From Thermoclostridium caenicola (GTDB lineage: Bacteria > Bacillota > Clostridia > DSM-8532), in contig NZ_FQZP01000022.1 in assembly GCF_900142095.1 (NCBI RefSeq), forward strand, positions 1 to 38,549: 38,549 nucleotides of DNA. Direction: 5' to 3'. The notes below the pieces were generated by a model. It was not told where the DNA came from. It worked only from the letters and a program-made list of their open reading frames with translations, and did no database searches. Made by a program: the position numbers and the translations under genes. Shown here one piece after another: positions 1 to 38,549 of the stretch (positions are counted from its first letter, which is position 1; the number at the start of each line of letters is the position of its first letter).

Positions 1-995
1 GCATACCTTTCTGCAATATAGTTCATCTGGGGCTCTGCATAGATGGTCAGCTCAATATCCGGCTTATATTTATCGCTGACAAGATGATATCCCAATGAGA
101 CATATCCGCCGAAAAATTCACTATATGCAATGCTTAAAGCATTGCCGTTCTTGTTGGCATAATATGCCATGGTCTTAGCACATTCATAAAGAAGTTCATG
201 AATATCAGGATTATTTTTATCAGATAACAGTGTTGGTGTAGTCACAATTGCATTTCGAAGATATATTTTTCTATTTTCAATTTTGGCAATGCAATAGAAG
301 TCCTCGGCATTATCCCTGATGTATGCTTCAAATTCCTCATCGCTCCAAACTTCTTCCGGAGGCGTATAAACCGTCCTCAGACCGGGTTCCAGCATCTTGT
401 GAATAACCGCCGCTGCGGACGCCCGCGTCAGGTTGCCGTTGGGATTAAACTTTCCATCCGTTCCGCCCACTAGAATGCCAAGTTGATAGGCCTTGCAAAC
501 ATAATCCCTAAGGTTTACCGGGATGCTGTCGTAATCCGCTATCCTCGACCTTATCTCGTTTTCATTGTAGGAAATATCTTTCTCTCCGGTTATCATGGGT
601 AGAGAACGTATGATAATCCTGGCCATCTCGGCCCTTGTGATGGGTCGTCTGTAATCGGTAAACTCTCCCGGCTGCACAAAACCCAATTCCAACCCAATGG
701 ACACATAGACGTCCCCCCAGTATTTATCTGAAGGAACGACCACACCCTTGCCGGCAGCCGCTACGGCTATCTTGATAAACTGTTCCACCGTGAGGTTATC
801 CAAGGGTCCGAATTTTCCCGCGTATCCCACCATCAGTTCCCGCGGGTGGTTGGCGACATACTGGACGTGCTCGTAATACCAGGCATCCTTGGGTACATCC
901 TGGAAGCTCACCTCCGCGTGTGACCGGCTCATACCCGAAGGCATAGCAGCCAGAACCAAAACAACTGTCAGCAGGATCGCGAGAGACTTTTTCAT
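1..995 (-). CDS. SLH-domain surface protein, partial (C-terminus off the left edge)
   Basis: The reading frame is open from ATG at 995 to the window edge (331 codons) and has no stop, so the gene is truncated by the window. The start follows a strong AGGAGG ribosome binding site. The first ~27 residues form a signal peptide (MKKS, hydrophobic core, then SHA before the mature part). Three S-layer-homology repeats follow at roughly residues 30-80, 95-135 and 150-200, with the typical F-x-D-V, W/Y and 'ITRAEMARII' or 'LTRASAAAVI' patterns. SLH repeats bind secondary cell-wall polymers, so this should be an exported, wall-anchored protein. The visible part after residue ~205 matches no domain I recognise. 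That distal stretch (about 1-345) is visibly more AT-rich than the SLH part. Function beyond wall attachment is unknown. Confidence 0.85.
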   Translation of the reverse strand, partial: MKKSLAILLTVVLVLAAMPSGMSRSHAEVSFQDVPKDAWYYEHVQYVANHPRELMVGYAGKFGPLDNLTVEQFIKIAVAAAGKGVVVPSDKYWGDVYVSIGLELGFVQPGEFTDYRRPITRAEMARIIIRSLPMITGEKDISYNENEIRSRIADYDSIPVNLRDYVCKAYQLGILVGGTDGKFNPNGNLTRASAAAVIHKMLEPGLRTVYTPPEEVWSDEEFEAYIRDNAEDFYCIAKIENRKIYLRNAIVTTPTLLSDKNNPDIHELLYECAKTMAYYANKNGNALSIAYSEFFGGYVSLGYHLVSDKYKPDIELTIYAEPQMNYIAERY

Positions 996-1025
996 AACCC
1001 AACCTCCTAACAATTGGTTGAGTTA

Positions 1026-1055
1026 ATCTTATCATTAAGTGTAATTATTTATCAA
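1026..1055 (-). promoter_or_regulatory. Candidate promoter of the SLH gene
   Basis: On the minus strand TTGATA (1050-1055) and TAAGAT (1026-1031) are separated by 18 bp and lie about 30 bp before the SLH start codon. The surrounding DNA is AT-rich. This is a fair sigma-A match by eye only. Confidence 0.4.
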
Positions 1056-1184
1056 TATTAGTAAATTCAAAACGTGGCTGGATTTATGAAAGCTGTTTTC
1101 CAGGCACGTTTCAGGAAAGTGGTATTTATATCTCTGAGGTACGAGGATAAAGGTGAAATCGTCGAAGTGGCCGAGGAAATGATT

Positions 1185-1218
1185 GAGATTGCTTCGTCAC
1201 TTCGTTCCTCGCAATGAC
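1185..1218. repeat. Dispersed inverted repeat unit (GAGATTGC...GCAATGAC)
   Basis: The unit begins GAGATTGC and ends CTCGCAATGAC, so its ends (ATTGC/GCAAT) are inverted. The same ends recur in the cluster at 13165-13490. It lies in the gap between the flavoprotein stop and the SLH promoter. Similar ATTGC...GCAATGAC units are common intergenic repeats in many Bacillota genomes. Confidence 0.65.
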
Positions 1219-1250
1219 ATAAGCATTTATGCACATTAGCGGAAATCGTT

Positions 1251-2321
1251 CTATTCCATAATGTCCGTGCTCAGGATGCCGCTCCTCATGATGAGCCCTC
1301 TCAGCGTTTTATTGTACATGGCCGTGCACTTCAGCCGTTTCAGCATAATATTCCGTTTAAGATGATTCAAATTCTTGCGGTAACGGTACTGGAATCCCTC
1401 AATTCCCTGATTGAGACTGTCGGCCAGGGCAATGGCACTCCTTATGGCATAGCTGATGCCTTCGGCCGAGCTGGGGCTGATGAAGCCCGCCGCCTCACCC
1501 ACAAGCGCCATATGATCATTGCCGGTGATAATTCCGGATGCTGATCTAGGCCGAAGAAGATAAGCTCCTTCCCGCCTGATCCGCTTGCCGAAGAGATAGC
1601 CGAAATCACGAAGCTCGTTTTTCAGTTTTTCAAACCTGCTCCTGGCTTCCCTGTCAGGATCCAGAGCTGAACCGATGATCATCCTGCCGTCCTTGGCAAT
1701 AATCCAGGAATAAAAATCGGTAACAGTGCTGTCAAATATCGCACCATAGTAGGGTATGCTTTCGGAAGTCTCATACCATTCCTGGATGGCAATATACTTT
1801 ATGATTCCCGGGTTTTCGGGAAATACCTGGCGCCGGACATTGGACCAGGCACCATCGGCAGCCACAATAACGCGTGCTCTTTCGGTGTAAATCCGGTTCT
1901 TATGGATGAAGGCAATTTCATAGCCCTCATTCATCTCAGACAGGGCAGTAAACCTGCATTTCATACCCATATCCACATGGGGAGGAATGAGTGAGACCAT
2001 CCATTCATCAAACCGCTTGCGGTCCATGTTCAGATAAAAGCGCTGGTAATACCGTTCAAGATGGTTATCAAAATCAATGGTCCTTACCAGGAAAAGCTGG
2101 CGATCCACAAGCACGCCTGCGGGCACCGCCAGACCCATCCTGCCCAGCACTTCCTGGGCATCGGGCGCAAGAAGACCACCGCAGCACTTGGTCCTTTCTC
2201 CTTCCTCAGGTTCCATCAGGTCCCTTTTATCCAAAAGCAGTACCTTATATCGCTTATCAAGCAGCCTGGCAAGGGTAGCCCCTGCAGGACCCGCTCCGAT
2301 AATGGCTATATCATAGGGCAT
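1251..2321 (-). CDS. Geranylgeranyl reductase family FAD-dependent oxidoreductase
   Basis: A 356-residue soluble flavoprotein. The N-terminal dinucleotide-binding motif GAGPAG lies at residues 9-14, followed by an acidic strand end (LLLDKR). The 'KCCGGLL' element near residue 46 is characteristic of geranylgeranyl reductase-like proteins. A second FAD-contact motif (LVGEAAGFISP.SAEGIS) lies near residues 277-295. Known relatives reduce isoprenoid double bonds or act on other lipid or quinone-like substrates; the substrate here cannot be read from sequence. ATG is preceded by GGAGG at good spacing. It lies 89 bp downstream of the tandem solute-binding genes on the same strand and could be cotranscribed with them, though no functional link is obvious. 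Confidence 0.8.
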   Translation of the reverse strand: MPYDIAIIGAGPAGATLARLLDKRYKVLLLDKRDLMEPEEGERTKCCGGLLAPDAQEVLGRMGLAVPAGVLVDRQLFLVRTIDFDNHLERYYQRFYLNMDRKRFDEWMVSLIPPHVDMGMKCRFTALSEMNEGYEIAFIHKNRIYTERARVIVAADGAWSNVRRQVFPENPGIIKYIAIQEWYETSESIPYYGAIFDSTVTDFYSWIIAKDGRMIIGSALDPDREARSRFEKLKNELRDFGYLFGKRIRREGAYLLRPRSASGIITGNDHMALVGEAAGFISPSSAEGISYAIRSAIALADSLNQGIEGFQYRYRKNLNHLKRNIMLKRLKCTAMYNKTLRGLIMRSGILSTDIME

Positions 2322-2410
2322 GTGTCATACCTCCGTATCCGTTTTCCGGCATACATTGTGTATTATAGCAGGTCGCCGGAAAATTTTGAAGCACGGAGCT
2401 GTCAAACAGG

Positions 2411-3961
2411 TTACGGAAGCAAATGGGACATGCCATATTCTTCGAAGGTTTCCTTATACCCTGCTGCAAGCTCTTCCGCCCGCCTGAGGTAATCCGCAAC
2501 AGCAGCATCCTTACTTTTTTCTCCCTTGATGTATGCTTGCGTTTCCTCAAACCACGCAAGGAAAAATCCGCTTTGCGGGCTTGAATACGAATGGTTCACC
2601 CGGGATGGTGTCCTTTGGGATCCATAAACCACCGGATTGATGTTCTGACCTCCCAGAAATGCAATGTCGGTGCTGGTGTTATGAAGAACGGTACCAGATA
2701 CCACCGGCTTTTTCCCGCCGGCCAATTCGTATAGATGATATCCAACCGCATCCTGACGATAGAGGGTATCGGTGGCCCTGAGATACTGGAGTCCTGTTTC
2801 AGAGCAATCCAGCGTGATCCATTCAATCAACGGCCCAAGCGCTTCCTTATGGGGCGAGTTCCTGTTGACCATGACCCCGGCGCTTACATTGCCATCAGCG
2901 GTTTTAAAGGGGGGCAGACATATGGCCCAGTCGCCTGCCGTATCCCTGAGGTAATAGTCAAGCGCCGTGTTATTGATGAAATCCAGCATGATGAAGAATC
3001 CAAAAGCCGGCTTGTCACCTTTGCCGTTCAGGGCCATGCTCCATTCCTCGCCATAAGGGAGGATATCCCCGATAAAGCCCTGATCATAAAACGCCTTTGA
3101 AATCTTCATGAAGTCTTCCCAGTCCGGATTGATCCATGTCACTGCATCTGAATCGCTGCTGAAAGCCTGAATGCTGGTATCAATCATAAGGGACAGATCA
3201 TGGCACCCCGGAACGATATAATAACCATGCTTTTTCAGCGTCTGGGCCGCTTGCAGGAACTTATCCCAGCTTTCGGTACCCCCGCCGATGATCTCGGAAA
3301 TCCTTTCCGGATCATCTGTACCCCAAACCTCCCTGGCTATGGACCGCCGGTACATGAAGACATGCACATAGGGTTTGTAGGGCAATGCGATAAGCTCGCC
3401 GTCCGGATTGGTTCCGGCATCAATTACATACTGGGGTATGTCCGCCTTTTTCAGCGCAGCCTCCACATCTATGCCCAGTTCCTTATAGGTGCAGGCATAA
3501 CGGGACATCTCACCCTTGGTAAAATGGGACGCATAGGCAACGGGGACACAATAGATGTCTGCCACAGCCTCGGCGTCGCCTGGCAGGTTCTGGTTGATCA
3601 GGCTCAGCGTATGGTAATAATCAACCAGCGGGGTGTAAAACAGGCGCACTTCATAATCAAACCCGGGATTACGCCGTATATACTCATTAATAATGAGTTC
3701 CAGTTCATCATCGTAGGAGTAGACATTGAGCACCTTTTTTGCGCCTGTGGGCTCAGGCGTCTGCCCGGTTCCGGTATTGTCCGGCTCCCCATTGCCGGTA
3801 TCCAAAGGCGTGGATGATGGAGGGACGGTACTTCCTGCCGCGGTTTCTCCCTGACGCGTTGTGCCGGCGTTTGCTCCAAAAAACAGAGCGGCTATAACAG
3901 CCGCAGCAACCAGCACACACACAACAGCAACTGTGATCCTTTTTCCCATAGCCAGTTTCAT
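2411..3961 (-). CDS. Extracellular solute-binding-like protein, paralogue A
   Basis: A 516-residue exported protein. Residues ~6-30 form a hydrophobic signal or anchor segment after a short basic stretch. A Thr/Ser/Pro/Gly-rich linker to about residue 75 leads into the folded domain. There is no lipobox cysteine, so it is either cleaved by signal peptidase I or stays anchored. The body resembles ABC sugar-type binding proteins (residue patterns such as 'ALPYKPYVHVFMYRRS', 'GGGTESWDKFL' and 'WAICLPP'). It is clearly homologous along its length to the upstream gene at 4016-5497. ATG has an AAGGGGG ribosome binding site. No permease or ATPase is adjacent, so uptake is unproven; a sensing or cell-surface binding role is possible. 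Confidence 0.75.
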   Translation of the reverse strand: MKLAMGKRITVAVVCVLVAAAVIAALFFGANAGTTRQGETAAGSTVPPSSTPLDTGNGEPDNTGTGQTPEPTGAKKVLNVYSYDDELELIINEYIRRNPGFDYEVRLFYTPLVDYYHTLSLINQNLPGDAEAVADIYCVPVAYASHFTKGEMSRYACTYKELGIDVEAALKKADIPQYVIDAGTNPDGELIALPYKPYVHVFMYRRSIAREVWGTDDPERISEIIGGGTESWDKFLQAAQTLKKHGYYIVPGCHDLSLMIDTSIQAFSSDSDAVTWINPDWEDFMKISKAFYDQGFIGDILPYGEEWSMALNGKGDKPAFGFFIMLDFINNTALDYYLRDTAGDWAICLPPFKTADGNVSAGVMVNRNSPHKEALGPLIEWITLDCSETGLQYLRATDTLYRQDAVGYHLYELAGGKKPVVSGTVLHNTSTDIAFLGGQNINPVVYGSQRTPSRVNHSYSSPQSGFFLAWFEETQAYIKGEKSKDAAVADYLRRAEELAAGYKETFEEYGMSHLLP

Positions 3962-4015
3962 ATACTTTTGTCCCCCTTGCCAGGTTCGTCGATTTATCTC
4001 TGCAAAATCTTCAGG

Positions 4016-5497
4016 TTACCGGACGGAACTTTCAATCCACCTTTCCCTGACGCGGCTCAGGAAATCCGCAATGGCGGTTTCCTTGTCCTTCTCGCCTTTG
4101 ACATAAGCCCGGGTTTCATCCATGAATATCGAGGAAATATAATCATGGTTTACATAATTCCCGGGATCCGATGCATCATGCAGGGCATCAAGCCTGTCCA
4201 TGGCCTCGCAGATAATGGGATTGAGATCCTGCCCGCCGAGAAAATCCGATATGTTTTCATTTGCTTTAAGAACAGCTTTTGAGATTACGTTAACTTTACC
4301 ACTCTCGAAAAAGGTCCCGTTTGCCAGTCGATACTGAAGCCCGTTTGGCGAACTGTCCAGCGTCATCCATTCGATGAGGGGCTTGATTAAGTCTTTATTG
4401 GGCGCATGCTTGCTGACCATGATTCCTGTAAAGAATTTCGCCTGGGTTTGGAAAGGCGGCAGGCAAATGGCCCAGTCACCGTAAGTCTCATTATTTTCAT
4501 CCAAGAAATCGGACAGACTCACGGGTGCCACAATACCAAAGAACTTGTCCCCTTTTCCTTTCATGTCCTGGAACCACGCTTCGCTCCATCTTTCGGTATC
4601 TTTGATGCAGCCTTCATCATACAGGCTCTTTGCGACATCCATAAACGCTTCCCATTTGGGATTGATTCGGGGATTAACATCCAGCAGTTCCGAAACAGGG
4701 CAGCTCCAGTCAACCAGGAATGACAGATCATCGCATCCGGGAGCGATATAATAGCCGTGCTCTTTCAAAGTTTTGGCTGCCTCCAGGAACTTATCCCAGC
4801 TTTCAGTGCCCCCACCGATGATCTCGGCGATCTTATCCGGATCATCGGTTCCAAAAACTTCTTTTGCCACCGACCGCCGATACATAAAAACGTTGACCTC
4901 GGAATCAACAGGAAGGGCTACCAGTTTCCCATCCCGGTTGGTCCCGGCATTGATGATGTGCTGAGGAATGTCCATTTTTTCAAGCAGCGCATCCACATCT
5001 ATCCCCAGTTCTTCATAGGTGCATACATACTGGGATAATTCCCCATGAGTGAACAGAGGCGCATACGCGACAGGAACACAGAACAGATCCATGGGTTCCG
5101 TGTTGTTTATCAGATTATCCTTTACTAATCTGAACACGTCGTCAGCATAGAGAGTCGTTTGATCTGTCGTGGCCAGCACCCGGTAATCGAAATCCCAATG
5201 CTCCTCTCCATATCGTTCAACGAACGTATCCAGCATCCGATCGGTCGTATAGACATAGATACGGGTGATTTTGCCGGGCGAGTACTGGACTTCCTCTGTT
5301 TCTGAAGGGGCCGCCGTTCCGCTTGTTTCAGCCGGTGATGGCGTATCGGATGCAGGAATATTTCCATCGTCCGATACTGCCTGCCGCGGATTCTGTGCAT
5401 TGCTTCCGCCCAGCAGCAGGGCTGCGGCGAGAACCGAAACTGCCAGCACACACAGAACAGCGATAAGGATGTTTTTTTTCAGAGCCGGTTTCATCAT
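4016..5497 (-). CDS. Extracellular solute-binding-like protein, paralogue B
   Basis: A 493-residue paralogue of the gene just downstream (54-bp gap, same strand), evidently a tandem duplication. It has the same plan: a hydrophobic N-terminal segment (about residues 8-30) without a lipobox, a Ser/Thr/Pro-rich linker, then a binding-protein-like fold. Shared blocks include 'CVPVAYA', 'CTYEELGIDVDALL', 'VFMYRRSVAKEVFGTDDP', 'IIGGGTESWDKFLEAA' and 'YGDWAICLPPF'. ATG at 5497 follows GAGAGGTG; the second Met is an equally plausible start. The two copies have diverged most in the N-terminal linker and around the central part, as expected if they bind different ligands. No ABC transporter partners are within the window. 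Confidence 0.75.
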   Translation of the reverse strand: MMKPALKKNILIAVLCVLAVSVLAAALLLGGSNAQNPRQAVSDDGNIPASDTPSPAETSGTAAPSETEEVQYSPGKITRIYVYTTDRMLDTFVERYGEEHWDFDYRVLATTDQTTLYADDVFRLVKDNLINNTEPMDLFCVPVAYAPLFTHGELSQYVCTYEELGIDVDALLEKMDIPQHIINAGTNRDGKLVALPVDSEVNVFMYRRSVAKEVFGTDDPDKIAEIIGGGTESWDKFLEAAKTLKEHGYYIAPGCDDLSFLVDWSCPVSELLDVNPRINPKWEAFMDVAKSLYDEGCIKDTERWSEAWFQDMKGKGDKFFGIVAPVSLSDFLDENNETYGDWAICLPPFQTQAKFFTGIMVSKHAPNKDLIKPLIEWMTLDSSPNGLQYRLANGTFFESGKVNVISKAVLKANENISDFLGGQDLNPIICEAMDRLDALHDASDPGNYVNHDYISSIFMDETRAYVKGEKDKETAIADFLSRVRERWIESSVR

Positions 5498-5833
5498 GGA
5501 TACACACCTCTCATTTGACGCTTTTGCTAATACATCTCACGAGAAATCCATGAAAGCCTGTCAGGCTAATGCCCAGTATCATAAGCAAAGCTCCATCATG
5601 GTCATCCTGTTGTCATCCCATCGATGCAGTTTGAGGCGGATGCTGCCCATCCGGAGCAAACGCGTCCCGAACTGCCGCGTTCATGCCAAATTCGCCATAA
5701 ATTAAGAATGTATAGTATCATTGGTAAATATTATATACCAAAATTTATATGCCGTCATCATGATGTTTATATCCGGAGACTGAATGTGTGCCTGTAGGGC
5801 ATTTATTGGAACGGCCGGCATCGTGAAGACATG
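5498..5833. other. Gene-free stretch upstream of the tandem binding-protein genes
   Basis: About 335 bases lie between the start of paralogue B and the tRNA-Tyr terminator. Short open frames here lack ribosome binding sites and resemble nothing. I see no convincing sigma-A promoter, repeat or conserved RNA. The promoter of the binding-protein pair should be here but cannot be placed. Confidence 0.5.
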
Positions 5834-5864
5834 AAAAAATCCCACATGCATCCATGTGGGATTT
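5834..5864 (-). terminator. Terminator of tRNA-Tyr
   Basis: A 12-bp perfect stem (5837-5848 with 5853-5864) with a 4-base loop is followed on the minus strand by a run of T. It starts immediately after the encoded CCA of tRNA-Tyr. Confidence 0.9.
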
Positions 5865-5866
5865 TC

Positions 5867-5952
5867 TGGTGGGAGGAGGTGGATTCGAACCACCGAAGTC
5901 GTCAGACAACAGATTTACAGTCTGCCCCCTTTGGCCACTCGGGAATCCTCCC
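5867..5952 (-). tRNA. tRNA-Tyr(GTA), CCA encoded
   Basis: Read on the minus strand, the 7-bp acceptor stem GGGAGGA/TCCTCCC, discriminator A and encoded CCA are intact. The anticodon loop CTGTAAA gives anticodon GTA. The T arm carries GGTTCGAATCC. A long variable arm is present, as expected for class II bacterial tRNA-Tyr. Eighty-six bases with CCA. Confidence 0.95.
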
Positions 5953-5990
5953 TTATTCTGTTTTTGCGGGTTTCAAAAGCCGCATAAACA

Positions 5991-6019
5991 ATATTACACG
6001 AGGGGCATGGTTTTGTCAA
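5991..6019 (-). promoter_or_regulatory. Promoter of tRNA-Tyr
   Basis: On the minus strand TTGACA (6014-6019) and TAATAT (5991-5996) are separated by 17 bp, about 38 bp upstream of the mature tRNA 5' end. This is a near-consensus sigma-A promoter. Confidence 0.75.
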
Positions 6020-6171
6020 CACTTTTCTTCATGAATTCGACTGCATTTATCTGTCAGAGCCACGCAGCCCGCTTTGCGCCTGGCAGACGCTCACTTTCAC
6101 CTGAAGCAAGACCATCCATGGGTCAACCCAAGGATCACCCGCTCCACAATGCTCAGTCTGCCGTCACAGCA

Positions 6172-7308
6172 TTATTGTGTTTCAAGGCTGTCTGCAAGTC
6201 CCTTCAGCGCATCGCTTGCCAGGTATGCCTTGTGATTTTCCAGGCTTTTCGCTGTTCTTACCGTCATATGAGGTATGGCATATTCTTTGTCATCAGCTTT
6301 GATAAGAATCATAAAGTCATAACCGTAGTTGATGTCGATAATCCTGTAATCGGTTATCTGCTCTACCCCGAACGTTACCCGCACGAGTTCCTGGTGTCCC
6401 TCCCGGTCCAACAGGAAAGCAATCTGGTCGTTGTCGGCGGGAACCGCAGCGTACATGGATGACAGCCATGTTCTGCCCGCATGGGTGTAAACAATGTCAA
6501 AGGGTGCAGCGGAAGGGTCATCATAAGATACTGCCGACTCAACGACAGGAAGGAGAAGGCTGTATGCCTGGTTCTCATCCCGGAGCGGCATCATATGGTA
6601 TTCCTGTTCACCCAGCAATTCACCGAAACCCGAGGCCTGGCGAAGGTTCTCCCCGCTGATGCCGCCCGCCTTCAGGGTGGATATGGCCAGTACCGCGTTT
6701 GCATCACAGGTATAACGGCTTCCCCACGCCTGATTATAGGCATCCAGAATGGCTTTCGCCGCATCCGGCGGCAAATCCCGTCTGCCCGCCGCAGGCGTGA
6801 GAGAATGGCTGTAATCAATGGACCCATAAACCGGACTGATTGCTTCACTGAACATGATCGTAAGGCCCTGCACGTCGCCCTTTTTCAACGCAGTTACATT
6901 TGGCACCTCTTCCATTGCATTCTCCGACTCATGGCTATTATCCGCCCTTGCCTGGGGAGCCTGCGCACCATCAGAAGCACCGGCGGCGGCCATACCGGCA
7001 ACTTCGGGAGCCTGCGAAGGAGCCATGTCCTGCGCCGATTTTGAATTCATCATGGGCTGATTAAGCAGGATGACCAGGCCCAGCAGGCAAGCCGCAACCG
7101 GGGTACCAACCAGGGCAAACCGATTCCATGAAAAGCCGGTCTTCCGCTTTTTACTGCCATCTTCCAATTCGGCCCGGCACCTGTCCAGGGTGGTCTTTAT
7201 CAGTTCATCGGAGGCCTTGAGCTGTTCGAGCCCAGCCTTGTATGTTTTCCGCACAAAATCATCGTCCAGGAGCATGCCGTGCCTGTCCTTGTTCCTATTT
7301 TCAGCCAT
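6172..7308 (-). CDS. Putative membrane anti-sigma factor / ECF-linked membrane protein
   Basis: A 378-residue protein from ATG 7308, which overlaps the stop of the sigma factor gene by 8 bases (ATGGCTGA), a classic coupling of sigma and anti-sigma genes. GGAGGTGAGGCGA provides the ribosome binding site. The first ~70 residues are charged and cytosolic, with a helical stretch reminiscent of anti-sigma N-termini. One transmembrane segment follows (about residues 68-88, 'GTPVAACLLGLVILL'). The remaining ~285 residues should be extracytoplasmic and contain a low-complexity Ala/Gln/Ser linker followed by a domain I do not recognise. I infer that it holds the ECF sigma factor inactive until an envelope signal is sensed; no zinc-finger anti-sigma motif is visible. 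Confidence 0.65.
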   Translation of the reverse strand: MAENRNKDRHGMLLDDDFVRKTYKAGLEQLKASDELIKTTLDRCRAELEDGSKKRKTGFSWNRFALVGTPVAACLLGLVILLNQPMMNSKSAQDMAPSQAPEVAGMAAAGASDGAQAPQARADNSHESENAMEEVPNVTALKKGDVQGLTIMFSEAISPVYGSIDYSHSLTPAAGRRDLPPDAAKAILDAYNQAWGSRYTCDANAVLAISTLKAGGISGENLRQASGFGELLGEQEYHMMPLRDENQAYSLLLPVVESAVSYDDPSAAPFDIVYTHAGRTWLSSMYAAVPADNDQIAFLLDREGHQELVRVTFGVEQITDYRIIDINYGYDFMILIKADDKEYAIPHMTVRTAKSLENHKAYLASDALKGLADSLETQ

Positions 7309-7816
7309 TCGCCTCACCTCCCAGCATGCCTGCAAGCAGATTCCGGGCTTTGAAAAGCCTGCTTTTCACCGTACCGCCGGGTATCTTCAGAATTCGGGAA
7401 ATCTCCTTGATATCCAGTTCCTGATAATAATATAAATGGATCATTTCGCGATATTTATCCGGGAGCTTCATGATGGAACGAAGCAATTCCTCTTTTTCAT
7501 CCTTTTTCTCAACGATCTCCTGTGTATCGCTTTCAGAAATCTGGGCGCTGAAATCATCGGTTACAGTGACCCGCTTTTTCCATGCGCTTCTCAGAAAGTC
7601 CCTGCAAACATTGATCACAATACCCGTTATCCACGTTTTTTCGCTGCACTCTTTCCGATAACTGTCATAATACCTGCATAATCTCAAAAAGGTTTCCTGG
7701 TATGCATCCTCGGCCAGTTCTTTTGATTTGAGCATCACGTATGCCGTTCTCATCACGTCATCCCCGTACTGCTCAACCAGCCTGGTTATTTCATTCATTT
7801 TTTCAGAAGGAGCCAC
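7301..7816 (-). CDS. ECF-type RNA polymerase sigma factor (sigma-70 family)
   Basis: A 171-residue protein with the two-domain ECF layout. Sigma region 2 lies at about residues 15-75 (including 'AEDAYQETFLRLCRYYDSYR'), followed by an acidic linker. Region 4 lies at about 110-165 ('LPDKYREMIHLYYYQEL...EISRILKIPGGTVKSRLFKAR', a helix-turn-helix). I take the GTG at 7816 as start because AAGGAGGGTGGGTAG precedes it at good spacing; the later ATG at 7798 has no ribosome binding site. It directs RNA polymerase to a small regulon, probably envelope-related, and is paired with the overlapping downstream membrane gene. A possible own-type promoter lies at 7842-7866. Confidence 0.9.
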   Translation of the reverse strand: MAPSEKMNEITRLVEQYGDDVMRTAYVMLKSKELAEDAYQETFLRLCRYYDSYRKECSEKTWITGIVINVCRDFLRSAWKKRVTVTDDFSAQISESDTQEIVEKKDEKEELLRSIMKLPDKYREMIHLYYYQELDIKEISRILKIPGGTVKSRLFKARNLLAGMLGGEANG

Positions 7817-7841
7817 CTACCCACCCTCCTTCATTTTATTT

Positions 7842-7866
7842 GACGCAAGAGATACGATTTGGTTCA
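7842..7866 (-). promoter_or_regulatory. Candidate ECF-type autoregulatory promoter
   Basis: On the minus strand TGAACC (7861-7866) and CGTC (7842-7845) are separated by 15 bp just upstream of the sigma gene. This resembles ECF promoters (TGAAC-like -35 and CGTC-like -10). It would give a very short leader. The match is suggestive only. Confidence 0.35.
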
Positions 7867-8053
7867 CACCAGCGGTGTATCCAGAGATTGGCGCCAATAT
7901 TGACATGAGCCGATAAAAATCTTCACGCATGGGATGCAGCCACAATCGGATCTTATCAAACGCGGCAGGAAAAAGGAAGCCTTTTCAAAGAAACAGGGAA
8001 ATCAACACGTAACGTTCTGGTCCCGCGCCATCCCGGGGATCAGGTATAAATAT

Positions 8054-8082
8054 TTGAAAGTGAAAAATACTTCTGGTAAAAT
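8054..8082 (+). promoter_or_regulatory. Promoter of gltX
   Basis: TTGAAA (8054-8059) and TAAAAT (8077-8082) are separated by 17 bp. The expected transcript starts near 8089, about 75 bases before the gltX ATG. Confidence 0.7.
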
Positions 8083-8097
8083 GAGTATGCTTTCAGC

Positions 8098-8120
8098 CAG
8101 CCTGAATACAGGCTGTTTTT
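8098..8120 (+). terminator. Promoter-proximal terminator-like hairpin in the gltX leader
   Basis: A perfect 7-bp stem (CAGCCTG/CAGGCTG, loop AATA) is followed directly by five T. It begins only about 10 bases after the expected transcription start of gltX. No T-box or other antiterminator sequence is visible around it. Confidence 0.5.
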
Positions 8121-8163
8121 GCAAATAAGCAATTTGTGAGCAGGAAAAAGCGAGGTATCAACA

Positions 8164-9627
8164 ATGGCAAGAGAAGTCAGAACACGCTATGCGCCAAGCC
8201 CGACAGGATACATGCATATCGGCAACCTGCGGACTGCCCTTTACGAATACCTGATCGCGCGTTCCATGAACGGCAAATTCATTTTGAGGATAGAGGATAC
8301 CGACCAGGAAAGACTGGTAGAGGGTGCGGTGGATGTCATCTACAACACACTGAAACTCTGCGGCTTAAAACACGATGAGGGACCGGATATAGGCGGTCCG
8401 TGCGGGCCATACATCCAGAGCCAGAGAAGACATATCTACCTTCCCTATGCCAGGGAACTGGTAGAGAAGGGGCATGCCTACTACTGCTTCTGTTCCAAGG
8501 AAAGGCTTGAGCAGCTCCGCAGTGAGGCGGAGGCCAAAGGCGAAACCTTCATGTACGACCGGCATTGCCTGAAGCTGTCGAAGGAAGAGGTGGAGGAGAA
8601 ACTCGCCAAGGGCGAGCCCTGGGTCATCCGCCAGAAAATGCCCCGCGAAGGCTCCACCACCTTCGATGACATGGTTTTCGGTACCATTACCATTGAAAAC
8701 AATATGCTGGAAGATCAGATCCTGATCAAGTCCGACGGTCTTCCCACCTATAATTTCGCCAATGTCATCGACGACCATCTCATGGGAATCACCCATGTGG
8801 TCCGGGGCAGCGAGTACCTCACCTCTACGCCGAAGTACAACCTGCTTTACGATGCCTTTGACTGGGAAAAGCCTGTTTACGTCCATCTGCCGCTGATCGT
8901 AAAACCCGACGGCAGCAAGCTTTCCAAACGCAAGGGTGACGCATCCTTTGAGGACCTGGTGGAAATGGGTTTCCTGGTGGAAGCCATCATCAATTACATC
9001 GCCCTTTTGGGATGGTCGCCGGACAGCAACCAGGAGATCTTCTCCCTGGCCGAGCTCGAAAAAGCTTTTGATATCCGGCGCATCAGCAAGTCCCCGTCCT
9101 GTTTCGATATGGAAAAGCTGCGCTGGTTCAACGCGGAATACATCCGGGCGATGCCTGCCGAAAAGTTCCACAGCCTGGCCCTGCCCTATCTGGAGAAGGC
9201 CATCACCAACAAGGCCATCGATCTGGCCAAGGTAAGCAAACTCCTTCAGAACAGGGTTGAAGTCCTGACCGAAATCCCGTCCAAGGTGGGCTTCTTCAAC
9301 AGCCTGGAAGATTACGACCTGAACATATATACCCACAAGAAGATGAAGACCACCCTGGAGAACTCTCTTGAAAACCTGAAGGCCGCACTGCCTGTCCTTG
9401 AAAAGCTGGAGCCATGGACCGAGGAATCGATTCACAGTTCCCTGCTTTCCCTGGTGGAATCCATGGGCATCAAGAACGGACAGATGCTGTGGCCCATCAG
9501 AACGGCCCTGTCCGGATGGGAGGTCACGCCCGGCGGCGCTATTGAAATCGCGGACATCCTGGGTAAGGAGGAAACCGTAAGACGCATCCAAATAGGCATT
9601 GAACGCCTGGAAAAGGCGCTGGCATAA
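8164..9627 (+). CDS. gltX: Glutamate--tRNA ligase
   Basis: A 487-residue class I aminoacyl-tRNA synthetase, the usual length for bacterial GluRS. It charges tRNA-Glu (and possibly tRNA-Gln) with glutamate using ATP. The HIGH-type signature ([17 protein letters not shown]) is at residues 10-26 and the KMSKS-type signature (SKLSKRKG) near residues 252-259. The C-terminal third is the helical anticodon-binding domain. ATG lies 8-9 bases after GCGAGGT. The gene is monocistronic by context: its own promoter at 8054-8082 and a strong terminator right after the stop. The next gene faces the other way. A terminator-like hairpin sits early in its leader. Confidence 0.96.
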
Positions 9628-9633
9628 CAGAAG

Positions 9634-9670
9634 CGGGCTGTTTTCCGTATGAAAACAGCCCGTTTTCTTT
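9634..9670 (+). terminator. Terminator of gltX
   Basis: A perfect 12-bp stem (9634-9645 with 9651-9662, loop CGTAT) is followed by TTTTCTTT, seven bases after the gltX stop. Confidence 0.93.
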
Positions 9671-9710
9671 CGATTCACTTCTTTGCCCTGCCGTGGTTCC
9701 GGAAGGTGTA

Positions 9711-10637
9711 TTATACCTGCTGATGATATTTTCCCTGCCAGCTGTCCCGCCAAACCAGTTCCCTGTCTATATCCTGGAGGACACCAATCTTGTCCAGGCT
9801 CCAGAGGGGACCGAGCAGGATATCCCTGGGCCCATCGCCGGTGAGCCTGTGTATGACGATATCCGGGGACAAGACTTCCAGGCAGTCGACCACGGTCTTA
9901 ACATACGCTTCCCGCTCCATCAGGGGGAATTCCCCTCTCTGGTACATATCGGCCAGGGCCGTTCCTTCAAGAACATGCAACAGCTGCAGTTTGATGCCCT
10001 GCACACCACTGCGGGACACATACCGGGCCGTCTCTATCATATCCTGCGGGGTTTCACCGGGCAGCCCCAGGATGGTGTGGCATATAACCTCAATGCCCCG
10101 ATTTTTCAAATTCCATACCGCCTGATCAAAACATGGCAGGTCAAAGCGCCTGCCGATAAGCTCAGCTGTCCGATCATGGATGGTCTGAAGGCCCAGTTCA
10201 ACCCATAATGGCTTTTTCCGGTTGACCTCATCCAACACATCCAAAATCTCCGGGCCAAGACAATCCGGCCTAGTGGCAATGGACAGGGCCACCACCCTGT
10301 CGTCCTGAATCGCCTTTTCATAGAGCTTCCTGAGATAACCTGGATCACCGTGGGTATTGGTGAAGGCCTGGAAATAAACGATGAACTGGCGGATGCCGTA
10401 CCGGTTTTCATGGTAGGCCATACCCCGGGCAATCTGCTCCTCTATGGGCATTTCCCTGGAGCCTCCTGTATCTCCGGAACCCTTGCCGCTGCAGAATATG
10501 CAGCCGCCATAGCCCAGGGTGCCGTCACGGTTGGGACACGTGAACCCGGCATCTATGGCAATCTTTTTGATTTTCCCGGGAAAACGTTTTCTGAGATAGT
10601 ATTTCAGGGAAAAATACCTCTTGTCTCCCCAAAGCAT
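9711..10637 (-). CDS. TIGR01212 (YhcC-type) radical SAM protein
   Basis: A 308-residue protein from ATG 10637, which follows AAAGG; an in-frame 25-residue extension upstream has no support. It opens with 'WGDKRYFSLKYYLRKRFPGK', typical of the YhcC family. The iron-sulfur cysteines sit in the family's unusual spacing: C34 then C46 and C49 (CPNRDGT...GGCIFC), rather than a plain CxxxCxxC. A Gly-rich SAM-binding region and 'VELGLQTIHD' follow, as in Elp3/HemN-like radical SAM enzymes. The reaction is not established for this family; links to tRNA modification or radical chemistry in anaerobes are speculative. It is convergent with gltX, so the gltX terminator separates them. Confidence 0.88.
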   Translation of the reverse strand: MLWGDKRYFSLKYYLRKRFPGKIKKIAIDAGFTCPNRDGTLGYGGCIFCSGKGSGDTGGSREMPIEEQIARGMAYHENRYGIRQFIVYFQAFTNTHGDPGYLRKLYEKAIQDDRVVALSIATRPDCLGPEILDVLDEVNRKKPLWVELGLQTIHDRTAELIGRRFDLPCFDQAVWNLKNRGIEVICHTILGLPGETPQDMIETARYVSRSGVQGIKLQLLHVLEGTALADMYQRGEFPLMEREAYVKTVVDCLEVLSPDIVIHRLTGDGPRDILLGPLWSLDKIGVLQDIDRELVWRDSWQGKYHQQV

Positions 10638-10938
10638 TGCTTCTCTGCCTTTCTTCCCATTGGAGCACAGCCAGGATGCCTTTCTGGGCACACTTGCTCC
10701 GTCATGCTGCAAAGACTGTTCCCGACGGATTAATCATAACACGCATCATGAAAAATACAAGCCGTCAGCCCTGACGCACATCGCAAATTCATCATAGCAG
10801 GCAGCTCAAACTCATGAAAGGACAGGTTCCGGCAATAATGGCACAGTACCACTGAGTACGGGGCGGGAAGAATGCTCCAAAGGAGAGCGAAAACCGGGAA
10901 CGGCGCTTCCTGAGCGCTGTCCATTCCTGAAAATCCGA
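10638..10938. other. Gene-free stretch between the radical SAM gene and hppA promoter
   Basis: About 300 bases between divergent genes. Short open frames lack ribosome binding sites. A small hairpin (GCGCT/AGCGC near 10905-10920) is visible but has no T-run. I recognise no riboswitch or small RNA, although the length leaves room for one. Confidence 0.45.
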
Positions 10939-10967
10939 TTGATATTATGTGAATTAAACGTTAATAT
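10939..10967 (+). promoter_or_regulatory. Promoter of hppA
   Basis: TTGATA (10939-10944) and TAATAT (10962-10967) are separated by 17 bp, giving a leader of roughly 35 bases before the hppA ATG. The region is strongly AT-rich compared with its surroundings. Confidence 0.7.
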
Positions 10968-11010
10968 ATATATTGTTTGATTAGTCTTACTTTTTAGGAG
11001 GGTAGTGAAC

Positions 11011-13098
11011 ATGAACATGATGCTGTTAGCCCCGATCGGCTCTGTTCTCGCATTGTGCTTTGCCGGATACCTGGCATACAGCGTAACGAGAAAGAGCGAG
11101 GGCACCGATCAAATGAAAAAGATTGCGGACGCAATCCGTCAAGGTGCCAATGCGTACCTCAAAAGGCAGTATTCAGGCGTGGCCATATTCTTCATCGTCA
11201 TGATGGTTATTCTGGCAGCGCTTGCAATAGCCGGATTCTTAACACCCTTCGTACCTTTCGCTTTCCTCACCGGTGGTTTCTTCTCCGGCCTCTCCGGTTT
11301 CCTCGGTATGAAGATCGCCACGGCGGCAAACGCCAGAACGGCCAATGCGGCAAGGGAAAGCCTCAACAGCGGTCTCCGCGTGGCTTTCAACAGCGGAGCC
11401 GTTATGGGTCTGGTAGTTGTTGGTCTTGGTCTTCTGGACCTGAGCATCTGGTACTTCTTCCTTGATTGGTTCTACCGTGATCTCGATCCTGCTCAAAGGA
11501 TTCAAAATATAACCAGCGCAATGCTGACCTTCGGTATGGGCGCCAGCTCCATGGCTCTTTTCGCCCGTGTGGGCGGCGGTATCTTCACCAAGGCTGCCGA
11601 CGTGGGCGCAGACCTGGTTGGCAAGGTGGAAGCCGGCATCCCTGAGGATGACCCCAGAAATCCTGCCGTTATCGCTGATAACGTTGGTGACAACGTGGGT
11701 GACGTGGCCGGTATGGGCGCTGACCTTTACGAATCCTATGTTGGTTCCATCGTTTCCACCTGCGCCCTGGCGGTTGCTGCCGGTCTCGGTGTAAATGGTG
11801 TTACCATCCCCATGGTGATGGCAGCTATCGGCGTTATTGCGTCCATCATCGGAACATTCTTCGTGCGTTCGGGCGAAAAAGCCGAACAGAAGACTTTGCT
11901 GAGAGCGCTGAGAACCGGCGTGTATATCAGTTCTGTGCTGATATTCGTGGCCGCCTACTTCCTTGTGCGCAACATTTTGCCCAATAACATGGGCGTTTTC
12001 TGGGCAATCGTCAGCGGTCTGGTTGCCGGTAACCTCATCGGTTTTGTCACAGAATACTTCACCTCAGACACCTACAACCCTACCAGAAAGCTTGCTAAAA
12101 CCTCCCTGACCGGTCCGGCCACCATCATCATCGGCGGACTGTCCCTGGGTATGCTGTCCACCGCCATTCCGGTAATCATTGTGGGCGCAGCCGTAGCGGC
12201 AAGCTTCTTCCTGGCCGGCGGCGCCAGCAACTTTAACCTGGGCCTGTACGGCGTAGGTATCTCGGCCGTGGGTATGCTCAGCACCCTGGGTATCACGCTG
12301 GCCACCGACGCTTATGGTCCCGTGGCCGACAACGCAGGCGGTATTGCCGAAATGTCCCACCTGCCTCCCGAGGTCAGGCAGCGCACGGACGCGCTGGATT
12401 CCCTTGGCAACACCACTGCGGCTACCGGTAAGGGATTTGCCATTGGTTCTGCTGCCCTGACGGCACTGGCCCTCATTGCGGCTTATACAGACGAAGTGAA
12501 GCTCATTAATCCCAATTTCGTTTTCAACCTCGATCTGGTCAATCCGCCCGTGCTGATCGGTCTGTTTGTGGGCGGCATGTTGCCGTTCCTCTTCGCATCC
12601 CTCACCATGGAAGCTGTGGGCAGGGCTGCTCAACAGATCGTTGTGGAAGTCAGAAGGCAGTTCAAGGAAATCGTTGGCCTCATGGAAGGCAATGCGCAGC
12701 CCGACTATGCCAGCTGCGTCGATATCTGCACCAGGGCTGCCCAGAAGGAAATGCTCACACCCGCATTAGTTGCCATCATCGCCCCCATCCTTGTGGGTCT
12801 TCTGCTGGGTGTTAACGGCGTTGCGGGCATGCTGGCCGGCGCGACCGTATCCGGGTTCATTCTCGCCATCATGATGGCCAACTCCGGCGGTTCATGGGAC
12901 AATGCCAAGAAGTACATTGAAGCCGGAAACTTCGGCGGCAAAGGCTCCGATCCGCACAAGGCCGCTGTTGTAGGCGATACGGTGGGCGATCCCTTCAAGG
13001 ATACATCCGGTCCTTCCATCAACATCCTGATCAAGCTGCTCTCCATGGTATCCATCGTATTCGCATCCTTCATCATGAGCAACACCCTCATGAAGTAA
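11011..13098 (+). CDS. hppA: Membrane-bound K+-dependent pyrophosphatase (ion-pumping)
   Basis: A 695-residue polytopic membrane protein (about 16 transmembrane helices) that couples pyrophosphate hydrolysis to ion export across the cytoplasmic membrane. The catalytic loop with the DVGADLVGKVE signature and two Asp-rich motifs (DDPRNPA, DNVGDNVGDVAG) lies near residues 195-241. A second Asp/Lys-rich site (GDTVGDPFKDTSGPS) is near the C-terminus. The motif GNTTAATGKG carries Ala where K+-independent enzymes have Lys, so it should require K+. Whether it pumps H+ or Na+ cannot be decided by eye. I chose ATG 11011, nine bases after AGGAGG, over GTG 11005, which is too close to it. It has its own promoter and terminator. 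Such pumps recycle biosynthetic pyrophosphate energy in anaerobes. Confidence 0.95.
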   Translation: MNMMLLAPIGSVLALCFAGYLAYSVTRKSEGTDQMKKIADAIRQGANAYLKRQYSGVAIFFIVMMVILAALAIAGFLTPFVPFAFLTGGFFSGLSGFLGMKIATAANARTANAARESLNSGLRVAFNSGAVMGLVVVGLGLLDLSIWYFFLDWFYRDLDPAQRIQNITSAMLTFGMGASSMALFARVGGGIFTKAADVGADLVGKVEAGIPEDDPRNPAVIADNVGDNVGDVAGMGADLYESYVGSIVSTCALAVAAGLGVNGVTIPMVMAAIGVIASIIGTFFVRSGEKAEQKTLLRALRTGVYISSVLIFVAAYFLVRNILPNNMGVFWAIVSGLVAGNLIGFVTEYFTSDTYNPTRKLAKTSLTGPATIIIGGLSLGMLSTAIPVIIVGAAVAASFFLAGGASNFNLGLYGVGISAVGMLSTLGITLATDAYGPVADNAGGIAEMSHLPPEVRQRTDALDSLGNTTAATGKGFAIGSAALTALALIAAYTDEVKLINPNFVFNLDLVNPPVLIGLFVGGMLPFLFASLTMEAVGRAAQQIVVEVRRQFKEIVGLMEGNAQPDYASCVDICTRAAQKEMLTPALVAIIAPILVGLLLGVNGVAGMLAGATVSGFILAIMMANSGGSWDNAKKYIEAGNFGGKGSDPHKAAVVGDTVGDPFKDTSGPSINILIKLLSMVSIVFASFIMSNTLMK

Positions 13099-13116
13099 TG
13101 CCGATTGCAATTATGA

Positions 13117-13146
13117 GGCCGGTCGTTTTTAACGGCCGGCCTTTTT
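13117..13146 (+). terminator. Terminator of hppA
   Basis: A 9-bp GC-rich stem (GGCCGGTCG with CGGCCGGCC, one G-U pair) is followed by five T. It lies 18 bases after the hppA stop. Confidence 0.92.
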
Positions 13147-13164
13147 GCTTGTTGGAGGCATAAG

Positions 13165-13490
13165 GTGAGTTTACCACGTTACGCTCGCAATGGCACCGGG
13201 ATGTATCCTCTCAGAGGGAGCCCGTAAAGGGCAAGGTTACATTGCCATAAGACGCCAAAACAGCCTGTGAGAATGGGATGAGGGCAGCCGTGCAACAAAG
13301 CGGCCGGTTTTTATGGGCTCCCGGAGATTGCCACGCACCGCTAGCGTGGTGCTCGCAATGACATCACAGGTACTGTTTTGCGGGTTTTGTAAGATTGCAG
13401 CGCTACACTCAGTTCCGCTCGCAATGACAGTCCGGACCTAAGAGATTGGAAGTTAGATACTGGAGATTGCCGCACTGGGCCCGCAATAAC
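13165..13490. repeat. Cluster of four inverted dispersed repeats (ATTGC...GCAATGAC family)
   Basis: Between hppA and the sortase terminator lies a gene-free ~350-base stretch. It carries three clear units with GAGATTGC-like left ends and GC(T)CGCAAT right ends: 13323-13362, 13392-13428 and 13462-13490. A degenerate fourth unit at about 13165-13195 keeps only the right end. The unit at 13323 contains an internal CCACGC/GCGTGG hairpin. The copies are all in the same orientation and vary in their centres. The same family occurs at 1185-1218. No protein-coding signal is visible. Confidence 0.7.
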
Positions 13491-13502
13491 ACCTGAAGGC
13501 AT

Positions 13503-13528
13503 AAAAAAGGCCCCCTTCGAAGGCCTTT
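13503..13528 (-). terminator. Terminator of the rimM-to-sortase operon
   Basis: On the minus strand AAAGGCC pairs with GGCCTTT and is followed by a run of T. It lies nine bases after the sortase stop. Confidence 0.85.
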
Positions 13529-13536
13529 CATACTGC

Positions 13537-14391
13537 TCAGTTGATCTGTCTTGCATGAACCACCAGCCGGTGAGTGGCTATCATCACCGGATGGCAGGTG
13601 AACAGGGTCAGGATCTTTTCCGAATCGCTCTGTTTAAGGATGGACAGATCATCGGGCTCTATGATGTGCTTCTTGTACACTTCGTACTCCAGGGTTTTAT
13701 TCTTGGTCTGCACCACGATCCTGTCACCAGGTTCCAGTTCATCCAGACGGTTGAAGTATTTGCCAAAGGTATAGCTCCGGTGCCCGGCCAGCACCACATT
13801 CCCGATCTCGTCAAAGTTCCCTGTTTCGGGCATCCTTCCCGCAGCCACACGGAGGGTCTCCTCATCCACACCGTCCATCACAATCATCTTCAGCTTTATC
13901 TTGTCGATGATCAAAACAGCTGTCATCCTTTGCTTTATCTCTTCAGCCGACATGAGCGGCTTCTTGGTTGATGCCGGCGACGGACTTCCGCCAGCAGACG
14001 GTTCTTCTGCTCCATCCCCATCCGATGGGGCAGGTTCCGGGCTGACAGCTGTTGCGGACAGCACCGTACTGTCAGACGCCGGTGTCTCATCGAGGCTCGG
14101 TACCACAATCTCCTCAACGGAAGCCTGCTGGGCTTCCTTCAGGAACTGTTCAATGATATCTTCACTCCGCCTGGCATTAATGTGGGTGATGACAAGAGGA
14201 ACACATATCAACAGCAAACCGATAGCGCAGAGCAGGACGGCTATCCATTTGCGCGTGTTTCGATGTTTTTTTCCGGTCTTTCGGCCATCCGTTCCGGCCT
14301 CACACGAATCACTGTTGCTGTCGGTCCTGGAGGTCGCCTGAGCTGCTTTTTCCCGGTTCGTTTCCATCGGCTCCGTCTTCTTCGGATTCAT
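13537..14391 (-). CDS. Class D-type sortase
   Basis: A 284-residue transpeptidase that would cleave a sorting signal and join proteins to the cell wall or to each other. The N-terminus is polar and charged to about residue 48. One transmembrane anchor follows (about 49-69) and then a Ser/Pro/Glu-rich stalk. The sortase domain occupies about 150-284. The catalytic triad residues are visible: His204 in 'VVLAGHRS', Cys266 in 'TLFTC' and Arg275 in 'THRLVV'. The start has an excellent GAGGAGGTAACCATT ribosome binding site and lies inside the 3' end of the preceding small membrane protein gene (83-base overlap). It is the last gene of the operon. No LPxTG-type substrate is in the window. Confidence 0.88.
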   Translation of the reverse strand: MNPKKTEPMETNREKAAQATSRTDSNSDSCEAGTDGRKTGKKHRNTRKWIAVLLCAIGLLLICVPLVITHINARRSEDIIEQFLKEAQQASVEEIVVPSLDETPASDSTVLSATAVSPEPAPSDGDGAEEPSAGGSPSPASTKKPLMSAEEIKQRMTAVLIIDKIKLKMIVMDGVDEETLRVAAGRMPETGNFDEIGNVVLAGHRSYTFGKYFNRLDELEPGDRIVVQTKNKTLEYEVYKKHIIEPDDLSILKQSDSEKILTLFTCHPVMIATHRLVVHARQIN

Positions 14392-14575
14392 AATGGTTAC
14401 CTCCTCTGGTAATACCTTTCATAAAAAAGAATAAAGCAACCATGGTACCGTATGCAACAGCCGATTCAGCCAGGTATATCCTGAAAACAAAAAGATTGAC
14501 AAGAAGCAGTACGAAAAAGAGCAGCATCAGCCATGCCAGGATTCTTCTTAAAACATTGAAACCTTTCGCTTTCAA
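14309..14575 (-). CDS. Small hydrophobic membrane protein, unknown
   Basis: An 88-residue protein with two closely spaced transmembrane segments (about residues 9-32 and 37-53) and an acidic, polar C-terminal tail. I take TTG at 14575 as start: it follows AAGGATGA six bases after the rarA stop and no ATG precedes the membrane segments. The last 83 bases overlap the start of the sortase gene in another frame, and the overlap includes the sortase ribosome binding site. Its membrane segments are coherent and it fills the gap between rarA and the sortase exactly, which supports a real gene. The overlapping tail is probably not conserved. I do not recognise the family. Confidence 0.55.
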   Translation of the reverse strand: MKAKGFNVLRRILAWLMLLFFVLLLVNLFVFRIYLAESAVAYGTMVALFFFMKGITRGGNHYESEEDGADGNEPGKSSSGDLQDRQQQ

Positions 14576-14581
14576 GAAATC

Positions 14582-15880
14582 TCATCCTTCCTGCTTCTTT
14601 CTGCGTTTCTCCAGCCATTCCCTGAGCTTCAGCTCATAACCGTTGGCCGTGGGATGGTAGTATTGGGTACCCTTCATCTCAGGCGGCAGATATTCCATGT
14701 CATAAACGATATTGCCCGGGTAATCGTGCGCGTATTTATAGCCGACACCGTATCCCAGGTGCTCCATGCCTTTGACCGGCGCATTGCGAAGATGCATGGG
14801 AACCTCCCCGGTATATTTCTTTTCCACATCTTCAAGCGCCTTTTCAATGGCCATATAGGAAGCATTGGACTTGGGACTGGTGGCAACCATCACCGCCGCC
14901 TCGGCCAGGATAATCCTGGCCTCCGGCATCCCGATCATGCGGACGGCCTCAGCAGCAGCCACCGCCACGGTCAACGCGTTGGGGTTGGCCATGCCCACAT
15001 CTTCAGCGGCACAGATCATGATCCTTCTGGCCAGGAATTCCGGATCCTCCCCGGCATAGAGGGCCCGCGCCAGGTAAAAAACAGCTGCGTCCGGATCGCT
15101 GCCCCTCATGGATTTGATGAAGGCACTGATATTATCATAATGCTGTTCCGCCGATTTATCGAAACGGACCGGTTTCTTCTGCACGCAGTCCACAATGATG
15201 TCCAGCGTTATATGGTATTGCCTGTCCTCGTTCATGGGAGTGGTCATCACAGCCAGTTCCAGTGCGTTCAACGCCACCCTGGCATCACCGCCGGCCATTT
15301 CGATGAGAAACTCCCTGGCATCTGCATCGAGGCGCACCGGCAATTCTCCCAGGCCTCTTTCCCTGTCGGAAAGCGCCATATCAATGATCCTGGAAATATG
15401 CTCCTTTTTCAGTGGTTCAAGCATGAAGACCGTGGAGCGTGAGATAAGGGCCTTGTTGACCTCAAAGAAAGGATTCTCCGTGGTGGCCCCGATCAGCACC
15501 ACCGTACCGTCTTCCACGTAGGGAAGCAGGGCATCCTGCTGCGCCTTGTTGAACCGATGGATCTCATCGATGAACAGAACCGATTTTCCGCCCGGATTCA
15601 AAAAGGTATTCTGGGTATCCTCCACAACCTGCTTGATATCCTTCACGCCGGCAGTCACGGCATTGAGCCTGTAAAAAGGCGCCTTGGTGGTATTGGCGAT
15701 GATGCGGGCGATGGAGGTCTTGCCCGTACCCGGCGGGCCAAACAGGATGATGGAGGAAATCCTGTCGGCCTGGATCATGCGGTGCAGCATTTTGCCTTTG
15801 CCTAAGATATGCTCCTGTCCCACAAACTCATCCAGGGTTCTGGGTGCCATCCTGTACGCTAGAGGTTCCTTGTTCGCCAT
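14582..15880 (-). CDS. rarA: Replication-associated recombination protein A (AAA+ ATPase)
   Basis: A 432-residue AAA+ ATPase of the RarA/MgsA/WRNIP1 family, which acts at stalled replication forks and is related to clamp loaders. Walker A (GPPGTGKTS) lies at residues 48-56 and Walker B ([10 protein letters not shown]) at 101-110. 'ATTENPFF' (sensor 1) and the C-terminal tetramerisation region with 'YKYAHDYP' are typical. ATG 15880 follows GGAGAGAG; a longer in-frame version would run 29 residues into the trmD coding region without ribosome binding site support. Even so, the chosen start lies 53 bases inside the trmD 3' end, implying translational coupling. Confidence 0.94.
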
Positions 15881-16646
15881 GGCTCTCTCCGTTGGTCTTT
15901 TTCCGTCTTCTTTTTTTGGGCAGAAGGCCGTAGGCTTCCAGGACCTTCTCCCTGTTCTGCTCTTCATAGCGGGCGTAAAGATCAGGCCGCCTGGCCTTCG
16001 TCCGTTCCAGCATCTGCAGGAAACGCCACTTTTCTATATTGGCATGGTGCCCTGTGAGCAGGATCTCCGGCACCTTTCTTCCCATGAACTCAGGCGGGCG
16101 GGTATACTGGGGATACTCCAGAAGGCCGTCGTAATGGGATTCCCTGGAGAAGGATTCCTCCGAAGACAAAACGCCGTCCACAAGCCGGGACACGCAATCC
16201 ACAAGGACCATGGCAGGCAGTTCGCCGCCGGTCAGGACATAATCCCCAATGGAGATCTCGTCATCCACGATCTCTTCCAGGACCCGCTCATCCACACCCT
16301 CATAATGCCCGCATAAAATGATGAGATGCTTTTCTTCCTTCAGTTCCCGGGCAATACTCTGGTTGAACAGCCTGCCCTGTGGGCTCATATAAATGGTCCT
16401 GGGCCTGTACCCTACTTCATCCACCACGCTGCGCCAGGCATCATAGATGGGCTGTGGTGTCATCACCATGCCGGCTCCGCCGCCGTAGGGGTAATCATCG
16501 GTCTTCCTGTGCTTGTCCTTCGAGAAATCCCGGATATTGATGGTACGGATGTCCAGGATCCCTTTCTCCCTGGCCCGGCCAATGATGCTTTCATTTAAAA
16601 AACGATCGACACTCTCGGGAAAGAGTGTCAGTATGTCAAACCTCAT
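15828..16646 (-). CDS. trmD: tRNA (guanine37-N1)-methyltransferase
   Basis: A 272-residue SPOUT-fold methyltransferase that places m1G at position 37 of tRNAs using S-adenosylmethionine. Visible signatures are '[12 protein letters not shown]' (residues 51-62), the SAM-knot segment '[13 protein letters not shown]' (110-122) and '[13 protein letters not shown]' (132-144). The family is usually about 240-250 residues. Here a basic then Gly/Ser/Gln-rich tail (last ~35 residues) extends the protein through the start of rarA, and is likely disordered. ATG follows GGAGGG and overlaps the rimM stop by 11 bases. In most Bacillota trmD is followed by rplS; here it is followed by rarA. Confidence 0.95.
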
Positions 16647-17160
16647 CCAGCAAACCCTCCGGAAGTATCACCTGCATCCGCTTATTCTCCAGGTCAACCT
16701 GGGTCACTACCGACTTCAGCGCAGGAATCAGGATCTCCTTTTTTGTTTTTCTGTCGGTCACCACATACACGTCATTGCTGCCCGTCTCAAGGACATCGGT
16801 CAGTTCGCCCAGCAGCTGATCCCCCTCGTAAACCTGCATGCCGATGATATCACAGATAAAGTATTCATCCTCTTCAAGGGGCCTGGCATGTTCCCTGTCC
16901 ACCAAAAGCTCACAGCCCTTGAGCGTTTCGGCGTCGGTCATATTGTCGATGCCCTGAAGCTTCACAAGGACAAACTGCTTGTGGTACCTGACCTTGGTCA
17001 CACGATACTCCCGAAGCCTGCCGTCCACCCTGATCCACGTGTATAGCAGGTAGTCAAAGCGCGAGATATCCGACGTCATCGGGATGACGCGAAGTTCTCC
17101 CCTGACGCCGTGGGTATTCACGATCTTCCCTACTGCAAGGAAATCCTTTTCCTTCTCCAT
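16636..17160 (-). CDS. rimM: Ribosome maturation factor
   Basis: A 174-residue protein that assists maturation of the 30S head, binding S19. The N-terminal RimM domain ('[19 protein letters not shown]', residues 6-24) and the C-terminal PRC-barrel ('[12 protein letters not shown]...[17 protein letters not shown]') are both present. ATG 17160 follows AAGGCGG; a 13-residue upstream extension is unsupported. It overlaps trmD by 11 bases. The usual upstream partners rpsP and the KH-domain gene are missing from this locus, so rimM-trmD has been separated from the ribosomal protein genes it normally accompanies. Confidence 0.94.
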
Positions 17161-17216
17161 AGACGCCGCCTTTCTTTTTGTTGTCTTTCCAGGCTTCAAT
17201 CAAGCCTTTTCGGGTA

Positions 17217-17244
17217 ATTGAACGAAAACGCCATGATATGTCAA
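17217..17244 (-). promoter_or_regulatory. Candidate promoter of rimM operon
   Basis: On the minus strand TTGACA (17239-17244) and TTCAAT (17217-17222) are separated by 16 bp, about 55 bases upstream of the rimM ATG. The -35 is perfect and the -10 is weak. Confidence 0.4.
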
Positions 17245-17267
17245 ATCCCCGGAAATGCAGCCGGGGA
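17243..17267 (-). terminator. Possible terminator of tgt-yajC
   Basis: A 7-bp GC-rich stem (17246-17252 with 17261-17267) is followed on the minus strand by only TTTG. It lies about 75 bases past the yajC stop and abuts the rimM promoter. The short T-run makes it weak. Confidence 0.4.
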
Positions 17268-17340
17268 CTCAAACCTGTCTATGCAAAAGATTTCTGTATC
17301 ACCGGACGATGCTCGCCGCATTTGCACCGGATCAGCATCC

Positions 17341-17691
17341 TCATGACTGAATGGGCTTTTTGACTTCCTTGATTCCCCACTTCTTGATGGTGACCTTGGT
17401 ACGCTCGATGCTGGTTTCAAAAGTAACCTCATCGTCCTTGATATTGACAATCTTACCGCACAAACCGCCGATGGTCACGATCTCGTCGCCAACGATGGCA
17501 CTGTTGATCTGGTCGCGCAGCTTTTTGTCCCTCCTGCGCTGCGGTACGATGAGAATCACATACATGAGCACCAGCGGAAGAATGATGATGAGCATGGACC
17601 AAATCGATGAAGCGCCGGTCAGTTCATAGCCCGGTGCGTTGGGATCGATATCAGCTGCCGCTTCGGCCAAAAATGGCAAGAAAAACTGCAT
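17341..17691 (-). CDS. yajC: Preprotein translocase subunit YajC
   Basis: A 116-residue single-span membrane protein that associates with SecDF to assist Sec-dependent export. A short N-terminal extracytoplasmic part is followed by the transmembrane helix (about 30-50, 'MLIIILPLVLMYVILIVPQRRRDKK'-like, here ending in the family's basic QRRRDK motif). The cytosolic domain carries 'GDEIVTIGGLCGKI'. ATG 17691 follows GGGAGGTTAC; the longer frame from 17742 is unsupported. It lies 130 bases after tgt, the classic tgt-yajC order. secD and secF do not follow here; rimM does. Confidence 0.93.
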   Translation of the reverse strand: MQFFLPFLAEAAADIDPNAPGYELTGASSIWSMLIIILPLVLMYVILIVPQRRRDKKLRDQINSAIVGDEIVTIGGLCGKIVNIKDDEVTFETSIERTKVTIKKWGIKEVKKPIQS

Positions 17692-17821
17692 AAAAGTAAC
17701 CTCCCAGTCTTTTTCCTTTTGAACATCAACGGTATTATACATTATTTGCCGCAGATTAGCAATGTTTTCAGCTTTTTATGGCTTCATTCCCGGATACTGC
17801 CCGAAAAATATCTTCTGCCGT

Positions 17822-18955
<1,134 letters not shown>

Positions 18956-18995
18956 TCAAATGTCCTGTCTGTCCGATGTATCGGCACATGAAGAT

Positions 18996-19026
18996 ATTAT
19001 ACCACGTTTCACAGGCCGGTAGACAA
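18996..19026 (-). promoter_or_regulatory. Promoter of tgt-yajC
   Basis: On the minus strand an extended -10 (TGGTATAAT, hexamer 18996-19001) is preceded by TTGTCT (19021-19026) with a long 19-bp spacer. The leader is about 45 bases. Confidence 0.6.
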
Positions 19027-19060
19027 AACGGTTACGCGAGGTTGAGCCTAAAGGTGGCAT

Positions 19061-19089
19061 AAATAAAACAAAGCAGGGTTGTCCCTGCT
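19061..19089 (-). terminator. Terminator of the DUF5668-type gene
   Basis: A perfect 7-bp stem (AGCAGGG/CCCTGCT, 4-base loop) is followed on the minus strand by TTGTTTTATTT. It ends the membrane gene before the tgt promoter begins. Confidence 0.85.
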
Positions 19090-19118
19090 CCAGAGCTAAA
19101 GTGTTTCGGTCTTTCAAA

Positions 19119-19790
19119 TCAAAAGTTTGAATGGTCGTCATGGTTGTATGAATCCCTGGGCTTGCCGAGAATCATGAGGATGCCTCCCAGAATGAGAACG
19201 CCCCCAAACAGGTATTTGAACATATCGGCGATCCTTCCGAAGGAGAACAGGACAAAAAGGAGCACCGATAATGCCGTGAGGATGAATATGGGTACCAGCA
19301 GGGCGCTGTTGTTCTGGTTCCCAGCCAGGTAGAGCAGGAACAGCCCTACCGCAGGAGCCAGAATAAACCCGGGCCAGGTGATGCTCCATATATTGAACAG
19401 TTCCGAGATAAAACAGATACTGGAGATGGTCGCCAATATGCCGATGGGAACCAGCAGACCTGCGGATCGGGAACCGAACCAATACAGCAGAAACAACCCG
19501 AAAGCCGGCGCCAGGATGAACCCCGGCCACACCAGCCTGTAACCGAAGAGTTCCCCGAAAAGCGTTGTGGCCCCCACAGTGAACAGGATACCTGCAGGCA
19601 CAAGAAGTCCTGTGCCATAAGGCCGCCTGGACAAATAGCCCATGAAGAAAAACCCTGAAATGAGCAGGATGATCATCGGCCATGAAAGTCTGAACATCCA
19701 GGACATATCGAGAATGCCTACATTCCCCAGGATCATGACGATCCCGACGAATATCAGCAGAATGCCCGTCAAGTATTTTTTGCCTTTCAT
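19119..19790 (-). CDS. DUF5668/LiaI-like multi-span membrane protein
   Basis: A 223-residue, almost wholly hydrophobic protein with about six transmembrane segments and a short polar His/Asp-rich tail. The N-terminus ('GILLIFVGIVMILGN...LSWPMIILLISG') matches the transmembrane module of DUF5668 and LiaI/LiaF-type proteins, which take part in envelope stress sensing in Bacillota. It contains an internal duplication: 'WPGFILAPAFGLFLLY' near residue 90 recurs as 'WPGFILAPAVGLFLLY' near residue 140, each followed by 'LLVPI.IL'. ATG follows GGAGGCGG. The gene sits between queA and tgt with its own promoter, terminator and an operator identical in type to that of the kinase operon at 32052-32107. 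I infer membership of that regulon; biochemical function is unknown. Confidence 0.75.
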   Translation of the reverse strand: MKGKKYLTGILLIFVGIVMILGNVGILDMSWMFRLSWPMIILLISGFFFMGYLSRRPYGTGLLVPAGILFTVGATTLFGELFGYRLVWPGFILAPAFGLFLLYWFGSRSAGLLVPIGILATISSICFISELFNIWSITWPGFILAPAVGLFLLYLAGNQNNSALLVPIFILTALSVLLFVLFSFGRIADMFKYLFGGVLILGGILMILGKPRDSYNHDDHSNF

Positions 19791-19826
19791 GAAATACCGC
19801 CTCCGTATGTTCGGTTGATAACCATT

Positions 19827-19882
19827 ATTATACAGGCCTCGGATGATAAAACAATATAACGCCCATTAGAATTGGATTAGAA
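19827..19882 (-). promoter_or_regulatory. Promoter with 11-bp-phased direct-repeat operator (DUF5668 gene)
   Basis: On the minus strand a perfect TATAAT (19827-19832) lies ~37 bases before the start codon. The -35 (TTGTTT, 19849-19854) is poor. Upstream are two half-sites TTCTAAT at 19876-19882 and 19865-19871, exactly 11 bp apart. Thirty-two bases separate the nearer half-site from the -10. The same half-sites, period and distance occur at 32052-32107. The distal half-site ends just beside the queA stop codon. Confidence 0.65.
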
Positions 19883-19883
19883 A

Positions 19884-20909
19884 CTAATAGACAAACATGG
19901 CATCACCGAAGCTGAAAAAGCGGTATTTCTGTTCAATGGCTTCCTGGTAGGCCCGCATGATGAAATCCCTTCCCGCAAAAGCGCACACCAGCATCATCAG
20001 CGTGGATTCGGGAAGATGGAAATTGGTGATCAGCGCGTCAACCGCCTTGAACTTATACCCCGGATAGATGAAGATATCGGTCTCGCCCTGCCCCGGACTC
20101 ACCATTCCCCGGTCATCTGCAACCGTCTCCAGTACCCGGACACTGGTGGTACCAACGGCAATCACGCGGTTGTGGCTTTCCCGGGCGCGGTTGATCATCT
20201 CGGCGGCCTTCTCCGACACGCTGTAGAACTCCTTGTGCATGTGATGCTCCAGAATGTTTTCCACCTTGACGGGGCGGAAGGTTCCCAGCCCGACATGGAG
20301 CGTCACCTCGGCCACTTCAACCCCTCTGGCCTTTAAAAGCTCCAGCAGTTCCTCGGTAAAGTGGAGCCCGGCTGTGGGTGCCGCCGCAGAGCCGTCCACC
20401 TTGGAGTAAACGGTCTGATAGCGCTCCCTGTCCTCCAGGTTCTCGATAATATAGGGCGGAAGCGGCATGATACCCACCTGGTCAAGGACCTCTTCAAAAA
20501 CCCCGTCATAATAGAATCGGACAATGCGGTTCCCCTCATCGGCTATCCTGAGGATTTCCGCCATGAGCCTGCCGTCCCCGAAAGCAAAACGGCTTCCCGG
20601 TTTGGCCCGGCGGCCCGGCTTGAGGATGACCTCCCATACATCGTTTTCAAGCCTTTTCAGGAGGACAAACTCGATCTTGCCGCCGGTACCCTCTTTCTCC
20701 CCCAGGAGCCGTGCAGGGATCACCCGGGTGTTGTTGATGACCAGGCAATCGCCTTTCCGGAGGTATTCCTGGATATCCCTGAAAACACGATGGGTCATGG
20801 TCTGCTTTTCGCGATCCAATACAAGAAGGCGTGACTGGTCACGCCTTTCCAACGGATGTTGTGCGATCAGTTCCTTAGGAAGCGGATACCAAAAATCTTT
20901 CAGGTTCAT
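19884..20909 (-). CDS. queA: S-adenosylmethionine:tRNA ribosyltransferase-isomerase
   Basis: A 341-residue enzyme that transfers and isomerises the ribosyl part of S-adenosylmethionine onto preQ1-modified tRNA, giving epoxyqueuosine. Family signatures include '[26 protein letters not shown]' at the N-terminus (residues 6 on), '[12 protein letters not shown]', '[11 protein letters not shown]' and '[15 protein letters not shown]' near the end. ATG 20909 follows AGAGGC; eleven extra in-frame residues upstream are unsupported. It acts directly after Tgt in the pathway. The gene lies 51 bases after htpG without an obvious terminator, so it may be cotranscribed with htpG. The DUF5668 gene separates it from tgt. 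Confidence 0.96.
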
Positions 20910-20960
20910 AAAATGCCTCTTTTCTGCGCATATCCCCCGCATCGGGGAGCCGGATACCGG

Positions 20961-22847
20961 TCATGCGCTTTGCGCTTCGGTTTTTGTCATCCGGCGAAGC
21001 AGCTCATTGCTCTTTTCAATGAACTTCGCCATCCTCTCCGGATCAAGCTGCTTGTGGTTGAGGACGGCCAGATCGTATACATAGCCTGCGGCAAACAGCG
21101 CATCGGACTTCTTGTCCTGATCCTCGTACAGCCTGATGATATCCCGTATGAGCGGGTTGCTCAGGTTCAGGACCAGGGTCTCCTCAACGGGGAAGAGATC
21201 CGGGTTGATGGTGTTGCCGAAGGTCTTGCTCATCTCCCTGAAACGCCTGGACTGCTCATCCAGCAGGATAATGGCAGGCATGGTTTCGTTCTTCAGGCTC
21301 TCCACGCTGACCTTCAGGTTATCCCTGGATGCAGCCTCCCTGAACAGTTTTTCAGCCTTTTCGAGGAGATCCTTCTTCTCTTTCTCCTCCGGTTCCCTGC
21401 CTTCATCCCTGATGGCCCCGGCAATATCGGCATCGATGCAGACGAATTTCACCTTATCCAGGCGGGATTCCATGAAGCCGATGAAGTGCGGATCGATCAG
21501 GGAATTCAGGATGACCGCGTCCAGGTTGTTGTCCTTAAACATCTTGATGTACTGGGCCTGCTGCCTGGTATCGCTGACATAATAAACCCTTTTCTCCTCC
21601 TTGCCCTTCTGCGGTTCCAGGTATTCATCCAGGGTAACATACTTGTCATGGATGGTCTTGTAAACGATGATGTCACTGACCCTGTCGTAGAACTTGTCCT
21701 CCCGCATGCACCCGAACTTGACGAAGGGATGGATATCGTCCCAATACTTATTATATCCTTCCCGATCCTTTTTAAAGAGCAACTGAAGCTTGTCCGCAAC
21801 TTTCTTGGTGATGTGGGCCGAGATCTTCTGGACATATCCCTCGTTCTGCAAAAAGCTCCTGGAGACGTTCAGCGGCAGATCCGGGCAATCCAGGCACCCC
21901 TTCAGCATGAGCAGGAATTCGGGAATGACTTCCTTGATATTGTCGGCTACAAACACCTGGTTATAATACAGCTTGATCTTCCCCTGCACCGTGTCAAACT
22001 CATGGCGCAGCCTGGGGAAATAGATGATGCCCTTCATGTTGAAGGGATAGTCCATGTTGATATGGATCCAGAACAGCGGATCGTTAAAATCGGTAAAGAC
22101 CTGGTGGTAGAATTTCCTGTACTCCTCGTCGGTACAGTCCTTCGGGTTCTTCAGCCAAAGGGGATTGGTATCGTTGATCGGGGTTTCGGTTTTCTCCTTC
22201 CCCTGATCCTTTTCCGGGATCTCTTTCAGGAAGATCTCATATGGAAGGAATTCAAAATACTTTTTGACGATCTCCCTGAGCTTCCAGGTATCCAGGAATT
22301 CCTGGGAATCCTTGTCCAGCTTGAGGGTGACCAGTGTTCCCCTTTCCCTGCGGTCCGACGGTTCCATGGCATATTCGGTATCCCCGCTGCTCTCCCAGTG
22401 AACAGCCTCGGCGCCCTCCCGGTAGGACAGGGTATCTATGGACACCCTCTCGGAAACCATGAAGGACGAATAGAAGCCCAGGCCGAAATGGCCGATGATC
22501 TGCTGATCGTCGGTCTTGCCGTGGTATTTCTCGATAAAGTCCTTTGCTCCGGAAAAAGCAATCTGGTTGATGTATTTTCTGACCTCTTCATCGGTCATGC
22601 CGATCCCGTTGTCGTTGATGCTGAGGGTCTGCTTTTCCTTGTCGACAATGACCTCAATCCTGGGCCTGAAGTCATCCTCAAGCCTGGCTTCTCCCATCGC
22701 CGCCAGCTTTTTCAGCTTGCTGATGGCATCAGCCGAGTTGGATATCAGTTCCCTGATGAAAATATCCTTTTCAGAATAAAGCCATTTCTTGATGATGGGA
22801 AAAATGTTCTCGGTATGGATGGAAAGGCTGCCTTTTTCCTGTATCAC
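20961..22847 (-). CDS. htpG: Molecular chaperone HtpG (Hsp90)
   Basis: A 628-residue cytosolic ATP-dependent chaperone of normal length. The GHKL nucleotide-binding domain begins with 'FIRELISNSADAISKL' and contains 'INDNGIGMT' and 'IGHFGLGFYSSFMV'. The middle domain has 'SRSFLQNEGYV', and the C-terminal dimerisation domain is complete. I place the start at GTG 22847, six bases after AGAGGTGA, a near-perfect ribosome binding site; the in-frame ATG at 22865 has none and actually contains that site in its first codons. A TTGACA-17-TATCAT promoter lies ~100 bases upstream. No CIRCE element is visible, so HrcA control is not supported. Confidence 0.96.
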   Translation of the reverse strand: MIQEKGSLSIHTENIFPIIKKWLYSEKDIFIRELISNSADAISKLKKLAAMGEARLEDDFRPRIEVIVDKEKQTLSINDNGIGMTDEEVRKYINQIAFSGAKDFIEKYHGKTDDQQIIGHFGLGFYSSFMVSERVSIDTLSYREGAEAVHWESSGDTEYAMEPSDRRERGTLVTLKLDKDSQEFLDTWKLREIVKKYFEFLPYEIFLKEIPEKDQGKEKTETPINDTNPLWLKNPKDCTDEEYRKFYHQVFTDFNDPLFWIHINMDYPFNMKGIIYFPRLRHEFDTVQGKIKLYYNQVFVADNIKEVIPEFLLMLKGCLDCPDLPLNVSRSFLQNEGYVQKISAHITKKVADKLQLLFKKDREGYNKYWDDIHPFVKFGCMREDKFYDRVSDIIVYKTIHDKYVTLDEYLEPQKGKEEKRVYYVSDTRQQAQYIKMFKDNNLDAVILNSLIDPHFIGFMESRLDKVKFVCIDADIAGAIRDEGREPEEKEKKDLLEKAEKLFREAASRDNLKVSVESLKNETMPAIILLDEQSRRFREMSKTFGNTINPDLFPVEETLVLNLSNPLIRDIIRLYEDQDKKSDALFAAGYVYDLAVLNHKQLDPERMAKFIEKSNELLRRMTKTEAQSA

Positions 22848-22948
22848 CTTGGAATCACCTCTCATTGAGTGGAGTATTGTCAGCAGGAATATAAAAGGGT
22901 CGGCCGATATGCATGGCAAAAAGCAGCAAGCGTCCGACTCCATGGAAT

Positions 22949-22977
22949 ATGATAATATGATGGTCAGAGTATGTCAA
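22949..22977 (-). promoter_or_regulatory. Promoter of htpG
   Basis: On the minus strand TTGACA (22972-22977) and TATCAT (22949-22954) are separated by 17 bp. The leader would be about 95 bases. It starts just after the terminator of the divIVA operon. Confidence 0.65.
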
Positions 22978-23004
22978 GAATTGCATGAACCCGTAGTCCA
23001 TATC

Positions 23005-23039
23005 AATTAAAAAAGGATATTTCAGCCCTGAAATATCCT
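23005..23039 (-). terminator. Terminator of the sepF-divIVA operon
   Basis: A perfect 11-bp stem (23014-23024 with 23029-23039, loop GGGC on the minus strand) is followed by a run of six T. It lies 26 bases after the divIVA stop. Confidence 0.95.
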
Positions 23040-23064
23040 CTGGGATCTTACCATGACTCAAGTC

Positions 23065-23538
23065 TCACACAGCCTCTTCCTTGGCTTCGTCCTGTGCGCT
23101 CAGGCTCCGCAGCGATTTCAACTGTGCTCGGATGATGCTCTCAACCTTAATCCTGTAGGCTTCCACTTCACGCTGCAGCCTTTCGTACTCATAGCGTATG
23201 GTCAGTACTTCCTGGTTGGCATCCTCAATAATCTTCCGGGCGGAAAGCTCGGCTTCCTTGACGATATTCTCCGCATTCTTCTTGGCATTCTGTATGATCT
23301 CGTCGCTGGTTTTCTGGGCGATGATCAGGCTGTTCTGGAGGGACTGCTCAATTCCTCTGTAGTAGTCCAGCTTTTCCTGGACATCCTGGAGCTTATCCTT
23401 CAGCTTGTTGTTCTCCTTGATGTAGGCGCTCATGTCCTCAACAACCTTCTCCAGCACATCTTCCACCTGAAGCTGGTTAAAGCCAAACAAGGCGCGTTTG
23501 AACAGGATGTTCTGAAGATCGTTCGGCGTAAAATTCAA
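23065..23538 (-). CDS. divIVA: DivIVA domain protein
   Basis: A 157-residue coiled-coil protein. The N-terminal membrane-targeting DivIVA domain ('FTPNDLQNILFKRALFGFNQLQVEDVLEKV') is followed by a long coiled coil (about residues 35-140) and a charged tail. DivIVA proteins mark curved membrane at septa and poles. I prefer the TTG at 23538, which follows GGGGGGTGA at normal distance and gives the usual short lead into the domain; GTG 23547 and ATG 23559 in the same frame have no suitable ribosome binding site. It is the last gene of the TPR-to-divIVA operon and matches the common sepF-yggT-divIVA order of Bacillota. Confidence 0.9.
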   Translation of the reverse strand: MNFTPNDLQNILFKRALFGFNQLQVEDVLEKVVEDMSAYIKENNKLKDKLQDVQEKLDYYRGIEQSLQNSLIIAQKTSDEIIQNAKKNAENIVKEAELSARKIIEDANQEVLTIRYEYERLQREVEAYRIKVESIIRAQLKSLRSLSAQDEAKEEAV

Positions 23539-23622
23539 CCTGGTCACCCCCCGAATCATAACACAAGAAAAATGCGCGTTCTTTCTACATGACAAACTAT
23601 CCGGGACACCATGCCGGCGCGT

Positions 23623-23889
23623 TCACCTGAGCAGACGGCTGATAAAATACAGGATGAACATGGCCACAACCGGCGATAAGTCCAGCCTCATCCTGGTTTT
23701 GCCGGGCTTTTGTGCCAAAAGTTTTCTCACAGGAATCAAAAGAGGTTCCGAGACCTGAATGATAAACTTCATGAACGCGGAATCCCTCTTGATGACGAAA
23801 AACTCGCACACCACTCTCAACAGGATGACGGCTTCCATCGTATAAACAACGGAACGGAGCGCAAAAGCGCAAGCCTGCAGAAGTATCAT
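23623..23889 (-). CDS. YggT family membrane protein
   Basis: An 88-residue protein with two hydrophobic segments (about residues 14-32 and 70-86). The loop between them carries the YggT signature ('IQVSEPLLIPVRKLL'). ATG lies four bases after the sepF stop with no good ribosome binding site, so translation is probably coupled to sepF. YggT proteins are found beside sepF across Gram-positive bacteria and are thought to act in division or osmotic tolerance; the mechanism is unknown. Confidence 0.9.
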   Translation of the reverse strand: MILLQACAFALRSVVYTMEAVILLRVVCEFFVIKRDSAFMKFIIQVSEPLLIPVRKLLAQKPGKTRMRLDLSPVVAMFILYFISRLLR

Positions 23890-23893
23890 CTGC

Positions 23894-24343
23894 TTATTTT
23901 ACCCAGGAGAAAACACCCTTATTGTGCATCTCGTCTTTCAGATCGCCGGTGATCTCGATGCTGGCCGGCGTCGCCAGGAAGATGCCGTTGGATATCTTCT
24001 GGATATCGCCGTCAAGGCAGTAAACAGCGCCGCTCAAAAAGTCCACCATTCTTTGAGCAGTGGGCGTATCCACGTTTTCCACATTCATGATGACGGGTTT
24101 GTTGGATCGGAGATGATCGCAGAGATCCCTGACTTCCAGGATGTTCTGGGGAGACATGATAACAACCTTCAGATTGTTGTTGTTATTCATGCTGAGAATT
24201 TTTCCCTGCTGGTTTTTGCGGGAGGAGTAACCAGGTTTCTGAGGAACACTCTCCACGATTTCGTCCTCGTAGAACTCCTCTTCCTCGTCTGGATTGGACT
24301 CCCAGCCCACAAAGTTCAGAAACTTTTCAAGCGCTTTAGCCAT
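23894..24343 (-). CDS. sepF: Cell division protein SepF
   Basis: A 149-residue protein that bundles FtsZ polymers and tethers them to the membrane. The N-terminal amphipathic helix (MAKALEKFLNFVG) is the membrane anchor, followed by an acidic linker rich in Glu/Asp. The SepF core (about residues 55-140) shows 'VVIMSPQNILEVRDLCDHLRSNKPVIMNVENVD...AQRMVDFLSGAVYCLDG'. ATG 24343 follows GGAGGAAG; the longer frame from 24460 overlaps the end of yggS and is not supported. Confidence 0.96.
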   Translation of the reverse strand: MAKALEKFLNFVGWESNPDEEEEFYEDEIVESVPQKPGYSSRKNQQGKILSMNNNNNLKVVIMSPQNILEVRDLCDHLRSNKPVIMNVENVDTPTAQRMVDFLSGAVYCLDGDIQKISNGIFLATPASIEITGDLKDEMHNKGVFSWVK

Positions 24344-24380
24344 GGTATCTTCCTCCAGTTCTCTTAAGTAAGTAAACCGG

Positions 24381-25094
24381 TTAAGGCAGGTACACCCTCT
24401 CTCCGAAAATGGCACTGCCCACCCGGACAATGTTGGCTCCTTCTTCAATGGCAACTTCAAAATCGTTGCTCATGCCCATAGAAAGAAATTCCATATTTAT
24501 ATTGTCCATGCTTTCCCTTTGGATGTCAACTGCCAAATTGCGCAATTCCCGAAATACCCAGCGGACTTCTTCGGAATTCTCAGCATAGGGAGCAATCGTC
24601 ATTAATCCTTTGATATGGATATTACCCAGCTTTGCCACATTCCTAACAAAATCCTTCAAATTCTCCGGGGATACGCCCGTCTTGGTTTCTTCACCCGATA
24701 CATTGACCTGTACCAAAACGTCCCAGATCCGTCCGATCTTTTCACCCCTGGCGTGAAGGGTCTCGGCCAGTTCCATCCTGTCCAGGGAATGGATCAGGCT
24801 CACCCGGTGATCCAGGTATTTGACTTTGTTGGTCTGGAGCCTTCCGATGATATGCCATCGGCATGCTCTGTCTATAATATCGGCCTTTCGGAGAAACTCC
24901 TGAACCCTGTTTTCGCCGAAATCCCGAAGCCCCAGATCATAGGCCTGACAGATGATATCCGGCTCAACGGTTTTGGTTACGCCCAGAAGCGTAATCTCCT
25001 CAGAATTGCGGCCTGCCCTCAGGGCTGCCTGCCGTATCCTTTCCTTAATGGACTCAAGGTTCTCCTTCAGTTGCGCGCTGCTTACCCGACTCAC
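24381..25094 (-). CDS. YggS family pyridoxal-phosphate homeostasis protein
   Basis: A 237-residue single-domain PLP-binding protein (alanine racemase-like TIM barrel), which buffers PLP and influences amino-acid pools without a known catalytic reaction. The PLP lysine is Lys41 in 'LLGVTKTV'; 'FGENRVQEF', 'WHIIGRLQTNKVKYL' and 'SMGMSNDFEVAI..GANIVRVG' are family hallmarks. The start is GTG 25094, which overlaps the stop of the upstream gene by four bases (GTGA) and follows AGGTGATCGAACA. Neighbourhood with sepF is standard in Gram-positives. Confidence 0.94.
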   Translation of the reverse strand: MSRVSSAQLKENLESIKERIRQAALRAGRNSEEITLLGVTKTVEPDIICQAYDLGLRDFGENRVQEFLRKADIIDRACRWHIIGRLQTNKVKYLDHRVSLIHSLDRMELAETLHARGEKIGRIWDVLVQVNVSGEETKTGVSPENLKDFVRNVAKLGNIHIKGLMTIAPYAENSEEVRWVFRELRNLAVDIQRESMDNINMEFLSMGMSNDFEVAIEEGANIVRVGSAIFGERVYLP

Positions 25095-26419
25095 TGTTCG
25101 ATCACCTGTCCCTCTTCAATGTTTCTCGGATCGACAATGTAAAGGTCGAAGATATTGACAAGCTCTTCCTGGCTGACGCCTTCCAGGTTCTCGATGATGG
25201 CATAGTAATCCTGCCTGGCCACGATGCGCACGCGTTTGTAACGTGCCTTGTACATCTCCACGATGATGATATCGGCTGTCTGGTCCACCTGGTTGATATT
25301 GGTCAGGCTTTCAATGGGCACCTTCATCCCTGATACGCTCTGCAAAATCAGGTTTCCGGCAACTCCCCGCATATCCATGGTCTGTTCGATAAACCGGTTC
25401 ATGCGGGCTATCACCACCGTGCGCTTACCGTCGCTCTCGCCGAAACCTTCTATTTCAATCGGAATGCGCTGGTTCATGTCATCCAGTTCCACCTGGAGTT
25501 CCAGCGTTTTCCCGTTCATCTGCTCCTTTTCAAACTGAACCCGCAGTTCCTTTGCCATGTCATTGGAGATACAGAACACAAGCCAGGCTTCATCATTGAT
25601 GATCAGCTTGCCGTAGCTGGTCTCCGCCGTCACTTCTATTTCGGAAGGCGTTATCCACCTTTCCGATACCGTTTCACCGGCCAGAACCTCATCGATGATC
25701 TGTACGGTCATGCTGTGCCTGTCCTCGGGCTTCCAGTCCTCGTAGCCGTCACAGTAATAGGCCACCACCCCGGAAGCAGGTGACCTGATGCTTTGGACCG
25801 ATTTGATCTGGCTGCTTTTCAGCCTTTCCAGTTCCTCTTTTTCCGGGGCAAACTTCGAGTTGGCGCCAAGATTCTCAAGAACCGTGCGTGCTCTCGCTTC
25901 CAGGACCCGGTCCAGGGAACTTCTTACCGTTCCCAGTTCGCTGAAATCCCCCGAGTTCGAAAAATCGGCAAGCTTGCTGACCTGTTTTTCGATGGCTTCC
26001 TCCCAGATCTTCCTGTCCCTTCCAGTGGTATTTTCATACTCGCTGATCACGCGCTTGAGAATCGCCACTTCCTTCTGCCTGTAATTCTCGACCAGAGCGC
26101 GCATCTCCCTGGTAATGAAAGAAGCGATCTCCTGGTTGGCGGCAACCTTCTCGCCGTAGGAAACGGAAGGGATGAGAATTCCCGTCCCCGGAGCATCAAG
26201 AACCCGTTCCTTTCGGAGGAAGACACCCGTCATGGGCGTTTTGACTTCCAGGGTGGCTGTCTTGATAACTGCAATCTCCGTATTGGACGAAAACAGCCAA
26301 TTCCACAGGGCAGGCAGATAGATCCCCGTCAAAACCAGAACCATCAGGCTGAACAGCCTTCTGCGCATCTTCTTCTTTTTCCTTTGTCTGTTAAGCTCCT
26401 GGTTTTTTGTCATTGGCAT
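25091..26419 (-). CDS. HlyD-like membrane adaptor protein of the sepF operon
   Basis: A 442-residue protein. A strongly basic N-terminus (KKKKMRRR) precedes one transmembrane helix (about residues 20-42). A barrel-sandwich or lipoyl-like strand set follows ('VKTPMTGVFLRKERVL..PGTGILIPSVSYGEKV'), then a helical hairpin with many Glu and Arg residues. The second half of the lipoyl-like domain is 'SIRSPASGVVAYYCDGYE', and beta-rich domains complete the protein. This is the layout of HlyD/membrane-fusion proteins. ATG 26419 follows GGAGGTTGAT. No ABC or other exporter partner is adjacent. It is embedded in the division-gene operon, so a wall or septum-related role is as likely as export. Confidence 0.75.
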   Translation of the reverse strand: MPMTKNQELNRQRKKKKMRRRLFSLMVLVLTGIYLPALWNWLFSSNTEIAVIKTATLEVKTPMTGVFLRKERVLDAPGTGILIPSVSYGEKVAANQEIASFITREMRALVENYRQKEVAILKRVISEYENTTGRDRKIWEEAIEKQVSKLADFSNSGDFSELGTVRSSLDRVLEARARTVLENLGANSKFAPEKEELERLKSSQIKSVQSIRSPASGVVAYYCDGYEDWKPEDRHSMTVQIIDEVLAGETVSERWITPSEIEVTAETSYGKLIINDEAWLVFCISNDMAKELRVQFEKEQMNGKTLELQVELDDMNQRIPIEIEGFGESDGKRTVVIARMNRFIEQTMDMRGVAGNLILQSVSGMKVPIESLTNINQVDQTADIIIVEMYKARYKRVRIVARQDYYAIIENLEGVSQEELVNIFDLYIVDPRNIEEGQVIEQ

Positions 26420-26442
26420 ATCAACCTCCGGAGACCAAACAG

Positions 26443-27729
26443 TCACAGGCTGATGATCCCCCGTGAAGAAAGCTCCTGTATAGCGCTCATAACGCCCAGC
26501 TTAACATGCTCATAAACCAGGCCGCCCTGCATGTAGGCCGTATAAGGCGGCTTGATGGGCGCATCCGCGCTCAGTTCGATGGAAGAACCCTGGATGAAAG
26601 CCCCTGCTGCCATGATGACCGGCGCGTCGTACCCCGGCATGTCCCAGGGCTCGGGCGTAACAAACGCATCCACCGGGGACCCTTTCTGGATGCCCTGGCA
26701 GAACGCGATCACCGCATCCTCCCGGTTAAAGCGTATGGCCTGGATCAGGTCGCAGCGCTGATCGAAGGGACCAGGCCAGGTTTCAAACCCGAGGCGTCTC
26801 ATGATCTCGGCCGTGAAAACAGCTCCCTTCAGGCTTTCAGCCACGATGTGCGGGGCCATGAAGAAGCCCTGGAACATCAGCCTGTTCTGCCCGAGGGTGG
26901 CTCCCACTTCCCTGCCGATGCCGGGAAGCGTCATGCGGTAGGATATTTTCTCAACGGCTTCATGGGTTCCGACAATGTACCCGCCGGAGGGGACAAGCCC
27001 GCCCCCAGGATTCTTGATGAGGGAACCGGCCATCACGTCAACCCCCACATCGGTGGGTTCCAGAGGCTCGACGAACTCCCCATAGCAGTTGTCGACCATG
27101 ATCAGGATATCCTTCCTGACGGCCTTGACCGTTTCAACCACCTTCGCTATCTGTTCGATGGTCACAGGCGGCCTGAAGGCATATCCCCGCGACCGCTGCA
27201 GAAAGACCAGCCTGGTGCGTTCGTTTATGGCTTCGGTAATGCGCTCGAAATCAATCTCGCCGTCCTTCAGGTCCACCTGCCTGTAGGATATCCCAAAATC
27301 CTTCAGCGACCCTGAGCCCGACTTTCCCCTGATGCCGATGACCTCATCCAGCGTGTCGTAGGGTTTGCCCGTCACCGAGAGCAGTTCATCCCCCGGCCTT
27401 AAAAGGCCGTACAGGCACAGGGCCAGCGCATGGGAACCACAGGTGATGCTGTGCCTGACAAGGGCATCCTCGGCCCCGAAAGCGCGCGCATATACAGCTT
27501 CCAGGGTCTCCCGCCCCTTGTCGTTGTAGCCATACCCGGTTGTTCCGGCAAAATGTGTATCGCTCAGCCTTTCAAGCTGCAAAGCACGAATCACTTTGAG
27601 CTGGTTGGTTTCCCGCACTTCTTCGATTCGTCCGAAAGCTTCCTTTACCGCTTCTTCGGCTTCCTTTGCCAGTGCCAGAATGGAATCCTTGATGCCGAAT
27701 TCCGCATAGATATTTATCCGATGATCCAT
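26443..27729 (-). CDS. Methionine gamma-lyase family (aluminium-resistance-like) PLP enzyme
   Basis: A 428-residue PLP-dependent enzyme of the Cys/Met metabolism fold, in the family often labelled 'aluminum resistance protein' or 'methionine gamma-lyase family'. The likely PLP lysine is Lys239 ('AGSLIKNPGGG'), with the ring-stacking Asp213 in 'IMVDNCYGEF'. 'HFAGTTGYGYND' and 'RHSITCGSHALALCLYGLLRPGDE' are family marks. The substrate is not established. ATG 27729 follows AGGGGT; an ATG six codons earlier overlaps the TPR stop. The gene lies between the TPR gene and the HlyD-like gene with minimal gaps, so it belongs to the same operon. Confidence 0.85.
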   Translation of the reverse strand: MDHRINIYAEFGIKDSILALAKEAEEAVKEAFGRIEEVRETNQLKVIRALQLERLSDTHFAGTTGYGYNDKGRETLEAVYARAFGAEDALVRHSITCGSHALALCLYGLLRPGDELLSVTGKPYDTLDEVIGIRGKSGSGSLKDFGISYRQVDLKDGEIDFERITEAINERTRLVFLQRSRGYAFRPPVTIEQIAKVVETVKAVRKDILIMVDNCYGEFVEPLEPTDVGVDVMAGSLIKNPGGGLVPSGGYIVGTHEAVEKISYRMTLPGIGREVGATLGQNRLMFQGFFMAPHIVAESLKGAVFTAEIMRRLGFETWPGPFDQRCDLIQAIRFNREDAVIAFCQGIQKGSPVDAFVTPEPWDMPGYDAPVIMAAGAFIQGSSIELSADAPIKPPYTAYMQGGLVYEHVKLGVMSAIQELSSRGIISL

Positions 27730-27743
27730 AGTTACCCCTGCAG

Positions 27744-28634
27744 TCATTCCTTACTATTTATATCGTCACTTTTCTCCTCTTGCATCGCTTCATGCCCATC
27801 ATTCCCGGCTGTTTCAGCCAGTCTTTTTTCCTGGGCATCCTCCAGCTCCATCAGGGTGTTTTCCACCTGCTCCCTTGTGATGGTGCTGGTATTCCAGAAC
27901 TTCAGGGACAGGGCTGTGCGGCACATGTAGATGGCTTTATCCAGTTCCCCGAAATGGGCCAGGACGCGGGCATAGTTGTAGAAGGCTTCAGGGAATTGCG
28001 GCTTGAGCTTCATCAGCTGCATATAGATTTCCCTGGCCTCTTCGTATTCTCCCCGGAGCAGCCGGGTGCATCCCAGGTTGTCCAGGATGATGGCGTTGGT
28101 GCTGTTGAAATCATAGGCTTCCAGGTTGAAGCTCAGGGCCTTGTCCAAATCCCCCTTTTCCAGGTACAAAAAGCCCAGGGTGGCATAGACATTGGAATTT
28201 TTATAGCTCTCCAGAACCTTTTCCAGCAGGGATATGGCCTGGTCAAGCTCCCCCTTTTTCCAGAGCACCATGGACTTCGTTACATTGAGGGTACTCTTCT
28301 GCTCTTCCCTGGCTGCGTTGGCGAGGGCCTGGTCAATCTGGATCTCAGCCTCCCCGGTGTTGCCCAGCTTAAGCAGCAGCCACGCATAGGCGCCACGCAT
28401 CGTGCTGTTCTTCGGGCTCAGCTTCAGAGCCTTTTCCAGAAGCCTTAGAGCTTTATCATAGTCACCGCTTGTGTAGGCCCGGCTGGCCAGATGGTTGAAG
28501 ATTGCGGAAAGGTTCATGAGGGCAAAATACAGGACGACAACCACCAAACCGCCTGCCGTTCCCAGGCAGGTAAAGGCCAGATAAAAGACTACGAGCGGTA
28601 GAATAATCCGTACCAAAGCGGACACTGTCTGCAT
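27744..28634 (-). CDS. Membrane-anchored TPR-repeat protein
   Basis: A 296-residue protein. Two hydrophobic segments at the N-terminus (about residues 5-25 and 27-45) anchor it. About six tetratricopeptide repeats follow, with recognisable 'A.LLEKAL.L.P', 'A.YAWLLLKLGN', 'LGFLYLEKGDLDKAL' and 'LGCTRLLRGEYEEA' patterns. The C-terminus is acidic. It should act as a protein-binding scaffold facing the cytosol. ATG follows GGAGGTTTTCG. It is the first gene of the operon that ends with divIVA. Confidence 0.85.
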   Translation of the reverse strand: MQTVSALVRIILPLVVFYLAFTCLGTAGGLVVVVLYFALMNLSAIFNHLASRAYTSGDYDKALRLLEKALKLSPKNSTMRGAYAWLLLKLGNTGEAEIQIDQALANAAREEQKSTLNVTKSMVLWKKGELDQAISLLEKVLESYKNSNVYATLGFLYLEKGDLDKALSFNLEAYDFNSTNAIILDNLGCTRLLRGEYEEAREIYMQLMKLKPQFPEAFYNYARVLAHFGELDKAIYMCRTALSLKFWNTSTITREQVENTLMELEDAQEKRLAETAGNDGHEAMQEEKSDDINSKE

Positions 28635-28705
28635 ACGAAAACCTCCGTTGCTTCATGCCAGGAAAAGATGAAGGTTCATCACGGGAACCATCTGAATGAG
28701 GCATC

Positions 28706-28732
28706 AAACAAAGCCTGCTCCATAAGCAGGCT
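28706..28732 (-). terminator. Terminator of the DUF4342-RR-HK operon
   Basis: A perfect 8-bp stem (28712-28719 with 28725-28732) is followed on the minus strand by TTTGTTTG. It lies about 70 bases past the kinase stop and separates this operon from the TPR operon. Confidence 0.85.
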
Positions 28733-28804
28733 CTATCATGATACCATTTTCACGCAGCTTTTTCAATGAAACCGGGAAAAGAAGAACCCGGCCCCGCCGT
28801 TTCA

Positions 28805-30181
28805 TCAGCCCTCTTCCGAAGACCGACGTTCTTCGGGTTCGTCCCCCAGGGGCAGGTAAACGGAAAAACGCGTCCCCTCGCCTTCGCGGCTGGCTATCTT
28901 GATGCGCCCGCCGTGACGCAGGATGATGATCCGGGCTATGGAAAGTCCGAGCCCATGACCGCCTGAATGTCGGTCCCTGGCGGTATCCACCCGGTAGAAA
29001 CGATCGAAGATGCGCGGCAGATCCTTTTCGGGTATCCCGATTCCCGTATCCTCAACCACCGCCACCGCATACCCGTTTTCCGCATATAGTCCGAATGTCA
29101 CGGCGCCGTCGACAGGGGTATATTTCAGGGCATTATCGGTAAAGATGCGCAGGGCCTGTTTGATCCTGGCATGATCGCCATACATGGCGATATCGGGTGA
29201 TATTTCGCTTTTGATTGCATGGCCCGTGTTCAGCATCCGGGTTTCCTTCACCAGTTCCTCCATCATGTCGCTGAGGCTGAACCGTTCCCGCACCAAAAGC
29301 AGCGTGTCCCGATCGTTTCTGGCGATGAAGAGCAGTTTCTCCACCAGTTCCTGCATGTTGACAGCTTCCTTGTTGATGGCGGATATGCCTTCCTGGAGGA
29401 TATCCTTATCGTCCTTGCCCCATCGTTCAAGCATCCTGGCATATCCCTGGATGACTGAAATGGGCGTTCTCAGCTCGTGGGACGCGTCCGACACGAACTG
29501 ATTCTGCTTTTCATAGGCTTTTTCAAGGCGATCCATCATCCGGTTGAAGGTTAAGGCCATCTCATGGAGCTCGTCGGAGGTATCGCTCACATTGAGGCGT
29601 ACATTCAGGTTCTGGGAGGAAATGCTGTTGGCGGTACTGATCAATTGGTCGATGACACCGAAGGTCTTCCGGGTAACCATACGTCCCCTGAACCAGACGG
29701 CCACCAGGGACACCGAAAAGATCAGCACGGCCAGGATGGCTGTAACGGCCAGTTTTGTCAGAAACGTTGACGCATTGAAAAAGACCAGGACACGAACCCG
29801 CTGTCCCCCGGGGAGATCCACCCGCTCGGACAGGGACATCCATGTGATGCCGTCCTGCCTGTGAAAAGCCACAGGAAAATGACTGACGGTATCGTTGCGG
29901 TAAAAACTTGAGGCCAGTATGTTATCCTCTTCGTCAAGAAGGATAAAGTGTTGTTCCCGGGCATCGTTTACCGCAGAGACCATCTCTGCGATATTTCCGG
30001 ACTTTCTGATCCTGTCAAGCCAGGGCTTTGCTCCCCGTACCAGCTCCGCACAATTCATGAACGCAAAGGCTATGATCATCAGGAACAAGCCTGCCGACAT
30101 GCACAGGATGAACATCCTGTTGTAGGAAGACGAGATTTTTGAAGCCAGGGAGTTCCTTGGCTTTTCGCCGGTTTGTGCCAT
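28805..30181 (-). CDS. Two-component sensor histidine kinase
   Basis: A 458-residue kinase from ATG 30181. Two transmembrane helices (about residues 22-42 and 142-162) flank a ~100-residue extracytoplasmic sensor domain. A HAMP domain follows ('VSDTSDELHEMALTFNRMMDRLEKAY'). The HisKA motif is 'SDASHELRTPISVIQGYARML' in two parts, with phospho-His235. The ATPase domain has 'DNALKYTP', 'VEDTGIGIPEKDLPRIFDRFYR' and 'GGHGLGLSIA'. The start is uncertain: ATG 30181 has a weak ribosome binding site, and GTG 30241 would overlap the response regulator by 35 bases. It forms a pair with the regulator just upstream. Confidence 0.92.
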   Translation of the reverse strand: MAQTGEKPRNSLASKISSSYNRMFILCMSAGLFLMIIAFAFMNCAELVRGAKPWLDRIRKSGNIAEMVSAVNDAREQHFILLDEEDNILASSFYRNDTVSHFPVAFHRQDGITWMSLSERVDLPGGQRVRVLVFFNASTFLTKLAVTAILAVLIFSVSLVAVWFRGRMVTRKTFGVIDQLISTANSISSQNLNVRLNVSDTSDELHEMALTFNRMMDRLEKAYEKQNQFVSDASHELRTPISVIQGYARMLERWGKDDKDILQEGISAINKEAVNMQELVEKLLFIARNDRDTLLLVRERFSLSDMMEELVKETRMLNTGHAIKSEISPDIAMYGDHARIKQALRIFTDNALKYTPVDGAVTFGLYAENGYAVAVVEDTGIGIPEKDLPRIFDRFYRVDTARDRHSGGHGLGLSIARIIILRHGGRIKIASREGEGTRFSVYLPLGDEPEERRSSEEG

Positions 30182-30206
30182 TCCGGGCGCCAATCCGGCG
30201 TCATGG

Positions 30207-30896
30207 TTATTCCTGGTACTCAAAGATATACCCCACTCCACGGATGGTTCTGATAAAACTGACCCCGTATTTCTGATCGATCTTGCTCCTTAAATACCTC
30301 ACATAGACATCGGTCACATTGGTATCGCCGATGAAGTCATAACCCCAGACATTCTCGATGAGCTTCTCCCTGTCCAGCACGATTCCCCTGTTCTCCATAA
30401 AATAGAGCAGGAGATCGTATTCCTTCTTGCTTAAGGGAATTTCCTCCCCGTCATAGGTCACCTTGTGCTGCAGCTTGGAAAGGACGAGCTTGCCGCAGGC
30501 AATGGTTTCATCGGCATTCTCCTTCTTCATGGCCGCTTTGCGCTTCAAAGCCACGCGGATCCTCGCCAGAAGCTCCTCGATGGCAAAGGGCTTGGTGACG
30601 TAGTCATCCGCTCCGCTGTCCAGCCCCATGACCTTGTCGGAGATATCATCCTTGGCGGTCAGCATGATGATGGGAATATCCGAGAATTTCCTGACCCGCC
30701 TGCAGACCTCTATACCGCTCATCAGCGGCAGCATCAGATCCAGCACCACCAGGTTGAAATCCCCGTTCTGTATGCGTTCCAGGCCGGTCCTTCCATCAGA
30801 GGCTATCTCCACCTCATAGCCCTCATGCTTGAGCTCCAGTTCCAGAAACCTGGCTATCTTGCTTTCATCCTCAACCACAAGAATCTTTTCCGGCAT
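30207..30896 (-). CDS. OmpR/PhoB-family response regulator
   Basis: A 229-residue regulator. The receiver domain carries acidic residues VVEDE at 7-11, phospho-acceptor Asp53 (VVLDLMLP) and Lys in 'VTKPF'. The C-terminal winged helix is of OmpR type ('LSKKEYDLLLYFMENRG...VWGYDFIGDTNVTDVYVRYLRSKID...IRTIRGVGYIFE'). ATG follows GGAGGAGCC. Such regulators bind as dimers to direct repeats spaced 11 bp apart. That matches the elements at 32090-32107 and 19865-19882, which I infer to be its targets. Confidence 0.95.
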   Translation of the reverse strand: MPEKILVVEDESKIARFLELELKHEGYEVEIASDGRTGLERIQNGDFNLVVLDLMLPLMSGIEVCRRVRKFSDIPIIMLTAKDDISDKVMGLDSGADDYVTKPFAIEELLARIRVALKRKAAMKKENADETIACGKLVLSKLQHKVTYDGEEIPLSKKEYDLLLYFMENRGIVLDREKLIENVWGYDFIGDTNVTDVYVRYLRSKIDQKYGVSFIRTIRGVGYIFEYQE

Positions 30897-30980
30897 AGGC
30901 TCCTCCAGAATAAAGCTTCAGCACAGGAAATCCATGCGCTCCTGTGCCTGTTTTGCAAGAATCGGACAGTCCGGTTTTAT

Positions 30981-31520
30981 CTATTCGATGGTATACTCCT
31001 TGTAACCATCCTTCTTGTCCTTGTCACCGGTTTGGGGTTCGGATGGGACCGGGCGTTCAGCGGGCTGGCCGGTCTCTTTCATCTTCTCGGAAATATTGCT
31101 GAAAATGGCATCAACATCGATGTTCCTGCTTTTGACATCGCGAACCGAAATTTTATAGCCAAGCATCATGAAAAACACGAACAGAACCACGATGATAACC
31201 CAAAAGGGCAGCAGGAACAGGAGCAGAATGACTGGTACATTGAATAATACCGATTTGCTGTCCTCGACAAAGATCCTGGTATCAAACCCTTTCTGCAGCA
31301 GGGTCGTCAGCTTATGCCCAAAGTCCTGTTGGGATCTGTCGTGGGGGATATGGGGAGCATGGTACCCGCCGCGGTGCTGGGCTCTTCCTGTCTTGCTCCT
31401 TTCAAAATCGATGATGGCATCCAGCAGATCCCCGTTGTTGCGCTCAAGATAGAACTTGGCTTCCTCATAGCTGCTGTGCGTCCGTTTTCTGAATTCATCG
31501 ATCAGTTCCATCGAAATCAT
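30981..31520 (-). CDS. DUF4342 membrane protein, copy 1
   Basis: A 179-residue protein. The N-terminal ~40 residues form a UBA-like helical domain of the DUF4342 type ('ELIDEFRKRTHSSYEEAKFYLERNNGDLLDAII'). A basic, His/Arg-rich linker follows. A central segment ('RIFVEDSKSVLFNVPVILLLFLL...') leads to a hydrophobic hairpin at about residues 98-125. The C-terminal third is charged and ends in a Lys/Asp-rich tail. ATG 31520 sits nine bases after AGGGGG; the GTG at 31529 lies within that site. It is a paralogue of the upstream gene and is followed by the response regulator. The biochemical role of DUF4342 is not known to me. Confidence 0.78.
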   Translation of the reverse strand: MISMELIDEFRKRTHSSYEEAKFYLERNNGDLLDAIIDFERSKTGRAQHRGGYHAPHIPHDRSQQDFGHKLTTLLQKGFDTRIFVEDSKSVLFNVPVILLLFLLPFWVIIVVLFVFFMMLGYKISVRDVKSRNIDVDAIFSNISEKMKETGQPAERPVPSEPQTGDKDKKDGYKEYTIE

Positions 31521-31553
31521 CGGTCTCACCCCCTGCCCCGGGTTGCGTCCATA

Positions 31554-32006
31554 TCATTTGCCCCGCGCCTGAGCTTTCTCCCTGATGCGGCTGATGATGT
31601 CTTCCAGGTTGTAATTCCCATCCTGTATCTCCCGGACGGAGAACCTGTATCCCAGGATCATCATCCCGATGGCTATCAGGACGAGCACGTGCCAGAACGG
31701 CACCAGAAGCAGCGGGAAGAGGATGGGAATGTTATAGGTTCTGTCAGTTTTATCGGTAACGACAATCCGGATGTCAAGGAGCTTTTGCAGGAATCTCCCG
31801 ACTGTCTGGCCAAAATCGCTCCGGCTTGTCCGCTGATATCCGCGATGATGCATGATTTCATGGCCCGGCCGACGGTTTCCGGCCCGTTCATAGGCAATGA
31901 TGGCCTCCAGCATGTCGCCATGATACTTTTCAAGATAAAACCTGGCCTCGTCGTAGCTGGCGTTGGTCCGCCTTCTGAACTCATCGATCATCTCAATGGT
32001 TATCAT
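31554..32006 (-). CDS. DUF4342 membrane protein, copy 2 (first gene of the operon)
   Basis: A 150-residue paralogue of the downstream gene. The UBA-like part ('MIDEFRRRTNASYDEARFYLEKYHGDMLEAIIAYE') is at residues 6-40. A His/Arg-rich linker, a 'TDKTDRTYNIPILFPLLLVPFW' type entry and a hydrophobic hairpin (about 92-120) follow, ending in a short charged tail. ATG follows GGAGGTGCGG, an excellent site. The two copies share the layout and the conserved 'F.VR/D' segment after the hairpin ('YRFSVREI' versus 'YKISVRDV'). The promoter upstream carries the direct-repeat operator. Confidence 0.78.
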   Translation of the reverse strand: MITIEMIDEFRRRTNASYDEARFYLEKYHGDMLEAIIAYERAGNRRPGHEIMHHRGYQRTSRSDFGQTVGRFLQKLLDIRIVVTDKTDRTYNIPILFPLLLVPFWHVLVLIAIGMMILGYRFSVREIQDGNYNLEDIISRIREKAQARGK

Positions 32007-32051
32007 AAAGCCGCACCTCCAAAAACCTTTAGTGCCTCAATTACATGGATT

Positions 32052-32107
32052 ATTGTAATCCGGAAGCATTAGGTGCAGCTTTATGATGAATTAGAATTCT
32101 ATTAGAA
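32052..32107 (-). promoter_or_regulatory. Promoter with 11-bp-phased direct-repeat operator (DUF4342-RR-HK operon)
   Basis: On the minus strand the -10 is TACAAT (32052-32057) and the -35 region (32074-32079) does not match consensus, as expected for an activated promoter. Half-sites TTCTAAT lie at 32101-32107 and 32090-32096, 11 bp apart, and 32 bases separate the nearer one from the -10. A GGATTA/TAATCC inverted repeat (32048-32062) surrounds the -10. Geometry and half-sites are the same as at 19827-19882. Confidence 0.65.
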
Positions 32108-32138
32108 TCGGTGTACTATGCGTTAATGCAGCCGAATA

Positions 32139-33083
32139 TTATTCCCACTCAATGGTGGCCGGGGGCTTGCCGGTGATATCATATACCACCCGGTTCACAT
32201 GCGCCACCTCTTTGACGATGCGCTCTGAGACCCTGGCCAGAACATCATAGGGAATCCTTGCCCAGTCTGCCGTCACAAAATCCCTGGTGATCACGGCGCG
32301 CAAAGCCACCGTGTAATCGTAGGTCCGCTCATCATTCCTTACGCCGACGCTCTTCATGTCGGTGAGGATGGCAAAATACTGGTTGATGTTTCTGTCCAGA
32401 CCGGCTCTGGCAATCTCATCCCTGAAGATATAGTCCGCCTCGCGGAGGATATCCAGCTTTTCCCTGGTCACTTCACCAATGCACCTGACCGCAAGACCCG
32501 GTCCCGGGAATGGCTGACGCCATACAAGTTCTTCAGGAAGCCCCAGCTCCAGGCCTACCTGTCTGACCTGGTCCTTGTACAGGGTTTTAAGCGGCTCGAT
32601 GAGCCCTTCAAAATCCACAACGTCCGGCAGCCCGCCCACGTTGTGATGGCTCTTGATCACGCCTTTGCCGCCTGTGCCGCTTTCAGCGATATCAGGATAG
32701 ATGGTGCCCTGGGCCAAAAACTCCACATGGCCGATCTTTTTGGCTTCTTCCTCGAAAACCCGGATGAATTCTTCCCCGATAATCTTGCGCTTCCGCTCCG
32801 GATCGGTAACCCCTTTCAGCCTGTTGAGGAAGCGCTCCTGGGCATCCACCCGGATCAGGTTCATCTTGAACTGGTTTCTGAAGACCTGCTCCACCTGGTC
32901 GGCTTCATTCTTCCTGAGCAGTCCGTGATCCACAAAGATGCAGATGAGCTGGTCTCCCACGGCCTTGTGTACCAGGGCCGCCACGACGGAGGAATCCACG
33001 CCTCCGGAAAGGGCGCACAGAACCCGCTTGCTTCCAACCTCGGTCTTAATGGCTTCAACCGATTTATCGATAAAAACCTTCAT
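32139..33083 (-). CDS. guaA: Stand-alone GMP synthase ATP-pyrophosphatase subunit
   Basis: A 314-residue protein that corresponds only to the C-terminal half of ordinary bacterial GuaA (about 510-525 residues). It activates XMP with ATP and receives ammonia to make GMP. The PP-loop SGGVDS lies at residues 26-31. '[15 protein letters not shown]', '[11 protein letters not shown]' and the C-terminal dimerisation part ending in 'PPATIEWE' are all intact. The N-terminal class I glutamine amidotransferase domain is missing; an in-frame stop lies just upstream and tRNA-Val follows, so it is not a simple frameshift here. The amidotransferase may be encoded elsewhere, as in archaeal two-subunit GMP synthases. 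ATG 33083 follows AGAGGTGG. Confidence 0.9.
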
Positions 33084-33201
33084 GCATGGCCACCTCTCAT
33101 TTACGACATTTCCCATTGCCAGTTTTTTTATGTTAGGATTCTAACACAGTCTTTGGAAAAAATAAAGGGAATGCTGTGAAATAAAGTGGATGATGGCAAG
33201 C

Positions 33202-33230
33202 AAAAAGGCTGTCCCTTGCGAGACAGCCTT
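33202..33230 (-). terminator. Terminator of tRNA-Val
   Basis: A 9-bp stem (AAGGCTGTC/GACAGCCTT) is followed on the minus strand by a T-run. It begins three bases after the encoded CCA of tRNA-Val. Confidence 0.88.
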
Positions 33231-33233
33231 TTC

Positions 33234-33309
33234 TGGTGGGCAATGAGGAACTCGAATCCCCGACTTTCACCATGTCAAGGTGACACTCTACCAGCTGAGT
33301 TAATTGCCC
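33234..33309 (-). tRNA. tRNA-Val(GAC), CCA encoded
   Basis: On the minus strand the acceptor stem GGGCAAT/ATTGCCC, discriminator A and CCA are intact. The anticodon loop TTGACAT gives anticodon GAC. The D arm (CTCAGCTGGTAGAG) and T arm (TTCGAGTCC-like) are normal. Seventy-six bases with CCA. Confidence 0.95.
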
Positions 33310-33320
33310 GTGCGCAGTAT

Positions 33321-33349
33321 ATTATAGCGCGGTTTTTTGAAAAATGCAA
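33321..33349 (-). promoter_or_regulatory. Promoter of tRNA-Val
   Basis: On the minus strand TTGCAT (33344-33349) and a perfect TATAAT (33321-33326) are separated by 17 bp, 11 bases before the tRNA 5' end. Confidence 0.8.
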
Positions 33350-33407
33350 GTACCTTCTTTCAGAATCCATCATGTGCCATTTATGCTTTTCCGGCAGCCC
33401 TTTTTCC

Positions 33408-35693
33408 TCATTTTCTTTTTTTCTGCTTTTTGCTTTTGGCGGCCGGTTTTTTGGCTCCGATGTGGATGAGAACGCGGGGATCCACAGCCTTTTTCACCTT
33501 TTTCTTCGGCTTCGGCTGTTCACCGGCCGCATCTTTCACGCTGCCCGTTTCATCGTCCGTATCGTTTTCCGAATCCAGGAGCACAAAGTCTATCTGCCTT
33601 GTTTCCGGCGTCGCCTTGACCAGCTGGACCCTCACCCGGTCCCCTATCCTGAACCGCTTCCTGGTCCGCTCCCCGATCAGGGTCAGGGAATCGGCATCAA
33701 ATGTATAGTAATCATCATCCAGGCTGCTCAGCCTGACCAGGCCTTCAATGGTATTGTCCAGCTCCACAAAGAAGCCGAAGGCGGTAACATTTGAAATGAT
33801 CCCTTCGAATTCTTCTCCCAGCCTGTCTTTCATATACTCGGCCTTCAGCATATCCTCGCAATCCCGTTCCGCATCCTCGGCTGCGCGTTCCCGCTCGGAA
33901 TTGCTTTTGGTGATATCGGGCAGGATGCTCCTGTAATGCTCTATCCGCTTTTCATCCAGCCTGCCGCTCAGTTGTTCCTTCATGATCCGGTGGATGATCA
34001 GATCCGGATAGCGCCTGATAGGAGAAGTGAAATGGGAGTAATACTCTGCAGCCAGGCCGAAATGCCAGTTGTGGACATCGCTGTACCTGGCCTTCTGAAG
34101 GGACCTGAGCATCAGGGTGCTGATGACTTTCTCCTCGGGTGTACCCTTGATCTGGCGCAGGATTTCCTGGAGCGCTTTTGGATGCACATCCCGGTAACCT
34201 TTCAGATGATAGCCGAAGGAGCCCAGGATCCGGTTCAGGTTTTCCATCTTCTCCGGATCGGGGTCCTCATGGATCCGGTAAACAAAGGGTATGCCCAGCC
34301 AGTAGAAATGCTCCGATACCACCTCGTTGCACAGGAGCATGAACTCCTCAATGATGTTGTGGGCGATATTGAGCTCGTATTTCTTCACCTCGACCGGCTT
34401 GCCCTTTTCATCAACGATGATTTTGGCCTCGCCGAAATCGAAATCCACTGCACCCCGCTTCATCCTTTTCTCCTTCAGGATCAGGGCCAGTTCCTTCATC
34501 AGGCGGAAGTCCTCAAGGTGATCCTTATACCGTTCCTTAAGCGCCGGATCATCCTCTTCGAGGATCTTGTAGACATTGGTATAGGTCATCCTCTCCCGGA
34601 CATGGATGACGCTTTTGAAAATGTCATGGTTCAGCACCTTGCCGTTGCGGTCGACCTCCATCATGACGCTGAAGGCCAGCCGATCTTCACCGGCATTGAG
34701 GCTGCAGATACCGTTGGACAGTTCCCGGGGGAGCATGGGGACAACCCGATCCGGGAAGTAAACGCTGGTTCCTCGCCTGAGCGCCTCCTGATCCAGCGCG
34801 GAGCCTTCCTTTACATAATGGGTCACATCGGCGATATGAACGCCCAGGCGGAAGTTGTTGTTTTCCAACAGTTCAATGGAAACAGCATCGTCCAGATCCC
34901 TGGCATCCTCGCCGTCGATGGTGACCATGCGAAGATCCCTTAAGTCCCGCCTGTCCTGTATATCTTCCTCACGAACTTTTTGCGGTGCCTTTCTGGCTTC
35001 CTGCAGCACCTCGTCCGGGAACTCGTAAGGAATATTGTAGGCCCGGATGATGGACAGGATATCCACGCCGGGATCCCCGCTGTCCCCCAATATTTCAATG
35101 ATCTTTCCTTCTGCGTTCCGGTTGGCTTCCGGCCACTTGGTGATTTCCACGACCACTTTCTGTCCTTTTTTGGCGCCGTTGATGCAATCCTTGGGAATGA
35201 AAATATCCCTGAACAGGCGGACATGGTCGGGCGTCACGAAGCCGAAATGGTCGCTCAAGTCAAATTTTCCGACCACCGTCTTGTGGGCGCGGCTGATAAC
35301 CCTGATGATTTCCCCTTCCTGCTTTCTTGCGGCAGCGGAAAGCTTCGTGAGCCGCGCCATCACCCTGTCGCCATGCATGGCGCCGTTGATCGCATTGGCA
35401 GGAATAAATACATCTTCGTCCCCGTTATCGGGAATCAAAAAGCCGAAGCCCCTCACATGGCCCTGGAACGTTCCTGTAATGAGACCCATTCGCTCCGGTA
35501 CACCATACCGCCCCTTCTTGGTCCTGATGACCAGGCCTTCATTCTCCATCTCATCCAGGAGGCTTTGCAAGAGCGGTATATCTTCGGTTGGAACATCCAG
35601 AACGGTGACAAGCTCCGACAGCATCAGCGGCTTATAGGCTTCTTCCCGCATGAAGGCTAAAATACGGTTTTTTCTTTCTTCCATTATATTCAA
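33408..35693 (-). CDS. rnr: Ribonuclease R
   Basis: A 761-residue 3'-5' exoribonuclease of the RNase II/R family that degrades structured RNA. An N-terminal winged helix (about 1-65) is followed by two cold-shock domains (about 70-210; 'GFGFLIPDNGDEDVFIPANAINGAMHGDRV' and 'HFGFVTPDH'). The RNB catalytic domain carries the metal-binding Asp cluster 'DGEDARDLDDAVSIE' near residue 265. An S1 domain and a Lys/Pro-rich basic tail complete it. The start is probably TTG 35693, eight bases after AAGGAAG; the ATG three codons later is too far from that site. The usual neighbour smpB is not present downstream; tRNA-Val is. Confidence 0.95.
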   Translation of the reverse strand: MNIMEERKNRILAFMREEAYKPLMLSELVTVLDVPTEDIPLLQSLLDEMENEGLVIRTKKGRYGVPERMGLITGTFQGHVRGFGFLIPDNGDEDVFIPANAINGAMHGDRVMARLTKLSAAARKQEGEIIRVISRAHKTVVGKFDLSDHFGFVTPDHVRLFRDIFIPKDCINGAKKGQKVVVEITKWPEANRNAEGKIIEILGDSGDPGVDILSIIRAYNIPYEFPDEVLQEARKAPQKVREEDIQDRRDLRDLRMVTIDGEDARDLDDAVSIELLENNNFRLGVHIADVTHYVKEGSALDQEALRRGTSVYFPDRVVPMLPRELSNGICSLNAGEDRLAFSVMMEVDRNGKVLNHDIFKSVIHVRERMTYTNVYKILEEDDPALKERYKDHLEDFRLMKELALILKEKRMKRGAVDFDFGEAKIIVDEKGKPVEVKKYELNIAHNIIEEFMLLCNEVVSEHFYWLGIPFVYRIHEDPDPEKMENLNRILGSFGYHLKGYRDVHPKALQEILRQIKGTPEEKVISTLMLRSLQKARYSDVHNWHFGLAAEYYSHFTSPIRRYPDLIIHRIMKEQLSGRLDEKRIEHYRSILPDITKSNSERERAAEDAERDCEDMLKAEYMKDRLGEEFEGIISNVTAFGFFVELDNTIEGLVRLSSLDDDYYTFDADSLTLIGERTRKRFRIGDRVRVQLVKATPETRQIDFVLLDSENDTDDETGSVKDAAGEQPKPKKKVKKAVDPRVLIHIGAKKPAAKSKKQKKRK

Positions 35694-35837
35694 CGCATCA
35701 TCTTCCTTTCAGGCTTCCGCCCCGGATTAAAGCAGGAGCGGCTTAACAGCCGCCCATCATTATCATGAATAGCTTTTTCGTTTTTTATTCAGACCCGCAC
35801 CCGGCAGACTTCGCCCGGTTCATTGCATCAGCCCTGT

Positions 35838-36395
35838 TTATTTTGCATCCGGGAAGATCAGAAACACATCCTTAACAGCATCCAGGGCGATTTTGGCAAA
35901 GTCCTCCACTGTCAGCCCCAGTTCGCTGCAGGACGCGATGCGTTCCCTGCTGATGTTCTTTTCAAATTCCGGATCGGCATAACATGCCATGATCCTGCCG
36001 GTATCCAAGGGGTTTATCGATTTGTCCGGCGTGCCTTGCACACAGGCCATGATCAGTTCAGCCATTGGTGACGCGCAATAAAGTGCCTTGTCAAGCTTTC
36101 TTCTTCTGGGAAGACCGTTGGCGGGGTTATGGGCCCTGACGGCATAGGCAATGGTCGGATCGAAGTCCAGGCTTTCCAGAATGTCTCCACCCATCTTCCC
36201 ATGCAAAGCCATGTTGCCGTTGATTCGCTCCCAGTCGATGTCGTGTACCAGGCCGGTTATCCCCCACATGTCCACGTCCTCGTGAAAGTGCCTGGCCAGG
36301 GATCTCATAATCGCTTCAACTGCCAAACTGTGCTGAATCCGCTCCTGACTCTCAATTCTCAGCTGTAAGGCTTCCAACGCCTTTTCGCGTTCCAC
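35838..36395 (-). CDS. HD domain protein (putative phosphohydrolase)
   Basis: A 185-residue protein of the metal-dependent HD hydrolase superfamily. The HD motif lies in 'GLVHDIDWE' (about residues 48-56), with preceding His residues in 'HSLAVEAIMRSLARHFHED' and a downstream 'HGKMGGDIL...AVRAHNPANG'. Relatives with this layout hydrolyse nucleotide or other phosphate esters; the substrate is unknown. The start is GTG 36395, preceded by GGAGGAAGATA. A promoter with an extended -10 lies at 36429-36456. It is divergent from the queT-like gene. Confidence 0.85.
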   Translation of the reverse strand: MEREKALEALQLRIESQERIQHSLAVEAIMRSLARHFHEDVDMWGITGLVHDIDWERINGNMALHGKMGGDILESLDFDPTIAYAVRAHNPANGLPRRRKLDKALYCASPMAELIMACVQGTPDKSINPLDTGRIMACYADPEFEKNISRERIASCSELGLTVEDFAKIALDAVKDVFLIFPDAK

Positions 36396-36428
36396 TATCT
36401 TCCTCCAAAACGGTTACTGCTTAAGTTA

Positions 36429-36456
36429 ATTATATCAGAATGGAAATGCCGCGCAA
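36429..36456 (-). promoter_or_regulatory. Promoter of the HD-domain gene
   Basis: On the minus strand TTGCGC (36451-36456) and TATAAT (36429-36434) are separated by 16 bp. The -10 is preceded by TGA, giving the extended form TGNTATAAT. The leader is about 30 bases. Confidence 0.6.
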
Positions 36457-36533
36457 TAGCGAAACAGGAAGAACCGTGCATAGGCAAAAAAACTCCTGGT
36501 CAACATGATGCTGCATGCTCCTCATTTGATGCA

Positions 36534-36562
36534 TTGATTTTATGCCCGGCGTAGGATACAAT
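36534..36562 (+). promoter_or_regulatory. Candidate promoter of the queT-like gene
   Basis: TTGATT (36534-36539) and TACAAT (36557-36562) are separated by 17 bp. The transcript would start near 36569, leaving a leader of about 150 bases that folds into hairpins. Confidence 0.5.
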
Positions 36563-36566
36563 TTTA

Positions 36567-36706
36567 GCCGTGGCGTCGCCACGGCCAGTTCGCAAAATCC
36601 TGGCCGGCTTCATCAGGCGACAGACATGTCCATTGATGGAGCCAACCAAAACTACGGAGCTTCCGGCGGCTCAGATGAAGGACCGGCGGCATGGTTTTCC
36701 ATGCTG
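36567..36706 (+). promoter_or_regulatory. Structured leader of the queT-like gene, candidate riboswitch
   Basis: This gene-free leader holds three strong hairpins: GCCGTGGC/GCCACGGC (36567-36585), a 10-bp stem GGCTTCATCA/TGATGGAGCC (36606-36643, one G-U pair), and CGGCATGG/CCATGCTG (36687-36706) just before the ribosome binding site. An alternative GGCCAG/CTGGCC stem (36583-36605) competes with the first. An A-rich AACCAAAACTA segment follows the second hairpin. QueT-family genes are often controlled by preQ1 riboswitches, but I cannot match this to a preQ1 class by eye. The lack of a T-run suggests control of translation if it is a switch. Confidence 0.4.
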
Positions 36707-36720
36707 AGAAAGGATGAATC

Positions 36721-37215
36721 ATGAAACTGAATACCAGAACCATTGTCCAGGCTGCGCTGATCGCGGCAGTCTACGCTGCAATGACCCTTCTTATCAAACC
36801 TCTGGCCTATGGGCCCATCCAGTTCAGGATTTCCGAAGTGCTCACCGTTCTCCCGGCCGTTCTTCCCTCTGCCATCCCAGGTGTCTTTATCGGCTGTATC
36901 CTTGCCAATTTCATCGGTGGTTTCGGCATGGTGGACATCGTCTTCGGCAGCCTTGCAACGCTGTTGGCCGGTATATTCACATGGCTCCTGAGAAAGCGCA
37001 GAATCCTTCTTCCCCTGCCCCCTGTCGTGTTCAACGGCCTTATCGTGGGAACCTATGTTTACCTGTTATACGACAAGACTTACCCCCTGCCGCTGACCAT
37101 GCTGTTCATCGCTATTTCGGAAGCCATCATCTGTTATGGTCTCGGCCTGCCCATGCTGTCCTTTATAAAAAAGAACAGGATGATCAGGGAGGCCCTGGGC
37201 ATTTCCGAGGAATGA
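36721..37215 (+). CDS. queT: QueT family transporter (queuosine precursor ECF S component)
   Basis: A 164-residue membrane protein with about five transmembrane helices. The family motif 'AYGPIQFRISEVLTVLP' lies at residues 29-45 and 'AISEAIICYGLGLP' at about 134-147. QueT proteins are substrate-binding S components of ECF transporters thought to import queuosine precursors such as preQ1 or queuine; the shared energising module would be encoded elsewhere. ATG follows AAAGGA. queA and tgt in the same window fit a salvage route into queuosine. The leader is structured. The HD-GYP gene follows after 78 bases and may be cotranscribed. Confidence 0.88.
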   Translation: MKLNTRTIVQAALIAAVYAAMTLLIKPLAYGPIQFRISEVLTVLPAVLPSAIPGVFIGCILANFIGGFGMVDIVFGSLATLLAGIFTWLLRKRRILLPLPPVVFNGLIVGTYVYLLYDKTYPLPLTMLFIAISEAIICYGLGLPMLSFIKKNRMIREALGISEE

Positions 37216-37293
37216 TCCCGTTTGTTTTTGACTCCTTTGACTGGGTATATATTTACCAGTACAAACTTGCTTCATGGATAAAGGAGCTTTGGA

Positions 37294-38376
37294 ATGAGAC
37301 GGGTAAGTCTTGATAAGATCCGGGATGACGATGTTTTGGCGCGCACTTTATACGACATAGAAGGCAAGAAATTGCTCGGCGCAGGCGTCAAACTGACACC
37401 ATCCATCGTTCAGAAACTGCAGGAAAAAGGGATTACAAGCGTTTACATTGAAGATGAAATATCCGAAAACGTAGAAATCCATGGCATCCTGACAGATGAG
37501 ACCAGGAACCAGGCCAAACTGACCATTCGGAACGAAATGAACCGCCTGGCCACAAAGGGTGAGATAGATTACGCAGCCATCAGCCGCGTGGTGGATCAAA
37601 TCATGGAGGAAATGCTGTCCAGGAACATCGAGGTCCTGAACGCCAATGACATCCGTACCCAGGATGAGTTCATCTATGCCCACTCCATCAATGTGTGCGT
37701 CATGGCCATCGCGTTGGCCACCAAGCTTTCGTTGCCCCAGGCCAAGATCAAAAACATCGCCATGGGGGCCATCATGCACGACATCGGCAAAGCCTTGCTT
37801 CCGAAAGAACTGCTCAACAAGAAGGATCCTACCCCCGCCGAACAGGAAGAGATCAAAAAGCATCCCCTGCTGGGGTACCATGTGGTCAAGGATATGGCGG
37901 AAGCATCCGCTACGGCCAAAATCACCATTCTCATGCATCATGAGCAGATCAACGGCAACGGTTATCCCATGGGACTTTCGGGGGATTATATCCATTACTC
38001 GGCCAGGATCGTCAGCATATGCGACGCATTTGATCAGGCCATAAACGACGGGATCTACAAGAACGTCTACCAGACCACCGATGCGGTGGAATACCTGTTC
38101 GGAGGCTCGGGTCATATCTTTGACAAATCCCTGGTTGAAACCTTCATCAAGATTGTTCCCATCTACCCTGAGGGAACCATTGTCCTGTTAAGCAATGGCA
38201 TGTTCGCCATTGTTGTGAAGAATAATCCGGTTTATATGACACGCCCGGTTGTCCATCCCTTTTATAACCCGAAAACCGGGATTCGTTATGATCGTTCCTA
38301 CATCATCGATCTGCAGTTTGAGCTGTCGCTCAAGATCATCCGTGAAATCAGCATCAATCCCGGGGATATCGGCTAA
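37294..38376 (+). CDS. HD-GYP domain protein (putative c-di-GMP phosphodiesterase)
   Basis: A 360-residue protein. An N-terminal ~110-residue regulatory part ('LARTLYDIEGKKLLGAGVKLT', common in Clostridial HD-GYP proteins) precedes the HD-GYP domain. The metal ligands are visible: 'YAHSINV' near residue 130, 'MHDIGK' near 162, 'HPLLGYHVV' near 190, and 'HHEQINGNGYP' near 215 with the GYP tripeptide intact. 'SARIVSICDAFDQ' completes the domain. Active members hydrolyse cyclic di-GMP. No transmembrane segment is visible, so it should be cytosolic. ATG follows AAGGAGCTTTGG. Confidence 0.9.
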   Translation: MRRVSLDKIRDDDVLARTLYDIEGKKLLGAGVKLTPSIVQKLQEKGITSVYIEDEISENVEIHGILTDETRNQAKLTIRNEMNRLATKGEIDYAAISRVVDQIMEEMLSRNIEVLNANDIRTQDEFIYAHSINVCVMAIALATKLSLPQAKIKNIAMGAIMHDIGKALLPKELLNKKDPTPAEQEEIKKHPLLGYHVVKDMAEASATAKITILMHHEQINGNGYPMGLSGDYIHYSARIVSICDAFDQAINDGIYKNVYQTTDAVEYLFGGSGHIFDKSLVETFIKIVPIYPEGTIVLLSNGMFAIVVKNNPVYMTRPVVHPFYNPKTGIRYDRSYIIDLQFELSLKIIREISINPGDIG

Positions 38377-38428
38377 CGCAATCCCGGCCGGCAAACAGCC
38401 GACCCGCAATATCTGCCAACATGCAAAG

Positions 38429-38454
38429 AAAGCCCGGACTGCGATCCGGGCTTT
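38429..38454. terminator. Bidirectional hairpin, better as a minus-strand terminator
   Basis: A perfect 10-bp stem AAAGCCCGGA/TCCGGGCTTT with a 6-base loop. On the minus strand it is followed by CTTTG, on the plus strand by few T. It may end a minus-strand gene lying right of the window or assist the plus-strand terminator next to it. Confidence 0.6.
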
Positions 38455-38464
38455 CAGATTGTCG

Positions 38465-38508
38465 AAAAACAGGCATTTTCACGTGGGTGAGAATGCCTGT
38501 TTTCTTTG
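38465..38508 (+). terminator. Terminator of queT-HD-GYP operon
   Basis: A long stem (38467-38480 with 38489-38502, one G-U pair) with an 8-base loop is followed by TTTCTTTG. It lies about 90 bases after the HD-GYP stop. Confidence 0.85.
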
Positions 38509-38549
38509 AAATATCAAAAATATAGCCCAAAATCGATAAAATAAAGGGC

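Follow-up and report, generated by a model that had tools for sequence, protein, structure and literature searches.

The window, by which we mean the whole 38,549-nucleotide stretch of Thermoclostridium caenicola DNA analysed here, carries queT (Table 1), which encodes the subunit that binds the substrate in an ECF importer of queuosine precursors. Directly upstream lies a divergent gene for an HD-domain protein (35838–36395, minus strand), in a position that is apparently conserved in host-family leaders. A single promoter-like site was found in the region before queT, and its −35/−10 layout is kept in the genus, so that transcription of the leader should, judging from the sequence, start near position 36567. 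The leader folds at −70.5 kcal/mol against a mean of −56.4 kcal/mol for dinucleotide shuffles, all 200 of which it beats (z = −3.6).

A preliminary description of the locus had proposed a structured leader with three strong hairpins, the last of them near the ribosome-binding site, ahead of a QueT-family gene. This picture holds: the hairpins are present (P0, P3 and P6 in Table 1), and the last ends 4–5 nucleotides upstream of the Shine–Dalgarno site. The motifs CGTAG (36550–36554), CTACG (36652–36656) and AAAACTA (36648–36654), to which it had drawn attention, are likewise in place, but the closing stem envisaged between the first two has to be given up; with transcription expected to start near 36567, CGTAG would be left out of the RNA, as it precedes the −10 box, and it is also not conserved. 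The proposal of a queuosine-precursor riboswitch is the best-supported reading, and relatives place the class as preQ1 class I, type I.

Table 1. Features of the queT leader region. Counts of standard pairs refer to hand-picked arms and are thus biased towards structure.
Feature	Position	Strand	Basis or remark
Promoter TTGATT-17-TACAAT	36534–36562	+	Sequence scan; matching layout in genus relatives L002–L005
P0, 5′ hairpin GCCGTGGC/GCCACGGC	36567–36585	+	84/86 standard pairs, 16 relatives
P1 and loop, (G)CCAG-UUCGCAAAAUC-CUGG(C)	36584–36604	+	Top-scoring match across the window for model R2 (17.2 bits, E = 0.0043)
P3, hairpin in the linker between P1 and A-rich L3	36606–36643	+	Folding energy of the linker, −21.5 kcal/mol
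A-rich L3 and 3′ tail AACCAAAACUACG	36644–36656	+	Match ranked second across the window for R2, at 36643–36659 (11.6 bits, E = 0.13)
P4, GAGC (36657–36660) with GCTC (36669–36672)	36657–36672	+	66/68 standard pairs
P5, CCGGC (36663–36667) with ACCGG (36682–36686), crossing P4	36663–36686	+	84/85 standard pairs
P6, hairpin immediately upstream of the Shine–Dalgarno site	36689–36704	+	107/107 standard pairs, 17 leaders
Shine–Dalgarno site AAAGGA	36709–36714	+	6 nucleotides upstream of the ATG at 36721
queT	36721–37215	+	PF06177, 2.8e-46

To compare leaders, queT genes were gathered from 61 genomes and the leaders of the 30 best were read. The residues that define the class I, type I preQ1 aptamer are the G5–C18 pair, U6, U7, U16, C17, A30, C31 and the tail CUA, whereas types II and III of class I have AC rather than UC before the 3′ strand of P1 (PMC8752633, PMC11625349). 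In the window, the closing pair G5–C18 corresponds to 36588–36600 and U6 U7 (36589–36590) immediately follow the 5′ strand of P1, both being invariant in 23 leaders; U16 C17 (36598–36599), also invariant, form the UC before the P1 3′ strand. An A-rich L3 then leads into C31 U32 A33, with AAAACUA at 36648–36654 and A30, C31 and U32 at 36651, 36652 and 36653; AAACTACG in this L3/tail region is invariant in A1 and A2. Almost all host-family leaders read CCAG-UUCGCAA(A/U)AUC-CUGG, followed by a hairpin variable in sequence and length and then by (A)ACAAAACUACGG. P1, which is overlapped by the final bases of P0, is nearly invariant within the family; among insert-free relatives, three of its five pairs have changed on both sides, with 100% of cells paired. 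The candidate partners of P2, the pseudoknot between L1 and the tail, are invariant, and hence no covariation is seen either way. Nearest-neighbour folding, which is calculated without pseudoknots and ligand, prefers other pairings to P1 in the window (P1 probability of about 0 in L001).

A covariance model, R2, was trained exclusively on 23 queT leaders that have no insert and come from other families. Run unfiltered over the whole window, its two best matches are the P1 and L3/tail segments of Table 1, that is, the two aptamer halves in order, on the correct strand and before queT. The scores of the single halves are modest; R2 also detects the insert-bearing relatives. A second model, R1, was based on leaders of the sister genus that carry the insert; it scores 58.7 bits on the window (E = 2.1e-12) and also matches insert-free queT leaders in other families. 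We conclude from these sequence comparisons that the two segments in the queT leader very probably make up a preQ1 class I, type I aptamer.

The preliminary description had called for a search with the three preQ1 riboswitch models, and none of those in Rfam matches the window. The class I model (RF00522) aligns over its full length to the insert-free queT leaders, at about 20–32 bits, below its gathering cut-off of 39 bits; it misses the window because the insert splits a motif that is already short. Class II (RF01054) and class III (RF02680), which are rarer, also occur before queT and have extra helices, but between 36390 and 36760 their models fail to match even at E values of up to 10, and the leader shows class I signatures instead. 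With the type I RNAs of Carnobacterium antarcticus, H. influenzae and N. gonorrhoeae (RF00522), the window leader shares G5 followed by UU, UC before the P1 3′ strand, the A-rich L3, the tail ACUA and the location before a preQ1 transporter. It differs from them in escaping RF00522, in carrying a 38-nucleotide hairpin in the L3 linker and in having a tail that enters a second pseudoknot rather than a Shine–Dalgarno site.

Descriptions of class I preQ1 riboswitches present them as simple sensors of small size, built as an H-type pseudoknot. In the window, the linker from P1 to the A-tract spans 44 nucleotides with its hairpin, against 5–8 nucleotides in 45 short leaders, a short linker being usual in class I rather than an established requirement. 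A further 28 leaders have linkers of 16–52 nucleotides, nearly always with a hairpin (one additional row of this survey is an overlapping chance match). The insert occurs in all 25 intact queT leaders of the host family and in four leaders from unrelated families outside it (L065, L078, L109 and a match in G254); long linkers in unrelated families suggest that it probably arose more than once. Although the hairpin sequences diverge widely, 96 of 100 pairs over 17 leaders are standard, and the insert leaves the A-rich segment and the pocket residues untouched. The linker is described as varying in length and sequence in a type III relative with a crystal structure, where shortening it shifts affinity about four-fold at most (PMC10622847), which by analogy makes a hairpin insert at this point of a class I aptamer structurally plausible. 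A whole bacterial family and a few unrelated leaders thus bear a hairpin inside the preQ1 sensor, which suggests that the class I aptamer tolerates large inserts and explains why such switches are undercounted in Clostridia by the standard model. No description of a hairpin-bearing class I aptamer or of a P4/P5 platform was found in the open-access literature, in a search that excluded the main survey (McCown et al. 2014).

The conservation pattern also bears on whether the leader has decayed as a riboswitch, or is bound by a protein, and gives no ligand response. A few family members are without the tail or P1 (L019, L020 and L021), which would favour this reading; set against this, the core is more conserved than any other part of the leader, and the hairpin sequences turn over with compensation. 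Of the alternatives that we considered, we give this one the least credence.

Downstream of the aptamer, the tail CUACG runs without a gap into an H-type pseudoknot made of P4 (GAGC/GCUC) and P5 (CCGGC/GCCGG), in both the window's genus and its sister genus, from which the 17 leaders used to compare P4, P5 and P6 were taken. The first pair of P4 appears as G–C, A–U and U–A, and P5 as CCGGU/ACCGG and CCAGC/GCUGG; for each helix, 1 of 20,000 column shuffles, a test that ignores relatedness, was equally good. P5 has one mismatch in the window, C36667 opposite A36682. These compensatory changes are stronger evidence than the pair counts of Table 1. Absence of covariation in relatives had been named beforehand among the findings that would count against the proposal; it was not borne out, as pairing in P3, P4, P5 and P6 alike is kept by compensatory changes. 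Two further candidate pairings were rejected: a CTCAG/CTGAG stem around P6 (36670–36674/36704–36708) is present in the window and absent from relatives, and a role for the P4 3′ arm as a conserved anti-Shine–Dalgarno sequence is, judged by eye, inconsistent across the genus.

In sister genera, short-form queT leaders (L023, L024, L027 and L028) have the same aptamer with an inserted hairpin, but are without P0, P4/P5 and P6. Their tail, CUACGGAGG, holds the Shine–Dalgarno site itself, as GGAG at the position of P4. From this correspondence, the ancestral ribosome-binding site appears to have turned into P4, the working site now being about 50 nucleotides downstream. Two genera have thus added a second covarying pseudoknot and shifted the ribosome-binding site away, and P4/P5 together with P6 form a candidate new expression platform. 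That P4/P5 might be a second sensing or relay module, turning the leader into a composite riboswitch of two pseudoknots whose control logic is unseen in the preQ1 family, is a speculative idea that we consider doubtful.

The genomic context agrees with control by a queuosine precursor. The window also contains tgt (17840–18898, minus strand) and queA (19890–20903, minus strand), about 16–19 kb from queT, and QueH is encoded elsewhere in the genome, in which we found no QueC over the cut-off and no QueF. With TGT, QueA and QueH present and QueC and QueF lacking, the genome must take up either preQ1 or something that can be converted into preQ1, and feedback control of QueT fits such a salvage-only pathway. 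A preQ1 OFF switch on queT is ordinary logic. We favour, at a probability of roughly 0.88, the reading that the leader is an expanded riboswitch of preQ1 class I (type I) by which an abundance of preQ1 reduces QueT synthesis.

The nature of the ligand deserves separate consideration, as the substrates of QueT/QrtT transporters vary; one C. difficile QrtT imports preQ1, queuine and queuosine (PMC11130926). An aptamer core that binds preQ0, queuine or queuosine instead of preQ1 is nonetheless very improbable, given that every preQ1-contacting type I residue is kept and that the genome retains QueA and QueH, enzymes that work on the tRNA once preQ1 has been inserted.

For the sign of control, the rival arrangement is an ON switch, in which the ligand-free Shine–Dalgarno sequence AGGAU (36711–36715) pairs with AUCCU of the aptamer (36597–36601) and preQ1 frees it. 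This pairing dominates the predicted ensembles of L001, L003, L004 and L008, but it is strong in only those 4 of 17 leaders and absent or weak in most. Complementarity of this kind is expected anyway, since the aptamer dictates UCCU and the ribosome dictates AGGA, and an importer activated by its own cargo would be unusual. We regard the ON switch as improbable.

For the favoured preQ1 OFF switch, we infer the ligand, the stoichiometry, the sign of control and the coupling of the aptamer to the displaced ribosome-binding site, and propose the following sequence of events. PreQ1, probably as a stacked pair of molecules, the arrangement found in other type I RNAs, would bind between P1 and the tail and dock the AACCAAAACUACG tail onto P1 and its loop, while P3 would exit from the linker without touching the pocket. 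In the short-form relatives the docked tail would directly cover the Shine–Dalgarno site. In the window it would end at G36656, and the P4/P5 pseudoknot and P6 that follow would act as the expression platform before the Shine–Dalgarno site, relaying the docking signal in some way to AAAGGA. No intrinsic terminator was found in the leader region, P6 being without a U-run, and control is thus probably translational rather than transcriptional.

Beyond the host, R1 has matches in 38 of 391 genomes of the class; within the order, there is a single match per genome in 28 of 33. Among the R1 matches outside the family, 12 loci were read, and all of these precede queT, except L078, which lies before a YhhQ-like transporter recognised by eye. 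The aptamer core is found in queT or YhhQ leaders throughout Clostridia, and a loose pattern of the core sequence occurs in 114 of the 391 genomes, compared with 6 for a reversed control pattern. Relatives with public names are Clostridiaceae metagenome bins, such as DTU059. In queT leaders of Oscillospiraceae (L115, L117, L119 and L141) the same aptamer is followed by a GC-rich hairpin, another type of expression platform.

Other riboswitches occur near queT in relatives: an azaaromatic (yjdF) riboswitch in L012 (2189–2288, 86.6 bits) and a THF riboswitch in G058 (L026, 1301–1408, minus strand, 82.1 bits). In IMG/VR, the pattern has 50 matches, which, judged on P1 pairing and context, are mostly due to chance. 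In one viral contig (L275, 5512–5560), a gene for a predicted membrane protein is preceded by a plausible preQ1 aptamer of class I, type I, in short form.
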